Assembly: GCF_000160535.1 (NCBI RefSeq)
Contig: NZ_GG704781.1
Location: 828,582-892,581, forward strand
Direction of reading: 5' to 3'
DNA from: Hallella bergensis DSM 17361
GTDB taxonomy: Bacteria; Bacteroidota; Bacteroidia; Bacteroidales; Bacteroidaceae
Length of the DNA: 64,000 nt
Shown here: piece by piece, positions 1 through 64,000 of the stretch
Layout: every line of letters begins with the position of its first letter
Numbering within the stretch: position 1 is the stretch's first letter
Program-made: the position numbers and the translations under genes
Notes under the pieces: model-generated
The model's input: the letters and a program-made list of their open reading frames with translations, nothing else
Told to the model about the DNA's origin: nothing
Databases searched by the model: none

Positions 1-174
1 ACCAGTACTAATTTATTTTTATGAATGTCTTAATAATATTGGAAACATCATCTAATCCATAAAAATAAAGGACCGAACAAGACAAAAGAACCACATCATC
101 TCATAAATCGTCTACTTACGGTGGGCGCTGTCAGATTATCAATCGATATTGGTCATTGTGTAGGAGGAAATGTG

Positions 175-182
175 TACCTTTG
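175..182 (+). promoter_or_regulatory. -7 promoter box of the MATE gene
   Basis: TACCTTTG matches the Bacteroidota -7 consensus TAnnTTTG. It lies 22 bases before the ATG at 205 and inside the longer reading frame that opens at 121, so it argues against the upstream GTG start. A -33 TTG with good spacing is not clear. Confidence 0.6.
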
Positions 183-204
183 CATCTCGATCAGAAAATT
201 CACT

Positions 205-1533
205 ATGTATTCAAGAGATATTTACACCTCCATCATCAAGCTGGGCATCCCCATTGTCATAGGCCAGATAGGCACCATTATCCTCACATTTGCCGACACC
301 ATCATGATTGGGCACCACTCCACGCCCGAACTGGCAGCTGCAGCTTTCGTGGGGCAGATATTCATGCTTGGTATTCTTGTGGCCATGGGATTTGCATACG
401 GACTCACCCCACTGGTGGGCAACAGCTACGGGCGCGAGGAAACAGGACGAATCGGTGCATTAGTGCGCAACGGACTTGCTGCCAACACGATGCTGGCCCT
501 GTTGTTGGTTGCAGTTTACAGCGTGCTCTATTTTTTTATAGACAGACTTGGGCAGCCCGAAGAGCTTTTGCCCTACATGCGACCTTATTATATTGTAAAC
601 CTCGTGTCAATCCCATTTGTATGCTGGTTTAATGTATTCAAGCAGACGGCCGACGGCTCCACCGATACCAAGACGCCGATGTGGATACTGCTTTCGGGCA
701 ATCTGGTGAACATTCTGGCCAACTGGGTTCTCATCTATGGTAAACTGGGCATGCCCGAACTCGGCATTCTGGGTGCCGGTTTGGCCACACTCCTCTCGCG
801 CATCCTCATGACAGTAACCATTGCCTGTGTGTTCTTCCGGAGCAAGCATTACAAGCCCTTTGCCCAGTCGTTCTGGCAAAGCAAGGTGACGCGAGCCGAC
901 CAGTTGCTGCTCAATCGCATGGGATGGCCGCTGGGAATGCAGATGGGTATGGAATCGGGAGCCTGGTCGCTTTGCAGCATCATCGTCGGATGGATTGGTG
1001 CCACTGCGCTGGCAGGGCATCAGGTGATGCTCTCCATCAGCCAGTTATTTTTCCAAATCTACTATGCCCTGTCGGCAGCAGTAGCCATCAGGATAAGCCT
1101 TTTCCATGGTCAGCGCGAGTTTAGCAAGATTACTCCCACGGCGTGGGCGGGCTTCCACTTGTGCTGCATTGTGGCCATGCTGGTGGCCGTGCCCGTGTGG
1201 GCTTTCCGTCAAGACATCGGTTGGCTCTTTGCCGATTCAGAAGAGATATCAACCATTGTGGCCGGAGCTATCTTGCCATTGATTATCTACCAGCTTCCCG
1301 ATGGCCTGCAATGTGTGTTCTCCAACTCGCTGCGCGGTCTGTCGAACGTCAAGCCGCTGATGCTTGTGGCATTCATCGCCTATTTTGTAGTGTCCATACC
1401 ACTGAGCTATATCTTCGGCATCACGATGAATGGCGGGTTGGTTGGCGTATGGTTTGCCTTCCCAATAGGACTGTCGGTTTCCGGAACGCTCTACTATTAT
1501 TTCTTCCGCCGAACACTGTCGCGGTTAGCCTGA
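205..1533 (+). CDS. MATE family efflux transporter
   Basis: An inner-membrane, cation-coupled multidrug or metabolite exporter of the MATE family (442 aa, usual length). The protein is almost entirely hydrophobic, with about twelve membrane segments in two halves. The first half has the family-typical run of helices, beginning with GIPIVIGQIG and continuing through ADTIMIGH near residue 40, a MATE signature. The frame stays open back to a GTG at 121, but those 28 residues are not MATE-like and a promoter box sits at 175-182, so I start at the ATG at 205. It stands alone and is closed by the hairpin at 1579-1613. The substrate cannot be told from sequence. Confidence 0.9.
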   Translation: MYSRDIYTSIIKLGIPIVIGQIGTIILTFADTIMIGHHSTPELAAAAFVGQIFMLGILVAMGFAYGLTPLVGNSYGREETGRIGALVRNGLAANTMLALLLVAVYSVLYFFIDRLGQPEELLPYMRPYYIVNLVSIPFVCWFNVFKQTADGSTDTKTPMWILLSGNLVNILANWVLIYGKLGMPELGILGAGLATLLSRILMTVTIACVFFRSKHYKPFAQSFWQSKVTRADQLLLNRMGWPLGMQMGMESGAWSLCSIIVGWIGATALAGHQVMLSISQLFFQIYYALSAAVAIRISLFHGQREFSKITPTAWAGFHLCCIVAMLVAVPVWAFRQDIGWLFADSEEISTIVAGAILPLIIYQLPDGLQCVFSNSLRGLSNVKPLMLVAFIAYFVVSIPLSYIFGITMNGGLVGVWFAFPIGLSVSGTLYYYFFRRTLSRLA

Positions 1534-1578
1534 TCAAACAGAACACCAACTTCATAAACAGACTTCCCCTAAGTCCTA

Positions 1579-1613
1579 AAAAGCATCCACCGCGCGCTGC
1601 AGTGGATGCTTTT
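1579..1613. terminator. Bidirectional intrinsic terminator
   Basis: A 12-bp perfect stem, AAAAGCATCCAC pairing with GTGGATGCTTTT, around an 11-nt loop. It has A and T runs on both flanks, so it can end the MATE gene on the plus strand and the secreted-protein gene on the minus strand. Confidence 0.85.
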
Positions 1614-1656
1614 ATGTTGTAACAAGGAGGAAAACCCTTTGCTGTTACCTTTCTAC

Positions 1657-2892
1657 TTACTTCCTGATAAACTTCTTGCCGTTTTTAATAACAAGTCCCT
1701 TGTAACCAGCTCCTACTCGCTGTCCGGAAACATTGTAGACAGGAGCATTATCGCTCTCGACAGCTCCTACGGCATCAATACCTGTGGCAACAGGAGCAGT
1801 AATAGGCTGAACTTGGTAGTTGCCCTTGAACATCGTCACTATTCCAACAATATCTACACTCTGAGCCTCAGCAGGTTCGTATCCAGCAAGATGGAATCCG
1901 TTGAACAGCTGAACCTTATCGCTTCCAGATACTATATAGTAGTTGGTCCATTTACCTGATACCTCTGAAATAATATTCACATTCGAAAGCTTGACAAGAT
2001 CCGAAAGGTTGTTGCTAACCTCCGTAAGAGCGATAGTCTTAGGCTCTACCGTACCGTCAACAGCGGTATAACCGTCAGCATTGGTCTCGGTAGCCTTCAT
2101 AGCCTCTGCCGTTTCACCGTAAGCACCACGCTTTAAGGTAACCGTACCATTGAGCTTCTGTCCGGCCTTCAGGTCCAATCCTGTATTAAAGAACATCAAT
2201 GCACCCGTAGCATCACGCACGAAAGTCTGCGTGTTGCCTTTGTTGCTTGTCCAGGAATACAACACCTCCGCATCTTTCAATGTCAGCTTTGCCACCGTTC
2301 CATTAGCCAAAGCTGTAAAGGTTTTGATATTTGCAACCTCTCCCTTAGGAGTAGGAGTTGGTTCTTCGCCTCCGCTCTCACTGCCACTTGTATATACAGT
2401 AATCTTTGAGAACTGTGTATTCCTTGTAACTGTAAGAACAATATCTTTAGCATCACCCGTCCATGTTACCTCGGTGGAAGTACCCTCAATAAAGTCTGTC
2501 AAAGTACCATTATCAACTGTTGCAGACCATTTTGCACTTGAAGCTCTGCTGTTGAGCGAGAAAACAATCTTTGTGATGTTTTTTCCCTTGGAGGAAATTT
2601 TCATATCGCCACCATACATACGCAACACGCAGTACCTTGTTTGCCAAAGACGATTTGGCGTCCTACCTGTAGATGGAGACACTGTAATGGTAATGTCACC
2701 AACAGTAGCCGAAACGGGAGTTGTGATATCTCCAGCTTGAGATTCACCGGATGACCTTTCTGATATTCCAAACAATTCAGTGGCTCCCTGCCCGCCATTC
2801 GCATCAAAATCGAATGTTGTCCCCTGTCCATAGCTCAAGCCGAAAAGCATGGTGAAGGATAAAAGTAATGTTGAGCGTAAAATTCTGTTCAT
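1657..2892 (-). CDS. Secreted OB-fold-like protein with C-terminal sorting-type tail
   Basis: A 411-aa exported protein of unknown function. Residues 1-22 form a signal peptide ending at SYGQ. The middle (about 185-360) reads like the OB-fold / DUF5689-type modules of Bacteroidota surface proteins (ANIKTFTALANGTVAKLTL followed by a VRDATGALMF strand). The last 26 residues (YNVSGQRV, then GLVIKNGKKFIRK) resemble the C-terminal tail used for type IX secretion in Prevotella. Serine- and threonine-rich linkers (GGEEPTPTPKGE) join the parts. No catalytic motif is visible. Export and the tail are well supported; surface anchoring by type IX secretion is inference. It is a single gene with its own promoter at 2932-2962. 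Confidence 0.75.
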   Translation of the reverse strand: MNRILRSTLLLSFTMLFGLSYGQGTTFDFDANGGQGATELFGISERSSGESQAGDITTPVSATVGDITITVSPSTGRTPNRLWQTRYCVLRMYGGDMKISSKGKNITKIVFSLNSRASSAKWSATVDNGTLTDFIEGTSTEVTWTGDAKDIVLTVTRNTQFSKITVYTSGSESGGEEPTPTPKGEVANIKTFTALANGTVAKLTLKDAEVLYSWTSNKGNTQTFVRDATGALMFFNTGLDLKAGQKLNGTVTLKRGAYGETAEAMKATETNADGYTAVDGTVEPKTIALTEVSNNLSDLVKLSNVNIISEVSGKWTNYYIVSGSDKVQLFNGFHLAGYEPAEAQSVDIVGIVTMFKGNYQVQPITAPVATGIDAVGAVESDNAPVYNVSGQRVGAGYKGLVIKNGKKFIRK

Positions 2893-2931
2893 AAGTAATG
2901 AATTTAAAAGTTAAACATATGTGTTACATTG

Positions 2932-2962
2932 CAAATGTATGAAAGTTGCCGGAATAATGCAA
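2932..2962 (-). promoter_or_regulatory. Promoter of the secreted-protein gene
   Basis: On the minus strand a -33 TTG (2960-2962) is followed after 20 bases by a -7 TACATTTG (2932-2939). Box sequence and spacing both fit the Bacteroidota sigma-ABfr consensus. The leader would be about 35 nt. Confidence 0.75.
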
Positions 2963-3071
2963 TAGTATTGGTATGAAAAAACGATGAATATTAATATATT
3001 TCTTTCAACATGTAATAAAAGCCAGAGTAGGAACGTTATCATCGTATAACTTACACATTTCATGACTGCCT

Positions 3072-3197
3072 ATGAAGTATTTTACCCACGAAGAACCGAA
3101 CCCCACGGAGACCACGCTGAATATTATTCGTCAGATAGCCCACACCTACCGCACCATCAAGGGTGGAAGTCAGCCCATACCATGCTGCATGAACTGA
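3072..3197 (+). CDS. Small ORF, 41 aa, hypothetical
   Basis: An ATG-to-TGA reading frame of 41 codons in the 336-bp gap before rpe, same strand, ending 31 bases before the rpe start. The product begins MKYFTHEEPNP, continues TLNIIRQIAHTYRTIKGG and ends in CCMN. Its composition is protein-like (charged N-terminus, a probable amphipathic helix around NIIRQIAHTYR) rather than random. I recall similar short NIIRQIAYTYR-type peptides annotated as hypothetical in Bacteroidales but cannot confirm it here. No function is proposed. It could be co-transcribed with rpe or act as a leader ORF. Confidence 0.5.
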   Translation: MKYFTHEEPNPTETTLNIIRQIAHTYRTIKGGSQPIPCCMN

Positions 3198-3228
3198 CAG
3201 TTGTAAATCCTTAACTTCCCATAATTCT

Positions 3229-3897
3229 ATGAAGACAATGATTTCGCCTTCGCTGTTGGCGTCAGACTTTGCCAATCTGAAAGATGAGGTTGACATGATC
3301 AACCGCAGTGAGGCCGACTGGCTCCACTGTGATGTGATGGATGGCAGTTTTGTGCCCAACATCTCCTTTGGATTCCCGGTGATGAGAGCCGTGCAGAAGA
3401 TTTGTACCAAACCTCTCGATGTGCATTACATGATCGTGAATCCGGAGCGATACATCGTGCAGACAGCCAAGGTTGGTGCAGCAGTGATGAGCGTACACTA
3501 TGAGGCCTGTGTTCACCTGAACCGTACCATTCACGAGATTCAGGAGGAAGGCATGATGGCCGGCGTGGTACTCAATCCATCGACACCCGTTGGCATGCTC
3601 GAGGATGTTATCGAAGACGCCGACCTCGTGCTGATCATGAGCGTGAACCCAGGCTTTGGCGGCCAGAAGTTCATCGAAAACACCATCGGGCGTGTTCGCC
3701 GGCTTCGCCGCATGATTGAGGAAAGTGGCTCACACGCACTGATAGAAGTCGATGGCGGCGTCAACGGCACCACGGCACCACGGCTCATCCAAGCCGGAGC
3801 AGACGTCTTGGTGAGCGGCAGCTACGTGTTCGGCGCAGCAGACCCCATCCAAACCATACACGATCTGAAAAACATGAGCACATCCCAACGAGCTTAA
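3229..3897 (+). CDS. rpe: Ribulose-phosphate 3-epimerase
   Basis: Interconverts D-ribulose 5-phosphate and D-xylulose 5-phosphate in the non-oxidative pentose phosphate pathway; cytosolic TIM barrel. At 222 aa it has family length. Visible motifs are ISPSLLASDF at the N-terminus, the metal and catalytic HCDVMDGSFVPNISFG near residues 36-51, LVLIMSVNPGFGGQ near 133-146, and VDGGVNG near 172 with the second catalytic aspartate. The start MKTMISPSLL is usual for the family. It is followed by tRNA-Tyr, which has its own promoter box. Confidence 0.97.
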   Translation: MKTMISPSLLASDFANLKDEVDMINRSEADWLHCDVMDGSFVPNISFGFPVMRAVQKICTKPLDVHYMIVNPERYIVQTAKVGAAVMSVHYEACVHLNRTIHEIQEEGMMAGVVLNPSTPVGMLEDVIEDADLVLIMSVNPGFGGQKFIENTIGRVRRLRRMIEESGSHALIEVDGGVNGTTAPRLIQAGADVLVSGSYVFGAADPIQTIHDLKNMSTSQRA

Positions 3898-4022
3898 ACC
3901 TCCCTCCCAACGAGGGATGACCATGGATTTGGAAGCCATGCAACAATGCGACAACGGCAAAACTATCCGTTAAAAAAACACAAAACATGGCCTGCTTATT
4001 CTCTATTCTCACCCAAAGGTCA

Positions 4023-4030
4023 TACCTTTG
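4023..4030 (+). promoter_or_regulatory. -7 promoter box of tRNA-Tyr
   Basis: TACCTTTG, an exact TAnnTTTG match, ends 20 bases before the first tRNA nucleotide. This is a plausible distance for a short 5' precursor end. Confidence 0.6.
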
Positions 4031-4050
4031 CACACGCTTTAGAGCTTCAG

Positions 4051-4133
4051 GGGTGGTTACCAGAGTGGCCAAATGGGGCAGACTGTAAATCTGCTGGCTC
4101 TTGCCTACGGTGGTTCGAATCCATCACCACCCA
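4051..4133 (+). tRNA. tRNA-Tyr (anticodon GTA)
   Basis: An 83-nt class II tRNA. The 7-bp acceptor stem GGGTGGT (4051-4057) pairs with ACCACCC (4126-4132), with discriminator A at 4133. The anticodon stem GCAGA/TCTGC encloses the loop CTGTAAA with anticodon GTA at 4085-4087. A long variable arm and GGTTCGAATCC in the T arm follow, as expected for bacterial tRNA-Tyr. The 3' CCA is not encoded. Confidence 0.96.
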
Positions 4134-4146
4134 CATTGATTATGAT

Positions 4147-4192
4147 CGAAACAAGCCATTATTGTCGAATCCGACAGTAATGGCTTGTTTCG
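4147..4192. terminator. Long hairpin terminator after tRNA-Tyr
   Basis: A perfect 15-bp stem (4147-4161 with 4178-4192) continues, after one G-T pair, through five more pairs to a 4-nt loop AATC. T-rich sequence follows on the plus strand. It lies between the tRNA (+) and the end of the porin gene (-), so it probably serves both. Confidence 0.85.
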
Positions 4193-4255
4193 TTTATCTC
4201 CTTTCCCATACCCTGGCTCACCCACATTGCAGGTGCATGCGCCAGGAAGAACCGA

Positions 4256-6580
4256 TCAATTAAAGAAATTCCAGCTCAGTCCCATCCTGAACACCCGGCC
4301 GTTGAGCGGATGATGAGGTACCAGAAAATAGTTCTTCTTGCCAGTTCCGGCGTTCACATGACTCATCATCACAAAAAAACGCGTGTGCTTCAAATGAAAA
4401 TTGGCATAGACATTAACCACGGGATAATTGCCAACTGACACCTTCTCATCGTTGCCCTGCACAGCATACTGTCCGATGGCCGGCACATATTCGGATGCGT
4501 TGTATTTGGTAAAGTAGCGCACATCCCCACCAAGGTCACACTTGAGCACCTTGGCCACCTTGAATCGCAGATAGAGATTACTGTAAACGTTAAGCATGGG
4601 CAACGGCAAAGCCTTGTCACTGCTCGATTTTTGGAATGTCACAACACTCTCCCAATTGACCGGTCCGAAACTGAAGTCCTGCGAAAGTTCTGCCGTCAAC
4701 AAACTGATAGGATCGCCATGTTGCTTCACCGCAACCACATTGTAGAGTCGTCCTGACTCGCCGGGAGTATATCCCAAGGAAAAATAGGTATGGTTCTTGA
4801 TAATATCGTAGCCCACGCGCAGGCGTGTGCGGGTTTTCTGATAGTTGAGCAAGCCCTGCACCCGAATGTGGTCGATGAACGAAAGGTCGGCGTTGTCCCA
4901 CCAGAAATGCCGACTTTGATAGTGCCGATAATAGAATCCAGGCTTCATGTGATGATAAAATCCGGATGCGGCCAGCGTCAGGGTATCCTTGAACAAGGGG
5001 AAGTTGAGGTCTACACTGCCATCAACCTGTATATCTCCGGCATTAGCGCCAAGCACATAAAAGTCTCCCACGGCACTATAGTGAAGGGTTCGTCCTTGGG
5101 TTTTAGAGATTTGTCCGCCTACGAACACGTCATTTTCGGTCCACGCCCGGTCGGTTTCGGCATCAGGCAGAGTATAATGGCGCATCTCATGCGAAGCAAA
5201 AACCTTGAGTCCTGCCTTTGCCCACTTGTTAAAACCCTCGAGCAACGAGATGGCCAACGTGTTGCGCAAAGACCAGTGGTTGGTCTTGTCATAGATGGAG
5301 TCGTTCGCGAATTTCTCGGCCACCGTGAAGTGGTCGAGGTAAAAGTTCTCAGGCGTTTCGTAGGCTTGGTATATGCGTTTGTAGTTATTGAAGTCAAGTG
5401 TATGGATAAAGCTCGTCACGGGCACATATTCGTTTTTCAGCCAAGACGTGTCTTCAGCTGCCGTCCCGGTTGCCGCCGCCAGACTATCGCCCATGGCCTT
5501 GCTGTCCACAGTGATGCGCCCGGCGCGTGCCAGCGAGTCGGCCGCAGTGCTGTCGGCACGGTTTTCGGGTTTATCGATCACCTTGGCATCATCAGGCCGA
5601 CCGACATAGGTTGTCTCTTCTTCGTCTATCTCGCGTCCCTCCTTACGCGCTTTTTTCTTAGCTTTTTCTCGAGCTGCCTCTTTTTGAGAGGCAATGGCAA
5701 ATTTCCTCGCCTCGATTTCGGCCTTGGTCATAGGTACCTTGCGGTTGTAACCCACATTGTACCGATGTGTGAGAAACACGTGCTGATTGTCGTTTCTGTT
5801 CCAGTTTTTTGACAACATCATCGGTATTTCCGATGTCTGAAAGTCCTCATTGAACGACTCGGGATGTGTGATGTAGTTATCGTTGGTGATTCCTCCATTT
5901 TCAGCCACTTTCTGGTGGTTGGTTGTGGCCAGCAGATGAGCCTCATAGCGGTCGCCGAGGTAAGAACCGTACATCGTATAGTTGAAGTGCGAGGTCGACT
6001 GATTGCTGTAGTATCCTCGCCCATAAATATAGTCGAACTTAAAGCCCACACCCAACTTCTTGCCCGCATTCACCCCAAACTTGGCCGTGAAGTGGTCTTC
6101 ACCGTTCGTGCGGTTTCCGCAGTTGTTGTAACTGAGGTTGGTAAACGGAGAGAGGGTGTTGGTGAAATGAAAATCGGATACGGGCATGATGAAAAAGTCG
6201 TAGGGATTGGTAAAGATAAACTCCCCCTGCTCGTCTCGGTCAAGAAAGATGCGAGCCTGCCGTGGCGCACCAAGGTTTCCGGTGGTATTGTATTCACCTC
6301 GCAGGCCCGTGGTGAAGATAGTGTTCATATACATGTGCGACAGCGTGTCCGGTTCGACCATTCGGCGGTCGCCAAATCGCGAATCGATTGTCCACACATA
6401 GATGCCCTTCGGAATCTCCTTGTCGGTGCCGAGCGAGTCGCCTTGTTTGCGGCGCTGTTCGGGCGACATGATGTTTCCGTTTTCGTCTATCTGGTTATAG
6501 CCATTTTCCTCCACGCCCATTTGTGCGAAGATGGACAGGGAAACAAACCAGAACAGAAAGCCAAGTGTGTATTTTTTCAT
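4256..6580 (-). CDS. Putative porin, outer-membrane beta-barrel
   Basis: A 774-aa protein of the Bacteroidota putative-porin type. A 20-residue signal peptide ends at IFAQ. From about residue 85 the chain alternates short amphipathic strands rich in aromatics (NCGNRTNGEDHFTAKFGVNAG, FKFDYIYGRGYY) and finishes with FRMGLSWNFFN, an outer-membrane-type C-terminus ending in Phe-Asn. A highly charged K/E/A-rich stretch at about 282-320 (EAREKAKKKARKEGRE) and an acidic, Ala-rich segment to about 375 interrupt the barrel, probably as a soluble loop. A small membrane-protein gene ends immediately upstream with no spacer, so both are probably one transcript. Substrate unknown. Confidence 0.8.
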   Translation of the reverse strand: MKKYTLGFLFWFVSLSIFAQMGVEENGYNQIDENGNIMSPEQRRKQGDSLGTDKEIPKGIYVWTIDSRFGDRRMVEPDTLSHMYMNTIFTTGLRGEYNTTGNLGAPRQARIFLDRDEQGEFIFTNPYDFFIMPVSDFHFTNTLSPFTNLSYNNCGNRTNGEDHFTAKFGVNAGKKLGVGFKFDYIYGRGYYSNQSTSHFNYTMYGSYLGDRYEAHLLATTNHQKVAENGGITNDNYITHPESFNEDFQTSEIPMMLSKNWNRNDNQHVFLTHRYNVGYNRKVPMTKAEIEARKFAIASQKEAAREKAKKKARKEGREIDEEETTYVGRPDDAKVIDKPENRADSTAADSLARAGRITVDSKAMGDSLAAATGTAAEDTSWLKNEYVPVTSFIHTLDFNNYKRIYQAYETPENFYLDHFTVAEKFANDSIYDKTNHWSLRNTLAISLLEGFNKWAKAGLKVFASHEMRHYTLPDAETDRAWTENDVFVGGQISKTQGRTLHYSAVGDFYVLGANAGDIQVDGSVDLNFPLFKDTLTLAASGFYHHMKPGFYYRHYQSRHFWWDNADLSFIDHIRVQGLLNYQKTRTRLRVGYDIIKNHTYFSLGYTPGESGRLYNVVAVKQHGDPISLLTAELSQDFSFGPVNWESVVTFQKSSSDKALPLPMLNVYSNLYLRFKVAKVLKCDLGGDVRYFTKYNASEYVPAIGQYAVQGNDEKVSVGNYPVVNVYANFHLKHTRFFVMMSHVNAGTGKKNYFLVPHHPLNGRVFRMGLSWNFFN

Positions 6581-6805
6581 TTAATGCAGAAATCGCAGGG
6601 CCGTCTCAACGATCTTGAATACCATTGCCACCAAGATGACTATCGTGCCTGCCGTTTGGTCAGCAAAGAAGTAGAGCAACACGCCAGCCACCGCCCCTAT
6701 CATGAATACGAGGTTGAGCCAGTTGCGAAGCCTGAGGAAGTTTTTTCTTGGAGCCTCGTCGTCGCCGCGCCGGCGTCGATTGAGTTGCAGATTGTCATTG
6801 TCCAT
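6581..6805 (-). CDS. Small two-helix inner-membrane protein
   Basis: A 74-aa hypothetical protein with a basic, hydrophilic N-terminus (NRRRRGDDEAPRKN) followed by two predicted membrane helices, LNLVFMIGAVAGVLLYFF and AGTIVILVAMVFKIVETAL. Its stop codon abuts the porin start codon, which indicates translational coupling or at least one transcript. I do not recognise the family. The spacing and protein-like composition support it as real. Confidence 0.7.
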   Translation of the reverse strand: MDNDNLQLNRRRRGDDEAPRKNFLRLRNWLNLVFMIGAVAGVLLYFFADQTAGTIVILVAMVFKIVETALRFLH

Positions 6806-6948
6806 GAACGTATGCGTAAAATGATTTTTGAAAAGTTATGTGAATGAACCTTGAGTATAATGAGTCGTAACCCTTATTTCTAACATGCCATGCCGTGGTG
6901 TTCATTTACAGAATTCACCTTTGCCATGAATCGGGAACCGCGTGCCAC

Positions 6949-7611
6949 TTAATATTCAACGCCTAAGGCACGGCACACCCTACCGAAGATGTTGTCCTTG
7001 CGGTCGATGGTCTTACGGCGAAACTTACCACTGTACTTCAAGAGTTTGGTCTGCTTCTTGTTCAGAGCCTCCTTGTCGGTAATCCAGTCTTCGGCTTTCA
7101 CGTCAAGTCCACCCTGCACATCCGTGCGGTCGCGCTCATATTGATAACTGATGCGCTCCATCGTCAGCACGAGATGGTTGTCGGTAGCCCTGGCAATGAG
7201 AGTGTAGTTGAACACGGTGCGGTCGAGAGAGAGAAACGAGTTCCGAAACACCAACCATTCCTTCATGCGAGCAGCAATGGTGTGCTCACTCTTGTTGACC
7301 ACGGCAATCTTACTTTGCGGAAACTGATTGTCTTCCTTCGTTATGGCGCTGATCACGCCATACACTTTCTGGTAGATATCAGCAGCTGTCATGCCTGGCA
7401 CGGCCTTGTCAAGCGTGAACACCACCTTGCCATCCACCTCTGGCACAGCACCGACCATGTATTTGGCGTTTTCTTTTTTCTTCGTGTCGAAAACTGCTTT
7501 TTTCTGCTTAAGCTGGCTCTGCTGGGCTTCCTCCTGAGGAATCTCCCATGTATTCTGAGCCATTCCTGCCAAGGGAAGACAGGCAAGGAGTAGTACAATT
7601 ATTTTTTTCAT
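6949..7611 (-). CDS. DUF4468 domain protein, exported
   Basis: A 220-aa exported protein. The start is the ATG at 7611 (MKKIIVLLLACLPLAGMAQ), which gives a clean signal peptide; an upstream ATG at 7629 would add MYDLIV in front and spoil it. The central part (about 50-155) has the DUF4468 pattern: VVFTLDKAVPGMTAADIYQKV, then MKEWLVFRN, then FNYTLIARATDNHLVLTMERISYQY. DUF4468 is a Bacteroidota-wide domain with a TBP-like fold and no assigned activity. The C-terminal 50 residues are lysine- and arginine-rich. A -7 box TAATTTTG lies upstream at 7640-7647. Single gene. Confidence 0.75.
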   Translation of the reverse strand: MKKIIVLLLACLPLAGMAQNTWEIPQEEAQQSQLKQKKAVFDTKKKENAKYMVGAVPEVDGKVVFTLDKAVPGMTAADIYQKVYGVISAITKEDNQFPQSKIAVVNKSEHTIAARMKEWLVFRNSFLSLDRTVFNYTLIARATDNHLVLTMERISYQYERDRTDVQGGLDVKAEDWITDKEALNKKQTKLLKYSGKFRRKTIDRKDNIFGRVCRALGVEY

Positions 7612-7639
7612 CACTATTAAATCATACATTTATAGGAGA

Positions 7640-7647
7640 CAAAATTA
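7640..7647 (-). promoter_or_regulatory. -7 promoter box of the DUF4468 gene
   Basis: Minus-strand TAATTTTG, an exact TAnnTTTG match, 28 bases before the ATG at 7611. No convincing -33 TTG was found. Confidence 0.5.
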
Positions 7648-7899
7648 ATAAATAATGTTGTATAACAGGTGAGAAACTTTTTTTTTAACGTTTATTGGTG
7701 TCCTGCGAACGCTCGCAGCATCACCCATCATGGAGATATCCCGCAAAAAACAGAAGGGATTTAAAACGCGATTCTCCGTAAAACCATCATCTGGTAAACC
7801 AGATTACAGGTTCTTTTTCACTTTTGCAAAATTTAGTAGAGAAGCGAAGCTGCGCCGCATCTTCAGGCATCATGTAAAATATAATTACCATTTTTCGGA

Positions 7900-8252
7900 T
7901 GGCTGTTCTCGGAGCATCCAGAGAAAAAGACGCCATGTTGGCCGGATAAAATCAGGGCGAACGGACTAAAAAATTTAAATGGAATGGCGGTTAGAGCCTT
8001 TTGGCGGTGCGATCTGACCGTAGTGGGCACACGTCAGAGGCTTAGTCGCATGGCGATCTATGCCTAACCGTCACGCCGATCGATATGTAATCGCAAGCGA
8101 TGAAATAGGCCTAATGAGAGCGACACCGCTAAACGGCTGTAAATGAGCAGCCTGCAAAACGTGGCATATTTCGCCTATTTCAAACCAAAGACATTTGATT
8201 TTTAAATAAGCGAAATACAGAAGGGTATTTGTCAAGAAAAATAGCGCGCCCA
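7900..8252 (+). repeat. Intergenic repeat, copy A (22-bp unit array plus AT-rich tail)
   Basis: The gap 7648-8275 holds no credible gene. From about 7908 it carries ATCCAGAGAAAAAG followed by CGCCATGTT, shared with copy D at 52.98 kb. At about 7982-8135 there is a run of GC-rich degenerate units spaced 22-24 bp (one reads GCGATCTGACCGTAGTGGG). At 8165-8252 there is an AT-rich tail ending in ATTTGTCAAGAAAAATAG (8227-8244), which is shared with the other copies. Two small hairpins lie before the element: CTGCGA/TCGCAG near 7697 and ATCTGG/CCAGAT near 7790. Function unknown. Confidence 0.7.
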
Positions 8253-8275
8253 ATCAGAAGCGGCAACTATCTGGC

Positions 8276-10309
8276 TTATTTCAGCTCCAGCTGTGCCTGA
8301 AGCCGTAGGATTTCATCGCGATACTGTGCCGCCTGAATGAAATCGAGCGCCTTGGCAGCCTGTTCCATGAGTTGTTTGGTGTTCGCTATGCTCTTTTCGA
8401 GTTCGGGTCTTGTCATGCGAAGCACAATCGGATCAGCCGCAAAGGCAGCGCTGTCGGGCTCCAGATAGACTCGTTGCTTGCCCATGTCGCCCGCCGACTT
8501 GTACTCCTCGCCCCGGGCATTGGGCAGCGTGCCCTTGATATCCTTCACAATTTGGCGTGGAGTGATGCCGTTGTCGGCATTATATTTCATCTGGATGGAG
8601 CGACGGCGAGCCGTCTCGTCAATGGTGCGTTGCATGCTCTCGGTTATGGTGTCTGCATACATGATCACCTTCCCATTCACGTTTCTTGCAGCGCGGCCGG
8701 CGGTCTGGGTCAGACTCCGGTGACTGCGCAGGAAACCCTCCTTATCAGCATCGAGGATGGCCACGAGCGACACCTCGGGCAAGTCCAATCCCTCGCGCAG
8801 CAGATTGACACCTACCAGCACATCATAGAGTCCGGCACGCAGGTCGTTCATGATCTGCACACGGTCGAGCGTGGCCACATCGCTGTGAATATAATTAGCC
8901 CGAACGTCGTTGTTCAAAAGGTATTCGGTCAGCTCCTCAGCCATGCGCTTGGTCAAAGTTGTCACCAGAATGCGCTCATCGCGCTCACAACGGATTTGGA
9001 TTTCGTGGAGCAGGTCATCAATCTGATTCTCTGAAGGCCTGACAACAATTTCGGGATCGAGTAGTCCGGTGGGGCGAATGAGTTGTTCCACCACCACGCC
9101 CTCAGCCTCCTGCAATTCATAGTTGGCCGGCGTGGCCGACACGTAGATCACCTGTTTGGCCATTTCATGAAATTCCTCAAAGCGCAGGGGACGGTTATCG
9201 AAAGCGGCCGGAAGACGGAATCCATACTCCACGAGATTTCTCTTGCGGGCGCGATCACCACCATACATCGCACTGATCTGTGGCACGCTGACATGGCTCT
9301 CGTCGATGACAATGAGAAAGTCGTCGGGAAAGAAATCAAGCAGGCAATAAGGACGCTGCCCCGGCTGGCGTCCGTCGAAATAGCGAGAGTAGTTCTCAAT
9401 GCCCGAACAGTGACCCAGTTCCTTGATCATCTCCAAGTCGTACTCCACACGCTCCTTGATGCGTTGCGCCTTGATATCGTCACCCGCCTCCTTGAAAAAT
9501 TCAATTTGGTCGACCAGATCATCCTGAATATTACGTATGGCGATCTCGGTTTGATCCTTACTCGTGACAAACAGGTTGGCCGGATAAATCTGGTATTCTG
9601 CGAAACTCTGTAGCGATCGCATGGTGACGGGATCGGCTTCCTCAATGGAATCTATTTCGTCGTCCCACCATGTGACACGCAATATATGGTCGCTGTAGGC
9701 CATGGCAATGTTCACCGTGTCGCCCTTCACGGAAAAGAAACCGCGCTGCAGATCTACATCGTTGCGGGTGTAGAGGGCGTTGACGAGACGACGGAGGAAC
9801 TCGTTTCGGTCGAGGCGTTGGCCGCGCTTGATGCTGATAATGCTTTGCTGCATGCCCACAGGACCACCCATGCCATAGATACACGACACCGACGAAACCA
9901 CGATCACATCTTTCCGCCCCGACAGCAGGTCGCTTACGGCTCTGAGACGCAACTTGTCTATCTCGTCGTTGATGGAGAGATCCTTCTCGATGTAGAGGTC
10001 TGTAGTGGGCAAATAGGCCTCCGGCTGGTAATAGTCGTAGTAGGACACATAATAATCCACGGCGTTGTCAGGAAAGAATCCCTTCATTTCCTCGTAGAGT
10101 TGGGCCGCCAACGTCTTGTTGTGACTGAGGACCAGTGTGGGTTTACCCACATTGGCAATGACATTGGCCACAGTAAACGTCTTACCCGAACCCGTAACGC
10201 CCAACAGTACCTGTGCCGGATCGCCGTGGAGCACACCTTCGGTGAGCCGTGCAATGGCTTGCGGCTGGTCGCCCGTAGGTTCGTATTGCGATGTCAGTTT
10301 AAATTCCAT
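8276..10309 (-). CDS. uvrB: Excinuclease ABC subunit B
   Basis: The DNA-damage-verifying helicase-like subunit of the UvrABC nucleotide excision repair nuclease. It receives DNA from UvrA and recruits UvrC. The 677-aa protein has family length. Walker A GVTGSGKT is at 37-44, the beta-hairpin region YYDYYQPEAYLP near 92-103, a DEAH-like box VIDESHVSVPQ near 330, helicase motif VI QTAGRAARN near 535, and the C-terminal UVR helix pair (KSIANTKQLMEQAAKALDF). I start at MEFKLTSQYEPTGDQ (ATG at 10309), the usual UvrB N-terminus, not at the ATG ten codons earlier. The -7 box TAATTTTG ends only about 5 bases before this ATG, so the transcript may be nearly leaderless. Confidence 0.98.
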   Translation of the reverse strand: MEFKLTSQYEPTGDQPQAIARLTEGVLHGDPAQVLLGVTGSGKTFTVANVIANVGKPTLVLSHNKTLAAQLYEEMKGFFPDNAVDYYVSYYDYYQPEAYLPTTDLYIEKDLSINDEIDKLRLRAVSDLLSGRKDVIVVSSVSCIYGMGGPVGMQQSIISIKRGQRLDRNEFLRRLVNALYTRNDVDLQRGFFSVKGDTVNIAMAYSDHILRVTWWDDEIDSIEEADPVTMRSLQSFAEYQIYPANLFVTSKDQTEIAIRNIQDDLVDQIEFFKEAGDDIKAQRIKERVEYDLEMIKELGHCSGIENYSRYFDGRQPGQRPYCLLDFFPDDFLIVIDESHVSVPQISAMYGGDRARKRNLVEYGFRLPAAFDNRPLRFEEFHEMAKQVIYVSATPANYELQEAEGVVVEQLIRPTGLLDPEIVVRPSENQIDDLLHEIQIRCERDERILVTTLTKRMAEELTEYLLNNDVRANYIHSDVATLDRVQIMNDLRAGLYDVLVGVNLLREGLDLPEVSLVAILDADKEGFLRSHRSLTQTAGRAARNVNGKVIMYADTITESMQRTIDETARRRSIQMKYNADNGITPRQIVKDIKGTLPNARGEEYKSAGDMGKQRVYLEPDSAAFAADPIVLRMTRPELEKSIANTKQLMEQAAKALDFIQAAQYRDEILRLQAQLELK

Positions 10310-10314
10310 ATATG

Positions 10315-10322
10315 CAAAATTA
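10315..10322 (-). promoter_or_regulatory. -7 promoter box of uvrB
   Basis: Minus-strand TAATTTTG ends 5 bases before the uvrB ATG. If used, the mRNA would have almost no 5' leader. The nearest TTTG upstream is only 14 bases from the box, which is short for a -33 element. Confidence 0.5.
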
Positions 10323-10396
10323 CTAAAATCCATTCGCAAAGTCAGCTTTTTTGCTAAAAATAACTATCGCTTCTTTGTGAATCAGAGAATTATGTG

Positions 10397-10404
10397 TATT
10401 TTTG
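10397..10404 (+). promoter_or_regulatory. Promoter of the bamD operon
   Basis: -7 box TATTTTTG, preceded after 19 bases by TTTG as the -33 element. It is back to back with the uvrB promoter in a 113-bp intergenic space. The bamD ATG is 19 bases downstream. Confidence 0.75.
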
Positions 10405-10422
10405 CAAGTCAAAAGATTGAAT

Positions 10423-11256
10423 ATGAAGAAATTGGTTTTGATTGCCCTCTCCACGGCCTTGCTTTTCGGCAGTTGTGCCAAGGAGTTCAATCAAGTATAC
10501 AAGTCTCCCGACTACCGTTATAAGTACGAGTATGCCAAGGAATGCTTTGCCAATGGCAAATATACCCGCGCCGCTACCCTGCTTCAGGAACTCATCATTC
10601 AGCAGAAGGGAACCACCGAGGCACAAGAGAGCCTGTACATGTTGGCCATGTCAGAATTTTGCAACCGAAATTACGAAACGGCAGCCGAGACATTCAAGCA
10701 ATATGTGAAGTCGTATCCACGTGGATTGTATTCAGAAATGGCCTCATATTATGTAGGTGAAAGCCTGTATATGAGCACGCCCGAACCCCGGCTGGATCAA
10801 AGCAGCACGGTTCAGGCCATATCTTCCTACCAGGAGTATCTCGACCTTTATCCCGGTGCCAAACTCAAAGACCAGGCTCAACAACGGCTTTTTGAATTGC
10901 AGGACAAGCTGGTGGAGAAGGAATTGTACTCCGCTCAGTTATATTATGACCTCGGAGCATATTTCGGCAACTGCTCCAGCGGCGGCAACAACTACGAGGC
11001 CTGCATCGTAACGGCCCAGAATGCACTGAAAGACTACCCCTATTCATCACGTCGGGAAGACTTTGCCGTGCTCATTATGAAAAGCAAATACGAACTTGCA
11101 CAGCAAAGCGTGGAGTCAAAAAAAATAGAGCGATACCAGGATGCGGAGGACGAATGCTACGGCTTCATCAACGAATATCCTGACTCCAAAGAGCGGAAGA
11201 ACGCAGAAAGCTATATCAAACAGTGCAAGAAATTTACAGCCAATGCCGTTGACTAA
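10423..11256 (+). CDS. bamD: Outer membrane assembly lipoprotein BamD
   Basis: A lipoprotein of the BAM complex that folds beta-barrel proteins into the outer membrane. The 277-aa protein starts at MKKLVLIALSTALLFGSC, with lipobox LFGSC (lipidated Cys near 19). TPR-like helical repeats follow, including YEYAKECFANGKYTRAATLLQ and QSLYMLAM-type helices, with the typical SYPRGLYSEMASYYVGESLY and SSYQEYLDLYPG. The frame opens earlier at 10402, but the signal peptide and the promoter fix the start at 10423. It heads bamD-omega-DUF4293, a conserved Bacteroidota order (established knowledge). Confidence 0.93.
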   Translation: MKKLVLIALSTALLFGSCAKEFNQVYKSPDYRYKYEYAKECFANGKYTRAATLLQELIIQQKGTTEAQESLYMLAMSEFCNRNYETAAETFKQYVKSYPRGLYSEMASYYVGESLYMSTPEPRLDQSSTVQAISSYQEYLDLYPGAKLKDQAQQRLFELQDKLVEKELYSAQLYYDLGAYFGNCSSGGNNYEACIVTAQNALKDYPYSSRREDFAVLIMKSKYELAQQSVESKKIERYQDAEDECYGFINEYPDSKERKNAESYIKQCKKFTANAVD

Positions 11257-11318
11257 GTCCGCACGGGCACCCCTGTTTGATAACGAACATTTGCAAATAC
11301 TAAATTTATAATATAGAC

Positions 11319-11639
11319 ATGGATTACAAAAAGTCAAAAGCTCCAGTAAACACGGTGACGCGAAACATCATGGAACTGTGTGAACAAACCGGAAATATCT
11401 ATGAGAGTGTGGTAATTATTGGCAAGCGCGCTAATCAGATTGCAATTGAAATCAAGCAGGATCTGAACAAGAAACTTGCTGAATTTGCCTCGTATAACGA
11501 CTCTCTCGAAGAGGTTTTTGAAAACCGTGAGCAGATTGAAATCAGCCGTTATTACGAAAAATTGCCAAAACCAACCATGCTCGCCACACAAGAATACATC
11601 GAGGGAAATGTCTATTTCAGAGATGCTTCCAAGGATTAA
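11319..11639 (+). CDS. RNA polymerase omega-like subunit (Rpb6 type)
   Basis: A 106-aa protein of the Bacteroidota Rpb6/omega family, the small RNA polymerase subunit that clamps the beta-prime C-terminus and helps assembly. The omega-like core is RNIMELCEQTGNIYESVVIIGKRANQIA, comparable to the GNxFEL...ARRARQL pattern of proteobacterial omega, followed by IEIKQDLNKKLAEF. The C-terminus (about 60-106) is a family-specific acidic extension. It lies 62 bases after bamD and 18 before the DUF4293 gene, on the same strand. Confidence 0.85.
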   Translation: MDYKKSKAPVNTVTRNIMELCEQTGNIYESVVIIGKRANQIAIEIKQDLNKKLAEFASYNDSLEEVFENREQIEISRYYEKLPKPTMLATQEYIEGNVYFRDASKD

Positions 11640-11657
11640 GACGGAGGAACGACACAC

Positions 11658-12107
11658 ATGATTCAGCGTAAGCAAACTATTTTTTTATTATTGGCAGTGT
11701 CGGCACTCATTGTTTGTCTCTGCCTGCCCATCGGAAGGATTGAACCCAAGGGCATGGAGATGCCAACCATCTGGTACAACTTAGGGTTATTCACCGATGG
11801 TGCCGTTCATACCCAACCCGTACCTTTCGTGGACTTGGTGATAGCCGGCACGCTATCCTTCATCGCCATATTCCTGTATAAGAAGCGCATGCTTCAGGCC
11901 AGACTGTGCACCGCGAGCATGATTCTCTGCCTGGCATGGTATGCCTACTATGCCTTTTGCGCGCTCAACGAGTTCCAGACGGGTGACACATTCCATGTGG
12001 CCTTTGCTGCTTGCTTGCCATTTGTCGCCTTCGTTTTGCTCATCTTGGCACGCAGGGGCATCATTGCCGACGAGAAACTGGTGAGATCTATGGATAGAAT
12101 AAGGTAG
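11658..12107 (+). CDS. DUF4293 membrane protein
   Basis: A 149-aa inner-membrane protein with four predicted helices (FLLLAVSALIVCLCL, FVDLVIAGTLSFIAIFLY, RLCTASMILCLAWYAYYAFCA, AFAACLPFVAFVLLILA), an N-terminal MIQRKQT and a C-terminal DEKLVRSMDRIR. This matches DUF4293, found next to the omega gene in Bacteroidota. Function unknown. Last gene of the bamD operon; the strong hairpin at 12142-12185 follows. Confidence 0.85.
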   Translation: MIQRKQTIFLLLAVSALIVCLCLPIGRIEPKGMEMPTIWYNLGLFTDGAVHTQPVPFVDLVIAGTLSFIAIFLYKKRMLQARLCTASMILCLAWYAYYAFCALNEFQTGDTFHVAFAACLPFVAFVLLILARRGIIADEKLVRSMDRIR

Positions 12108-12141
12108 GTCAGCCACTGGTTCTGACCCAATATATGAGTAA

Positions 12142-12185
12142 GACAAGCCCCGGAAAGTAAACCATTTACCTTTCCGGGGCTTGTC
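12142..12185. terminator. Bidirectional intrinsic terminator
   Basis: A 16-bp perfect stem, GACAAGCCCCGGAAAG (12142-12157) with its complement at 12170-12185. It extends by four A-T pairs around one bulge. It lies between the DUF4293 gene (+) and the lipoprotein gene (-). Confidence 0.85.
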
Positions 12186-12257
12186 GTTATCTATCTTTTT
12201 AATCGTTCTTCAAAGTCTTATTTCCTCTGAATTTTCAGAAAATGATAGTCAGTTAGT

Positions 12258-12944
12258 TTACAAGCCGAACTTGTTCTTTGCATTTTTTGCCGCATCAGAT
12301 GCTGCTGCCTTCGTGTTATTGACAGCATCTGTCATTTCCTTTTTGGCACTCTTCGCAGCATCGTTTGCAGTTTCCTTCGTGTCAGTAAGAGCTTCGCTCA
12401 TCGTCTCCTTGGCAGCCGCAGGAGCATTCTTCAATGCCTCAGCAGCAGCTTCTGCAGTTGCACCGGCCTGGGCACCCTTCTGAAACGTCTCCGAGGCCAT
12501 GCTTATCGCTTCATCAGAAACGGCAGCCTTTGCTTCGTCAAGAGTAGTATTGGCAGACACTGGGAGGGCTTCAATATTGGAATACAACTTGGAAATTGCT
12601 GGGATTTCGGTAGCCAAGTTCTTGATTTCTCCTGCATATTCTTCTACAAGATTCTTCGCAAGCATGCCATATCTCTTCAATTCATCCAGCTGACCGGAGT
12701 TTGCCAAAGTCTTGTACATAGCCGTGAGATTAGCCAAAGCTTTCGTAACGCTCTCAGCATCATTGCTCTTCAATGCGTTAGTAAGCTGAGTGCTCAATGC
12801 ATCGAAACCTAACTTAAGGTCGGGAGCAAGCTCTGTAGTATCCACCAAGGGTTCAGCAGTTTCTGTTTTGGTTTTCGACTTACTTCCGCAACCTACAAAC
12901 ACGAGTGCTGCGATGGCAGCAATAATAAATAATAATTTCTTCAT
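12258..12944 (-). CDS. Lipoprotein with LEA-like C-terminal helix
   Basis: A 228-aa lipoprotein of unknown function. The signal MKKLLFIIAAIAALVFVGC has lipobox VFVGC (Cys 19), followed by a lysine/threonine linker. Residues about 45-130 are helical with heptad-like leucines (DALSTQLTNALKSNDAES, LANLTAMYKTLAN). From about 150 the chain is Ala/Lys/Glu/Thr-rich with an 11-residue amphipathic rhythm (TKETANDAAKSAKKE, NTKAAASDAAKNAKNK), resembling LEA group 3 or apolipoprotein-like surface helices. It could bind membrane or protect envelope proteins; that is inference. Single gene with a distant -7 box at 13017-13024. Confidence 0.75.
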   Translation of the reverse strand: MKKLLFIIAAIAALVFVGCGSKSKTKTETAEPLVDTTELAPDLKLGFDALSTQLTNALKSNDAESVTKALANLTAMYKTLANSGQLDELKRYGMLAKNLVEEYAGEIKNLATEIPAISKLYSNIEALPVSANTTLDEAKAAVSDEAISMASETFQKGAQAGATAEAAAEALKNAPAAAKETMSEALTDTKETANDAAKSAKKEMTDAVNNTKAAASDAAKNAKNKFGL

Positions 12945-13016
12945 ATTCTCTGATTTATGTTACTATTAATTTGAAAATTTAATGGTAAACTTAAAGCCAC
13001 ATCGGCGTTCTTTTGT

Positions 13017-13024
13017 CAAAGATA
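13017..13024 (-). promoter_or_regulatory. -7 promoter box of the LEA-like lipoprotein gene
   Basis: Minus-strand TATCTTTG, an exact TAnnTTTG match, 72 bases before the ATG at 12944. It would give a leader of about 65-70 nt. Confidence 0.5.
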
Positions 13025-13075
13025 ATGAAAAAAAAGACACAGTAGTCTTGTTATTTATGAGTTTTAACGTATAAA

Positions 13076-13192
13076 ATGTTAAAGGCAAAAGTATCTACAG
13101 GCGGAATGAGAATGACAAAAGTGGTGAATAAACAGCACTACTTCGGCCCTATCAACAGTCCGAAAGTACAACTTAACTTCAAGGAGAAATGA
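13076..13192 (+). CDS. Candidate small ORF, 38 aa
   Basis: An ATG-to-TGA frame of 38 codons in the gap between the lipoprotein and nifJ genes, opposite to both. It starts MLKAKVSTGGMRMTKVV and ends QHYFGPINSPKVQLNFKEK. The C-terminal half looks like designed protein sequence rather than noise. No good promoter or ribosome-binding site is visible, and an internal start at 13112 (MTKVV) is as likely. Its stop codon touches the nifJ terminator hairpin. No function proposed. Confidence 0.3.
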   Translation: MLKAKVSTGGMRMTKVVNKQHYFGPINSPKVQLNFKEK

Positions 13193-13195
13193 AAA

Positions 13196-13220
13196 AGTCC
13201 GGGACAAATCGCCCCGGACT
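13196..13220 (-). terminator. nifJ terminator
   Basis: An 8-bp G/C-rich stem (AGTCCGGG with CCCGGACT) around a 9-nt loop. On the minus strand it is followed by TTTTTC. It ends transcription about 30 bases after the nifJ stop. Confidence 0.8.
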
Positions 13221-13249
13221 CTCTTGTATAATAAAGTACAGCGATTGAC

Positions 13250-16200
13250 TTATGCCTCCTCGCTCCAATCCTCCTCGCTCTTGCGAAGATAGGAACGATA
13301 ACGAAGTTTCGCCATTCTTTCAGCCTCTGCAAAGAGCTCCTCAGCCTCATGTGGGAAAGCTTTGGCTACCGAAGAGTAGCGCACCTCACCCATCAGGAAT
13401 TCGCGGAAGTTCTCCCACTTAGGTTCTTTGCTATCGAGTATGAACGGAGTCTTACCCTCATCGGCCAACTGTGGGTTATACCGCCAGAGGTGCCAGTATC
13501 CGCACTCCACTGCCAAGGCCTCCTCACGCTGCGATGTTCCCATGTTGCGTTTCATGTTCTTGGTACCCTTGATACCGTGGTTGATACATGGAGCATATGC
13601 GATAATGAGCGATGGGCCTGGGTAAGCTTCAGCTTCACGAATAGCTTTCAGTGTCTGAGCATTGTCGGCTCCCATTGCGATCTGTGCCACGTAGACATAG
13701 CCGTAGGTAGTCTGCATCAAACCCAGATCCTTCTTGCGCATGCGCTTGCCTGAAGCAGCAAACTGAGCAATGGCTCCGAGCGGTGTAGCCTTAGAAGACT
13801 GACCACCGGTGTTGGAGTAAACCTCAGTGTCGAGCACGAGAATATTCACGTCCTGACCCGAAGCAAGCACATGGTCGAGACCACCGTAGCCGATGTCATA
13901 AGAAGCACCGTCACCACCGATAATCCACTGGCTGCGCTTCACAAGATAATGTTCAAGTGTCTTCAGCTCTGTGCAGATGGGACATCCTTCCTTGGCACCA
14001 TCCTCTATCCATGGCTTCAACTCTGCAGCAGCTTCCTTGGAAGCATCGGCATCGTCCTTAGAGGCAATCCATTTCTCTGCAGCGGCCTTGAAGCCATCTG
14101 AAGTGTGATCACCGGTCATGCCTTCATTGAGCAGAAGCGTAATACGCTCGCGCATCTTCTTGTTGCCAAGAACCATACCGAGTCCGAACTCACAGAAGTC
14201 TTCAAACAAGGAGTTACAGAAGGCTGGTCCATGACCGTCCGGATTGGTGGTATACGGAGTCGAAGGAAGTGATGCTGAATAGATTGAAGAACATCCAGTA
14301 GCATTGGCGATCATCTCGCGGTCACCAAAGAGCTGAGATATGAGCTTCACGTAGGGAGTCTCACCACATCCTGCACAAGCTCCGGAGAACTCGAACAATG
14401 GTGTGGCAAACTGAGAGTTCTTAGGAGACTGCTTGATATTCACCAAGTGTTGCTTAGAACTTACGTTCTTGACAATGAAGTCCCAGTTCTTAGCTTCCTG
14501 TTGCATCTCAGGATTGTCCACGTTAAACGGAACCATCTTCAAGGCTTTGCTCACCTCACCGGTTTCACGATCCTTCCTACCGGGGCAGACATCGGCACAG
14601 TTGCCACAGCCCAGACAGTCCATAACAGAAACCTGAATACGGAAGTGCATACCCTTCATTTCCTTGGGAGCCTTCATTTCAAGCGACTCAAGGCTGACAG
14701 CCTTGTTCTCCTCGTCATCCATCACAAATGGGCGAATCGTGGCATGAGGACAAGAGTATGCACATTTGTTACACTGAATACAGTTCTCCGGATTCCACTG
14801 GGGTACAAAAGCCTCTACACCACGCTTCTCGTAAGCAGAGGTTCCGTTCTGCCAGGTTCCGTCCACAGTACCATGTTTCACAAAATCGGAAACCTTCAGC
14901 AAGTCACCGGCCTGTGCATTGATCGGACGAACAAGTTCCTTGATGAATTCAGGAGCATCGTCGTTGTCAACCTCATCATCAGGCAAGTTAGCCCATGCGG
15001 GATCAACCTCGAGTTCCTTGTATTCACCGCCGCGGTCTACGGCAGCATAGTTCTTTTTCACAATGTCCTCACCCTTCTTGCCGTATGACTTCACGATGAA
15101 AGCCTTCATCTGCTCAATGGCGAGGTCGATAGGAATCACGTTAGTGATACGGAAGAATGCCGACTGAAGAATGGTATTGGTACGGTTACCGAGTCCAATT
15201 TCCAGTCCAATCTTCGTCGCGTTGATATAATACACGCGGATATTGTGTTTGGCAAAGTGACGCTTCACCTTGTTGGGGATGAAGTTCACCAGCTCCTCGC
15301 CTTCAAAAATGGTATTCAGCAGGAACGTGCCATTGTCGCGCAAGCCGCGGGTAACATCATACATGTTGAGGTAAGCCTGAACATGACATGCCACAAAGTT
15401 AGGCGTATTTACTTGATAAGTTGAACGAATCGGTGTGTCGCCAAAGCGGAGGTGTGAACAAGTGAACCCACCAGACTTCTTAGAGTCGTATGAGAAGTAT
15501 GCCTGGCAGTACTTGTTGGTGTTGTTACCGATAATCTGTACCGAGTTCTTGTTGGCACCAACGGTACCGTCGGAACCCAAACCATAGAACTTGGCCTCGA
15601 ACAGTGAGTCGTCGCCCATCGGAATCTCAGGAACCTCAGGCAGCGAGGTAAAGGTTACGTCGTCTACAATACCCACGGTGAAATGGTTCTTGGGCATAGG
15701 CATCTCCAAGTTGTTGAACACAGAGATAATCATGGCGGGAGTGGTGTCTGCCGAACTCAAGCCATAGCGACCACCCACGATAAGAGGTTTGCGCGGATCA
15801 TCATAAAGAGCCGATTTCACGTCGAGGTACAATGGTTCGCCCTCTGCACCCGGTTCCTTGGTACGGTCAAGCACAGCAATGCGCTTCACGCTCTCAGGGA
15901 TAGCCTTGCGAATGGCCTCCACAGAGAACGGACGGTAAAGGTGCACGGCAACCATACCCACCTTCTTGCCTTGCTTCATCAGGTAGTCGATGGCCTCGCG
16001 AGCAGCCTCTGTAGCCGAACCCATGAGCACGATAACGTTCTCAGCATCGTCAGCTCCATAATAGTTGAAAAGGTGATACTCACGTCCGGTGAGCTTAGAA
16101 ATTTCACCAAGATAGCGCTCCACCACTTCCGGCACCTTGTCATAGTATTCGTTGCTGGCTTCGCGGTGTGTAAAGAATGTTTCAGGATTCTCGGCCGTAC

Positions 16201-16855
16201 CACGTGTCACAGGGCGCTGTGGAGAGAGCGCACGGTCCCGGAAACGCTTCACATCGTTCATATCAATCATATTCTTCAGAGCCTCTTCATCGATGGCCTC
16301 GATTTTATGATACTCGTGTGAAGTACGGAATCCATCAAAGAAGTTGATGAAAGGCACCGAGGTCTTCAGCGTAGCCAGATAGGGAACAGCCGAAAGATCC
16401 ATCACCTCCTGTACAGAGCCCGAGCAGAACATGGCGAAGCCAGTCTGGCGGCAAGCCATCACATCCTGGTGGTCGCCGAAAATAGACAGTGCATGAGTGG
16501 CTAAGGTACGTGCAGAAACATTGAATACACAGGGCAGCAACTCACCGGCAATCTTGTACATATTGGGAATCATGAGCAACAAACCTTGCGAAGCAGTGTA
16601 GGTCGTAGTCAATGCACCCGACTGCAATGAGCCGTGAACAGCACCGGCAGCGCCAGCTTCGGACTGCATCTCCTGCACAGACACAACCTGGCCAAACAAG
16701 TTCTTACGGCCTTTGGCAGACCACTCGTCGACGTGCTCAGCCATGGTGGAAGACGGTGTGATGGGGTAAATTGCGGCTACCTCACTGAACAAATAGCTGA
16801 TGTGGGCTGCGGCGGTATTACCATCACATGTCGTAAATTTTTTTTCTTTTGCCAT
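13250..16855 (-). CDS. nifJ: Pyruvate:ferredoxin (flavodoxin) oxidoreductase
   Basis: Single-chain, homodimeric PFOR converting pyruvate and CoA to acetyl-CoA and CO2 while reducing ferredoxin or flavodoxin; a central enzyme of anaerobic energy metabolism. The 1201-aa length is typical. The N-terminal TPP pyrimidine domain starts KKFTTCDGNTAAAHISYLFSEVAAIYPITPSS. Two [4Fe-4S] ferredoxin motifs lie at about 690-705 (CIQCNKCAYSCP) and 745-760 (CLGCGNCADVCPG). CAGCGETPYVK near 840 supplies ligands of the third cluster. The TPP pyrophosphate site GDGASYDIGYGGLDH is near 980. All cluster cysteines are present. It stands alone; an ATPase gene ends 51 bases upstream. Confidence 0.97.
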   Translation of the reverse strand: MAKEKKFTTCDGNTAAAHISYLFSEVAAIYPITPSSTMAEHVDEWSAKGRKNLFGQVVSVQEMQSEAGAAGAVHGSLQSGALTTTYTASQGLLLMIPNMYKIAGELLPCVFNVSARTLATHALSIFGDHQDVMACRQTGFAMFCSGSVQEVMDLSAVPYLATLKTSVPFINFFDGFRTSHEYHKIEAIDEEALKNMIDMNDVKRFRDRALSPQRPVTRGTAENPETFFTHREASNEYYDKVPEVVERYLGEISKLTGREYHLFNYYGADDAENVIVLMGSATEAAREAIDYLMKQGKKVGMVAVHLYRPFSVEAIRKAIPESVKRIAVLDRTKEPGAEGEPLYLDVKSALYDDPRKPLIVGGRYGLSSADTTPAMIISVFNNLEMPMPKNHFTVGIVDDVTFTSLPEVPEIPMGDDSLFEAKFYGLGSDGTVGANKNSVQIIGNNTNKYCQAYFSYDSKKSGGFTCSHLRFGDTPIRSTYQVNTPNFVACHVQAYLNMYDVTRGLRDNGTFLLNTIFEGEELVNFIPNKVKRHFAKHNIRVYYINATKIGLEIGLGNRTNTILQSAFFRITNVIPIDLAIEQMKAFIVKSYGKKGEDIVKKNYAAVDRGGEYKELEVDPAWANLPDDEVDNDDAPEFIKELVRPINAQAGDLLKVSDFVKHGTVDGTWQNGTSAYEKRGVEAFVPQWNPENCIQCNKCAYSCPHATIRPFVMDDEENKAVSLESLEMKAPKEMKGMHFRIQVSVMDCLGCGNCADVCPGRKDRETGEVSKALKMVPFNVDNPEMQQEAKNWDFIVKNVSSKQHLVNIKQSPKNSQFATPLFEFSGACAGCGETPYVKLISQLFGDREMIANATGCSSIYSASLPSTPYTTNPDGHGPAFCNSLFEDFCEFGLGMVLGNKKMRERITLLLNEGMTGDHTSDGFKAAAEKWIASKDDADASKEAAAELKPWIEDGAKEGCPICTELKTLEHYLVKRSQWIIGGDGASYDIGYGGLDHVLASGQDVNILVLDTEVYSNTGGQSSKATPLGAIAQFAASGKRMRKKDLGLMQTTYGYVYVAQIAMGADNAQTLKAIREAEAYPGPSLIIAYAPCINHGIKGTKNMKRNMGTSQREEALAVECGYWHLWRYNPQLADEGKTPFILDSKEPKWENFREFLMGEVRYSSVAKAFPHEAEELFAEAERMAKLRYRSYLRKSEEDWSEEA

Positions 16856-16906
16856 TTTAAATAGATAATAAAGTTTATAATGTTCTTGTTGTTTTTGTAT
16901 AATATA

Positions 16907-18094
16907 TTAATATAGGAAACCAAATAGCCACAAGGGAATATGATTTTCGTGTCCAATCTCCGTATTGTATAATGCGTAGGTCGTTTCATTATTGAACCGC
17001 TGCTTCACTCCTTCATGAGCATCGCATATCCGAAACTTGCGACTTCCATCTATGAGGAAAGTGTGCGCACCATTGCCCTCGTTCACCTTGTGGTCCTTCC
17101 AAAGACTGTTTACAAAGAACGTCTCCATCACCTCCTGCGATTCCACCTGGATAGGATAGATGGCATACATCAAATTGGGGTTGTGAAGCATAACCTTCGA
17201 GGGTTTTCTGGGGAAACGCCTCCCATAGCCATAGATAATATTAATCAGGCGTGCATCTGCCAAATACTTAATGTATTTCATCACCGTGGCACGACTGGTG
17301 TCGATTTCTTCAGCCAACTGACTGATGTTAGGCGTGTGGGTGCCCTCCACGGCAAGCAAATAAAACAACTTCTTAATCTTTGTAAGATATTTCAAGTCTA
17401 TCTGCTTGATGAGTAGGATGTCCACCTCGATCGTCATGTTCATGGTCTTGAGCAGGTTCTCCGAGAAGTTACGCTGTTCCATAAACAACGGGTAAAATCC
17501 ATGGTGTAGATAGTCTTGAAAATATTTCAGTGGACTGACATGGGGCAATATCTTCTTCACAATGTGTTCATGACCATTCAATATTTCGCCAAGTGTGTAG
17601 GGCTGGAAGTCTAATCCGGTCTTGTAGTTCAGAAATTCCCTGAACGACAGACCCCTGAGGTTATAGCTTTTCACAATGCCCTTCAGCTCAGGATTTTCCT
17701 CATTCAGCCGCATCACGCTCGATCCGGTGAACACAATCTTCAACTCCGGCAACTCATTGTAGCACCGTTTAAGTTCTGCGCTCCACATGGGTTGCTTGAA
17801 CACCTGGTCAATGAGCAGCGTCCGCCCGCCCTGCGAGACGAAGTCGCGCGCAAAATCACAAATGCCACGACCCTGGAAGTAGAAGTTGTTCATGTTGACA
17901 TAGAGGCACTGCCGATCATCCTTGTCAAACTTTTCCTTGGCATACTGCAACAGAAATGTAGTTTTCCCCACACCACGCGTGCCCTTGATGCCAATCAATC
18001 GGTCATTCCAGTCAATCTCGTCCATCAGGGTGCGCCGAACCGGGGCATCCGTATGGTCTACAAGATATGAGTGAGTGCGAAAAAAAGCTTCCAT
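16907..18094 (-). CDS. AAA ATPase with DUF4143-type C-terminus
   Basis: A 395-aa P-loop ATPase of the ATP-binding / DUF4143 family, common in Bacteroidota and of unknown role. Walker A GIKGTRGVGKTTFL is at about 35-48. A Walker B-like segment RTLLIDQVFKQP is near 92, and sensor-like IVFTGSSVMRL near 120-130. Residues about 255-300 carry a winged-helix-like segment (NISQLAEEIDTSRATVMKYIKYLADARLI), and a nuclease-fold-like C-terminal domain follows (HTFLIDGSRKFRICDAHEG). The distance to nifJ and a well-formed own promoter argue that it is not functionally tied to nifJ. Confidence 0.8.
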   Translation of the reverse strand: MEAFFRTHSYLVDHTDAPVRRTLMDEIDWNDRLIGIKGTRGVGKTTFLLQYAKEKFDKDDRQCLYVNMNNFYFQGRGICDFARDFVSQGGRTLLIDQVFKQPMWSAELKRCYNELPELKIVFTGSSVMRLNEENPELKGIVKSYNLRGLSFREFLNYKTGLDFQPYTLGEILNGHEHIVKKILPHVSPLKYFQDYLHHGFYPLFMEQRNFSENLLKTMNMTIEVDILLIKQIDLKYLTKIKKLFYLLAVEGTHTPNISQLAEEIDTSRATVMKYIKYLADARLINIIYGYGRRFPRKPSKVMLHNPNLMYAIYPIQVESQEVMETFFVNSLWKDHKVNEGNGAHTFLIDGSRKFRICDAHEGVKQRFNNETTYALYNTEIGHENHIPLWLFGFLY

Positions 18095-18128
18095 CTGCTA
18101 CGTATTTGAGTCGCTTATATTACTTATG

Positions 18129-18162
18129 CAAAGTTAGTATATTATTTTATAAATTGCAAACT
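18129..18162 (-). promoter_or_regulatory. Promoter of the DUF4143-type ATPase
   Basis: Minus strand: -33 TTTG (18159-18162), 20 bases, then -7 TAACTTTG (18129-18136). Both boxes and spacing fit the consensus. The leader is about 30 nt. Confidence 0.75.
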
Positions 18163-18479
18163 GTAGATAGCAAAAAATTTGTATTTTACGTTTTTTAAAG
18201 ATATCAAAACTATAGAGAGAGTCATTCTGCATCAACCGAGTTCCTTGTCCAAATTCGTTGCCCGCAAAAGGCGCAACCATGCCGCGTTGCGACACCCCAA
18301 TAACAACATGACCAGTATGATGTTTCCGACGCCCTGCTGGAAGCATAAAAAGAATTATCGAATACATTCTGATTTTGTCAGAAAAACTTCACCATGAACG
18401 GGTCATCATTTTTTAGCGATCTGGATCATCAATTCCTTATTTTTGTAAACAAAAACTCTGTCAACCCATCTTAACAAAC

Positions 18480-18750
18480 CAATACCGTTGCGGTTAGACG
18501 TTATTGACACGACGGTTAGGGCGTAGAGGCAATGCGGCAAGGCCTCTTTGGCACGGCGACAACAGCCTAACGGCGATGCCATCAAGGCCTAAACGCAACA
18601 CGAATCGAAAGAAAATTCGAAGCCAATATTATGAAACCCGCATAAGTCTATGTAAGCCAGCAAGTTGCAAAACAACGTTAGTTTTCGCGTATTTCGGGGT
18701 AGATGTTTTTCGTTTTCAAATTCGCGAAGCATAAGAGGCCCTTTGTTGTA
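18480..18750 (+). repeat. Intergenic repeat, copy B (22-bp unit array plus AT-rich tail)
   Basis: The 0.8-kb gap 18163-18914 has no supported gene. At about 18487-18610 it holds degenerate GC-rich units; three successive ones are exactly 22 bp (each with an AGGCCT- or AGCCTAA-like centre). At 18681-18750 lies the AT-rich tail GTTTTCGCG, ATTTCGGGG, AGATGTTTTT, GTTTTCAAATT, which matches the minus strand at 63.9 kb almost base for base. The stretch 18163-18480 contains no feature I recognise; short open frames there have no promoter or protein-like character. Confidence 0.7.
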
Positions 18751-18914
18751 TATTTTCAAACAAATAACAAGTAGTCTGGAGAAACCGTCTTCCACGGATG
18801 TTTCGGGCAGCGTCAACCAGGCACAACCAAGCACCACCAAACCGAAAACGAATACGACGACAAACTTTTAGCCAAAAAGGGTGGCAAAGACTCCGGTTTT
18901 TGCATTTTTTTCGC

Positions 18915-18922
18915 TACCTTTG
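18915..18922 (+). promoter_or_regulatory. -7 promoter box of the formyltransferase gene
   Basis: TACCTTTG, an exact TAnnTTTG match, 24 bases before the ATG at 18947. The preceding T-rich run obscures a -33 element. Confidence 0.6.
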
Positions 18923-18946
18923 CCATAGGTTAAAAAATCATAAGTT

Positions 18947-20128
18947 ATGAAAGAATACGCACTCAAGTACGGATGCAATCCGAATCAGAAGCCTGCCCGC
19001 ATCTACATGGAGCAGGGAGAGTTACCCGTGGAAGTGATTAACGGCCGCGCCGGCTATATCAACTTTCTCGACGCCCTCAACAGTTGGCAATTAGTCAGGG
19101 AACTCAAGGCCGCAACAGGACTACCTGCCGCAGCCAGCTTCAAGCACGTGTCGCCTGCCGGAGCTGCCGTGGGACTGCCGCTGAGCGACACCCTGAAGAA
19201 AATATACTTTGTAGACGACGTAGACTTTGAGCTCACCCCATTGGCCAACGCGTATGCCCGCGCCCGAGGTGCCGACCGAATGTGCTCATACGGTGACTTC
19301 TGCGCACTGAGTGACACCTGCGACGAGGCCACGGCACGCCTCATCAAGCGCGAGGTGAGCGATGGCGTGATTGCACCCGGCTACACCACCGAGGCACTCA
19401 AGATACTCAAGGAGAAGCGCAAGGGCAACTACTGCGTCATCACGATCGACCCCAACTATGTGCCGGAACCCTTGGAGCACAAGCAGGTGTTCGGCGTGAC
19501 ATTCGAACAGGGGCGCAACGAGGTTAACCTCAACGATCCCTCCTTGTTTGAAAACATTCCCACGCAGAACAAGGACTTCACTCCCGAGGCGTTGCGCGAC
19601 CTGAAGATAGCGCTCATCACCCTGAAATACACACAGAGCAACAGCGTGTGCTATGTGAAAGACGGTCAGGCCATTGGCATCGGAGCCGGACAGCAGAGCC
19701 GCATACATTGCACCCGCCTGGCCGGCAGCAAGGCTGACGAATGGTGGATGCGCCAGAGTCCGAAGGTGCTGAACCTGCCCTTCAAGGAAAAAATACGGCG
19801 TGCCGACCGCGACAACACCATCAACATCTATCTGTCAGAAGAGGCCGACGACGTGCTGCGCGACGGGGCATGGCAGCAGTTCTTCACCGAGAGACCGGAA
19901 CCCTTCACACGCGAGGAGCAAAAAGAGTGGATCGCACAGAATACCAAGGTGGCTCTCGGATCGGACGCATTCTTCCCCTTCGGCGATAATATTGAGCGCG
20001 CCCACAAGAGCGGCGTGGAGTTCATCGCACAGGCCGGGGGCAGCATCCGCGACGACCATGTGATCGAAACCTGCGACAAATACGGCATAGCGATGGCATT
20101 CACGGGCGTCAGACTGTTCCACCACTAA
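18947..20128 (+). CDS. AICAR formyltransferase, stand-alone (PurH-like without IMP cyclohydrolase)
   Basis: Transfers a formyl group from 10-formyl-THF to AICAR, the penultimate step of IMP synthesis. The 393-aa protein covers only the AICAR transformylase part: it opens with ALKYGCNPNQKPARIY and carries the catalytic Lys-His in SFKHVSPAGAAVG near residues 65-77. ITLKYTQSNSVCYVKDGQAIGIGAGQQSRIHCTRLA is near 226-261, and the end AQAGGSIRDDHVIETCDKYGIAMAFTGVRLFHH is usual for PurH. The roughly 200-residue MGS-like IMP cyclohydrolase domain is absent. Either a separate cyclohydrolase exists elsewhere or this is a second formyltransferase beside a full PurH. A small basic-protein gene follows 21 bases later. 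Confidence 0.92.
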   Translation: MKEYALKYGCNPNQKPARIYMEQGELPVEVINGRAGYINFLDALNSWQLVRELKAATGLPAAASFKHVSPAGAAVGLPLSDTLKKIYFVDDVDFELTPLANAYARARGADRMCSYGDFCALSDTCDEATARLIKREVSDGVIAPGYTTEALKILKEKRKGNYCVITIDPNYVPEPLEHKQVFGVTFEQGRNEVNLNDPSLFENIPTQNKDFTPEALRDLKIALITLKYTQSNSVCYVKDGQAIGIGAGQQSRIHCTRLAGSKADEWWMRQSPKVLNLPFKEKIRRADRDNTINIYLSEEADDVLRDGAWQQFFTERPEPFTREEQKEWIAQNTKVALGSDAFFPFGDNIERAHKSGVEFIAQAGGSIRDDHVIETCDKYGIAMAFTGVRLFHH

Positions 20129-20149
20129 TCCGCCTTTACTCCTTTGATT

Positions 20150-20344
20150 ATGGACGATTTTGACAAGATATTAGAGCAGGGCATCACCTTCAAGGGTGCG
20201 CCCAAGGAAGCTCCCAAAGACAACAAGCTGAAGACCAAGGCCAGGAAAAAGAAATATATCACCGGTGCTCATGGTTCGGGTTCCGCCATGCAGAAAGCGA
20301 AGTACAGAAAACAGCGCGCAAACAGGAAGTCACAAAAAAAATAA
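20150..20344 (+). CDS. Small basic protein, hypothetical
   Basis: A 64-aa protein starting MDDFDKILEQGITFKGAPKEAPK, then strongly basic: KLKTKARKKKYITGAHGSG, and KAKYRKQRANRKSQKK at the end. The acidic head and lysine/arginine tail suggest nucleic-acid or ribosome binding, which is inference only. It lies 21 bases behind the formyltransferase gene and probably shares its transcript. I do not recognise a named family. Confidence 0.6.
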   Translation: MDDFDKILEQGITFKGAPKEAPKDNKLKTKARKKKYITGAHGSGSAMQKAKYRKQRANRKSQKK

Positions 20345-20393
20345 GGAATACCGCCAGCAGGTTGACACGCTGCAAAGACTTGTTCGGCAATTC

Positions 20394-21512
20394 TTATTTG
20401 ACACCTCCGGACTTGGTGAGCGTGAGCGTGATGTTTTTCAGGGCACGGCGGCCGTGGTCGAAGAGCACAGCGGGATTAAGTCGCCGTCCACGGAATTTCA
20501 TCTCGAAGTGTAAATGCTCCGTGGTGGCACGCCCCGTTCTTCCGGTTAGCCCAATCACCTCACCGGCCTTTACCTTCTGCCCCACGCGCACCAAGTTCTT
20601 GCTTTGATGGCTGTACAGCGTCTCAAAGCCATAGGCGTGGCGTATGACAATGCAGTTGCCATAGCCGGAGAACGGTGATGACTTGGTCACAACGCCATCG
20701 AATGCCGCAACAATTTTGTCATTGGGCTTGGTCTTGATGTCCACACCCGAATGTCTGCGTCTGCCGCCATAGGGACTGATGACATGCCCCCCGGGTAGCG
20801 GATAAGCCCAATGGGCCTTCGAGATATGCCCAAGATTGAGTTTGACGGAAAACTTGTCGGCAAAGGGATCCTTTTTGAAATCATCGGGATCCAAGCTGTT
20901 TGCGCGTGGATGTCCAACCTTCACTGCCGACACATTGACATGGCTGCCCACCCTGCGGCACTGAATAGCGGCGTTGCGCAAGCGATGACTTCCGGGATCA
21001 ACAATGATAGAGGGGTTGATCCATCCACCGTTTACCATGAACGCAAACAGACAGGAATACTTACCCTTCTCACCTCCTACAATGGCTACGGTTTGTCCAG
21101 CTTTAACGCGCTGACCCACCTTGACAAGATTCTCTGCATTGTTGGCATATATCGTTTCCAGTCCGTTGTCGTGGCGGAGTATCACGATATTGCCATACTG
21201 AGGACTTTTACGTGACATGCGCACGGCACCATCAAACATGGCTTTCACCGCATCTCCCTTGACTGTCGTAATTTCAAGGGCACGCCCATTGGTCACCACT
21301 GCCTTGCCAACAGGCAGCGGAAAGGAATAGTCGGCATCGCTCAGTCCTTCGAAGTCAATCGTAAAACTACTGCCCTTGGCAAAGATTCCCGGAGTGGTGA
21401 TGCTAACTTGCTGTTGTTCGGCAGGAGTGAACAACACCATTTGCTGGGCAGACAACGATGCTGCCACAGCCAAAAACAAGACTGATAAATATATTTTAAT
21501 GGTTGGGTTCAT
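20394..21512 (-). CDS. Tandem LytM/M23 protein, first domain degenerate
   Basis: A 372-aa exported protein with two LytM (peptidase M23) domains. The signal peptide ends at SLSAQ. Domain 1 (about 60-175) keeps the fold (FDGAVRMSRKSPQYGNIVILRHDNGLETIYANNAENLVKVGQRVKAGQTVAIVGG) but lacks the zinc ligands: no HxxxD, and LFAF replaces the HxH. Domain 2 (about 235-355) is intact, with HSGVD near 254 and HLHFEMKF near 333. It may therefore cut peptidoglycan cross-links, or use domain 1 to bind or regulate an amidase. It lies 46 bases behind pgeF at the end of the hpt-adk-obgE-pgeF operon. Confidence 0.87.
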   Translation of the reverse strand: MNPTIKIYLSVLFLAVAASLSAQQMVLFTPAEQQQVSITTPGIFAKGSSFTIDFEGLSDADYSFPLPVGKAVVTNGRALEITTVKGDAVKAMFDGAVRMSRKSPQYGNIVILRHDNGLETIYANNAENLVKVGQRVKAGQTVAIVGGEKGKYSCLFAFMVNGGWINPSIIVDPGSHRLRNAAIQCRRVGSHVNVSAVKVGHPRANSLDPDDFKKDPFADKFSVKLNLGHISKAHWAYPLPGGHVISPYGGRRRHSGVDIKTKPNDKIVAAFDGVVTKSSPFSGYGNCIVIRHAYGFETLYSHQSKNLVRVGQKVKAGEVIGLTGRTGRATTEHLHFEMKFRGRRLNPAVLFDHGRRALKNITLTLTKSGGVK

Positions 21513-21558
21513 ATCTCAATCAACTAAGGAATACACAACGACTGTTCACCCTGCATAA

Positions 21559-22335
21559 TTATCGGAGAACAATTCCCGTGTAAATTCTGCCGGAAGCAAT
21601 ACCCAGCCTCCGGGCGGAGAAATAGTCGTCCACCGCATCGTATGTACAGATGTCGGTTGTGGTGATGTTGGCCGGTTTGAGTCCGGCAGCTTCCAACTGC
21701 AACTTGTTCGACAAGGGGAGGTCCAGGTGCCATTTCGCATATTTTGCAGCAATGGCAGTCATGTCGTGTCCGGATGCAGCAAAGGCATCGTAGACTTCTT
21801 GACCCACCTCGAAATTCCTAAGCGAAATGCCCGGACCAATCACGGCCAAGATATCCTCCGGACGTGATCCGAAAGTGCTGACCATCGCCTCGACAACCTT
21901 GCGGGCTATGTAACTCACAGTACCTCGCCAGCCAGCATGGACTGCTGCCGCCGCATGATTTCGGCTGTCATATAATAAAATCGGAATGCAGTCGGCCGTG
22001 GAAACCCCTATGCACAGGTTTGTGCATCGTGTCATGACAGCATCTATTCCATCAAGGAATTCGCACTGTCCAGACGGCGAGAGGTTGAAAAAATCGTCGG
22101 TTATCCCCTTGCAGATCGTGCCATGTACCTGATGCGGCACCATGATGCGCTGCTCTTCGATCTTCAATTCCGCGGCCAGCATCCTTCGGTTGGCAGCAAC
22201 TGTCTCGAGGCTGTCGCCACAATGGGAATTGATATTCATGCTGGCGTAATTGCCTTGGCTTGCCCCACCATGACGAGTTGTGGAGAAAGCCGTCACACCA
22301 TCGGCTATAGAATAATAGGTTAGACTTGGCTTCAT
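21559..22335 (-). CDS. pgeF: Peptidoglycan editing factor, laccase domain
   Basis: A 258-aa member of the YfiH/PgeF (DUF152, Cu-oxidase_4) family. Members hydrolyse misincorporated peptidoglycan precursors or act as purine nucleoside phosphorylases. The three zinc-binding residues are present in their motifs: His71 in VPHQVHG, Cys116 in TADCIP and His133 in VHAGWRGT. The N-terminal [20 protein letters not shown] is also typical. The start overlaps the obgE stop by 4 bases, so translation is probably coupled. Confidence 0.92.
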
Positions 22336-23543
22336 GGAAGCTCATTGGGATCTACGTACTCATAATCATCGAGTTCGTCTATATCCTCTAAATCGTCCTC
22401 ATCAACATCAATGATGTCCTCCTCGGGAACTTCGATCACTTCGTCAGCTCCCTCGGCTCGCATTTCCGCTTGGAACAAAGCCCAGTCCTTATCTCGGTGC
22501 ACAATTGTGTCTTCGCCAACAACATCCTGAAGTTTATTACTTTCGCTGTTGAGCTTATTCCACAACACATCCTTTAGTTCGGCCAAACCATAGCCCGTCA
22601 CCGACGAGATAAATACCACAGGCAAATCCGTAGGCAGTGTCTCGCGGAGCATCTCAATCAAATCCTCATCGAGCAAATCGCTCTTGGTAATGGCCAAGAC
22701 GCGTTGCTTGTCGAGCAATTCGGGATTGAACTTCCTGATTTCATCAAGCAGTATGTCGTAGTCGCGCATAATGTCGTGTTGGGAATCCTCACTGTCCCCA
22801 GGCACCATAAAGAGCAACAGCGAGTTGCGCTCTATGTGCCGGAGAAATCTCAGGCCAAGCCCTTTGCCCTCACTTGCTCCTTCGATAATACCGGGAATGT
22901 CGGCCATCACAAACGACTGGTTGTCGCGATAGCTCACAATGCCGAGCGATGGTTCGAGCGTGGTAAAGGGATAATTGGCTATTTTGGGTCTTGCACTCGA
23001 CAAGGCCGTGAGCAATGTTGACTTGCCCGCATTGGGGAAGCCCACCAAACCAACATCGGCAAGCAGTTTCAACTCAAGGATAACGGTCATCTCCTGCAAC
23101 GGTTCACCCGGTTGAGCATAACGTGGAGCCTGACGTGTGGCGCTGCGGAACCGATAGTTTCCCAATCCACCGCGACCACCTTTCAGCAGCACGACTTCTT
23201 GTCCATGATAAGACACATCACAGACATACTTGCCGTTCTCGGCATCGTAGACCACCGTACCGCAAGGCACATCTATATATACGTCCTTGCCGTTGGCTCC
23301 GCTGCGCTTGGATCTGGCACCGTTTTCGCCGTGCTCTGCAAATATATGCCTTTGATATCTCAAGTGGAGCAATGTCCAGTAATTATGGTTGCCGCGAAGG
23401 ATTATATCCCCTCCCTTGCCGCCATCGCCGCCATCGGGTCCACCGTTGGGCTGGTATTTGAGTCGGCACAGGTGCATGGAGCCACGGCCGCCCTTACCCG
23501 AGCGGCATATAATCTTGACGTAGTCTACAAAATTACTTTCCAT
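22332..23543 (-). CDS. obgE: GTPase Obg
   Basis: Ribosome-associated GTPase acting in 50S assembly and stress control. The 403-aa protein has the glycine-rich Obg domain ([32 protein letters not shown]) at about 14-50 and the G1 motif GFPNAGKST near 167-175. [16 protein letters not shown] is switch II and TKSD the G4 motif. The C-terminus is very acidic ([19 protein letters not shown]), a common Obg feature. It overlaps pgeF and lies 56 bases behind adk. Confidence 0.97.
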
Positions 23544-23599
23544 TTTATCTCATGTTTGATGCTTACACATTGAACTGTTCAAAGGTCAAGGTTCAATGT

Positions 23600-24172
23600 T
23601 TACAAGGCGTCGATAACAGCACTAATGTCTGCAAAAATGCGGTCGAGCTCGCCAAATCCATTGATATGATGGTGAATTCCCTCTTTTTCATACCATTCGA
23701 TGAGTGGGGAGGTCTGGTTATGATACACGGACAGACGCTTCTTGATGGTTTCCTCGTTATCGTCACTGCGCCCACTCTGCTGTCCACGCTGCAACAGTCG
23801 CTTCATCAGCTCATCCTCGGGGACATCAAGTTCGACCATCGATGCCACCTTATGACCGCGCTCAGCCAGCATCTTCTTCAGCGCCTCGGCTTGAGGAATG
23901 GTACGGGGAAATCCATCAAAAATCACACCCTTGTGCTCTTTGCCAAAACTATCATATACGCTTGCCAGGATGTCTATCATCAAATCATCGGGAATAAGTT
24001 GCCCGTTGTCGATATATTTCTTGGCTGTTTTGCCCAGCTCTGTGCCGTTTTTAATCTCGCTGCGCAGTACGTCGCCGGTAGAAATGTGTTCGAATCCGTA
24101 CTTGGCAATCATCTTGTCACTCTGGGTGCCCTTGCCTGAACCGGGAGCACCGAAAATCACTATATTCTTCAT
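23600..24172 (-). CDS. adk: Adenylate kinase, short form
   Basis: Converts ATP + AMP to 2 ADP. At 190 aa it is the short type, without the long zinc-binding LID insertion. P-loop GAPGSGKGT is at 8-16, the AMP-binding FDGFPRTIPQAEAL near 80-93, and RGQQSGRSDDNEETIKKRL in the short lid region. It lies 40 bases behind hpt and 56 before obgE. Confidence 0.96.
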   Translation of the reverse strand: MKNIVIFGAPGSGKGTQSDKMIAKYGFEHISTGDVLRSEIKNGTELGKTAKKYIDNGQLIPDDLMIDILASVYDSFGKEHKGVIFDGFPRTIPQAEALKKMLAERGHKVASMVELDVPEDELMKRLLQRGQQSGRSDDNEETIKKRLSVYHNQTSPLIEWYEKEGIHHHINGFGELDRIFADISAVIDAL

Positions 24173-24212
24173 TGTTGTAAATGTAATTAATGTCTGGATG
24201 TTAAGGGGATGT

Positions 24213-24749
24213 TCATTCCGCCAACGTATAGATATCTCTCAAGTTGCGTCCTTGCTGGTCATAATCAAGTCCATAGCCAACAATAAAGTCGTTGGGAATT
24301 TCCATGGCGACATATTCAATGTTCAAGGGCACCTGCAACTTGTCCGGTTTGAGGAGCAGCGTACAAACATGCAAAGACTTCGGGCCACGTGTGCCAAGCG
24401 ATTCCAACATGCGTTTCATGGTGAATCCCGTATCAACAATATCTTCTACAATGATTACAGTACGGTCCTGTAGATCTTCGTTAATACCAAAAATTTCCTT
24501 CACCACACCGGTAGATGCCGTCCCCTGATATGAGGCCAATTTCACAAACGAGATTTCGCAGGGTATGGTGACATAACGCATCAGGTCGGCCGCAAACATA
24601 AACGAGCCGTTGAGCACGGAAAGGAACAGGGGGTTCTTGCCGTCCATATCCTTATTGATCCTGTCTGCCACAGCCTTCACGCGCCTCTGGATTTCCTCCT
24701 CCGGGATAAACGTCCTGAACGACTTATCCTTAATTTTGACTATACTCAT
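24213..24749 (-). CDS. hpt: Hypoxanthine phosphoribosyltransferase
   Basis: Salvages hypoxanthine and guanine to IMP and GMP with PRPP. The 178-aa protein has the PRPP-binding motif VIIVEDIVDTGFT near 95-107, the substrate loop VKLASYQGTAS, and the C-terminal FIVGYGLDYDQQGRNL typical of bacterial HPRT. First gene of the hpt-adk-obgE-pgeF-LytM operon, with a -7 box 23 bases upstream. Confidence 0.95.
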   Translation of the reverse strand: MSIVKIKDKSFRTFIPEEEIQRRVKAVADRINKDMDGKNPLFLSVLNGSFMFAADLMRYVTIPCEISFVKLASYQGTASTGVVKEIFGINEDLQDRTVIIVEDIVDTGFTMKRMLESLGTRGPKSLHVCTLLLKPDKLQVPLNIEYVAMEIPNDFIVGYGLDYDQQGRNLRDIYTLAE

Positions 24750-24772
24750 AGCATATCATTTATAAGTTGATG

Positions 24773-24780
24773 CAAAAATA
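24773..24780 (-). promoter_or_regulatory. -7 promoter box of the hpt operon
   Basis: Minus-strand TATTTTTG, an exact TAnnTTTG match. It shares the 141-bp divergent region with the nnr promoter box at 24876-24883. Confidence 0.6.
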
Positions 24781-24875
24781 CTAAAAAGTAATGACAAAGG
24801 GTGGCGCCTGTAAAAGAATTTATGATTCTTTGTAAAATTATTTAAATGCCACCCACCATTCTGCAATCTTTTGAT

Positions 24876-24883
24876 TATCTTTG
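24876..24883 (+). promoter_or_regulatory. -7 promoter box of nnr
   Basis: TATCTTTG, exact TAnnTTTG, only 7 bases before the nnr ATG at 24891, which implies a very short leader. It also argues against the upstream in-frame ATG at 24846. Confidence 0.55.
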
Positions 24884-24890
24884 CAGGGTT

Positions 24891-26408
24891 ATGAAGATAC
24901 TCAATACAGCTCAGATTCGGGAGCTTGACAAATATACGATAGAGCACGAGCCCATCAAGGCCATCGACCTCATGGAGCGTGCCGCCAAGGCCATTGCCCA
25001 TGCCATTATGGAGGAATGGATCGAGCACACTCCCGTAATCGTATTTGCAGGGCCGGGCAACAATGGAGGCGATGGTTTGGCCGTTGCTCGCATACTGGCC
25101 GAGGCCGATTATCAGGTCAGTGTTTATCTTTTCAACATTCACAACAAACTTTCAGAGGAGTGTGCAACAAACCGCCAACGTATCATCAACTGCAAAAAGG
25201 TGAGCAAGTTCACGGAGGTCACCCTCGACTTCGACCCTCCCGAGCTTACGCCGGCTACGCTCATTATTGACAGTCTGTTCGGCTCGGGCATCAATAAGCC
25301 CCTCATGGGAGGGTTTGCATCCCTCGTGAAATATATTAATCAAAGTCCAGCGAAGGTGGTAAGCATTGACATTCCCTCCGGACTGATGTGTGAGGACAAC
25401 AGCTACAACATTCGGCCTAACATCATTCGAGCCAACCTCACACTTACCCTACAGCAGCTCAAGCTGTCGATGATGTTTGCCGATTGCCAACAATACATTG
25501 GCCGATTGCGTGTGCTCGATATCCGGCTCAGTCCCGAATATATACGCAACACAGAAACTGCATATCGAATTATAGAAGAGCATGAGCTTCGCCCACGGCT
25601 CCGTCAACGCAATGACTTTGCACACAAAGGAACCATGGGGCATGCCCTTATCATTGCCGGAAGTTATGGCATGGCCGGGGCAGCCATACTGGCAACCCGG
25701 GGATGTCTGAGAGCCGGAGCCGGTAAAGTTACCACTCATACCCCAAAGCGCAACTACAGCATTATGCAGACGGCTGTTCCCGAAGCCATCATGCAAATGG
25801 ATCATGAGGAAACATACTTCTCTGAAAGTGTAGACACCGACGGATTCGATGCAGTAGCCATTGGACCTGGCTTGGGCAGAAACGAGAACACGAGCATCGC
25901 CCTTATCGGACAGATACGACGCACACAGTGCCCTGTCGTGGTAGATGCCGATGCCATCAATATTCTTGCCAACCACCAGGCCTGGTTGCAACAACTCCCC
26001 AAAGGCATTATCCTGACCCCACATCCCAAGGAATTCGACCGACTCGTGGGTAGTGTGAGCAATAACGATTACGATCGCCTGACACGCGCACTGCAACTTG
26101 CGGAACGCTTGCAAGGCTATGTCATTTTGAAAGGGCACCACTCGGCACTTTGCATGCCCAATGGGCACGTGGTATTCAACTCGTCGGGCAACAGCGGAAT
26201 GGCCACTGCCGGTAGTGGCGACGTGCTCACCGGAATACTTGCGGCTCTGCTTGCACGTGGATATGAGCGAGCCGAAGCCTGCATGCTGGGCATGTATCTG
26301 CATGGCTTGGCAGGAGACATTGCTGCCAAACAGGTGGGCAAGGAGAGTCTTGTAGCCGGCGACATTATTAGGTTCCTGCCCAAGGCCTTTATGCAAATGG
26401 AAGATTAA
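24891..26408 (+). CDS. nnr: Bifunctional NAD(P)H-hydrate epimerase / dehydratase
   Basis: Repairs hydrated NADH and NADPH: the epimerase interconverts R and S NAD(P)HX, and the ADP-dependent dehydratase restores the cofactor. The 505-aa length equals the fused YjeF form. The N-terminal epimerase (about 1-215) has MKILNTAQIRELDKYTI and FAGPGNNGGDGLAVARIL near 47-64. The C-terminal kinase-like dehydratase (about 230-505) has AHKGTMGHALIIAGSYGMAGAAIL, AIGPGLGRN, and the ATP/ADP-binding GMATAGSGDVLTGILAALLARG near 437-458. The ATG at 24891 matches the family start. Confidence 0.96.
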   Translation: MKILNTAQIRELDKYTIEHEPIKAIDLMERAAKAIAHAIMEEWIEHTPVIVFAGPGNNGGDGLAVARILAEADYQVSVYLFNIHNKLSEECATNRQRIINCKKVSKFTEVTLDFDPPELTPATLIIDSLFGSGINKPLMGGFASLVKYINQSPAKVVSIDIPSGLMCEDNSYNIRPNIIRANLTLTLQQLKLSMMFADCQQYIGRLRVLDIRLSPEYIRNTETAYRIIEEHELRPRLRQRNDFAHKGTMGHALIIAGSYGMAGAAILATRGCLRAGAGKVTTHTPKRNYSIMQTAVPEAIMQMDHEETYFSESVDTDGFDAVAIGPGLGRNENTSIALIGQIRRTQCPVVVDADAINILANHQAWLQQLPKGIILTPHPKEFDRLVGSVSNNDYDRLTRALQLAERLQGYVILKGHHSALCMPNGHVVFNSSGNSGMATAGSGDVLTGILAALLARGYERAEACMLGMYLHGLAGDIAAKQVGKESLVAGDIIRFLPKAFMQMED

Positions 26409-26470
26409 AAGATCGCAGAGACCGGGTATTAAGCGTTCTCAATTCGGAAATAATAAGTCAGTAATTAGAA

Positions 26471-27580
26471 ATGATGATGACCACAACGACAACAAAGAAC
26501 TACATTTTCTCACGACATTATCTTAACAAACACTTCCATGCAAAGGCGTGGGGAGTTCTCTTCCTTCTCCTTTTCATCCCCCTGTTTGCCTCGGCACAGT
26601 CTGTGGAGGGCACCTCCTACTATCTTCCAAAGGCTGTGGCACGTTTCACAATCAAGGTGGAAAAGACACAATACACACCCGGAAGGCTTGCAACGTATGC
26701 CCCTCGCTATCTTAAGAAGAACGTGCAACAGGAGGCCACTGTAACTTACCGGCTTATCGGGATGGATATGACGCAACTTGCCGTACCCGACACAGCCAAG
26801 CATTTTCAACTCATCATAGAGAAGAAGCGTAGTATCAATAAGGTAACTCGTGGTGACAACGGGCAGTTGCTAGCCATCAACGCAGATGCTCAGCCCATGG
26901 AAGTGGTCACACCCACTTTCACTCCAGCTCCACGTCCTCGGCCTATCAACCCAAAAGACTTAATGTCGGAGGAGATTCTTAATGCCGGTAGCAATGCCAA
27001 AATGGCTGAACTGACAGCACGTGAAATCTACGACATACGCGACAGCCGTAACCAGCTCAGCCGAGGCGAGGCTGACTTCATGCCTAAAGATGGAGCCCAG
27101 CTTCGCATGATGCTCGCCAATCTCGACAGGCAGGAGCAAGGGCTCTCGCAACTCTTCGAAGGTGTTGTGACCCGAGACACCACATGGACAACTATTGATT
27201 TCCTACCCACCACAGAAGGACAGGAGGTACTTTTTCGCCTTTCCAAACATCTTGGACTTGTAGACAAGGATGACTTGTCTGGTGTTCCCTATTATATCAA
27301 CGTGGAAGACCATCACACCGCAGCTACCCAGCAACCAGCTCCTGCGAACAAAAAGGAAGATAAAAACGATATCGGGCTACGCGTAAGTCAGCCTGGAAAA
27401 ATTACCATGACCGTACACTGCGACAATCAAACCATAGGGACATACGAACTTTCCGCCCCACAGTTTGGCACAGTGGAGTCGCTTAGTGGCGATTTGTTTG
27501 GCAGGAAAAACTCTTCCAGGATTATTCTCGATCCGCTCACGGGTAGCATAAGAACCATAGAAGCCATACCGGTGGATTAA
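26471..27580 (+). CDS. DUF4831 protein, exported
   Basis: A 369-aa exported Bacteroidota protein. A long, partly charged N-terminal leader (KNYIFSRHYLNKHFHAKAWGVLFLLLFIPLFASAQ) ends at a signal cleavage site near residue 43. The mature part begins SVEGTSYYLPKAVARFTIKVEKTQYTPGRLATYAPRYL, the DUF4831 hallmark. Further blocks are LTAREIYDIRDSRNQLSRGEADFMPKDGAQLRMMLANLDRQE (about 180-220) and LSGDLFGRKNSSRIILDPLTGSIRTIE at the end. Function unknown. The true start may be one of the first three Met codons. Closed by the hairpin at 27604-27642. Confidence 0.8.
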   Translation: MMMTTTTTKNYIFSRHYLNKHFHAKAWGVLFLLLFIPLFASAQSVEGTSYYLPKAVARFTIKVEKTQYTPGRLATYAPRYLKKNVQQEATVTYRLIGMDMTQLAVPDTAKHFQLIIEKKRSINKVTRGDNGQLLAINADAQPMEVVTPTFTPAPRPRPINPKDLMSEEILNAGSNAKMAELTAREIYDIRDSRNQLSRGEADFMPKDGAQLRMMLANLDRQEQGLSQLFEGVVTRDTTWTTIDFLPTTEGQEVLFRLSKHLGLVDKDDLSGVPYYINVEDHHTAATQQPAPANKKEDKNDIGLRVSQPGKITMTVHCDNQTIGTYELSAPQFGTVESLSGDLFGRKNSSRIILDPLTGSIRTIEAIPVD

Positions 27581-27603
27581 TCCTGCGACACAACCCAGAT
27601 CTT

Positions 27604-27642
27604 AAAAAGGCAGGTTCGAATCATCATCGAACCTGCCTTTTT
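27604..27642. terminator. Bidirectional intrinsic terminator
   Basis: A perfect 16-bp stem, AAAAAGGCAGGTTCGA with TCGAACCTGCCTTTTT, around a 7-nt loop. A T-rich flank follows on plus and an A/T-rich one on minus. It lies between the DUF4831 gene and the end of fba. Confidence 0.9.
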
Positions 27643-27698
27643 CTTTTTAATTATGATAAACTTTGCGTGAACATTATGCCACGCAAAGCACCAACTCA

Positions 27699-28712
27699 TT
27701 AGTCGAGCTGAGCCAACTTGTTGTTACTGCCAAGCACGTTGGTAATCTTGCTCTTGTAGAGGTCGATCATGTAGTTACGTGCTACCTTGCCATACTGGCG
27801 AGGATCGAAGTATTCGGGATGCTCTGACAATGTCTCACGAACACCTGCTGTGTAGGCCAAGCGAGAGTCTGAGTCGATGTTAACCTTGCAAACTGCGCTC
27901 TTGGCAGCCTGACGAAGCTGTTCCTCGGGGATTCCCACAGCATTAGGCAAGTGGCCACCGAACTTGTTGATGATGTCAACATATTCCTGTGGTACGGAAG
28001 AAGAACCGTGAAGCACAATGGGGAAACCAGGAAGTTTCTTCTCTATCTCAGCCAAGATATCAAATGCCAATGGTGGAGGAACAAGACGTCCTGTCTTCGG
28101 GTCGCGTGTGCACTGCTCCGGTGTAAACTTGTAGGCACCGTGGCTGGTACCAATCGAGATAGCCAGCGAGTCACAGCCTGTGCGCTTGGAGAAGTCGATA
28201 ACCTCTTCAGGCTTGGTATAGTGAGATTCCTCAGCTACCACGTCGTCTTCTACGCCGGCGAGTACACCAAGTTCAGCCTCAACCGTCACATCGTACTTGT
28301 GAGCGTAGTCCACAACCTTCTTGGCTAATTCGACATTCTCCTCATAGGGAAGAGAGGAACCATCGATCATGACTGAAGAAAAGCCCATATCCACACAGTC
28401 CTTGCACAGCTCGAAAGTGTCACCATGGTCAAGGTGAAGTACAATCTCAGGATGCTTACAGCCAAGCTCCTTGGCGTATTCCACAGCACCCTCGGCCATA
28501 TAGCGGAGCAACGTAGCGTTAGCATAGTTGCGAGCGCCCTTGGACACTTGGAGAATCACCGGAGACTTCAATTCTGAAGAAGCGGTAATGATGGCCTGAA
28601 GCTGTTCGAGGTTGTTGAAATTGAATGCTGGAATGGCATAACCGCCACTTACAGCACGCTTGAACATGTCTCTTGTATTAACGAGACCTAAATCTTTATA
28701 ACTAACTGCCAT
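27699..28712 (-). CDS. fba: Class II fructose-bisphosphate aldolase
   Basis: Zinc-dependent glycolytic aldolase that cleaves fructose 1,6-bisphosphate to DHAP and glyceraldehyde 3-phosphate. The 337-aa protein carries IPAFNFNNLEQLQAI near 27-41, the metal and catalytic LHLDHGDTFELCKDCVDMGFSSVMIDGSSLP near 92-122, YDVTVEAELGVLAG, SIGTSHGAYK near 186, and FPIVLHGSSSVP near 225 with the third zinc histidine. Single gene with a full promoter at 28757-28787. Confidence 0.96.
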   Translation of the reverse strand: MAVSYKDLGLVNTRDMFKRAVSGGYAIPAFNFNNLEQLQAIITASSELKSPVILQVSKGARNYANATLLRYMAEGAVEYAKELGCKHPEIVLHLDHGDTFELCKDCVDMGFSSVMIDGSSLPYEENVELAKKVVDYAHKYDVTVEAELGVLAGVEDDVVAEESHYTKPEEVIDFSKRTGCDSLAISIGTSHGAYKFTPEQCTRDPKTGRLVPPPLAFDILAEIEKKLPGFPIVLHGSSSVPQEYVDIINKFGGHLPNAVGIPEEQLRQAAKSAVCKVNIDSDSRLAYTAGVRETLSEHPEYFDPRQYGKVARNYMIDLYKSKITNVLGSNNKLAQLD

Positions 28713-28756
28713 TTTATAATGTTTAAAAATGAATAATCCTAATTACTATCTTTTTG

Positions 28757-28787
28757 CAAAAATAGCATTTTATTTCTTTACTTCAAA
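28757..28787 (-). promoter_or_regulatory. Promoter of fba
   Basis: Minus strand: -33 TTTG (28784-28787), 19 bases, -7 TATTTTTG (28757-28764). The leader is about 40 nt. Confidence 0.75.
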
Positions 28788-28893
28788 GGTGAAATGCATT
28801 ATTTAATGTTACATGGTGGTTAAAAAGGTTAATTAGCAAACTACTATCGCTTTATCCCTATCATTTTGTAACATGGGTTTTACATTTTCTATT

Positions 28894-31812
28894 TTAAAAC
28901 CACATGCCACCCAACCCCTGCCTTTTCATGCCCAACGTAAACTTGTAAGCTGCGTGGAGCATGAGGTAACGGGTGAGGCCGTTGGTCCAAGTTTCAGTGC
29001 GACCCTGCGTGTCGAGCGTAAAAGAGGTACTGTTCAGGTTACCCAATATATCAAAACCATCGAGCGAAACAACCAGTTTCTTCTTCATGAAATTCTTGGA
29101 AAGACGAGCGTTCCACACCATTTCACTGGTGTTCATCTGTTCATCATTGTAACCACTGCGGTTGTAGTCAGTGATGTCTGTAGACAGTTCGAAATCCCAG
29201 GGCAGTTGAACTTCTCCGCCAAGAGTCACATTATAGTTCCATGCGCTCACCGTCTGAAAACCCTTACGGTCACTGGTGGCACGCTGATAAGTGACGTTAG
29301 ACCTAACATAGCTGCGCAGTTTCTGTCCCAACTGATATTGCAGCGACATTTGGTTTGTCACGTTCCAGTTGTGCACCTTGCTGCGTACCGATTGCGTACC
29401 CTCCACCGTGGTAAGGTCCACGTTATCGCTGTAATTACCCAAGAGACCTCCCTGAAAGGTCCACCGCCGCTTTTTGTCAATCGGACAGTCCAAGCTCACG
29501 TTTCCTCCCATGCTCCAGTTGCCATTCACATTCACTTGCTGCGTCGTTGTCTTTCCCGTCTCTTTGTCGTACAATGTTGATGTGGCGATGGCATTTTGCA
29601 TGACCTGATAGTTGAGTCCGACCATCACATTACGCTGCGTGGCCATGTGAAACACTCCACCCAGGATATTGACCAAATGACTCCTTGACCTCTTTAAATT
29701 AGGGTTTCCCAGCGTCACGACGAGCGGGTCGGCATCATCGCGTATATCGAGCAGAGACGTGAGTGAGGGTTGGCTCTGGTTGGTGTTATAGCCAAACGAC
29801 ACGATGCGGGTGCCCGTCGAGTCGTTGAACTGATAGTTGGCCCGCAATGACGGATTGAAATAGAGTGTCGTTCGGTCTTTAGTGTAGCTTTTCGTACGAT
29901 AATAGTCTATCTTCTCATAACGCGATTCGAGCGGAAGGGTAATATCGATCGCATATCTTGGCATGCGTGTTCCGTCTCCATGAGTATACGACACGTTCAT
30001 GGTTCCCGTGTGCGAAACTGTGCGTTCCCTGTTACGATAGCTGTTGTCGCCGTCCCTCACCCGCATCAGCGCATCGCGTGTGGACGGCAACACACCCAAG
30101 GTGTAAGCTTCATCGGTATAGTCTTCAAGTTGGTCGAGGCGGTAGAGCGAATAGTCCGTGTCGCTGTAACGCTGACTGAACTGATAACCCGGACGGAAGA
30201 ACAGTGTAGCCACCTGGTTCGAATCACATTCAAACAATCGTGTATAATCCACATTGGCATTGATCGTATAGTCGTGGTTGGGCGTGGTGGAGTATTGGTT
30301 ACGGTGATCCGAGGAGGGGTTGTTGGCAAGATAATCAATCTGATTGAGGGCATATCGGTAGTTTTTCGAACGCCCATAGTCGAACGAGGCCGAGGCCGAA
30401 AGCATATTATGCCAGCTTTCGCCCGTCCCAAAACTCATACGTTCATTCAGATCAAGCGAATACCCGAGATTCTCTCCATTGTCTTTGTTGTCATTGCGTA
30501 CGCGGTTTATCGTCATGGCCAACAGCTTCTTCCCGGCCATAGGCAGAAACAGACTGTCGAGCGTCCTGCTGCCAGAGGGATTGGCATTGAAGCGTCCCGA
30601 CAGGTTGCTCCCCCACCCCTCGCTCTTGGAATAGTTGGCACTCAGGTTTCCATCGAGCATGTGTTTCCCGGGATGCAGGCCAAATGAGCCACGTCCAGAC
30701 CACGTCGTATTCTTCCTTCTGTTGCTGTTTCTGCTTAGCCCGTAATAGTCGCCGCCCGTCAGAAACGTTTGCGACGTAGTACGCGTTTGCGTCTCATTGT
30801 CCGAATGTCGTAAGTCCATACGGGTGTCAAAATAGTCGTCTTCACTCTTGCCGTCATAGCGATAGTTCAGTCCAGCCTCCTTCGTGGAAGTGAGTCCACC
30901 ACCAGCCGTAGGCATGGCTCTCATTCCTCGGCCGGCTCCAGGCATCCCATACGCATTCACATTGTCCATCGCTCCGGTAAGCGACAGCCGCGAATGTTTG
31001 CTATATCCCATCGCAAACAGTCGACTACTATATCGGCTATCCGTACCGATGGCAAGATCCAAGTTGCTCATCATGCCGTGCTGGTATTGCTTTTTCAATC
31101 CCACGTCGAGCACATATTCGCGGTCATTCATATCGCGACCCATCAATCGGCTTTCCTTGCCACGCTTGTCGTACACCTTTACTTTGTCCACCGTGTAGGC
31201 CGGAAGGTTTTCCAAGGCCTTCTTGGCGTCACCCTTAAAAAAGTCGCGACCATCCACAAGCAGCGAGTTCACTGCGCGTCCATTCACCTTAATCACCCCA
31301 TCCTCAAGTGTCGCACCCGGTAACTGCCGAATCAGGGCATCGAGCATGGAACCTTCGCTCAGCTTAAACGCTGTGGCATCATAGACCAACGTGTCGCCCC
31401 GCATCACCATTTTTATCTTCGTAGCCTTCACCACCACTTCGTCCAGAAGCTTGGAATCCTCCTCCATCTTCACAAATTCAACATACTGTTCGTTCACACG
31501 GTCGGCCATTTCCACGTCTACATTCTTATAAACCGTTTTGTAGCCCAGCATCGAGAAACGCAGAATATAACTCGTATGGTTCTCTACATCGATTTCATAC
31601 TTGACGATTTGTTGTCCCCAAAAACTATGCTCTGCCGTCACCGTAGCCCGCACAAGACTACTGTCGGTAGCCGAAAGCAACTCCACCGTAACACCGGGCA
31701 ACATCTCATTGGTCTTCGCATCAAGCACGTGACCGGTCAGGTGGCGGGCTTGCAACATATTGCACACTCCTACCACCAATACTATTACAAAGAATAATCT
31801 ACGAAAAAACAA
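28894..31812 (-). CDS. Outer-membrane beta-barrel protein (TonB-receptor-like)
   Basis: A 972-aa outer-membrane protein of the OMP_b-brl_3 type. Residues 1-22 are a signal peptide. About 23-110 is a carboxypeptidase-regulatory-like domain (RHLTGHVLDAKTNEMLPGVTVELLSATDSSLVRATVT). About 125-225 is a plug-like domain (LDEVVVKATKIKMVMRGDTLVYDATAFKLSEGS, LPGATLEDGVIKVNGRAVNSLLVDGRDFF). The rest is a barrel of aromatic-capped strands with glycine- and asparagine-rich loops. No SusD-like partner is adjacent, so a polysaccharide-utilisation role is not supported. It lies 26 bases behind the FucP-like transporter and may share its transcript with it and the malic enzyme gene. Confidence 0.85.
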   Translation of the reverse strand: MFFRRLFFVIVLVVGVCNMLQARHLTGHVLDAKTNEMLPGVTVELLSATDSSLVRATVTAEHSFWGQQIVKYEIDVENHTSYILRFSMLGYKTVYKNVDVEMADRVNEQYVEFVKMEEDSKLLDEVVVKATKIKMVMRGDTLVYDATAFKLSEGSMLDALIRQLPGATLEDGVIKVNGRAVNSLLVDGRDFFKGDAKKALENLPAYTVDKVKVYDKRGKESRLMGRDMNDREYVLDVGLKKQYQHGMMSNLDLAIGTDSRYSSRLFAMGYSKHSRLSLTGAMDNVNAYGMPGAGRGMRAMPTAGGGLTSTKEAGLNYRYDGKSEDDYFDTRMDLRHSDNETQTRTTSQTFLTGGDYYGLSRNSNRRKNTTWSGRGSFGLHPGKHMLDGNLSANYSKSEGWGSNLSGRFNANPSGSRTLDSLFLPMAGKKLLAMTINRVRNDNKDNGENLGYSLDLNERMSFGTGESWHNMLSASASFDYGRSKNYRYALNQIDYLANNPSSDHRNQYSTTPNHDYTINANVDYTRLFECDSNQVATLFFRPGYQFSQRYSDTDYSLYRLDQLEDYTDEAYTLGVLPSTRDALMRVRDGDNSYRNRERTVSHTGTMNVSYTHGDGTRMPRYAIDITLPLESRYEKIDYYRTKSYTKDRTTLYFNPSLRANYQFNDSTGTRIVSFGYNTNQSQPSLTSLLDIRDDADPLVVTLGNPNLKRSRSHLVNILGGVFHMATQRNVMVGLNYQVMQNAIATSTLYDKETGKTTTQQVNVNGNWSMGGNVSLDCPIDKKRRWTFQGGLLGNYSDNVDLTTVEGTQSVRSKVHNWNVTNQMSLQYQLGQKLRSYVRSNVTYQRATSDRKGFQTVSAWNYNVTLGGEVQLPWDFELSTDITDYNRSGYNDEQMNTSEMVWNARLSKNFMKKKLVVSLDGFDILGNLNSTSFTLDTQGRTETWTNGLTRYLMLHAAYKFTLGMKRQGLGGMWF

Positions 31813-31838
31813 TACCTATGAAACTTTTACTATCAATT

Positions 31839-33065
31839 CTACAATGTCAATACAGTACCCTTGCCTTTTCTGGTCAGCTCCGAAGCAAACAGCAGCACCA
31901 CAAAAAATCCAAGGAACGGAATGATGAATGGCATACTCATCATGTGGGTGGCATCAGCTATGAGCCCCATCAGCAGGAAGCCACACCCTCCGATAGGCGT
32001 CATCATCAGCAGCGAGGAAGCACTCTTGGTGAGGTTGCCCAGCCCATGAAGCGACAGCGAAAAAATCGTGGGAAACATGATCGCCTCGAAGGCGTAGTTG
32101 CAAATCAGGGCTATCATGGAGATAACACCGAAGTTGAGCATAACCAACCCAACACTCACAACGCTGCCAATGGCACAATAAAACAACATGCGCTCGGCCT
32201 TCACCCATCGCATGATCCAGCTGCCAACAAACCGACCCAGCATAAACAGCGCCAAGGCTACGGTCAGCACAATCGACGCCGTGTTGTCGCTCATCCAGCC
32301 CTTTCCCGTGACATAGTTGATGAAATAACTGTTGATGGAAATCTCCGCAACCTCATAGGCCAACAGCGCCAAAAGACCAAAGACAAACATGGGGTGATGG
32401 CGGAACAGTTTCATGATACGTGTGCCCTGACTGCGATCCTCCTCCGTTTCCCGATGTTGGATTTCAGGAAGATTCACACGGGAGAACACCACGGCAATGC
32501 CCAGCACCAACACACCCAGCACGGTATAGGGAATCACAACATTTCCTCCACTCTCCGTGCCATTGAACAGGAACTGTCCCACAATAAATGTGGCCGAGAG
32601 CGAGCCCAAACCGTTGAACGACTGCGAGAAGTTTAGACGGCTGGTGGAGCTCGACGGGTCGCCCAACTCCGTGACATAGGGATTGGCCGCCGTCTCCAGG
32701 AACACCAATCCGCAACCTATGATGAACAATGCACCGAGATAAGCATAGAACGTTCCGGCCTCGGCGCCAGGTATGAACAGCAACGCCCCAATGCCAAAGA
32801 GTGTCAGTCCGAACACCACGCCCATGCGATAGCCACGTCGGTTGATAAACCATCCGGCCGGAATGGCCATGATGAAATATCCCAAGTAAGTGGTTACCTG
32901 AATGAGCGATGACTGCGTGATCGTTATGTCGAGTGCATTTTGGAAATGCTTGTTCAGCACGTCGAGAATGGCGCGGGCAAAGCCCCAAAGGAAGAACAGC
33001 GATGTGACAAGAACGAACGGCAACAGATATTTCCTGTTGGTAAGAGGTGTGCGACTGGTTTTCAT
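31839..33065 (-). CDS. FucP-like sugar MFS transporter
   Basis: A 408-aa major facilitator of the fucose/glucose-galactose:H+ symporter group. About twelve membrane helices are present. Signatures include SLFFLWGFARAILDVLNKHFQ in helix 1 (the WGF...LN pattern of FucP/GluP), GYFIMAIPAGWFINRRGYRMGVVFGL between helices 2 and 3, and CGLVFLETAANPYVTELG near 120-138, strongly typical of the group. The substrate is probably a hexose or 6-deoxyhexose (inference). It lies 40 bases behind maeB and 26 before the outer-membrane protein gene. Confidence 0.9.
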   Translation of the reverse strand: MKTSRTPLTNRKYLLPFVLVTSLFFLWGFARAILDVLNKHFQNALDITITQSSLIQVTTYLGYFIMAIPAGWFINRRGYRMGVVFGLTLFGIGALLFIPGAEAGTFYAYLGALFIIGCGLVFLETAANPYVTELGDPSSSTSRLNFSQSFNGLGSLSATFIVGQFLFNGTESGGNVVIPYTVLGVLVLGIAVVFSRVNLPEIQHRETEEDRSQGTRIMKLFRHHPMFVFGLLALLAYEVAEISINSYFINYVTGKGWMSDNTASIVLTVALALFMLGRFVGSWIMRWVKAERMLFYCAIGSVVSVGLVMLNFGVISMIALICNYAFEAIMFPTIFSLSLHGLGNLTKSASSLLMMTPIGGCGFLLMGLIADATHMMSMPFIIPFLGFFVVLLFASELTRKGKGTVLTL

Positions 33066-33105
33066 AAGATGTAATACACTTTCAGCAGATTGATGCAGGA
33101 CACTT

Positions 33106-35397
33106 TCATTTCTTTGCCTTTTTCATCTTCTCCACATAGGCATCAATCACAGCCACAGCCGTTACATTGACCACACTACGCACGCTGGCTTCGAAATCCG
33201 TAAAGTGAATCGCCTTCTTCAGACCCATTTGGATGGGACCTATGATTTCCACGTCCGGATCGAGGCCTTGCAGCAACTTGTAACTGCCGTTGGCCGAACT
33301 CATATTTGGGAAGACCAAAGTATTGACGTTTTTGCCTTTCAGCCGCGTAAAGGGGAACTTGTCATCGCGCAACTCTCTGTCCAGCGCAAAGTTCACCTGC
33401 ATTTCGCCGTCTATCGCCAGGTTGGGATATCTCTCCTGCATGCGCTCCACGGCATGGTGCACGGCCAGCGGGGAACCAGTGTTGTCGGTTCCAAAATTGG
33501 AATAGCTGATCATGGCAATGGTCGGTTCGGTGTTGAAGAACCTCACCGTGTGAGCCGACAGGCGGGCTATATCGAACAGCACATCCTGATCGGGATGACG
33601 ATTGATCAACGTGTCGGCCAGGAAGAACACACCCTTCTTGGTATTCAGAATGTGCATGGTACCAAACGTGCCATATTCCGGGCGAACACCAATCACCTCC
33701 TTGGCCACCTTGATGGTGTTACTGTATTTGGTGTACAGTCCAGTGATAAAGGCGTCGGCATCATCGTGTTCCACCATCGACATACCGAAATAGTTGCGTT
33801 CATACATCTTGTCGTATGCTTCCTCGAAGGTATAGCCTTGCCGTGCCAGTTTTTCTGCCAGGTGCTTGGCATACGTAGCGCGACGACCCTGCTCCTTGTC
33901 GGCACGCATATCTATGATTTCAACACCCGTAAGATCCAACTTGAGTCGGGTGGCGATACGGTTCAGGCGGTCGGGGTTACCCAATAAGATGGGCTTGCAA
34001 AATCCCTCCTGACGGGCTTGGACGGCTGCCTTCATCATCGTGGGGTGACCACCCTCGGCAAACACCACGCGTTGGGGATGCATGGCCGCAGTGGCGTGGA
34101 GCGTCCGTGTCAGTTTGGTTTCCTGACCAAGCATCTGGCGCAAACGGTTCTTATAGGCCTCCCAGTCGCCAATGGGTGTGCGGGCCACCCCACTGTCCAT
34201 CGCGGCCTTGGCCACAGCTGCCGACACCTCGGTGAGAAGGCGTGGGTCCACAGGTTTCGGGATAAAATAGTTGGGGCCAAACGTCAGGTCGTTCACATGA
34301 TACACCTCGTTCACAATGTCAGGAATACGCTGCTTGGCCAATTCTGCAATGGCATGCACGGCAGCCATCTTCATCTCCTCATTGATGGCGCGGGCGTGAA
34401 CGTCCAACGCTCCTCGGAAAATGAACGGAAAGCCTATCACATTGTTGATTTGGTTGGGATAGTCAGAGCGTCCCGTTGCCATCAGCACGTCGGGGCGGCT
34501 GGCCACCGCGTCCTCATAGCTTATCTCGGGAATGGGGTTGGCCAAGGCAAACACGATAGGGCTGTCGGCCATAGAGCGTATCATATCCTGCGTGAGGATA
34601 TTGCCCTTGGAAAGTCCCACAAACACATCGGCGCCCCTGATGGCCTCCTCAAGCGTATGAACATCGCGGCGATCGGTGGCAAACAGTTTCTTCTGTTCCG
34701 TCAGGTTTGGTCGGTCGGTGGTGATCACGCCCTTGGAGTCGAGCATCACCACATTTTCCACCTTTACACCAAGCGCCACATACAACTTGGTACAGCTAAT
34801 GGCAGCCGCACCGGCACCGTTGACCACAACCTTCACTTGGGTGATATCCTTACCGGCAACCTCAAGCGCATTCTTCAGGCCGGCTGCCGAAATGATGGCC
34901 GTGCCATGCTGGTCATCGTGCATCACGGGTATGTCGAGGCTCTTTTTCAGACGTTCCTCTATATAGAAGCATTCCGGGGCCTTGATGTCCTCAAGGTTGA
35001 TACCGCCAAACGAGGGTGCAATGCGCTCCACGGTCTCGCAAAATTTCTCGGGATCGCTTTCGTCTATCTCGACGTCAAACACATCGATACCCCCATAGAT
35101 CTTGAACAACAATCCCTTGCCCTCCATCACGGGTTTGCCACTCATAGCTCCAATGTTACCCAGACCGAGCACAGCTGTTCCATTGGAAATCACAGCCACC
35201 AGGTTACCCTTGTTGGTGTATCTATATACACTGTCCGGGTCTTGCTGAATCTCAAGACAGGGGTAAGCCACCCCCGGAGAATAGGCCAGGCTCAGGTCAG
35301 CTTGCGTTCTATAGGGTTTGGTTGGTTTTACTTCGATTTTACCGGGCCTGCCCTGCTCATGATATTCGAGGGCAGCTTCTTTTGTTATCTTCACCAT
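33106..35397 (-). CDS. maeB: NADP-dependent malic enzyme, MaeB type
   Basis: Oxidatively decarboxylates malate to pyruvate. The 763-aa protein is the long form with an N-terminal malic enzyme (about 1-420) and a C-terminal phosphotransacetylase-like domain (about 430-763). Motifs in the first part are [75 protein letters not shown] and [15 protein letters not shown]. In the second, [16 protein letters not shown] and [17 protein letters not shown] are PTA-like; in MaeB this part is regulatory (acetyl-CoA sensitive), not catalytic. A -7 box lies at 35468-35475. Confidence 0.95.
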
Positions 35398-35467
35398 TGT
35401 GTTATGCTTTATACTTTCTATACTGTGCTTGAGTCAATGTTACAGTTTCCCACCATAAACATATCAG

Positions 35468-35475
35468 CAAAGTTA
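35468..35475 (-). promoter_or_regulatory. -7 promoter box upstream of maeB
   Basis: Minus-strand TAACTTTG, exact TAnnTTTG, about 70 bases before the maeB ATG. The -33 region is not clear. Confidence 0.5.
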
Positions 35476-35599
35476 TAAATTTTATTTCTGAATTGAAAGC
35501 AATACTTCGAAAAAATACAACGAGTGTTTTACATTTCCATGTTTTTGCTTTCATCTTGGTCATTCTGCACCTGTCCCAAGATACATCTGCTACCCACCA

Positions 35600-35890
35600 T
35601 GCCTTATTTTTCGAAATAACTTGACAAAAGCCTTCAAATGCTGCTCGTATTTGAAAAAAGAAAAGAGAAGTTTCGAAATAGGCAAAATTTCGGCGTTCTT
35701 CGTAATTTTCTGATTACCAGACATATACAACTAAACAAGACTACTGTGTCGTTCTTGCCCAGTCTGCAAGGTTGCGGTTACTATCTTTTGGCGTTGCGAT
35801 TAAGCCCTGACCGCACTGCGCCAAACGTCTATCCGCAGTGCCGAAAAGGCTTATCGGCACCGTGACAAGGCAGTAATCGCAAAGCCGACA
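35600..35890 (-). repeat. Intergenic repeat, copy C (inverted orientation)
   Basis: The gap 35476-36019 carries no gene. Read on the minus strand it holds first the GC-rich array (35794-35885), with four successive units of 22 bp, then the AT-rich tail (35607-35700) ending in TTTGTCAAG. The array is bounded by inverted ends TTGCGATTA (35794-35802) and TAATCGCAA (35874-35882). It contains internal hairpins GCACTGCG/CGCAGTGC and TGCCGA/TCGGCA. It lies between the maeB and feoB genes, both on the minus strand. Confidence 0.7.
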
Positions 35891-35963
35891 CACTTTCCAT
35901 GCATCGGATTTGAACAATTGTTTACAAAAAAGAAGATTTGATTTTCCAGAACACCAACTTTGC

Positions 35964-35985
35964 AAGGTCACTTTTTTGTGACCTT
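35964..35985 (-). terminator. Hairpin after feoB
   Basis: AAGGTCAC pairs with GTGACCTT around six T. It lies 35 bases downstream of the feoB stop. The stem is short and lacks a following T run on the minus strand, so this is only a weak terminator call. Confidence 0.4.
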
Positions 35986-36019
35986 ATCTTGACAGTCAGC
36001 GTCGGTCGACGCGTCATAA

Positions 36020-38524
36020 TCAGAGAAACAGCATGCCCACCCGGAAGAATAAGGCCGACACCACCCAGGCCAAGATGGTGGTATATCCGGCTGCAAAGAG
36101 TGCCCATTTCCACGACCCGCTCTCCTCCTTGATGGCGGCAATGGTGGCCACACAAGGGAAATAGAGCAGTACGAAAAGCAGGAAACTATACGACGTGAGA
36201 ACAGCTATGGGTTCGGCTTCGACAAAACTCACCCCGTGCAACTCGGCCACGTCGGCTGTGATCTGACTGCGCAACCTGTCGTATTTGCCATCGTTGGGAT
36301 TCGCATCACCGTCAGCAAAGCTGTCGTCGTTGGAGTAGATGACGCCCAGTGTGGAGGCCACGACCTCCTTGGCGCCCACACCGGCCAAAAGCCCAACATC
36401 GAGTTTCCAGTTGAAACCCTGAGGTCTGAACACGGGTTCAACCGCCTTGCCAATGCGACCAATGAAACTCTGCTCCTGCTGTTCTTGTCGGGTCAGGGTG
36501 TCGTTGTGGGGAAAATAGCCCAGTGCCCAGATAATGATGCTGGCAATGAGGATAATGCCACCCATCTTCCTGAGATAGTGCTTGCCCTTGTCCCAGGTAT
36601 GGCGGAACAACGCCTTAGCCGTGGGAAACCTATAGGGCGGCAACTCCATCACGAAAGGAGTGTCCTCACCCTTGATGACCACCGTGGTGAGCAACTTGCT
36701 CATCAGAACAGCCATCAGCATACCTATTATATATAGTGACATCATGACGAGCCACTGCATCTTCAGGGCAAAGAATGTCCCCACAATCATGATATAGATG
36801 GGGATGCGCGCCTCGCAACTCATCATTGGCAGAATGAGCATGGTGACCAAGCGCGACCGCCGGCTCTCGATGGTTCGCGTGGCCATGATGGCCGGAACGT
36901 TACAGCCAAATCCCATGATGAGCGGGATAAAAGACTTGCCATGCAAGCCCATCCGGTGCATCAGACGATCCATGATAAAGGCTGCCCGCGACATGTAGCC
37001 GGAGTCTTCCATGAACGAGATGAAGAAATAGAGAATAAGAATTTGTGGCAGGAAAACGATGACGGCACCCACGCCTCCAAGGATGCCATCGACAAGCATC
37101 GCCCGCAGCGGACTGGGGGGCAGATGTGTGGTCGCAACGTCGCCCAGCCATGCCACTCCCGCCTCGATCCACTCCATGGGATAGGCACCAAGCATGAAGG
37201 TGGAGAAAAACATGATGCACAGCACGAGAATGAAGATAGGATAGCCCACCACCTTGTGGGTCAACATGCGGTCGAGCAAGTGGGTGAGCCTATAGGTGTC
37301 TTCGTTTGTACCGGTATGGTAATTGGCTTCTTTGAGCGCGCCGTTGATGAATCCGTATTTGGAATCCATAATGAGCGTCTCGGTATCCATATTGGTTTCC
37401 TCCAGCACGCGTGACGCGGTTTTGTTGCGATGACGAAAAATCTTGTCAGCATCGGGCAGGGTACGTATATAGTCTTCCACCTCCTTGTCGTTTTCCAACA
37501 ACTTGATGGCCAGATAGCGGGTGGAGAAACGTTCGCGCAGGTGTTCTTCCTGTTTCAGATGTTCCTGTATATAGGTAATGCCGTCTTCCAACTCGTGGCC
37601 GTAGTTGATGTGTATATGGCGGAAATGTGGCTCCCGGTCTTCAGTGTCTTCATAGATTCGGATCACCATGTCGAGCAAGGCCTTCACCCCCTCGCCCGAT
37701 TTAAAAACCGTAGGCATCATGGGTACACCAAAGAGTTGGGAAAGTTTTTCGAAGTCTACATGGTCGCCCCGTCGGCGCGTCTCGTCGAACATATTGAGTG
37801 CCACAACCATGCGAACGTGCATATCGATGAGTTGTGTGGTGAGGTAGAGGCTGCGTTCAAGGTTAGACGAGTCGATGACGTTGATCACCACGTCGGGTGT
37901 CTGCTCCGTCAATTGTTTTCTCACATAGAGTTCCTCTGGGGAGTAGGCCGACAGCGAATAGGTGCCGGGGAGATCCACCAGATTGATGTGATAGCCTTTC
38001 CAAGAGATATGTCCTTCCTTGGCATCCACGGTCACACCCGAATAGTTGCCCACGCTTTCGTGGGCTCCCGACACGAAATTGAACAACGAAGTCTTGCCGC
38101 AATTGGGATTGCCCACCAAGGCCACGCTGATGCTACGGCGCTTGGCCAGCGCGGCACTTTTCACCTGAGCGTCGCTCAGTTCGGAGGCAGACTGCAATTC
38201 CAGCTCTGCCGCAGTTTCGCCGACCCGTGCGGAAGGGGCCTGTGTCTTGGTGTCGCCACCCGCGGATTGCTGCTCGGCAGCCTTCAGTTTCAGGGCTTCC
38301 TCCTTGGTCATCACTTCTATCAGTTCGGCCTCACTATGTCTCAGGCTGACCTCATAACCCATGATCTTGTATTTCACAGGGTCTTTCAGGGGTGCATTCA
38401 GCAATACCTCAACCTTCTTACCCTTGATGAATCCCATCTCGACAATACGTTTGCGAAAGCCACCATGCCCGTTCACCTTCACGATTATTCCACTTTCGCC
38501 TGTATGTAGTTCCGATAATTTCAT
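36020..38524 (-). CDS. feoB: FeoA-FeoB fusion, ferrous iron transporter
   Basis: Imports Fe(II) across the inner membrane. The 834-aa protein starts with a complete FeoA (SH3-like) domain at 1-75 (MKLSELHTGESGIIVKVNGHGGFRKRIVEMGFIKGKKVEV). A charged, low-complexity linker to about 130 joins it to the FeoB G domain: G1 GNPNCGKTS near 139-147, G3 DLPGTYSLSAYSPEE, G4 NMFD. The permease part has two Gate-type repeats (GYMSRAAFIMDRLMHRMGLHGKSFIPLIMGFGCNVPAIMATR; VGLLAGVGAKEVVASTLGV). The frame is open 73 codons further upstream, but FeoA begins at the ATG at 38524 and a -7 box at 38546-38553 falls inside that extension, so I use 38524. Confidence 0.95.
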   Translation of the reverse strand: MKLSELHTGESGIIVKVNGHGGFRKRIVEMGFIKGKKVEVLLNAPLKDPVKYKIMGYEVSLRHSEAELIEVMTKEEALKLKAAEQQSAGGDTKTQAPSARVGETAAELELQSASELSDAQVKSAALAKRRSISVALVGNPNCGKTSLFNFVSGAHESVGNYSGVTVDAKEGHISWKGYHINLVDLPGTYSLSAYSPEELYVRKQLTEQTPDVVINVIDSSNLERSLYLTTQLIDMHVRMVVALNMFDETRRRGDHVDFEKLSQLFGVPMMPTVFKSGEGVKALLDMVIRIYEDTEDREPHFRHIHINYGHELEDGITYIQEHLKQEEHLRERFSTRYLAIKLLENDKEVEDYIRTLPDADKIFRHRNKTASRVLEETNMDTETLIMDSKYGFINGALKEANYHTGTNEDTYRLTHLLDRMLTHKVVGYPIFILVLCIMFFSTFMLGAYPMEWIEAGVAWLGDVATTHLPPSPLRAMLVDGILGGVGAVIVFLPQILILYFFISFMEDSGYMSRAAFIMDRLMHRMGLHGKSFIPLIMGFGCNVPAIMATRTIESRRSRLVTMLILPMMSCEARIPIYIMIVGTFFALKMQWLVMMSLYIIGMLMAVLMSKLLTTVVIKGEDTPFVMELPPYRFPTAKALFRHTWDKGKHYLRKMGGIILIASIIIWALGYFPHNDTLTRQEQQEQSFIGRIGKAVEPVFRPQGFNWKLDVGLLAGVGAKEVVASTLGVIYSNDDSFADGDANPNDGKYDRLRSQITADVAELHGVSFVEAEPIAVLTSYSFLLFVLLYFPCVATIAAIKEESGSWKWALFAAGYTTILAWVVSALFFRVGMLFL

Positions 38525-38545
38525 GCCTTCATTCTTACTGAATGA

Positions 38546-38553
38546 CAAAGATA
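38546..38553 (-). promoter_or_regulatory. -7 promoter box of feoB
   Basis: Minus-strand TATCTTTG, exact TAnnTTTG, 22 bases before the feoB ATG. It supports the shorter protein. No clear iron-regulator site was recognised. Confidence 0.55.
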
Positions 38554-38737
38554 CAAAGAAATGCAAACAATAAGTATATATTTGCGGAGACACATCCAAA
38601 AAATACCTACTAATGGGGATGCGGGCGGAGTCGAAAAGGTGTAGGCGTGGAGAGCATGGAAAGCCGAATGTGCAGAAATCAACATGGACAACCGACAGGC
38701 GGCATGATGTCTGTTTCATAAAATATGTTTTGAATGG

Positions 38738-38766
38738 TTGCATTACGAGAGTTTTTATTACTTTTG
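38738..38766 (+). promoter_or_regulatory. Promoter of the oxidoreductase-DUF4421-DUF1460 operon
   Basis: -33 TTG (38738-38740), 18 bases, -7 TACTTTTG (38759-38766). The ATG at 38782 is 16 bases downstream. Confidence 0.7.
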
Positions 38767-38781
38767 CATAAAACGGATGTT

Positions 38782-39768
38782 ATGATGAAGGAAATCAGTT
38801 GGGGGTTCATCGGTTGCGGGGAGGTCACGGAGAAAAAATCCGGGCCTGCATTCAACGAGGTTCCAGGGTCACACGTAGAAGCCGTGATGGCTCGGAACGA
38901 GGAGAAGACTCGCTCGTATGCCGAGCGGCACGGTATCCGCAAATGGTACACCGACCCACACAGGCTTATCAACGACCCCGCCGTGAATGCCATATACATT
39001 GCCACGCCACCGTCGAGCCATGCCACGTTTGCCATTATGTCGATGCGGGCAGGGAAGCCTTGCTATATCGAAAAACCGCTGGCGGCCAGTTATGAGGACT
39101 GCCTGCGCATCAACCGCATCAGCGAGGAGACCGGCGTACCCTGCTTCGTGGCCTACTATCGGAGGTATCTTCCCTACTTTCAAAAGGTCAAGGAGATTGT
39201 CAACGATGGGACTTTGGGTAAGATTCTCAACGTGCAGATACAATTCTCGGTGCCACCCCGCGACCTGGACTACAAGGCTGGAGTTAACCGTCCTTGGCGA
39301 TTGCAACCTGACATTTCGGGTGGTGGCTATTTCTACGACCTGGCACCTCACCAGTTAGACCTGTTGCAGGACTTGTTTGGGGTTATCATACGCGCACATG
39401 GCTACTCCACCAACCGGGCACATTTGTACGAGGCTGAAGATACCATCAGCGCAGCATATATATTTGCGAACGGCATTCCGGGGAGTGCCTCGTGGTGCTT
39501 TGTCGGTCATGAAAGCGCCAAGGAAGACAGCATCACCGTCGTGGGCGACAGAGGTTCGGTGGTATTCTCGGTTTTCAACTACACCCCGATTCGCCTCATG
39601 ACCGGCGAAGAGAACACCAATATCGAAGTGGCCAATCCGGCTTACGTCCAGCTGCCAATTATTGAATCGGTTATTCAGCATCTGCAAGGCATCGGCCATT
39701 GTGATTGCACAAGCGTGAGCGCCACGCCGGTGAACTGGGTGATGGACCGTATTCTGGGTAAATTCTAA
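38782..39768 (+). CDS. Gfo/Idh/MocA family oxidoreductase
   Basis: A 328-aa NAD(P)-dependent oxidoreductase of the glucose-fructose oxidoreductase family. The Rossmann domain starts ISWGFIGCGEVTEKKSGPAFNEV with the family-typical GCG nucleotide loop, followed by the EKPLA motif (CYIEKPLAASYEDC near 93-106), which holds the catalytic lysine. The C-terminal domain contains GGGYFYDLAPHQLDLLQDLFG (about 180-200), with the GGG and D-x3-H pattern. The substrate, probably a sugar or cyclitol, cannot be told. The start is the ATG at 38782 or the next one; 16 earlier codons run into the promoter. Head of an operon with DUF4421 and DUF1460 genes. Confidence 0.9.
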   Translation: MMKEISWGFIGCGEVTEKKSGPAFNEVPGSHVEAVMARNEEKTRSYAERHGIRKWYTDPHRLINDPAVNAIYIATPPSSHATFAIMSMRAGKPCYIEKPLAASYEDCLRINRISEETGVPCFVAYYRRYLPYFQKVKEIVNDGTLGKILNVQIQFSVPPRDLDYKAGVNRPWRLQPDISGGGYFYDLAPHQLDLLQDLFGVIIRAHGYSTNRAHLYEAEDTISAAYIFANGIPGSASWCFVGHESAKEDSITVVGDRGSVVFSVFNYTPIRLMTGEENTNIEVANPAYVQLPIIESVIQHLQGIGHCDCTSVSATPVNWVMDRILGKF

Positions 39769-39777
39769 ATCAAGACA

Positions 39778-40881
39778 ATGAAAAGACGGTGCTGGTTCTT
39801 GCTTCTTATGTTGTGGTGTGGATGCGCCTATGCCTCGGAGAACGACAGCGTGCCCCAAAAGACACCCTACACTTCCCACCATCAGTTGCGTACGCCCTTT
39901 CTGAATAAGATATATCAATTTGTGAAAGATTTTTCGCGCGTAGATACCAATTACATTGAACCACAACATTATAACTACGCCTTCATGCTACAAAACACGA
40001 ATACATACGAGGTGTATCATATGAGCAATGAAAAGGGGCAGGAAGTGGTTTTTTCGCCCCGATCGGCTTATAGACTGGGACCCTATTTCGGTTGGAGATG
40101 GATTTTCCTGGGCTATACCGTGGACCTTACACATCTGAAAAACAGTGACAGGAGAGTGGATTTCAACGTGAGCTTGTACAGCAATCAGATTGGCCTGGAC
40201 CTGTTTTACCGAAAGTCGGGAAACAGCTATCGCGTTAAAAGAGTATCTCTGGGGGACGGTTGCGACACCAGTCCCATGAAGAATGCCAACTTCGGTGGGT
40301 TCAACTCAAGTGTCAAGGGATTCAATATCTATTATATCTTCAACCACAAGAAGTTCTCATACCCCGCCGCTTACAGCCAAACAACGGTGCAACGACGTTC
40401 ATGCGGGAGTGTGATCGCCGGGGTTGGCTATACCAAGCATAAGTTGGATGTGGATTGGAAGGCGTTCAACCAATTGTTGGTGGACCGTTTGCAACAATCC
40501 TATCCTACTCAGCTGATTGACTCAACGATGATGTCGAGCAATGTGAATTATAGTGATTACTCACTCTCCGGGGGCTATGCCTACAACTGGGTGTTTGCTT
40601 ACAACTGGCTTTTCGACATATCCTTGCAAACCGGACTGAGCTACAAGCACACTACAAGCGACACGAACATATCGGCCAATAAGCTGCTGCGAAATTTTGA
40701 CTTAAAGAACATTAATATAGATGGCATACTGAGATTGGGTGTGGTTTGGAACAACACTCGATGGTTTGCCGGTGCCAACACGATTCTACATGCCTACAAC
40801 TATCACAGGAGCCAATTCTCGACAAACAACATTTTCGGGAATGTAAACTTCTATGTTGGCTTTAACTTCGGGAAAAGATAA
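39778..40881 (+). CDS. DUF4421 protein, exported
   Basis: A 367-aa exported Bacteroidota protein with signal peptide MKRRCWFLLLMLWCGCAYA. The DUF4421 pattern is clear: VDTNYIEPQHYNYAFMLQNTNTYE, then YRLGPYFGWRWIFLGYTVDL, then SLYSNQIGLDLFYRKSGNSYRVK, then GFNIYYIFNHKKFSYPAAYSQ. Alternating aromatic strands to the end (GNVNFYVGFNFGKR) suggest a small outer-membrane barrel. It lies 9 bases after the oxidoreductase gene and 3 before the DUF1460 gene, so one transcript. Function unknown. Confidence 0.85.
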   Translation: MKRRCWFLLLMLWCGCAYASENDSVPQKTPYTSHHQLRTPFLNKIYQFVKDFSRVDTNYIEPQHYNYAFMLQNTNTYEVYHMSNEKGQEVVFSPRSAYRLGPYFGWRWIFLGYTVDLTHLKNSDRRVDFNVSLYSNQIGLDLFYRKSGNSYRVKRVSLGDGCDTSPMKNANFGGFNSSVKGFNIYYIFNHKKFSYPAAYSQTTVQRRSCGSVIAGVGYTKHKLDVDWKAFNQLLVDRLQQSYPTQLIDSTMMSSNVNYSDYSLSGGYAYNWVFAYNWLFDISLQTGLSYKHTTSDTNISANKLLRNFDLKNINIDGILRLGVVWNNTRWFAGANTILHAYNYHRSQFSTNNIFGNVNFYVGFNFGKR

Positions 40882-40884
40882 CAC

Positions 40885-41742
40885 ATGAAAAGATACAAAT
40901 TATTGGCTTTGGGATTGGTCGCCCTCATGACTCCCCAGGTTGCCGGAGCAGCCAAGCCTGACTTTTGGCGCAGCGATTCGATCAAAGTAGTAAAGCTACT
41001 GAAACAGGCTGGACGTCTGAATAGTAGTGCCGAATATATGATTTACTTTGCCCGGCAGCTGTGCGGACTGCCCTATGTGGCTAAAACTTTGGAGAAAAAC
41101 GATGAGGAAAGACTGGTTGTGAACCTTCGTCAACTGGATTGCACCACCTATGTTGAATCTGTATTGGCACTGACCATGAGTGCCAAGAAAGGTGAGACAA
41201 GTTTTGAAGACTTCTGTCAGAACTTACAGCAAGTGCGCTATAAAGACGGGGAGATTCATTATGTGAACCGCCTACACTACTTCACCTATTGGATGAACGA
41301 AAATGTTAAAAAAGGAATTGTGCGGCACGTCGAGGGTAATCAGAATCTCTTCTCGGCAACACAAACAGTAAGAGCTGATTATATAACAAAACATGTGAGC
41401 CGCTATCCCATGCTGATGAGACATAAAGAATGGATTCCGGGAATAAGGAAAATGGAAGATGCGATAACCGGAAGCAAGTATGCTTACATCCCCAAAAACA
41501 AATTGAAAGACAGCAAACTACTGCGCCAAACCGTTCAAGATGGCGACATCATTGCTATCCTGACTTCCCGGCATGGTCTTGACACCAGCCATATCGGTAT
41601 CGCAATATGGCATGACGACGGACTGCACCTGCTCAATGCATCAAGCATCCACCGGAAAGTGGTGGAAGAACCCAAACTACTCGAGACCTATATGAGAGAG
41701 CATCGATCGCATACCGGCATCCGCTTGGTGCGTCCTTTGTAA
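40885..41742 (+). CDS. DUF1460 protein, NlpC/P60-like amidase fold
   Basis: A 285-aa exported protein of the DUF1460 family, a circularly permuted papain-like (NlpC/P60) fold proposed to act on N-acetylmuramoyl-L-alanine or related cell-wall amides. The signal peptide ends at GAA near 23. The likely catalytic Cys86 sits in LRQLDCTTYVESVLAL. The histidine follows in RHGLDTSHIGIAIWHDDGLHLLNASS near 227-252. With the DUF4421 barrel and oxidoreductase upstream, a role in recycling wall fragments is possible (inference). Confidence 0.87.
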   Translation: MKRYKLLALGLVALMTPQVAGAAKPDFWRSDSIKVVKLLKQAGRLNSSAEYMIYFARQLCGLPYVAKTLEKNDEERLVVNLRQLDCTTYVESVLALTMSAKKGETSFEDFCQNLQQVRYKDGEIHYVNRLHYFTYWMNENVKKGIVRHVEGNQNLFSATQTVRADYITKHVSRYPMLMRHKEWIPGIRKMEDAITGSKYAYIPKNKLKDSKLLRQTVQDGDIIAILTSRHGLDTSHIGIAIWHDDGLHLLNASSIHRKVVEEPKLLETYMREHRSHTGIRLVRPL

Positions 41743-41899
41743 GTGCACAAGGTGCCAGCCGAATAAACCGACGACCACCTTCCCACTCCATTGGTATGCT
41801 GTTGTTTCAATTGACAACTGTGCATCATTAGGCTCTCATCCTTCTTTGGCTCTGTCAGGATACTCGTGCGACGGACATCATAGACTTCAACGGAAAGCA

Positions 41900-41940
41900 A
41901 ATCCCCTTGGAATGGGATTTCTCCACACTCCAAGGGGATT
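41900..41940. terminator. Hairpin between the DUF1460 gene and rpsA
   Basis: A perfect 12-bp stem, AATCCCCTTGGA with TCCAAGGGGATT, around a 17-nt loop. It lies between two converging genes. T runs are weak on both sides, so the call is moderate. Confidence 0.5.
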
Positions 41941-41967
41941 GACATGTAATTATATAAGTTCTTCTAC

Positions 41968-43740
41968 TTATTTCTTATCCAAATCAGCCTTCAACTTGGC
42001 CAATACATCAAGGTCGCCCAGTGATGTGCCGGCAGCAACGTTGTTGATAACCGGAGTATCATTCTGCTTGCGGGCATTGTCGCTGTGATGACGTGGCTTG
42101 ATATCGTCTTTGCCCTCCTCGAATGTACGAGAATGAGAAAGAATGATGCGGCGTGAGTCCTTGTTGAACTCGATTACCTTGAATGGCAACTCCTCGCCAA
42201 GCTTAGCCTGAGACTTGTCTTCTTTAGTGAGATGTCTGGGAGTGGCAAAGCCTTCACCACCTTCGTTCAAAGTAATGACTGCGCCTCTGTCCATCATCTC
42301 GGTAATCTTACCCTCGTGTACAGAACCTGGAACATAGATAGATTCGTATGTTTCCCAAGGATTCTCCTCCAATTGCTTGTGGCCAAGGCTCAAGCGACGG
42401 TTTTCCTTGTCTATCTCAAGAACCACCACATCGATGTCGGCACCTACTGTAGTGAAGTCAGAAGGATGCTTAACCTTCTTGGTCCATGACAAATCAGAAA
42501 TATGAATCAAGCCATCAACACCCTCTTCAAGCTCAACGAAGATACCGAAGTTGGTGAAGTTGCGCACCTTAGCGGTATGCTTGCTATCAACAGGATATTT
42601 GGTCTCGATATTTTCCCATGGGTCGTCCTTGAGCTGCTTGATACCAAGAGAAATCTTGCGCTCCTGACGATCGAGGGTCAGAATCACGGCCTCCACTTCA
42701 TCGCCTACATGCAGGAATTCCTGTGCAGAACGCAAGTGCTGGCTCCAAGACATCTCTGAAACATGGATCAAGCCCTCAACACCAGGCTGAATCTCTACAA
42801 AAGCACCATAGTCGGCAATAACAACTACCTTACCCTTGATATGGTCACCCACCTTGAGTTCTGTATCAAGAGAATCCCATGGGTGCGGCGTGAGCTGCTT
42901 CAAACCGAGTGCAATACGCTTTCTCTCCTCATCGAAGTCAAGAATTACAACCTTAATCTTCTGGTCAAGCTCCACAACCTCATGCGGATCGCTTACACGT
43001 CCCCAAGAAAGATCGGTGATATGTACCAGTCCGTCTACACCGCCAAGATCCACGAATACACCATATGAAGTGATGTTCTTGACTGTGCCTTCAAGTACCT
43101 GACCCTTTTCAAGGTGAGAGATGATTTCCCTCTTCTGGGCTTCCAACTCAGCCTCGATCAAAGCCTTATGAGATACAACCACATTGCGGAACTCCTGGTT
43201 AATCTTGACAACCTTGAATTCCATGGTCTTGCCTACGAACACATCGTAGTCACGGATAGGATGAACATCAATCTGGCTACCCGGGAGGAAAGCCTCAATG
43301 CCGAAGAGATCGACAATCATACCACCCTTGGTACGGCACTTGATGTAACCTTGTATAACCTCGTCTTTTTCCATTGCCTCGTTAATGAGGTTCCAACTCT
43401 TGGTCAGACGGGCCTTCTTGTGAGAAAGAACCAACTGTCCTTTCTTGTCTTCTTGGTCTTCTACATACACTTCAACCTTGTCGCCAACCTTCAATTCGGG
43501 GTTGTAGCGGAACTCGGATGCCGGGATAATACCATCGCTTTTGTAGCCGATGTTGACAACAACTTCTTTTTTGTCAACGGAAATTACGGTACCTTCGACA
43601 ACCTCATGCTCCTGAATCTTATTCAGGGTTTCATCATAAGCATTCTCAAGCGCTTCTCTACTCGCTGACTGAGAAGTGCCATTTTCAAATTCATCCCAGT
43701 CAAAATCCTCTAAGGGTTGAATGTTTTTTAAATTAGACAT
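41968..43740 (-). CDS. rpsA: 30S ribosomal protein S1
   Basis: Binds mRNA and assists initiation on the 30S subunit. The 590-aa protein has six S1 domains. Repeats such as GQVLEGTVKNITSYGVFVDLGGVDGLVHITDLSWGRVSDP, GDHIKGKVVVIADYGAFVEIQPGVEGLIHVSEMSWS and KHTAKVRNFTNFGIFVELEEGVDGLIHISDLSW are unmistakable. The last domain ends before a hydrophilic tail. Bacteroidota use weak Shine-Dalgarno signals, so S1 is expected to matter. A -7 box TAACTTTG is at 43760-43767. Confidence 0.97.
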   Translation of the reverse strand: MSNLKNIQPLEDFDWDEFENGTSQSASREALENAYDETLNKIQEHEVVEGTVISVDKKEVVVNIGYKSDGIIPASEFRYNPELKVGDKVEVYVEDQEDKKGQLVLSHKKARLTKSWNLINEAMEKDEVIQGYIKCRTKGGMIVDLFGIEAFLPGSQIDVHPIRDYDVFVGKTMEFKVVKINQEFRNVVVSHKALIEAELEAQKREIISHLEKGQVLEGTVKNITSYGVFVDLGGVDGLVHITDLSWGRVSDPHEVVELDQKIKVVILDFDEERKRIALGLKQLTPHPWDSLDTELKVGDHIKGKVVVIADYGAFVEIQPGVEGLIHVSEMSWSQHLRSAQEFLHVGDEVEAVILTLDRQERKISLGIKQLKDDPWENIETKYPVDSKHTAKVRNFTNFGIFVELEEGVDGLIHISDLSWTKKVKHPSDFTTVGADIDVVVLEIDKENRRLSLGHKQLEENPWETYESIYVPGSVHEGKITEMMDRGAVITLNEGGEGFATPRHLTKEDKSQAKLGEELPFKVIEFNKDSRRIILSHSRTFEEGKDDIKPRHHSDNARKQNDTPVINNVAAGTSLGDLDVLAKLKADLDKK

Positions 43741-43759
43741 AAATAATTAATTAATTTAA

Positions 43760-43767
43760 CAAAGTTA
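43760..43767 (-). promoter_or_regulatory. -7 promoter box of rpsA
   Basis: Minus-strand TAACTTTG, exact TAnnTTTG, 20 bases before the ATG. Confidence 0.55.
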
Positions 43768-43883
43768 GACTTTATACTCATGCGCATGGGCATGATTTAC
43801 CCATGCTTGCAATCGGTGTGCAAAATTACATCTTTTTTCACAATTACTGAGCATATAACCTATTGATTAATATGCGATTTGTA

Positions 43884-44666
43884 TTATTTAACATAATTAA
43901 CGTTCTTCCTCACCTTAGTAAGGTATTTCTTCATTCCTTCCGCATCCTTATGGTCGATTATTTCGAGCAGATGCTTCAGTTCTACGCGAATCTGAGTCAC
44001 CTGGTCGTGTGTATAGGGATTGAACAGCACCTCCTGCAACAGGTAATCATCTTCCGAAAGCACCCCTTTGGCTATATTCATGTGTCGTTTGAACGTTGTT
44101 CCAGGGGCATCTTGATGTTGCATCACAGCAGCAAACACAAAAGTAGAGACGAAAGGAATACTCAACGAATAGGCAACTGTCTTGTCATGTTCCTCAAATG
44201 TGTACTCATAGATGTTGAGTCCTAATTTCCGGTACAAATCCTTGAAAAAGATTCGCCCCATGTAATCGCCTTCGCTGATGATGATGGCATTCTCTTCTGT
44301 CAATTTGCTGAGGTTGGCAAATGTCGGCCCAAACATCGGGTGAGTAGACACGTATGGATGTCCGGACTGTTCATAAAACTCTTTCAGATTGGTCTTTACA
44401 GAGGCAATATCCGAAATAATGCAGTCCTTAGGAAGTATGGGCATGACTTCCTCAAAGGCCGAAATGGTGTACTTCACCGTCACAGCGTTGATGACCAATT
44501 GAGGTGCAAAGACCTTGATTTCGTCCAAAGAGGTGAAGCGTTCACAGTTGTACGTGAAGCGGAGTCGCCTGGCATCTTTCTCATATACAGCCACTTCATG
44601 CTCAAAACTCAACAAATCTATAAAAAATGAGCCCATTTTCCCGGCTCCCATCACAAGAATTTTCAT
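43884..44666 (-). CDS. tyrA: Prephenate dehydrogenase
   Basis: NAD(P)-dependent oxidation of prephenate to 4-hydroxyphenylpyruvate, the tyrosine branch. The 260-aa protein starts MKILVMGAGKMGSFFIDLLSFEHEV (dinucleotide-binding fold). It carries IISDIASVKTNL near 94-105 and HPYVSTHPMFGPTFANL near 112-128, the prephenate-binding HPMFGP motif. The C-terminal helices include YSLSIPFVSTFVFAAVM. No chorismate mutase or ACT part is fused. Last gene of the pheA-aminotransferase-DAHP synthase/CM-tyrA run, 79 bases behind the DAHP synthase gene. Confidence 0.93.
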   Translation of the reverse strand: MKILVMGAGKMGSFFIDLLSFEHEVAVYEKDARRLRFTYNCERFTSLDEIKVFAPQLVINAVTVKYTISAFEEVMPILPKDCIISDIASVKTNLKEFYEQSGHPYVSTHPMFGPTFANLSKLTEENAIIISEGDYMGRIFFKDLYRKLGLNIYEYTFEEHDKTVAYSLSIPFVSTFVFAAVMQHQDAPGTTFKRHMNIAKGVLSEDDYLLQEVLFNPYTHDQVTQIRVELKHLLEIIDHKDAEGMKKYLTKVRKNVNYVK

Positions 44667-44745
44667 TGTGTTCTTTTAGGAAAATCTGGGAGTAGACCTG
44701 TTATGTGATTCCATCAATCACTCGGTTCACACTCCCCAACTTGAT

Positions 44746-45810
44746 TTATTGGTTAATGATTTCCAGCTGCTGCCTTACGCTCTCCTCATGGATAAGTTCG
44801 AAGATATGAGCTACATTCTCAGCACTTAAACCACAGAGGCTTGCCTGAGCACCTCGCTTTTCCAATATTTCGTTATAGCGACCTGCCTGGAAAACAGTCA
44901 TATTGTGTTCTTTCTTATACTGTCCTATCTCACGACAAACACGCATACGCTTTGACAATAGCTCCAATAACTGATTATCAAATTCATCGATTTGCCTGCG
45001 AAGTTGCTGTATTCCCTCAGTGGTACAAGTCTCGTCGCGCACCACAAGCAAGCTCAACACATAGTCAAGCACATCAGGCGTGAGCTGTTGTCGGGCATCA
45101 CTCCACGCACTATCTGGGTTGCAATGACTTTCTACAATAAGTCCGTCGAAACCCATGTCCATGGCTTGCTGGCAGAGCGGGGCTATCAGTTCACGGCACC
45201 CGCCAATATGACTGGGATCGCAGATAAGCGGCAGGTTGGGGAAACGACGGTGAAGTTCCATCGGAATCTGCCACATCGGGAGGTTACGATAGATTTTTCT
45301 GTCATAGCTCGAGAATCCGCGATGAATGGCTGCCATCCGCTTGATACCAGCTTGATTAATGCGTTCCATTGCGCCAATCCATAGCTCCAAGTCCGGATTA
45401 ACAGGGTTTTTCACGAATACAGGGATGTCCGTCCCCTTCAGGCTGTCGGCCACATCCTGCATCGCAAATGGGTTGGCAGCCGTTCGTGCACCAATCCAAA
45501 GGATGTCGACACCGTATTTCAAACACAACTCCACATGTTGAGGCTTGGCAACTTCGGTAGAAACCAGCATACCGGTTTCCTCCTTAACTTGTTTCAACCA
45601 GGGCAAGGCCACCTCGCCAAGTCCCTCGAAACCTCCCGGTTTGGTGCGGGGTTTCCACACTCCCGCACGAAAGATATGACAGCCTTTGTCTTTCAGCTGG
45701 CGGGCTGTTGTCATCACTTGTTCCTCCGTTTCTGCGCTGCATGGGCCTGCTATGACAAAGGGGCGCTCATTGTCGCTGGGTAAATTCAACGGTTGCAAAT
45801 CGAGTTCCAT
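44746..45810 (-). CDS. DAHP synthase / chorismate mutase fusion
   Basis: A 354-aa fusion. Residues about 1-260 are a type I-beta DAHP synthase, the first shikimate-pathway step (PEP + erythrose 4-phosphate): VIAGPCSAETEEQV, GVWKPRTKPGGFEGLGEVAL, ILWIGARTAANPFAMQDVA, VKNPVNPDLELWIGA, LPLICDPSHIGGCREL and GLIVESHCNPDSAWSDA. Residues about 268-354 are an AroQ-type chorismate mutase (LRRQIDEFDNQLLELLSKRMRVCREIGQYKKEHNMTVFQAGRY). The mutase part feeds prephenate to the dehydratase and dehydrogenase of the same operon, which lack their own mutase. It may also make the synthase feedback-sensitive (known for such fusions). Confidence 0.95.
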   Translation of the reverse strand: MELDLQPLNLPSDNERPFVIAGPCSAETEEQVMTTARQLKDKGCHIFRAGVWKPRTKPGGFEGLGEVALPWLKQVKEETGMLVSTEVAKPQHVELCLKYGVDILWIGARTAANPFAMQDVADSLKGTDIPVFVKNPVNPDLELWIGAMERINQAGIKRMAAIHRGFSSYDRKIYRNLPMWQIPMELHRRFPNLPLICDPSHIGGCRELIAPLCQQAMDMGFDGLIVESHCNPDSAWSDARQQLTPDVLDYVLSLLVVRDETCTTEGIQQLRRQIDEFDNQLLELLSKRMRVCREIGQYKKEHNMTVFQAGRYNEILEKRGAQASLCGLSAENVAHIFELIHEESVRQQLEIINQ

Positions 45811-45820
45811 ATTCTTATAA

Positions 45821-47005
45821 TTATTTGTTTTGATGATCAGATTCTTTCCATTCTTTAATTCGTGCTAATGCCTCTTCTATTTTTTCATCCTTGGCACATA
45901 GGGAAATTCGAACATATCGTCTGCCGTTTTGTCCAAAGATAAATCCCGGAGTGATAAATACTCGCGCTTCGTGAAGCACCCGTTCGGTGAGTGCCTCGGC
46001 ATCAGCATAGCCATCGGGTATCCGGCCCCATAGAAACATTCCCACCTGACGGGTATCGAATGTACAGCCAAGCTCCGTCATGATTTGCTCTGCCACGGCA
46101 CGACGACGGCGATAAGTCTCCCTGTTGTTCGTGCGGTGCCAGTCTTCGGTGTTATTCACCAGTGCCTCAGCTGCTGCAAGTTGAATGCCTCTGAACGTTC
46201 CATTCTCAATATTACTCTGTATCCTAAACATCCATGATACGTACTCACGATTGCTGATGATCATCGCCACACGCCATCCGGGCATATTGTGACTCTTCGA
46301 CATCGAATTGAGTTCTATGCAGCAATCCTTGGCTCCGGGCACTTGCATGATGCTAAGGGGATGCTCGTTCAGTATCAACGAATAGGGATTGTCGTTCACC
46401 ACCACGATATCATGACGGCGGGCAAAGTCCACAAGCTTTTCGTAGGTCTCCATCATGGCATTCCCTCCTGTCGGCATATTGGGATAGTTTGTCCACATCA
46501 CCTTCACCCGGGAGAGATCCATGCGCTCTAAGGATTCAAAATCGGGCTGCCAGCCCCTATCCTCACAGAGGTCGTAGTTCACAATCTTAGTGCCGAAAAT
46601 ACGGTTAACGGCCGTATAGGTCGGGTAACCGGGATCAGGAATGAGCACCTCGTCACCAGGATTGCAAAATGCCAGCGTCACATACATAATACCCTCCTTG
46701 GATCCAATAATGGGTCTGACTTCTGTTTCCCAATCCAGGTCTACATCGTAGACACGCTTGTAAAAGCCTGCCATGGCACGACGCAACTCCGGCAGACCGG
46801 CGGTGGGCTGATAGCCGTGAGCCGACGACATGCGCGTCACCTCACACAGTTTGTTGACAGCCTGTTCCGATGGCGGCATGTCGGGCGACCCGATTGCCAA
46901 CGAAATAATGTCCTGCCCATTGGCATTAAGCCGAGCCACTTCCTTCAGCTTTCTGCTGAAATAATATTCCTGAATGGAGTTGATCCTCTCTGCTGGTTGT
47001 ATCAT
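45821..47005 (-). CDS. PLP-dependent aminotransferase, aromatic pathway context
   Basis: A 394-aa class I/II aminotransferase. The PLP lysine lies in NSMSKSHNMPGWRVAMIIS near 230. Other hallmarks are AIGSPDMPPSEQAV, IGSKEGIMYVTLAFCNPGDEVLIPDPGYPTYTAV, WTNYPNMPTGGNA and VVVNDNPYSLI. Its place between the prephenate dehydratase and the DAHP synthase/CM genes suggests it transaminates phenylpyruvate and 4-hydroxyphenylpyruvate (inference). I start at the ATG at 47005 (MIQPAERINSIQEYYFSRKL), 7 bases after the pheA stop; a TTG six codons earlier would overlap pheA. Confidence 0.9.
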   Translation of the reverse strand: MIQPAERINSIQEYYFSRKLKEVARLNANGQDIISLAIGSPDMPPSEQAVNKLCEVTRMSSAHGYQPTAGLPELRRAMAGFYKRVYDVDLDWETEVRPIIGSKEGIMYVTLAFCNPGDEVLIPDPGYPTYTAVNRIFGTKIVNYDLCEDRGWQPDFESLERMDLSRVKVMWTNYPNMPTGGNAMMETYEKLVDFARRHDIVVVNDNPYSLILNEHPLSIMQVPGAKDCCIELNSMSKSHNMPGWRVAMIISNREYVSWMFRIQSNIENGTFRGIQLAAAEALVNNTEDWHRTNNRETYRRRRAVAEQIMTELGCTFDTRQVGMFLWGRIPDGYADAEALTERVLHEARVFITPGFIFGQNGRRYVRISLCAKDEKIEEALARIKEWKESDHQNK

Positions 47006-47012
47006 CGTATTG

Positions 47013-47915
47013 TTATTTTTCAATCATCGTCATTTCCTGTGCCAGTCCGCCACACCTTGACTCTGGGTCTGTCGCAGGCGAATTGGGAGCCTCCCGATAT
47101 TCTCCCAAGATTTTTATACCCTTGGTCAGGGGAGTAATCGCATCTATCGACTGCCTGTATCTCACTAAATCGTCGAACGTAACATCTACATAAAACAAAT
47201 ATTCCCACTCGTGCCCAACGACGGGCAGTGATTGTATCTTAGTCAGGTTGATGTCGTAGAAACTCAGAATGGTGAGCACTTTGGAAAGCGAGCCTTCAGC
47301 ATGTGGCAGCGAAAACACAAGACTTGCCTTCTCCGATCTGTCTAACGATCTCAGGAAGTCAGCCTTGCGGGGATTGCTCACCACCAGAAACCTCGTGAAG
47401 TTATGCTTATTGTCCTCGATGTGGTTTTCCAAAACCTTCAGCCCGTAGAGCTTGGCCGCGTCGGCATGGCAGATGGCAGCCCACCCCCTGCAACCTTGCT
47501 TGGCTATATATTCCGCACTTCCAGCCGTATCCTCACTCTCCACGGCTTTCATGTCAGGGTGGTTGGCAAGAAAATCCCGACACTGCATCAGGGCCACCGG
47601 ATGCGAGTGTATCTCGCGAATGGTTGCCCAATCATCCTCGGGCAAACAACAGATGCTGTGACAGATATGCAGTTTGTGTTCGCCAACAATGGTCGTATCG
47701 CTCGCCCTCAGCAGGTCGTAGTTATGAAGCAACGAGCCCGCAATGGTATTCTCGATGGCCAGCACGCCTATCATTGTGGGGTCGCGCTTGATGTTTTCGA
47801 ACACCTGTTCGAACGTGGAGCAGCAGACCAACTGCACCTGCTCGCCGTGAAAATACTGACGAGCCGCTATGTCGTGAAACGAGCCTGGTATGCCTTGTAT
47901 CGCAATTCTCTTCAT
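47013..47915 (-). CDS. pheA: Prephenate dehydratase
   Basis: Converts prephenate to phenylpyruvate in phenylalanine synthesis. The 300-aa protein starts MKRIAIQGIPGSFHDIAARQYF. The catalytic domain includes GVLAIENTIAGSLLHNYDLL near 65-84 and the TRFLVV motif with the conserved Thr-Arg-Phe (NFTRFLVVSNP near 173). A C-terminal ACT domain (about 190-275: ASLVFSLPHAEGSLSKVLTILSFYDINLTKIQSLPV) binds Phe for feedback. No chorismate mutase is fused. The reading frame extends 17 codons further up, but that part overlaps the leader terminator. A strong Shine-Dalgarno AGGAG directly abuts the ATG at 47915. Confidence 0.95.
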   Translation of the reverse strand: MKRIAIQGIPGSFHDIAARQYFHGEQVQLVCCSTFEQVFENIKRDPTMIGVLAIENTIAGSLLHNYDLLRASDTTIVGEHKLHICHSICCLPEDDWATIREIHSHPVALMQCRDFLANHPDMKAVESEDTAGSAEYIAKQGCRGWAAICHADAAKLYGLKVLENHIEDNKHNFTRFLVVSNPRKADFLRSLDRSEKASLVFSLPHAEGSLSKVLTILSFYDINLTKIQSLPVVGHEWEYLFYVDVTFDDLVRYRQSIDAITPLTKGIKILGEYREAPNSPATDPESRCGGLAQEMTMIEK

Positions 47916-47940
47916 CTCCTGATCCTTTTCCCGGGAGGAA

Positions 47941-47975
47941 CAAATAAAATCCCGCCTCATTTTCATGAAGCGGGA
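47941..47975 (-). terminator. Attenuator terminator in the pheA leader
   Basis: On the minus strand TCCCGCTTCAT (47975 to 47965) pairs with ATGAGGCGGGA (47960 to 47950). The stem is 11 bp with one U-G pair and a GAAA tetraloop, followed by TTTTATTTG. This is an intrinsic terminator placed inside the untranslated leader, 35 bases before the pheA ATG. Its left arm can instead pair with TGAAGCGGGA at 48044-48035. Confidence 0.85.
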
Positions 47976-48022
47976 CCTTTTCGTATACCTCCTAATTGTA
48001 TATCATAGTCTTAAGTTGAAAT

Positions 48023-48097
48023 CTATACGCAACTTCCCGCTTCACAATTTCTTGCAAAGTAAAAATAAAAATATCGGTAAGATGCGTATAACTTCAT
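48023..48097 (-). CDS. Phe/Tyr leader peptide of the pheA operon
   Basis: A 24-codon ORF on the minus strand, ATG at 48097 to TAG at 48023. The product begins MKLYAS, then YRYFYFYF, then ARNCEAGSCV: eight of its first fourteen residues are Tyr or Phe. It lies between a well-formed promoter and an intrinsic terminator in front of an operon that makes Phe and Tyr. Codons 18-21 (TGT GAA GCG GGA) overlap the strand TGAAGCGGGA (48044-48035), which can pair with the left arm of the terminator. A ribosome stalled at the Tyr/Phe run leaves this strand free; one that reaches the stop codon covers it. The peptide itself needs no other function. Confidence 0.85.
   Translation of the reverse strand: MKLYASYRYFYFYFARNCEAGSCV
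48035..48044 (-). promoter_or_regulatory. Antiterminator strand of the pheA attenuator
   Basis: Minus-strand TGAAGCGGGA is perfectly complementary over 10 bp to TCCCGCTTCA (47975 to 47966), the left arm of the terminator. The two pairings exclude each other. Confidence 0.8.
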
Positions 48098-48125
48098 TTT
48101 CTCAAGCTATTTACTTGTTTGCTTG

Positions 48126-48157
48126 CAAAAGTAAGATAAAATTCCGAAACTCACAAA
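48126..48157 (-). promoter_or_regulatory. Promoter of the pheA (aromatic amino acid) operon
   Basis: Minus strand: -33 TTTG (48154-48157), 20 bases, -7 TACTTTTG (48126-48133). The start of transcription would be near 48120, giving a leader of about 205 nt before pheA, unusually long compared with the 5-40 nt leaders of most genes here. Confidence 0.8.
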
Positions 48158-48213
48158 CATTTTGGGAGAAAAAAGCGAATTTTTCTTTCGTATGGATATT
48201 CCTACAAGTTTTT

Positions 48214-49098
48214 TCAGCCAAAAGGATTCACATCCTTGTAGGCCTGTTCCGTTTTCTGCTGTATGTTTTGCTCGGCCTCTGTCGTTTTGCTGACCTGTGG
48301 CCCGCGGCTCTCCAGTTCCACCAGCATGGCCTCATCCTCCTGCGCTCCCTGCGTGTCGCTCATCGCCCTGCGGATCTCCGCCCTTTCCCTGAAGGCATCT
48401 GTACAGAACGGATTCACCTCTATTACTTTTCCATAATACGCCAGTGCATTCTCATTATCGCCCTGCGCCTTACGGCATCGTGCCTTAAGCAGCAATGCAT
48501 CCTCGTTGTCGCCAATATGTTCCAGCATATAGTCCGCATCGGCTTCAGCCTGTTCCATGTCGCCCATCTTCAGCAGAGTCTGACCGCGCAGCAGGCGAGC
48601 TTCCCAGAGCGGATTATCGGCCGAAAGGTTGACGGCCTTGGTAAGCAAGGCTATGCCGTTGCCGAAATCGCCTCTCCCGATACATGCCCTGGCGTATGTA
48701 TAATTCACATATACATCCTCACTGTCAAGGCCATTGGCCTTCTCGCACGCATCAGCCATGGCATCATAGTCTGCCATCATATAGGCCACTTCGGCCATGC
48801 GCAGCCACACGCGCTTGTTGTCAGGCTCAAGGTGTGACAAATGCTTCAACTGCGCGTAGGCGGCGGGCAGATCGTTGGTATAGATCAACGCCTGAGCCAA
48901 GTAGTCGCGGGTCTCCCCGTCGTCCTTCAGCTCAAGTGCATGTGTAAAACACTTGACCGCATAGTCAAACAAATGCTGCTTCAGTGCCGTTACGCCATCA
49001 TATTTCAAGATGTCGAAATCCTTGGCCTGCTGCTCTTGTTTTACTTCTTCAGGACTTGTCTCCTCACTGCCAAACAGTTTTTTCAGAAAATTCATCAT
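48214..49098 (-). CDS. TPR repeat protein
   Basis: A 294-aa cytosolic protein made mostly of tetratricopeptide helices from about 35 to 245: YDGVTALKQHLFDYAVKCFTHALELKDDGETRDYLAQALIY, then RVWLRMAEVAYMMADYDAMADACEKANGLDSEDVYVNYTYARACIGRGDFGNGIALLTKAV, then DALLLKARCRKAQGDNENALAYYGKVIEVNP. The N-terminus (MMNFLKKLFGSEETSPEE) is amphipathic with no signal peptide; the C-terminus is charged and disordered. A scaffold role is inferred. It follows the secreted-protein gene by 2 bases and probably shares its promoter. Confidence 0.8.
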   Translation of the reverse strand: MMNFLKKLFGSEETSPEEVKQEQQAKDFDILKYDGVTALKQHLFDYAVKCFTHALELKDDGETRDYLAQALIYTNDLPAAYAQLKHLSHLEPDNKRVWLRMAEVAYMMADYDAMADACEKANGLDSEDVYVNYTYARACIGRGDFGNGIALLTKAVNLSADNPLWEARLLRGQTLLKMGDMEQAEADADYMLEHIGDNEDALLLKARCRKAQGDNENALAYYGKVIEVNPFCTDAFRERAEIRRAMSDTQGAQEDEAMLVELESRGPQVSKTTEAEQNIQQKTEQAYKDVNPFG

Positions 49099-49100
49099 GG

Positions 49101-49679
49101 TTATTTTTTCTTCAGACGTTTATAGTGCATGATCGGAATGGCGTCAGCGCGCTCAAACTTAGGCCAATATCCTGCAGCAGACAACCATCTCTTGCCGGGC
49201 TTGCGAGATTGCATAAAAGCGTAGCGGGCATTGATATAGCCGTCCTTGCCGTCCTTGCCCAGCACATAGCAATAGGCTTTGCGCTTGTACATAGCCACCT
49301 TTTTGTTCTCCATGACCACGGTCTCCAACCAGTTTTCCTGCGGAATGGCCACTGATACGATGGTGGCAGCATTGTAGCGCTTGGCAAAATCCTTACGGCA
49401 TGCCTCGTACATCGACAATGAGTCGGCCGTGAAACGGTCGACAGTATAGACCGGCATGTATTTCACACCGTCAATCTCTATCAAGGTCGAATCGGTTTTT
49501 CCCTCTAACCCCAACAGGCCTGAGAGACTTTCACCCGTTTTCTTCATCCCTTTTTCGAAGTCTTTCAGCAGAGTGCCCAGACGTTCGCCCGGGGTCTTGT
49601 CCACTTCCTTATAAACCTGTGCATGCATCGAAAGCGCCATTAGAAGCAGCGCGCATGCCGTTGTTATTTTCCTTTTCAT
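49101..49679 (-). CDS. Exported protein, hypothetical
   Basis: A 192-aa exported protein with signal peptide MKRKITTACALLLMALSMHAQ. The mature part starts VYKEVDKTPGERLGTLLKDFEKGMKKTGESLSGLLG, a probable amphipathic helix. It continues with an alpha/beta segment (IEIDGVKYMPVYTVDRFTADSLSMYEACRKDFAKRYNAATIVSVAIPQENW) and ends basic (HYKRLKKK). I do not recognise the family. It is followed after 2 bases by the TPR gene, so the pair may work together. Confidence 0.65.
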   Translation of the reverse strand: MKRKITTACALLLMALSMHAQVYKEVDKTPGERLGTLLKDFEKGMKKTGESLSGLLGLEGKTDSTLIEIDGVKYMPVYTVDRFTADSLSMYEACRKDFAKRYNAATIVSVAIPQENWLETVVMENKKVAMYKRKAYCYVLGKDGKDGYINARYAFMQSRKPGKRWLSAAGYWPKFERADAIPIMHYKRLKKK

Positions 49680-49731
49680 CAGTTCTTCTCCTCTATGAAC
49701 AGGCTCATTGGCGAGCCAGTATGTTTGACAG

Positions 49732-49739
49732 CAAAGTTA
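49732..49739 (-). promoter_or_regulatory. -7 promoter box of the exported-protein/TPR pair
   Basis: Minus-strand TAACTTTG, exact TAnnTTTG, 52 bases before the ATG at 49679. Confidence 0.5.
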
Positions 49740-49834
49740 GTGAATGCGGGACAATTAGGGTCCTAAGTTAGCTTTTTTTATGAAAAAGTATAATAAAAAT
49801 GTATAAACACGGCATGCCCACCAACTTCATTCTG

Positions 49835-49842
49835 TATATTTG
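49835..49842 (+). promoter_or_regulatory. -7 promoter box of the 49.9-kb secreted-protein gene
   Basis: TATATTTG, exact TAnnTTTG. It rules out the in-frame ATG at 49848, which would lie at the transcription start. Confidence 0.55.
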
Positions 49843-49886
49843 CAGAGTTGGAACTGCACTATTCGCGTGCAATGAACGGAAACACA

Positions 49887-50732
49887 ATGAGAAGTTACAG
49901 CTATTTATTCGCAGCCCTATCGCTTGGCATCACCATTTCTGCCCAAGCACAGGCCGACAAGACCCGTGGCTACGGAGCATCGGGCTTCGTTATTCCCGGC
50001 TCTTCAGCCGTTACATTTGCCACACCCAAAACCATGCAGACGCAGCCCCTTGCACAGGGTAGTCTCTCTGCTTTCAAGGCTCACCCCTCCTCTCATGCTT
50101 CCACAAATAAGGCCGCAGCACAATCCCAGACCACCCAACCAACCGACACCACACGTCTCGACGCCCCAGGCCACTTGGCGCAAACCGGCGCAACGCGAAC
50201 CTATCCCACCCCGCTCTGGCCATACAACACCTACAGCGGCCTGCACCAAGGGCTAAACGTCAATATCGGATTGGGAGTATTTGCCATGTTTGGCAAACAT
50301 GCCCCACGCGGTGCCGGATTCACCCAAAACCTTTCCGCCACATGGCTCCAACCCGTTGGCAAACAAGCATGGGTAGCCATGGGGGGATATCTGAACAACA
50401 TCAACTGGAGTGGGAAAAACTACACTTCGGGTGGCATATACGGAGAATTGGGCTATCAGTTCAATGAATATTGGGCAGGATATATATACGGTCAGAAGTC
50501 GGTGACGAATCATGGGATTTATCCCTACGGCTACCCGTACGGGGCAGGATTGCGAAACTTTTCGCCCATGATGTACAATGATTTTGGCGACAAGCTCGGC
50601 GCGGCCATCCGTTGGACGCCCAATCCCACGATGTCGATAGAGTTGTCGGTGGAGAAAAACTGGTACCCCACCCCGGAACTCGGCTATGCCAACCGCTATA
50701 AATACAACTATCCGATACCGGACAACCAATGA
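49887..50732 (+). CDS. Exported beta-strand-rich protein, hypothetical
   Basis: A 281-aa exported protein. Signal peptide MRSYSYLFAALSLGITISAQAQ; a Thr/Ser/Gln/Ala-rich low-complexity stretch follows (about 25-105: QTQPLAQGSLSAFKAHPSSHASTNKAAAQSQTTQPTDTTR). Then come about ten aromatic-rich strands (GLNVNIGLGVFAMFG, AWVAMGGYLNNINWSG, GGIYGELGYQFNEYWAGYIYGQ, LGAAIRWTPNPTMSIELSVEKNWYP) typical of a small outer-membrane barrel. An alternative start is the ATG at 49872. No named family recognised. Confidence 0.7.
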   Translation: MRSYSYLFAALSLGITISAQAQADKTRGYGASGFVIPGSSAVTFATPKTMQTQPLAQGSLSAFKAHPSSHASTNKAAAQSQTTQPTDTTRLDAPGHLAQTGATRTYPTPLWPYNTYSGLHQGLNVNIGLGVFAMFGKHAPRGAGFTQNLSATWLQPVGKQAWVAMGGYLNNINWSGKNYTSGGIYGELGYQFNEYWAGYIYGQKSVTNHGIYPYGYPYGAGLRNFSPMMYNDFGDKLGAAIRWTPNPTMSIELSVEKNWYPTPELGYANRYKYNYPIPDNQ

Positions 50733-50780
50733 CAGCCTGACCCCATGCCGAATTGCTTCCCTACCTGACGGACTGAGACA

Positions 50781-51656
50781 CTATCGGGTCTGTTCCCTGT
50801 ACTGGCTGGGCTTCATTCCCGTCTTGGCTCTAAACTTGGAAGAGAAGTAGTCAGGAGATTCAAATCGAAGCTGATAGGCAATTTGCTTGATGCTCAAATC
50901 GGTTGTTGTCAGCAGTTCCTTGGCTCTCTGCAAGCGTAGCTCTTGCTGATAAAGCGAAGGAGACACCCCCGCAAACTCCTTGAACAGTTTGCGGAAATTA
51001 CTGTAGCTCACGCTCATTTCCTCGGCAATCTGCTGAATGGTGAGATCGGCCTCGAGCGACTCTCGGATGCGATGACGGCCGTGATTCACCATGTCCACAT
51101 GGTCGTGATTGGATCTCAACTGTAGGTTTCGCTCAAGCGAATACATCAGCCCGACCAGCAAGTTCACCGCTCCGGCAAGTGTTTGCTGCACGTATGCCCC
51201 CTCCTCTTGCGCGGTTTCGAAAGCAAAACGGTACGTATCATCCACGCGTGCTGAGAACCCAACATGGTATATTGGTTTCCGGGGAGACAGAAAACCCGCA
51301 TTCACCCTGTCGTCCACATTCTTGCCCCTGAACCCGATCCAATGGCTCTTCCAGCCCACATCGGGTGTTGGGTGGTAACTATGCCATTCCCCCGGAAACA
51401 ACATGAAAAGATCGCCAGCCCTGAGCTTGGCCTTTTTCACCGATGACGAACTGAAAACGCCCTCGCCTTCTGTGATATACAACAATTGGTACTCATTGAG
51501 TATACGTCCCTTTTCCGGCCTAAAATAATATCCGTCCGCATGACCGTGGGTGGGATATTCTTCCCCCGGAGCTATCTCCTCATACCCCACTGTCGACACG
51601 GTCAGTCCCCATAAGCTGTCGTGCGAGTTGGCAACCATGTATTTGCTTTTTTGCAT
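50781..51656 (-). CDS. AraC family transcriptional regulator
   Basis: A 291-aa regulator. An N-terminal cupin-like sensing domain (about 25-160: GEEYPTHGHADGYYFRPEKGRILNEYQLLYITEGEGVF, LRAGDLFMLFPGEWHSYHPTPDVGWKSHWIGFRG) is followed by a two-helix-turn-helix AraC domain (about 195-291: LTIQQIAEEMSVSYSNFRKLFKEFAGVSPSLYQQELRLQRAKELL, LSIKQIAYQLRFESPDYFSSKFRAKTGMKPSQYRE). The sensing half resembles regulators of sugar genes, but no carbohydrate operon is adjacent, so the target is unknown. Confidence 0.92.
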   Translation of the reverse strand: MQKSKYMVANSHDSLWGLTVSTVGYEEIAPGEEYPTHGHADGYYFRPEKGRILNEYQLLYITEGEGVFSSSSVKKAKLRAGDLFMLFPGEWHSYHPTPDVGWKSHWIGFRGKNVDDRVNAGFLSPRKPIYHVGFSARVDDTYRFAFETAQEEGAYVQQTLAGAVNLLVGLMYSLERNLQLRSNHDHVDMVNHGRHRIRESLEADLTIQQIAEEMSVSYSNFRKLFKEFAGVSPSLYQQELRLQRAKELLTTTDLSIKQIAYQLRFESPDYFSSKFRAKTGMKPSQYREQTR

Positions 51657-51753
51657 AGGAGTCGGGGTTTAAAGTTATTCATTAGCAGGCAAATATAGAC
51701 AAAAAGAGAGAAAAACCAAAAGATTGCAGCCCTTTTTTCAAGTTCGTATAAAT

Positions 51754-51799
51754 CTGACTAACCATGCGACCGTCTACTGAGAGTCGCATGATTAGTCAG
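51754..51799 (-). terminator. Long hairpin after cysK
   Basis: A 17-bp stem with one mismatch (a U-G pair in minus-strand RNA): CTGACTAA and CATGCGAC on one side, GTCGCATG and TTAGTCAG on the other, around a 12-nt loop. It lies 73 bases downstream of the cysK stop. No strong T run follows, so it could also be an RNA-stabilising or protein-binding element. Confidence 0.55.
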
Positions 51800-51871
51800 C
51801 AGCGCGGTGGTTACGAGAGCCGCTTACTCCAAGGGGATTCTGGCTACCCGTTACCGCGAAACCGCAAGATT

Positions 51872-52819
51872 TTACAGCGGATATTCGTCAAAAGCATAGA
51901 GCACCGTGGAAAGGTAGCGTTCGCCCGTGTCTGGCAGCAGAACCACCACGGTTTTACCTTCATTTTCCGAGCGTTTAGCGATTTTGGCGGCGGCGAACGC
52001 GGCGGCTCCGGAAGAGATACCCACCAACAATCCATCCTTGCCGGCCAGCATACGAGCGGTGCGAATGGCATCGTCATTGCCCACCTTCACCACTTCGTCC
52101 ACCACACTGGCATCGTATGTCTCTGGGACGAAGCCTGCGCCGATACCCTGTATTTTATGCGATCCGGGCTTCCCACCACTGAGCACCGGTGACGTTTCTG
52201 GTTCCACGGCAATGATTTTCACGTCAGGGTTCTTCTCTTTCAAAAGCTTGCCCACGCCCGACACGGTACCACCAGTGCCCACGCCAGCGACAAAAACATC
52301 GACCTTCCCATCGGTGTCATTCCAGATTTCTACACCCGTGGTCTCGTAGTGATTCTGCGGGTTGGCCGGGTTGTCAAACTGCCCGAGGATCACTGAACCG
52401 GGGATGCTTTCGCAGAGTTCCTGCGCAGCTTTTATTGCACCTTTCATTCCCTCTGCACCACTCGTCAGGCGCACATCCGCTCCGTATGCCTTTACTAAGT
52501 TGCGACGCTCCTCGCTCATGGTTTCGGGCATGGTCAGGATCAGCTTGTAGCCTCTCGCAGCAGCCACCAAAGCCAAGCCAACACCGGTGTTTCCACTGGT
52601 TGGCTCGATGAGCGTGGCACCGGGTTTCAGGCGCCCGTCTTTCTCGGCAGCCTCAACCATGGCCAGGGCTATGCGATCCTTCACACTACCGCCGGGATTA
52701 AAAAACTCAACCTTGGCAACAAGAGGGGACTTCAAATGCTCTGCCTCTGAAAAACCAGGCAGTTCAACCAAAGGGGTTCGACCTATTAAATCCGTGATTT
52801 TCCTAAATACTTTTGTCAT
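51872..52819 (-). CDS. cysK: Cysteine synthase A (O-acetylserine sulfhydrylase)
   Basis: PLP enzyme making cysteine from O-acetylserine and sulfide. The 315-aa protein has the PLP Lys47 in NPGGSVKDR, the phosphate/substrate loop PTSGNTGVGLALVAAARG near 74-91, VFVAGVGTGGTVSGVGK, and the C-terminal VGISSGAAAFAAAK. I start at MTKVFRKITDLIGRTPLVEL (52819). Twenty further upstream codons in frame span the promoter box at 52849-52856. Confidence 0.96.
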   Translation of the reverse strand: MTKVFRKITDLIGRTPLVELPGFSEAEHLKSPLVAKVEFFNPGGSVKDRIALAMVEAAEKDGRLKPGATLIEPTSGNTGVGLALVAAARGYKLILTMPETMSEERRNLVKAYGADVRLTSGAEGMKGAIKAAQELCESIPGSVILGQFDNPANPQNHYETTGVEIWNDTDGKVDVFVAGVGTGGTVSGVGKLLKEKNPDVKIIAVEPETSPVLSGGKPGSHKIQGIGAGFVPETYDASVVDEVVKVGNDDAIRTARMLAGKDGLLVGISSGAAAFAAAKIAKRSENEGKTVVVLLPDTGERYLSTVLYAFDEYPL

Positions 52820-52848
52820 ATCTTGTCTGCTTTTAAAGGGTTTAGTTA

Positions 52849-52879
52849 CAAAACTAACATAAAATGTAGAAAAAAGCAA
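52849..52879 (-). promoter_or_regulatory. Promoter of cysK
   Basis: Minus strand: -33 TTG (52877-52879), 20 bases, -7 TAGTTTTG (52849-52856). The leader is about 25 nt. It lies inside the longer in-frame extension of cysK and so supports the shorter start. Confidence 0.7.
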
Positions 52880-52969
52880 GCAAAAGTTCAGAAAAAATTG
52901 ACAAAAAATCTCATCTGAGATGCTTCGAATTTGTCAAATAGTATGACAAAAAACAGGGTATTTTGTATA

Positions 52970-53310
52970 GGATCATCCAGAGAAAAAAGCGCCATGTTTC
53001 GCGCGGTCTGAAACCGTTGGAGCGGAACTAAAATGTTAGGGGTCGTGCGATTCGGGCTTCCTGGTCGTGCGTTTGGGGCTCATCGGTCGTGCGAAAACAG
53101 CCTTGTCGCCCTGCGATTCGAGCCTATTCGCCCTGCCATAAGATATCCAATCGCAGCCGATACCATCGAGGCTAAAGGGGCAAAATTTTACAAAATTCTG
53201 ATTATCAACACACTATGAATATCCGTTATTTTAGCATTTTTTCGAGCGAAAGGAAGATTGTTTTTGAATTTTCGAAGTGTGAAGAAGGATTTGTCAAGAA
53301 AAAACGACAA
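52970..53310 (+). repeat. Intergenic repeat, copy D (clearest 22-bp unit array)
   Basis: The gap 52880-53332 has no gene. It begins (52976-52999) with ATCCAGAGAAAAAAG followed by CGCCATGTTT, shared with copy A. At 53043-53152 lie consecutive units starting at 53043, 53065, 53087, 53109 and 53131, exactly 22 bp apart. The first three each open with TCGTGCG, the next two with CCCTGC. At about 53233-53305 the AT-rich tail follows (AAGATTGTTTTTGAATTTTC, then GGATTTGTCAAGAAAAAA), aligned with the tails at 8.2, 18.7, 35.6 and 63.9 kb. Confidence 0.8.
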
Positions 53311-53317
53311 ATCCTTC
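53284..53317. terminator. Hairpin after the EamA gene
   Basis: A perfect 12-bp stem, GAAGGATTTGTC with GACAAATCCTTC, around a 10-nt A-rich loop. It begins 16 bases downstream of the EamA stop on the minus strand. The loop gives TTTTTT on that strand, but no T run follows the stem, so terminator activity is uncertain. Its left half is the end of the repeat tail. Confidence 0.5.
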
Positions 53318-53332
53318 ATGTTCGAATGCCTA

Positions 53333-54283
53333 TCATTCCACCCCACGCATCTGTGCATTACCCTTTGACGAGTCAGCCTCGAGCTGATCTTTTCGCGACT
53401 TGGACTTCACCACAAGTCCCACACCTGTGAACACAAGGATGATGGCCACAGCCTGGGGCCATGTAAAGACGCCCAAGCCCATCAGAACAGTAATCACAAC
53501 CGACACGATAGGTTGCACATAATTATACACGCTGACCACCGTGGGGCGCAACACACGCTGGCCGGCAATGGAAAGCAAATAGCTGACAAATGTGCCAAAA
53601 ACCACCACGTAGCCTGTTTCGAGCCAGGTTTTGACTGGAATGTCGGCCCACGACAATCCCACCACATGGACAGCGGAGAAAGGGAGTATCAGGATTGCCG
53701 ACCAGGCAAACATCCACTTGTTCACTGTGACGACGCTGTATTTCTTGATAAGATGATTGAACACGGAAAGATAAAGCGCAAACGACATTTGCGCACCCAT
53801 GCACATCAGATCACCCCGGACATCACCCACTCGGCCATCGGCTGCAGACATACTGGTGAGAACGAGCATGACCGCCCCACAGCATCCCGCAAAAACGCCT
53901 CCGGCCTTCCTCCACGTGATGGGTTCTTTCAGGATGAAAAAAGAGAGAATCATGGCAAAGATAGGCATCGAAGTTGTGACGATGCTCGCGTTGACAGGCG
54001 ATGTGAAACTCAGCCCCACGGTGTAAAGGCATTGGTTGAACACGATGCCGAGCAATGCAGCTCCGGCAAAGAGGAATCTGTCACGACGGGGGACACGCTC
54101 CGACTTGACAAAAAAAGAGGCGGTCCAAAATAAAACAGCGGCTCCCAAGACCCTGAAACTCACCATGGAGATGCCGTCCAAGCCATTGTTCATGGCATCC
54201 TTGCCCAGTGGCGCCATCAGCCCCCATATTGCCGCGGCCGTAAGCATGCTTAGATGAGCCCGAAAAGGTTTAATATTGTTCAT
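53333..54283 (-). CDS. EamA/DMT family transporter
   Basis: A 316-aa inner-membrane transporter of the drug/metabolite (EamA, RhaT-like) superfamily. Ten predicted helices in two EamA repeats: first with LTAAAIWGLMAPLGKDAM and NASIVTTSMPIFAMILSFFILKEPITWRKAGGVFAGCCGAVMLVL, second with SYLLSIAGQRVLRPTVVSVYNYVQPIVSVVITVLMGLGVFTWPQAVAIILVFTGVGLVVKS. The substrate is unknown. I start at MNNIKPFRAHLSML (54283), since an earlier in-frame ATG (54373) lies beyond the promoter box at 54310-54317. Confidence 0.9.
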   Translation of the reverse strand: MNNIKPFRAHLSMLTAAAIWGLMAPLGKDAMNNGLDGISMVSFRVLGAAVLFWTASFFVKSERVPRRDRFLFAGAALLGIVFNQCLYTVGLSFTSPVNASIVTTSMPIFAMILSFFILKEPITWRKAGGVFAGCCGAVMLVLTSMSAADGRVGDVRGDLMCMGAQMSFALYLSVFNHLIKKYSVVTVNKWMFAWSAILILPFSAVHVVGLSWADIPVKTWLETGYVVVFGTFVSYLLSIAGQRVLRPTVVSVYNYVQPIVSVVITVLMGLGVFTWPQAVAIILVFTGVGLVVKSKSRKDQLEADSSKGNAQMRGVE

Positions 54284-54309
54284 TTTGTTACATATCCTAA
54301 AAAACATCC

Positions 54310-54317
54310 CAAAGATA
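54310..54317 (-). promoter_or_regulatory. -7 promoter box of the EamA gene
   Basis: Minus-strand TATCTTTG, exact TAnnTTTG, 27 bases before the ATG. It is back to back with the ATPase-DUF4435 promoter. Confidence 0.55.
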
Positions 54318-54338
54318 CGAATAAAAACTGATTGAGGG

Positions 54339-54369
54339 TTTGCGAATAAAGTTTTTTTTACTATATTTG
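54339..54369 (+). promoter_or_regulatory. Promoter of the ATPase-DUF4435 pair
   Basis: -33 TTTG (54339-54342), 19 bases, -7 TATATTTG (54362-54369). It lies 25 bases before the ATG at 54394 and supports that start over the ATG at 54340. Confidence 0.75.
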
Positions 54370-54393
54370 CCACAAAACGAGAAACCTGACAAC

Positions 54394-55206
54394 ATGGAAA
54401 TTTACGCAGATTATATCCAGCAAATAGAGATCGATTCGCTATGGGGAAACCGCAAGCACATTATTTGGAATCTCGACCGACAGGTAAATATTCTGAGCGG
54501 TGTGAACGGCGTGGGCAAATCGACGATAATCAACAGGGTAACCAAAGCTCTTGCTGAAGGCAAAAGGCTGGGTGACAACGTGATTCAGGGTATACACGTG
54601 AAATGTGTGCCGGAGGACACAACCCACATACGCTACGATATTATCAGGAGCTTCGACCGCCCCCTGCTCAATGCCAAGACGTTGAACCAGATTAACCTGT
54701 CTCTCGTTACGGAACTTGACTGGCAGCTGTTCCAACTCCAGCGTAGATATTTGGACTATCAGGTGAACATTGGCAATCGCATCATACAGGTGTTGCAAAG
54801 CGGCAACTCTGATGCTGCACAGCAACTGTCAGAGCCGAAAAAGAAATTTCAGGATATCGTAGACTCATTGTTTGCCGACACCGGTAAGAAAATCATCAGG
54901 ACAGAAAACGAGATACGCTTCAGCCAGATAGGTGAAGAATTAGTACCCTACCAGCTTTCGAGCGGGGAGAAGCAAATTCTTGCCATATTGCTCACCGTGC
55001 TTGTGCAAGACAACCAAAACTATGTTCTATTTATGGATGAGCCGGAGGTGAGCCTCCACGTTGAATGGCAAAAGCAGCTGATCGACCTGATACTCGACCT
55101 TAATCCAAACGTACAGATTATCCTGACAACGCACAGTCCTGCCGTCATTATGAACGGATGGATGGACAAGGTGACCGAGGTGAGTGACATCACGGTTTCG
55201 GAATAG
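54394..55206 (+). CDS. AAA/ABC-type ATPase paired with DUF4435 protein
   Basis: A compact 270-aa SMC/ABC-like ATPase. Walker A GVNGVGKST is at 36-44, the ABC signature LSSGEKQ at about 188-194, Walker B YVLFMDEPEVSLH at 210-222 with catalytic Glu216, and the switch His247 in LTTHSP. All ATPase residues are present. The region between Walker A and the signature (about 75-180) is short and lacks the long coiled coil or insertion of SMC or OLD proteins. It is followed 92 bases later by a DUF4435 gene. ATPase + DUF4435 is the composition of the PARIS anti-phage system (AriA + AriB), but AriA is considerably longer. A nucleotide-driven partner for the DUF4435 protein is likely; defence is inference. 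Confidence 0.85.
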   Translation: MEIYADYIQQIEIDSLWGNRKHIIWNLDRQVNILSGVNGVGKSTIINRVTKALAEGKRLGDNVIQGIHVKCVPEDTTHIRYDIIRSFDRPLLNAKTLNQINLSLVTELDWQLFQLQRRYLDYQVNIGNRIIQVLQSGNSDAAQQLSEPKKKFQDIVDSLFADTGKKIIRTENEIRFSQIGEELVPYQLSSGEKQILAILLTVLVQDNQNYVLFMDEPEVSLHVEWQKQLIDLILDLNPNVQIILTTHSPAVIMNGWMDKVTEVSDITVSE

Positions 55207-55298
55207 TTGGTTCCTGCCACAGCAGGCATGCGTGTGTGGCTCTTCCACAAACTGTTGCGTACCGCTTGTCTGCCAGCAGTCAAACAATCGAAGAAAAC

Positions 55299-56342
55299 AT
55301 GGGTAAACGACTATACGACAATCTAAATTCATCCTATTTTGAAGCGGCCAACCGTCTCAAATCCAAAAGCTCCAGACAGAAGATAGTGGCTTATGTAGAA
55401 AGCTATGATGATGTTTTTTTCTGGAGACAGATTCTGAGTCAATTTGAAACGGACAAGTTCTATTTTGAAGTCATGCTGCCCTCACGCATCAAGCGATTAG
55501 AGCGTGGTAAAAAGGCGGTGTTGATGCAATTGCTGTTCAACAAGGTGGGGCAAAACATGATTGCCTGTGTTGATGCAGACTACGACTACCTGGAACAGGG
55601 GGCCACCGCCACATCGAAAGAAATCAACACAAACCCCTATATCTTCCACACCTACGCTTATGCTATTGAGAATCTGCAATGCTATGCAGAGTCACTTCAC
55701 AATGTGTGCGTGGCGGTAACGCTGAACGACCACCACGTCTTTGATATTGAAAAATATCTTGCCGACTATTCAGAAGCTATCTTTCCACTGTTCGTGTGGA
55801 GTATATGGTATTACCGAACGCCCAACTACAACCAGTTCACCATCACGCATTTCCTTAATATTATAAAAACCGGTCACTTTTCGTTCAACAACGCAGGCAA
55901 TATCATCAGAAACGTCAGGCGCAAGGTTGGCAGGAAAGTGGAACAGCTGCAGCAGATGAATCCAAATGCCCGGGAAAGTTATGCACAGGTAAAAGAGGAC
56001 ATCAAGAGGTTAGGCGTAACGCCGAAAACAACATATCTCTACATTCAGGGGCATCACCTGTTTAACAAAGTCGTGGTGCCGATGTTGGTCAAGATATGTG
56101 AGAGATTGATGAGGGAACGCGAGAGAGAAATAACAAGCCAGAGCGTACACGGAACCCAGCGTCGCAACGAACTGACGTGCTACACCAACAGTGTGGAAGA
56201 CGTTATCCCCATGCTGAGGAAGAACTACGGATACATGCGTTCTGAACAATTCCAGGTCATCAAGGCAGATGTGGCCAAGTTTATTGAAAACTTTGAAAGA
56301 AACATGAACGACAAAGCGCCAAAGCAAGAACAAAACACATAA
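55299..56342 (+). CDS. DUF4435 (TOPRIM-like) protein
   Basis: A 347-aa protein with a DUF4435 domain, a TOPRIM-related fold. The TOPRIM acidic residues are visible: Glu34 in VAYVESYDDVFFW, and Asp92, Asp94 and Asp96 in CVDADYDYL. Next comes the DUF4435 block FHTYAYAIENLQCYAESLHNVC near 110-132. The C-terminal half is helical and basic (NIIRNVRRKVGRKVEQLQQ) and contains YIQGHHLFNKVVVPML, also typical of the family. TOPRIM proteins paired with ATPases act as nucleases or translation toxins in OLD, Gabija and PARIS systems; the acidic set here is compatible with metal-dependent activity. I start at 55299 (MGKRLYDN); the earlier frame has no support. Confidence 0.85.
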   Translation: MGKRLYDNLNSSYFEAANRLKSKSSRQKIVAYVESYDDVFFWRQILSQFETDKFYFEVMLPSRIKRLERGKKAVLMQLLFNKVGQNMIACVDADYDYLEQGATATSKEINTNPYIFHTYAYAIENLQCYAESLHNVCVAVTLNDHHVFDIEKYLADYSEAIFPLFVWSIWYYRTPNYNQFTITHFLNIIKTGHFSFNNAGNIIRNVRRKVGRKVEQLQQMNPNARESYAQVKEDIKRLGVTPKTTYLYIQGHHLFNKVVVPMLVKICERLMREREREITSQSVHGTQRRNELTCYTNSVEDVIPMLRKNYGYMRSEQFQVIKADVAKFIENFERNMNDKAPKQEQNT

Positions 56343-56362
56343 CCATCAACAAGATATAGCAC

Positions 56363-57271
56363 ATGAAAAAAATGATTACCACCGCGCTTTTCATTGGCGT
56401 ATGCACGTTCGGTGCTCATGCACAACTGCTTTATAAGATTTCTGGAAATGGTCTGGAAAAGCCTTCTTACATCATAGGAACGCACCATCTGGCCAATACA
56501 GGGTTTGTCAACAAGATCGCCGGTCTTACCGATGCACTCACCAACACGGATCAAGTGTACGGCGAACTGTCGTGGGATGACGCAATGAATCCGGACAGTT
56601 TGAAATACATGCAGGCTGCCATGGTTTTGCCAGAGGGGAAAAAACTGAAGGACGTGCTCACTGCTGAGCAATACGCGAAGCTCAACTCCTATCTGAAAAA
56701 AGCCATGCAGGTTGACCTCAGCAACCCATTGGTGGCGGCGCAGATGGGTTCGATGACACCCATGGCCATGACCAATCAACTCACCTTGCTCTCATTCATG
56801 ATGAAACACATGGGCGAATTTGACCCCACAAATACTTTCGACCAGTATTTCCAAGCACAGGCCAAGAAGAACAACGAGTATGTGGGCGGGCTGGAGACAG
56901 TGGCCTTTCAAACGGAAACCCTGTTCAAAAGCTTCCCCATGAGTCGCCAAGTAGAGCTGTTGATGTGCTTCCTCGACCACACGGAGTTCACTGAGCAGAT
57001 GAACGAAGAGATAAGTAAGGCCTTCTATGCACAAGATCTGGATGCCCTGAATGCGGCGATGGATAAAAAGCTGAACAACAGTTGCGACAACAAACCTGAG
57101 GAAGACGACCGGCTTATCAACAGCCGCAATGCAGACTGGCTTGCCAAAATGCCTGCCATTATGGCTGCCAAGCCTACTTTCTTTGCTGTGGGAGCAGGCC
57201 ATCTGCCCGGTGAAAAAGGAGTGCTCGAGGGACTTAAAAAGCTGGGATACACCGTGGAGGGAGTTCGATAG
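56363..57271 (+). CDS. TraB/GumN family protein, exported
   Basis: A 302-aa exported protein. Signal peptide MKKMITTALFIGVCTFGAHAQ. The TraB/GumN core shows SYIIGTHHLANTGFV (the GTxH motif, near 36-50), YGELSWDD, GGLETVAFQ near 175, RNADWLAKMPAIM near 253, and FFAVGAGHLPGEKGVLEGLKKLGY at the end (the GxxH motif). The two GxxH-type histidines suggest a metal-dependent protease-like or bacteriocin-inhibitor relative; activity in this clade is unknown. It lies 20 bases after the DUF4435 gene, so it may be co-transcribed, but a functional link is not shown. Confidence 0.88.
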   Translation: MKKMITTALFIGVCTFGAHAQLLYKISGNGLEKPSYIIGTHHLANTGFVNKIAGLTDALTNTDQVYGELSWDDAMNPDSLKYMQAAMVLPEGKKLKDVLTAEQYAKLNSYLKKAMQVDLSNPLVAAQMGSMTPMAMTNQLTLLSFMMKHMGEFDPTNTFDQYFQAQAKKNNEYVGGLETVAFQTETLFKSFPMSRQVELLMCFLDHTEFTEQMNEEISKAFYAQDLDALNAAMDKKLNNSCDNKPEEDDRLINSRNADWLAKMPAIMAAKPTFFAVGAGHLPGEKGVLEGLKKLGYTVEGVR

Positions 57272-57342
57272 CTATGCAATCGCAGAAGCGTTGACAATCC
57301 GTGCTGTCAACCATAAATATAGATACATCTATACAAGAAGAA

Positions 57343-58725
57343 ATGGGAAAGAACAACAGCGACCTGAACCTGTCACGTAGAAAGTTCCTAAGACAGCTTG
57401 GCATGGGTGTAGGTTCTGCAGCCTTGCTCAGCATTGAACCTTTGACAAGTCTTGCCGGCCTCAGAAAGAAACCCGCACGTCTCTACGAAGGAAATGACAA
57501 CCAAGATAAAGCAGCCATGACCTATCGCGTAAACCGCCATACCCAAGACAAGATTTCTCTGTTGGGCTATGGCATGATGCGTCTGCCCAAAAAGGATGGG
57601 AAAATAGATCAGGACATGGTGAATCAGGAGGTTGACTACGCCCTTGCACATGGTATCAACTATTTCGACACCGCACCAGCCTATCCTGGGTCGGAAATAG
57701 CTACGGGTATAGCTCTAAGCCGGCATCCACGCAAGTCATATCACCTTGCCACCAAGATGTCTAACTTCGGTGATACAAGCTTTGAGGCAAGCAAAGCCAT
57801 GTATGAGGAATCGTTCAGACGACTGCAAACCGACTATTTTGACTATTATCTCCTCCACTCCGTAGGTGGCGGCGATGGCATGGGATTGTTCAACAAGCGA
57901 TTTGTGGACAATGGGGTGCTCGACTTTCTGTGTAAGGAACGCGATGCCGGGCGAATACGTAACCTTGGGTTCTCCTATCATGGGGATGTCAAGGTGTTCG
58001 ATTGGTTGATTGATCACAGCGAGGAGTTTGGGTTCACCTTTGTGCAGATCGAGATGAACTATATTGACTGGAGGCATGCCAAACAAGGACACAAGGTTGA
58101 CGCTGATGCCGAGTATCTCTATGCCAAATGTGAGAAGGCCGGCTTGCAATGTGTTGTGATGGAGCCTTTGCTTGGTGGTCGTCTGGCCAAAGTACCGGAG
58201 GATGTCAGAAAGGAATTTGCAGAACGACGACCCGATGCTTCCCCTGCTTCATGGGCATTTCGCTGGGTTGGGTCACATCCTAATATCTTGGTGACACTCA
58301 GTGGTATGACAACCATGGCTGTGTTACAGGAAAACGTAAGAACCTTCTCCCCTCTCGACCCATGTACAACACAAGAAAATGACTTTATTGCCAAGATTGC
58401 CGACCACATGGCGGGGATTCCCGTCATCCCTTGTACCAACTGCCACTACTGTCTGCCCTGCCCATATGGAGTTGCGATTCCAACAAACTTTACTGTGTAT
58501 AATGAAGCAGTGAATAACAAGTCAGCTCCAACAGACAAGACGGCCCCTGATTATGCTGCAAAGCAAAAGGCCTTCTATGAAAAATATAATGCTTCGATTC
58601 CAGAAGAAGGACGAGCCATTCAGTGTGTGGATTGTGAAGCGTGCCTGCCTAAATGTCCTCAGCAGATTCGTATTCCCAACCAAATGGCAAGGCTTGTGGA
58701 AATGCTACGGATAGAAGAGGCATAA
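57343..58725 (+). CDS. Aldo/keto reductase with Tat signal and C-terminal 2[4Fe-4S] domain
   Basis: A 460-aa protein. Residues 11-30 form a twin-arginine signal (SRRKFLRQLGMGVGSAAL), so it is probably exported folded. About 60-350 is an aldo/keto reductase barrel (LGYGMMRLPKKDGKIDQ, INYFDTAPAYPGSE with the catalytic Tyr, YHLATKMSNF with the Lys, YYLLHSV with the His). About 364-375 and 428-440 carry ferredoxin motifs CTNCHYCLPCPYG and CVDCEACLPKCPQ. The fusion suggests electron transfer from Fe-S clusters to an NAD(P)-linked carbonyl reduction, or the reverse. I start at the ATG at 57343; a GTG at 57301 would push the Tat motif inward. Confidence 0.9.
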   Translation: MGKNNSDLNLSRRKFLRQLGMGVGSAALLSIEPLTSLAGLRKKPARLYEGNDNQDKAAMTYRVNRHTQDKISLLGYGMMRLPKKDGKIDQDMVNQEVDYALAHGINYFDTAPAYPGSEIATGIALSRHPRKSYHLATKMSNFGDTSFEASKAMYEESFRRLQTDYFDYYLLHSVGGGDGMGLFNKRFVDNGVLDFLCKERDAGRIRNLGFSYHGDVKVFDWLIDHSEEFGFTFVQIEMNYIDWRHAKQGHKVDADAEYLYAKCEKAGLQCVVMEPLLGGRLAKVPEDVRKEFAERRPDASPASWAFRWVGSHPNILVTLSGMTTMAVLQENVRTFSPLDPCTTQENDFIAKIADHMAGIPVIPCTNCHYCLPCPYGVAIPTNFTVYNEAVNNKSAPTDKTAPDYAAKQKAFYEKYNASIPEEGRAIQCVDCEACLPKCPQQIRIPNQMARLVEMLRIEEA

Positions 58726-58770
58726 AGCACAAGGCGGCCAACATCACATGATGCTGTAAGGATAAGAAAA

Positions 58771-58810
58771 GCAAGGGCGGAGTTGGTAAGATTACTCAAG
58801 CCGCCCTTGC
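58771..58810. terminator. Hairpin between AKR and serB genes
   Basis: GCAAGGGCGG (58771-58780) pairs with CCGCCCTTGC (58801-58810) around a 20-nt loop. It lies between two converging genes. A second copy of the right arm lies at 58845-58854 in the tandem duplication, so an alternative larger hairpin is possible. Confidence 0.55.
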
Positions 58811-58884
58811 TGTTAGATTTTACAGTTTTCCTTGATTACCCAAGCCGCCCTTGCTGTTAGAACCTATAGTTTTCCTTGGTCGCC
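58797..58884. repeat. 44-bp tandem duplication at the 3' end of serB
   Basis: Two adjacent 44-bp units, 58797-58840 and 58841-58884, both reading CAAGCCGCCCTTGCTGTTAG and later AGTTTTCCTTG. They differ at only a handful of positions. The second unit contains the last seven codons of serB; the first holds a diverged copy of them (minus strand GNQGKL plus stop) behind the real stop. Confidence 0.8.
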
Positions 58885-60108
58885 CAAGTAGCTGTCTTTA
58901 AACCCTAAGAAGTACAAAACGCCATCAAGTCCGAGCGTGTTGATACTTTGGCGGGCATTAGCCACCACCCGAGGCTTGGCATGGAAAGCAATTCCCAGTC
59001 CGGCTTCGCTAATCATGGGAAGATCATTCGCCCCGTCTCCTACGGCAATGGTCTGGGCAAGATTGACCCGCTCAACCTGAGCAATGAGTTTCAATAGCTC
59101 GGCTTTGCGCTTCCCATCTACAATCTCGCCGACATACCTGCCCGTAAGCTTACCGTCGTCATCTATTTCAAGCTCATTGGCATACACATAGTCAATACCA
59201 AAGAGCCTCTGAAGGTATTCGCCAAAGAAAGTAAACCCTCCACTCAAAATCGCAATCTTATAGCCACATCTTTTCAAAACTTTCATCAGTCGGGGCACCC
59301 CTTCCGTGATGGGCAGGCTCTCGGCAATCTCCTGCATCACGCCCACATCAAGTCCTTTGAGCAGTTCTACTCGCTCCCGGAAGCTCTCCTTGAAGTCAAT
59401 TTCGCCCCTCATGGCTCGCTCCGTAATGGCCTTGACCTGTTCACCAACACCGGCACGCTCGGCTAATTCGTCAATACATTCGGTCTGAATGAGTGTAGAG
59501 TCCATATCGAAACAAATCAGACGGCGCATGCGACGGTACATATCGTCTTTTTGAAAAGAAAAGTCTATGCCCATCTCCTGCGACACTCTCATCAGTTCCG
59601 CCTGCATCAACTGCCGGTCGGCAGGGGTACCTCGTAAAGAGAATTCAATGCACGCCCTGACGTTTCGCTCAGGATGCTTGATGCTCAGACGTCCCGTAAG
59701 GCGGAGAATGGAGTCGATATTGAGCCCCTGAGAAGCAATAATATTGGTGGCTTGCTCTATGTTGTGTGCCGTAAGCGTGCGGCCAATGACCGTTAATATA
59801 TAACGATTCTTTCCCTGTTGGTTCACCCAAGCCTCATACTCGTCATCTGTAATCGGCGAAAAACCTATATTTACGCCCAGGTCGTTGGCCATGAAAAGTA
59901 ACTCTTTCATAACCTGTCCCGAATTGGTTTCGTCCGTCCTGATAAGTATGCCGAGTGACAATGTGGAATGAATGTCTGCCTGACCAATATCTAAAATCTC
60001 TGCATCATAACGAGCCAAAATGGCCATGATAGACGAGGTCATGCCCAAACGATCCTGCCCGGTAATGCTAATTAATATCTGTTCCTCCTTATTTTTGAGT
60101 CCTTCCAT
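58864..60108 (-). CDS. serB: Phosphoserine phosphatase with tandem ACT domains
   Basis: Last step of serine synthesis: phosphoserine to serine. The 414-aa protein has two N-terminal ACT domains (about 8-85, ISITGQDRLGMTSSIMAILARYDAEILDIGQ; about 100-185) and a C-terminal HAD phosphatase. Catalytic DMDSTLI is near 198-205, the substrate-binding ECIDELAERAGVGEQV, ILSGGFTFFGEYL near 290 and GDGANDLPMI near 352. This is longer than E. coli SerB (one ACT-like part) but matches Bacteroidota and actinobacterial forms that sense amino acids. The 3' end is tandemly duplicated. The -7 box TACCTTTG is at 60129-60136. Confidence 0.95.
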   Translation of the reverse strand: MEGLKNKEEQILISITGQDRLGMTSSIMAILARYDAEILDIGQADIHSTLSLGILIRTDETNSGQVMKELLFMANDLGVNIGFSPITDDEYEAWVNQQGKNRYILTVIGRTLTAHNIEQATNIIASQGLNIDSILRLTGRLSIKHPERNVRACIEFSLRGTPADRQLMQAELMRVSQEMGIDFSFQKDDMYRRMRRLICFDMDSTLIQTECIDELAERAGVGEQVKAITERAMRGEIDFKESFRERVELLKGLDVGVMQEIAESLPITEGVPRLMKVLKRCGYKIAILSGGFTFFGEYLQRLFGIDYVYANELEIDDDGKLTGRYVGEIVDGKRKAELLKLIAQVERVNLAQTIAVGDGANDLPMISEAGLGIAFHAKPRVVANARQSINTLGLDGVLYFLGFKDSYLGDQGKL

Positions 60109-60128
60109 GCTAAAATGCGTTTATTATG

Positions 60129-60136
60129 CAAAGGTA
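60129..60136 (-). promoter_or_regulatory. -7 promoter box of serB
   Basis: Minus-strand TACCTTTG, exact TAnnTTTG, 21 bases before the ATG. Divergent to the box at 60180-60187. Confidence 0.55.
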
Positions 60137-60179
60137 ATATAAAATATGTGTTGCCCGACTCGTTTTGTCATTTAATTTG

Positions 60180-60187
60180 TAACTTTG
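60180..60187 (+). promoter_or_regulatory. -7 promoter box of the COG0523 GTPase gene
   Basis: TAACTTTG, exact TAnnTTTG, 47 bases before the ATG at 60234. A clear Shine-Dalgarno AAGGAGA lies at about 60217-60223. Confidence 0.55.
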
Positions 60188-60233
60188 CATTACAGTTTTA
60201 CAAAGCCATTATAATTAAGGAGACAATAATCAT

Positions 60234-61421
60234 ATGAATACTCAGGAAACTCCGGTGCTGCTTCTTACAGGATATCTTGGAAGCGGTAAAACCACATTAT
60301 TAAATAAGATTTTAGCGAATGAGAAAGGTTTGAAATTCGCAGTCATCGTGAACGATATCGGCGAGGTGAACATTGATGCCAGCCTGATAGAAAAAGGTGG
60401 TGTTGTGGGACAGGGAGACGACAGCCTTGTGGCCTTGCAAAACGGATGTATATGCTGTACGCTGAAGATGGATTTGGTGAAACAACTCCACGATATCATC
60501 AACATGAATCGGTTCGACTACATTGTCATCGAGGCCAGTGGCATCTGCGAGCCAGCACCCATTGCCCAAACGATCTGTTCCTACCCTCAAATGATGGCAC
60601 CCGAGATGATGAAGAATGGCATTGCACGATTGGATGCCATCGTCACAGTGGTGGATGCCCTGCGCATGCGCGATGAATTTGGATTAGGCGACGAATTGAA
60701 AAAGGCGAACAAGGACGAGGAGGACTTGGCAAGCTTGGTGATACAACAAATAGAATTTTGCAATATCATATTGCTGAACAAGGCTTCAGAGATAAGCGAG
60801 GATGACCTAAGACACCTGAAAGCCATCATCCGTGAGATTCAACCCAAGGCCAAAATCATGGAGTGCGACTATGGCAACGTGGAACTTGACAAACTGCTCA
60901 ACACCCGGACATTCGACTTCGAGCAGGTAGCCACTTCTGCACGATGGATTGATGCCATCGAGGGACACGACCATGAGCACGGCGAAGAACAAGGTCACCA
61001 CCACGACCACCATCACCATGAATTGGAAAATGAAGAGTCAGGCGAGGCTTTGGAATACGGCATAGAGACATTCGTATATTGCAGGCGCAAGGCGATGAAC
61101 CTCGGACGATTTGACGAATTAGTAGCCCGGAAATGGCCGCGTAGCGTGATCCGGGCGAAAGGCGTATGTTATTTCAGTGACGAGAGAGACACATGCTACC
61201 TGTTTGAACAAGCCGGCCGCCAATTCAACATCACCAATGCCGGCCAATGGTATGCCACGATGGCCAAGGATGAACTTGACAATTTCATGGCGCAAAATCC
61301 AGGTTTACAAAGAGATTGGGACGAAAAATATGGCGACAGAATGCAGAAGATCGTGTTCATAGGCCAAGGCATGAATCGGAAAGACATAGAAACCGCTTTG
61401 GACAACTGTCTGGAAGAATAA
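60234..61421 (+). CDS. COG0523 GTP-binding metallochaperone (CobW/ZNG1 family)
   Basis: A 395-aa G3E-family GTPase that delivers metal to target enzymes. Walker A GYLGSGKTT is at 13-21 and the hallmark CxCC is Cys72, Cys74, Cys75 in NGCICCTL. Also present are VIEASGICEPAPIAQTI near 97-113 and LLNKASEISEDDL near 180. A histidine-rich loop (GHDHEHGEEQGHHHDHHHHE near 243-262) suggests zinc or nickel storage. The C-terminal CobW_C domain begins YGIETFVYCRRKAMNLGRFDELV. The His-rich loop and CICC favour a zinc role (inference). It lies 26 bases before relA on the same strand. Confidence 0.93.
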   Translation: MNTQETPVLLLTGYLGSGKTTLLNKILANEKGLKFAVIVNDIGEVNIDASLIEKGGVVGQGDDSLVALQNGCICCTLKMDLVKQLHDIINMNRFDYIVIEASGICEPAPIAQTICSYPQMMAPEMMKNGIARLDAIVTVVDALRMRDEFGLGDELKKANKDEEDLASLVIQQIEFCNIILLNKASEISEDDLRHLKAIIREIQPKAKIMECDYGNVELDKLLNTRTFDFEQVATSARWIDAIEGHDHEHGEEQGHHHDHHHHELENEESGEALEYGIETFVYCRRKAMNLGRFDELVARKWPRSVIRAKGVCYFSDERDTCYLFEQAGRQFNITNAGQWYATMAKDELDNFMAQNPGLQRDWDEKYGDRMQKIVFIGQGMNRKDIETALDNCLEE

Positions 61422-61447
61422 TCAAACCATCAAACGGATAAGAATAT

Positions 61448-63658
61448 ATGGAAGGGAAGTTGACAATTACACCGGATGAGCTTCGGCAAATAATCACTTT
61501 GCGAACCCATCTCCAAGAAACCATTGGACAGTCTTTGGACGATGACGACGAGGCCTTGCTCCATGATTTCATAAACCAGGGCATCATGAACGGCAGGTTC
61601 AACCGTGATGTTTTTGGGTTAAACCCCGTGCTCTCTTCTCTCCAAACAGCCCAAATCGCCGCAGAAGACATGGGATTGGGCCGCGATGGTATTGTGGCAA
61701 CAATACTCTACGGCAGCCTGCCGGAAGATGAAGAAACCACCAAACTGATAACCGGGAAGTTTGGCAAGAATGTAACACACATCATCCACGGACTTTCGAA
61801 GATACAAAAACTCTACGAAAAAAATCCAGTTATCGAAAGCGAAAACTTTCGCAACCTCTTACTGAGTTTCGCCGAAGACATGCGCGTCATTCTTATCATG
61901 ATTGCCGATCGGGTGAACGTGATGCGCCAAATCAGAGACACCCAAAACACCGAAGCCAAGCATCGGGTGGCTGAAGAAGCCAGCTATCTGTATGCCCCAT
62001 TAGCCCATAAATTAGGACTTTACACGCTGAAGAGCGAATTGGAGGATCTTTCTCTTAAATATTTGGAGCACGATGCTTACTACATGATCAGTGAAAAACT
62101 GAATGCCACCAAACGTTCACGCGACGCATACATTGAACGCTTTATCGCCCCAATAGAAGAAAAATTAAAAGAAGCCGGCCTGAAATTCCACATGAAAGGA
62201 CGCACCAAGTCGATTCACTCCATTTGGCAGAAGATGAAAAAGCAGAAGTGTGGCTTCGAAGGGATATACGATCTCTTTGCCATCCGCATTATCATCGACT
62301 CGCCCAAAGAAAGAGAGAAGCAGCAATGTTGGCAGGCTTACTCCATCGTGACCGATATGTACCAGCCCAACCCCAAGCGACTGCGCGACTGGCTCTCGGT
62401 GCCCAAATCAAACGGCTACGAGAGCTTGCACATCACAGTGCTTGGCCCGGAGAAGAAATGGGTAGAGGTTCAGATTCGCACCGAGCGCATGGACGACATT
62501 GCAGAGCACGGACTGGCTGCACACTGGCGATACAAAGGCGTGAAGAGCGGCGGACAGATGGACGAGTGGCTGGCCAACATCAGGACGGCACTCGAAGCCG
62601 GCGACAACCTGCAGATGATGGATCAGTTCAAAATGTCCTTGGCTCCGGAAGAGGTGTACGTGTTCACACCGAAAGGCGACCTCATCAAATTTCCCGCCGG
62701 GGCAACAGTACTCGACTTTGCCTATCGCATCCACTCCAAAGTTGGCAACACCTGCGTAGGAGGCAAAATCAACGGCAAGGCAGTCCCCATTCGCGAGCAA
62801 CTGCACTCGGGAGACACCGTGGAGGTGCTCACTTCGAACAGCCAAACGCCCAAAAGGGACTGGATAAGCATTGTCAAGACCACCAAAGCCAAGTCAAAGA
62901 TAAGACTTGCGCTGAAAGAAACCACCATCAAGGACGGCCTGTATGCCAAAGAATTGCTGGAACGAAGATTCAGAAACCGGAAGATCGAGATGGAGGAAAC
63001 CTATATGGGGCAACTCGTCAAGAAACTGGGTTTCAAAGAGGTTTCCGACTTCTATAAACAGATCGCGGATGGCAAACTCGACCCCAACGAGGTGATAGAA
63101 GGATATATTGAGGTTCGCAATCATGTGCAAAACACGGGACGAGACCACGAGGCTCGGTCGGCCGATAATTTCGAGTTCGAGAACCCGAACAAGGAAATCG
63201 TGGAGGAAAACGAAGACATCCTCACCATTGACAAAGACCTGAAAGGCATTGACCACCAGCTTGCACCATGCTGCAAACCTATCTACGGCGACCGTATCTT
63301 TGGCTTTGTTACCGTGAACGGCACCGTGAAGATTCACCGCCAGAACTGTCCGAACGCTCCCGAACTGCGTCGCCGGTTTGGCTATCGCATCGTCAAGGCA
63401 CGCTGGAGCGGCAAGAACGCCTCGAAATATGCCATCACCTTGCGTGTCATTGGCAACGACGACATCGGTGTTGTATCCAACATTACCAACATCATTTCAA
63501 AAGATGAGAAGGTGGTGATGCGCTCGATCAACATCGACTCCAACGACGGACTGTTTTCGGGCAACATTGTTGTGCAGCTTGAGGATACCAACAGACTGCA
63601 AGAGATCATCAAGAAACTGCAATCCGTCAAAGGCGTGAAAAACGTGCAACGTATATAA
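61448..63658 (+). CDS. relA: (p)ppGpp synthetase, RelA type with degenerate HD domain
   Basis: Rel/Spo homologue of 736 aa making the alarmone (p)ppGpp from ATP and GTP/GDP. Domains: pseudo-hydrolase (about 25-200), synthetase (about 230-370: KGRTKSIHSIWQKMKKQ, IYDLFAIRIII, SNGYESLHITVLGP, VEVQIRTERMDDIAEHGLAAHWRYK), TGS (about 400-462: VYVFTPKGDLIKFPAGATVLDFAYRIHS), linker with LAPCCKPIYGDRIFGFVT, and ACT (about 655-736). In the N-terminal part the HD motif HDxxED is replaced by LYGSLPED, so hydrolase activity is probably lost. A separate SpoT-like hydrolase is expected elsewhere. Confidence 0.94.
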   Translation: MEGKLTITPDELRQIITLRTHLQETIGQSLDDDDEALLHDFINQGIMNGRFNRDVFGLNPVLSSLQTAQIAAEDMGLGRDGIVATILYGSLPEDEETTKLITGKFGKNVTHIIHGLSKIQKLYEKNPVIESENFRNLLLSFAEDMRVILIMIADRVNVMRQIRDTQNTEAKHRVAEEASYLYAPLAHKLGLYTLKSELEDLSLKYLEHDAYYMISEKLNATKRSRDAYIERFIAPIEEKLKEAGLKFHMKGRTKSIHSIWQKMKKQKCGFEGIYDLFAIRIIIDSPKEREKQQCWQAYSIVTDMYQPNPKRLRDWLSVPKSNGYESLHITVLGPEKKWVEVQIRTERMDDIAEHGLAAHWRYKGVKSGGQMDEWLANIRTALEAGDNLQMMDQFKMSLAPEEVYVFTPKGDLIKFPAGATVLDFAYRIHSKVGNTCVGGKINGKAVPIREQLHSGDTVEVLTSNSQTPKRDWISIVKTTKAKSKIRLALKETTIKDGLYAKELLERRFRNRKIEMEETYMGQLVKKLGFKEVSDFYKQIADGKLDPNEVIEGYIEVRNHVQNTGRDHEARSADNFEFENPNKEIVEENEDILTIDKDLKGIDHQLAPCCKPIYGDRIFGFVTVNGTVKIHRQNCPNAPELRRRFGYRIVKARWSGKNASKYAITLRVIGNDDIGVVSNITNIISKDEKVVMRSINIDSNDGLFSGNIVVQLEDTNRLQEIIKKLQSVKGVKNVQRI

Positions 63659-63675
63659 ACCGCATCATGACTACA

Positions 63676-63711
63676 CGGGCACGGTACAGGCAATGGATGC
63701 CTGTCCGCCCG
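63676..63711 (+). terminator. Hairpin after relA
   Basis: The inner 7-bp stem ACAGGCA/TGCCTGT is enclosed by CGGGC/GCCCG, starting 17 bases after the relA stop. No T run follows, so it may be a Rho-assisted or RNA-stabilising structure. Confidence 0.45.
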
Positions 63712-63829
63712 GCAGTTCAGAAGTTTATAGCGAATAAAAGCAGTGGAAATAGTTAGCTATCAACTTGACACCAACCATTGGAATGCACATGCGGAATGCC
63801 TTCAGGATGTTCAAGAGCAGAAAGAAGCC

Positions 63830-63960
63830 CGTTGGTGTCGGGTAAAACCCTGAAGCACGAATGGCTCGTATTTTTCTTGACAAACACCCGTTCATATTTC
63901 GATAATTTGAAAATAAAAACATCTTACGCCGAAATTCGCGAAAACTTCTTCAATCCGCAC
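63830..63960 (-). repeat. Intergenic repeat, copy E (tail only; continues beyond the window)
   Basis: The last 340 bases hold no supported gene. Read on the minus strand, about 63950-63869 shows GTTTTCGCG, ATTTCGGCG, AAGATGTTTTT, TTTTCAAATT and then GTTTGTCAAGAAAAAT. This is the same AT-rich tail as copies A-D, nearly identical to copy B. The 22-bp unit array would lie to the right of base 64000. A 65-codon open frame on the minus strand (63725-63922) starts inside the tail and has no promoter. Confidence 0.65.
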
Positions 63961-64000
63961 TACTTTGATTATCAACCATTTAGTAAAACCCCTCTTTCGT

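Follow-up and report, generated by a model that had tools for sequence, protein, structure and literature searches.

How the aromatic amino acid genes of Hallella bergensis DSM 17361 are controlled is a question raised by the DNA directly upstream of pheA, where a 24-codon open reading frame (ORF) rich in Tyr and Phe codons stands between a promoter-like sequence and an intrinsic terminator. The locus lies on contig NZ_GG704781.1, in a stretch of 64,000 nt that was analysed as a whole and is called the window here. The four genes behind the leader are, by their Pfam content, those of an operon that serves the common entry step together with both the Phe branch and the Tyr branch; a sequence-only reading of the window had named the same four genes, and Pfam bears out all of them (Table 1). 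That reading had also proposed a Tyr/Phe leader-peptide attenuator, which is supported by the anatomy of the leader, the operon genes, and the conservation of ORF, terminator and antiterminator; judged from sequence, the region would, with a probability of about 0.92, act as a ribosome-mediated attenuator of transcription like those of trp and phe operons, and sense the charging of both tRNA-Tyr and tRNA-Phe.

Table 1. Features of the pheA leader and operon in the window (positions count from the first letter of the window).
Feature	Position	Strand	Remarks
Promoter	48126..48157	-	TTTG at 48157-48154, 20-nt spacer, TACTTTTG at 48133-48126; read from sequence
Leader ORF, 24 codons + TAG	48023..48097	-	MKLYASYRYFYFYFARNCEAGSCV; read from sequence
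Regulatory run (codons 9-14), Y F Y F Y F	48056..48073	-	read from sequence
Protector 5' arm	48052..48059	-	CUUUGCAA; end of run and Ala codon; analogue of trp region 1
Protector 3' arm	48040..48047	-	UUGUGAAG; shares bases with strand 1; GAAA loop at 48051-48048
Strand 1	48035..48044	-	TGAAGCGGGA; overlaps codons 18-21; analogue of trp region 2
Strand 2	47966..47975	-	TCCCGCTTCA; analogue of trp region 3
Strand 3	47950..47959	-	TGAGGCGGGA; 3' arm of terminator; analogue of trp region 4
Intrinsic terminator	47941..47975	-	11-bp stem, GAAA loop, then T-rich TTTTATTTG
pheA, prephenate dehydratase	47013..47915	-	Pfam PF00800, E 1.2e-57
Class I/II aminotransferase	45821..47005	-	PF00155, E 1.6e-55; likely start at ATG of MIQPAER
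DAHP synthase fused to chorismate mutase	44746..45810	-	PF00793 and PF01817
tyrA-type prephenate dehydrogenase	43884..44666	-	PF02153, E 2.8e-11

The two-box promoter was found where the sequence-only reading had placed it, and the Tyr/Phe ORF agreed to the base. The promoter boxes fit TTTG / TAnnTTTG, which we take to be the Bacteroidota consensus, and an E. coli-type promoter scan of the region gave no match at the leader promoter; among 80 leaders (the window and 79 relatives described below) 77 have a TAnnTTTG box no farther than 75 nt ahead of the leader start, compared to 3.1 expected from shuffles, and 75 have a TTTG or TTG box as well. The ORF of the window contains no Trp codon. The window has two matches to the word GAAGCGGGA, compared to an expected 0.49, and 7 of 100 shuffles have as many, so that the word by itself is no decisive evidence; it is conservation that lifts the leader above chance. 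An additional complementarity, between 48090-48083 and 48031-48024, is absent from the earlier reading.

Strands 1, 2 and 3 and the terminator with its 11-bp stem and GAAA loop were likewise all in place, and strands 1 and 2 pair over a perfect 10 bp; the proposal of a three-strand attenuator stands as far as these strands are concerned, but it overlooked a fourth segment. The last codons of the run pair with strand 1 as a protector hairpin (48059-48040), which is seen both in the predicted fold of the window leader and in the alignment of relatives, and the device thus has four segments. The trpL leader is made up of four segments, namely a protector, one half of the antiterminator, a strand shared between the alternative hairpins, and one half of the terminator; the window leader has the same layout, and differs in having Tyr/Phe codons in place of Trp codons, other genes downstream and another sequence. 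The stop codon of the leader ORF lies 19 nt beyond the start of strand 1. Folding of the window terminator gives -22.9 kcal/mol (z -7.4) and that of the entire leader -57.6 kcal/mol (z -7.9), each matched by 0 of 200 shuffles; a consensus terminator scan also lists the terminator, such sites being no commoner in the region than in shuffles.

From this anatomy we infer that the ORF is translated, that ribosomes stall in it, that transcripts terminate in vivo and that the device responds to starvation, in the following order. RNA polymerase would start some 20-25 nt before the leader ORF, as the promoter boxes suggest, with a ribosome behind it. With Tyr and Phe in good supply, the ribosome would reach the stop codon and cover strand 1; with strand 1 covered, strands 2 and 3 would form the terminator and transcription would end before pheA. 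If either Tyr or Phe is scarce, the ribosome would stall in the YRYFYFYF stretch, occupying the protector 5' arm and leaving strand 1 free to capture strand 2 before strand 3 is synthesised; the resulting antiterminator would let the polymerase read into pheA, the aminotransferase, the DAHP synthase/chorismate mutase and tyrA.

One scan of public genomes returned 380 relatives of PheA, and the best 80 of the 380 were kept; these loci come from Prevotella, Prevotellaceae, Hallella, Leyella or Bacteroidales, Prevotella itself belonging to the order Bacteroidales, class Bacteroidia, phylum Bacteroidota. With an aromatic leader defined by at least six of eight codons for Phe, Tyr or Trp, at most 330 nt upstream of pheA, 79 of the 80 Prevotella-type loci have one (the sole exception is L073), compared to 0/80 reverse complements and 4/1600 dinucleotide shuffles. 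A leader is also present in 29/29 further genus loci, 21 of which duplicate the upstream region of one of the 80, so that pooled genus counts (e.g. 105, 109) are inflated and the distinct counts are 84 and 88; the remaining eight give 8/8. The last five codons of the run are each aromatic in 80/80 leaders (window and 79), and the only codons seen at those five positions are TTT, TTC, TAT, TAC and TGG; since leaders were chosen for at least five aromatic codons in eight and aligned on the run end, the aromaticity is partly by construction, while the restriction to five codons is not. Conservation of the leader ORF and stems in close relatives had been named as the check on the attenuator, and ORF, terminator and antiterminator are all kept, within the genus and beyond.

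The helices were assessed in an alignment (A1) of the window and 76 of the 80 Prevotella-type loci, with 76 distinct rows; left out were L036, L090 and L105, in which the terminator was not found, and L073, which lacks the leader. Over the 76 rows the protector helix has 99.7% of its cells paired, and its closing pair is AU in 40, GC in 28, UA in 4, CG in 1, GU in 1 and unpaired in 2; one partner opens codon 16 and the other closes codon 17, and their match is thus not obviously due to selection on the peptide. RNAalifold recovers the protector and terminator helices unprompted from A1. Together these two helices have 90.5% of cells paired compared to 39-47% for slid partners; 0/500 shuffles equal them in paired cells, two-sided cells or covariation score, and the number of two-sided pairs (equalled in 52/500) and the pair types (36/500) are not beyond shuffles, none of these counts serving as a probability since the alignment rows are related. 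The antiterminator helix is paired in 90.2% of cells against 37-51% for slid controls, and has no covariation signal (score equalled by 245/500 shuffles, pair types by 497/500), which is perhaps to be expected where one strand must match two others. The codons TAC TTT that close the run are invariant throughout A1, which is as expected because they are also part of the protector. From A1 a covariance model, termed R1, was derived; it matches 78/100 genus genomes and, in the genome of H. bergensis, has one match, at pheA, by construction.

Whether the position of a ribosome could throw such a switch was modelled co-transcriptionally, on transcripts truncated ahead of strand 3 in which the bases under the ribosome were barred from pairing. 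The predicted probability of the antiterminator in the window is then 0.75 with a ribosome stalled at the run end, 0.0003 with the ribosome at the stop codon, and 0.017 without a ribosome; the medians of 84 distinct genus leaders are 0.86, 0.00 and 0.83, respectively, such that the ribosome-free state differs, the antiterminator being predicted in most genus leaders but not in the window. With a stalled ribosome the antiterminator reaches at least 0.5 in 84/84 genus, 82/84 order and 29/31 phylum distinct leaders; with the ribosome at the stop it is at most 0.2 in 82/84, 68/84 and 28/31. Folding of the full-length leader at equilibrium was rejected as proof of the switch, as it fails for most leaders where the truncated version works: with a stalled ribosome the terminator still wins (0.98 in the window, genus median 0.88), and falls to 0.2 or below in just 18/84 distinct genus leaders. 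When the strand-1 region is shuffled 0/105 genus leaders fall to this level, versus 24/105 real ones, duplicates included. In these models ribosome position discriminates well co-transcriptionally and not in the full-length equilibrium; because the terminator wins at equilibrium despite the stall, the switch would have to be kinetic and proceed by co-transcriptional capture, a design which would depend on the order of RNA synthesis as in classical attenuators.

Outside the genus, PheA searches found matches in 126/295 genomes of the order and 258/296 of a phylum sample, from which 89 and 47 upstream regions were read; these are the best-ranked 29 and 27 plus others from further down the lists, a non-random choice, and class and phylum assignments follow kinship labels and named relatives. 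The order yields a leader at 6 of 8 in 83/88 readable loci and at 5 of 8 in 84/88, across 40/42 families (L178 is not counted among the 88, as its upstream region ends at a contig end); controls at 6 of 8 pass in 3/88 reverse strands and 35/1760 shuffles, and at 5 of 8 in 189/1760 shuffles, approximately 1 in 10. Other orders of the same class have a leader in 27/29 loci at 5 of 8 and 23/29 at 6 of 8. Other classes have one in 5/18 at 5 of 8 (L142, L147, L150, L152 and L156, that of L150 being weak) and in four at 6 of 8, the remaining 13/18 loci being without a leader. Some far pheA starts were set by weak tblastn matches (E up to 8.3), and re-anchoring of coordinates altered no score. The putative leader is conserved through most of the class Bacteroidia sampled and is scarce in the other classes (5/18); many leaders outside the genus also contain Trp codons. 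R1 matches 29/149 genomes of the order, and this rate, set beside that within the genus and the conserved layout, indicates that the sequence diverges while the anatomy persists. Weak R1 matches at L267-L271 were rejected as further attenuators, since none shows an aromatic gene preceded by a convincing aromatic leader.

The remaining parts of the device recur in these leaders as well. Strand 1 pairs with its arm better than 95% of shuffles in 78/84 genus, 58/84 order and 22/31 phylum-set leaders; in the loci which pass this test the medians of the three sets place the start of strand 1 8.5-11 nt past the last aromatic codon and the stop codon 14-21 nt past that start. Given the size of the ribosome footprint, this spacing means that a ribosome which has reached the stop could cover strand 1 and a stalled one leave it free. 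An intrinsic terminator, i.e. a hairpin with a T-rich tail, is present in 199/204 distinct leaders and was not found in L007, L036, L090, L105 and L150. The weak T run after the hairpin in a few loci (L036, L090) would suit control of pheA translation, the hairpins merely altering access to the pheA start; the 199 leaders with a T-rich tail, and a window terminator stem which ends 35 nt before the pheA start, speak against this reading and leave it extremely unlikely.

The Tyr content of the putative leaders tracks the genes downstream. Here pheA is called operonic where an aminotransferase, DAHP synthase or TyrA gene adjoins it. Among leaders with at least 6 of 8 and a readable gene order, 109/109 in the genus (88 distinct, window included) and 46/46 in the order and phylum sets are either operonic with Tyr or stand-alone, the two sets together holding three stand-alone cases. 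In a later, unselected downstream set 59/59 leaders precede an operonic pheA and have Tyr in the run, the poorest (L222) having one Tyr and seven Phe; L150 has an operonic pheA, yet its weak ORF (5 of 8, TTG start) is Phe-only, and L129 and L159 have an operonic pheA without a leader. Seven stand-alone pheA genes have a leader. Tyr is absent from the run in five of them (L135, L138, L139, L207 and L214, from families f29, f19 and f39, all at least 6 of 8), with Tyr found outside the run in the tails of L135 and L139 and at codon 3 of L207. A single Tyr is found in the other two; the stand-alone genes of family f99 (G433, G248) reach only 5 of 8, with Phe prevailing over one Tyr. For G248 only about 240 nt downstream were read, and DAHP synthase genes on other contigs suggest that pheA stands apart. 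In L133, L137 and L223 pheA has neither these neighbours nor a leader. Where the operon has been displaced from pheA it keeps its own Tyr-containing leader in 7/7 genomes with a readable start (G177, G386, G291, G257, G167, G248 and G433); the operon leader also contains Tyr in G029, which has no pheA match, and in G072 and G097, in which pheA lies elsewhere without an R1 match there. In G187 and G393 the DAHP synthase gene is located at a contig end.

Split operons of this kind amount to a natural codon-swap experiment, in which Tyr dwindles or vanishes from the leader once tyrA, the aminotransferase and the DAHP synthase are no longer downstream. They also bear on the proposal that the leader peptide arrests its ribosome in response to free aromatic amino acid, not to uncharged tRNA, in the manner of the TnaC arrest peptide. 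A CEAGSCV tail is common in the genus, which speaks for this proposal; the tail overlies strand 1 and varies elsewhere, and a one-base insertion in L047, L071 and L074 shifts its frame while strand 1 is kept (in L047 in part), leaving ASKL tails. As Tyr and Phe moreover interchange within the run, and Tyr is reduced or lost where pheA stands alone, an arrest peptide is considered very unlikely, and the charging of tRNA is retained as the probable signal.

Comparison with known families gives two further readings to weigh. A metabolite riboswitch or T-box would fit the structure and conservation of the 5' region ahead of a biosynthetic operon, and is extremely unlikely here: the only Rfam family at gathering score in the window is a tRNA, with no family at the leader and no T-box match, none reaches the cut-off at the element in 15 further loci, and the conserved core is the codon run. 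The lack of a family at cut-off in the window and these 15 loci also means that the element probably goes unannotated. The region could alternatively serve mainly to yield a short RNA, or be where an upstream transcript ends, with the ORF incidental; terminated leaders would resemble sRNAs in RNA-seq, and the window has a weak full-length match to the sRNA family BTnc231 (RF04180; 11.8 bits, E 6.5). That candidate was dropped, as BTnc231 matches in eight genomes, seven of which have a known pheA place, include none at pheA; with promoter box, ORF and terminator recurring in one order and run codons varying among aromatic codons only, this reading is also given a minute chance. Other weak Rfam matches in the window (rli38, mir-787 etc.) fall short of the cut-off and were put down to chance. 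A near counterpart of the proposed attenuator is enterobacterial pheL, in which a short ORF of Phe codons and mutually exclusive hairpins precede a terminator before pheA, and which reads Phe only. The window leader shares this logic of short ORF, alternative hairpins and terminator before pheA, but reads Tyr and Phe together, and its operon serves both branches; the corresponding family, RF01859 (Phe_leader), has no match in the window leader, and at a lax threshold gave at best 34.1 (L119) and 27.0 bits (L114) in six loci, compared to a cut-off of 55.

Some attenuators in Bacteroidetes/Chlorobi were reportedly predicted by Vitreschak and colleagues in 2004. Bacteroid-trp (RF01692) is listed as a Trp leader of Bacteroidetes in a table of PMC2864571; it is of the same phylum as the window leader and differs in its Trp codons and trp genes, the one example read (L252) having an ORF MNRMNNNIWWWRNSRFK with Trp codons before trpB. 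RF01692 has no match in the window or its own genome, and matches 4/30 relatives, two of them above cut-off. A structured 5' element upstream of pheA has been described in Flavobacterium psychrophilum (PMC9723704, 2021), also in other Flavobacteriaceae genera and without an Rfam hit, together with 'strong clues' for leader-peptide attenuation of amino-acid operons; the accessible part of that paper gives no Tyr/Phe leader peptide, codons, switch structure or spread outside Flavobacteriaceae, and its element is probably the flavobacterial form of the window element. Leader-like sORFs occur in 5' UTRs of B. thetaiotaomicron according to PMC7366714, from whose available text pheA is absent, and the main text of PMC2965389 has no word starting with bacteroid, flavobacteri or pheA. 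The sequence-only reading knew of no described case of the dual form in Bacteroidota; this holds in that no description of a Tyr/Phe leader was found in the sources consulted, but needs amending in that the PMC9723704 element and RF01692 precede it. In a literature search that covered mainly open-access main texts, no description was found of a Tyr/Phe pheA leader in Bacteroidota, its four-segment switch, class spread, tandem modules or codon partition. New are the reading of two or three aromatic amino acids by one leader, the spread across the class and the partition of codons after operon splits; the kind of attenuation is itself classical.

The pheA-tyrA operon is likely to be under the control of an ancestral aromatic attenuator in most of Bacteroidia, with a joint count of Tyr and Phe (often also Trp), tandem duplication, and a partition of codons after operon splits. 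Coupling of transcription and translation outside Proteobacteria is debated, and Bacteroidota initiate translation in unusual ways. Leader-peptide attenuation requires a ribosome close behind the polymerase, so a conserved attenuator could report on coupling; if the ancestral attenuator is real, its persistence implies that these bacteria couple the two processes tightly in their leaders. A Tyr/Phe attenuator conserved in this way would be a direct reporter of coupling and of aromatic starvation in a major gut phylum, and its presence before Phe/Tyr genes in most relatives sampled would make it a test case for translation-coupled gene control in Bacteroidota.

The tandem arrangement is seen as two aromatic ORFs upstream of pheA in 22 loci by a loose test, and a terminator follows each of the two ORFs in 19 of the 21 checked (L161 was left out), the exceptions being L114 and L125; examples of such tandem modules are L119, L122, L124, L128, L134, L217 and L220. 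Tandem attenuators with two short ORFs in one leader are described for Salmonella mgtCBR in the accessible text of PMC3641672; the genes there are others, and in the pheA leaders both modules would read aromatic codons. Two more tandem leaders, L293 and L294, precede displaced operons.

At some related loci two aromatic leader ORFs stand in tandem upstream of pheA, and 19 of the 21 such loci checked have one terminator per ORF (L119, L122, L124, L128, L134, L217 and L220 are examples, among others). Tyr/Phe/Trp ORFs also stand in tandem upstream of the aminotransferase-DAHP synthase operon at L293 and L294, where pheA is separated from that operon.

Within the leader ORF of the window, TATACGCA, near the ORF start, is the exact complement of TGCGTATA, located at the stop codon; judged from sequence, their pairing would form a predicted outer stem around the entire codon run. 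At L047, L071 and L074 the insertion of one base upstream of strand 1, the antiterminator half, brings the stop codon of the leader ORF to strand 1 itself, which is retained in L071 and L074, and in part in L047.

Strand 3, the 3' arm of the terminator, is degenerate at L105, the T run is poor at L036 and L090, and the upstream sequence read at L073 shows pheA without a leader; decay or loss of the attenuator is possible at these four loci. The upstream sequence read at L159 likewise holds no leader; pheA there may be an internal gene of a larger operon, because the sequence 5' of it resembles, by eye, the end of an aroA gene.

Candidate leaders for other amino acids were also encountered. A weak match to R1, the covariance model built from the window leader and 76 named genus leaders, located a short ORF read by eye as MKAYFYTLLLHGELSELIF directly 5' of a leuA-like gene (L272, G204:C92), which is perhaps a Leu leader. 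At L252, a match to Bacteroid-trp (Rfam RF01692) 5' of trpB contains an ORF read by eye as MNRMNNNIWWWRNSRFK, with three consecutive Trp codons.

A tRNA-Tyr (GTA), the sole tRNA found within the 64,000-nt window, is probably unconnected with the attenuator; it lies 44 kb away.

Coordinates of features in the window and at locus L252
Feature	Sequence	Positions
Predicted outer stem, 5' half	Window	48090-48083
Predicted outer stem, 3' half	Window	48031-48024
tRNA-Tyr (GTA)	Window	4051-4134
Bacteroid-trp match	L252	1521-1574
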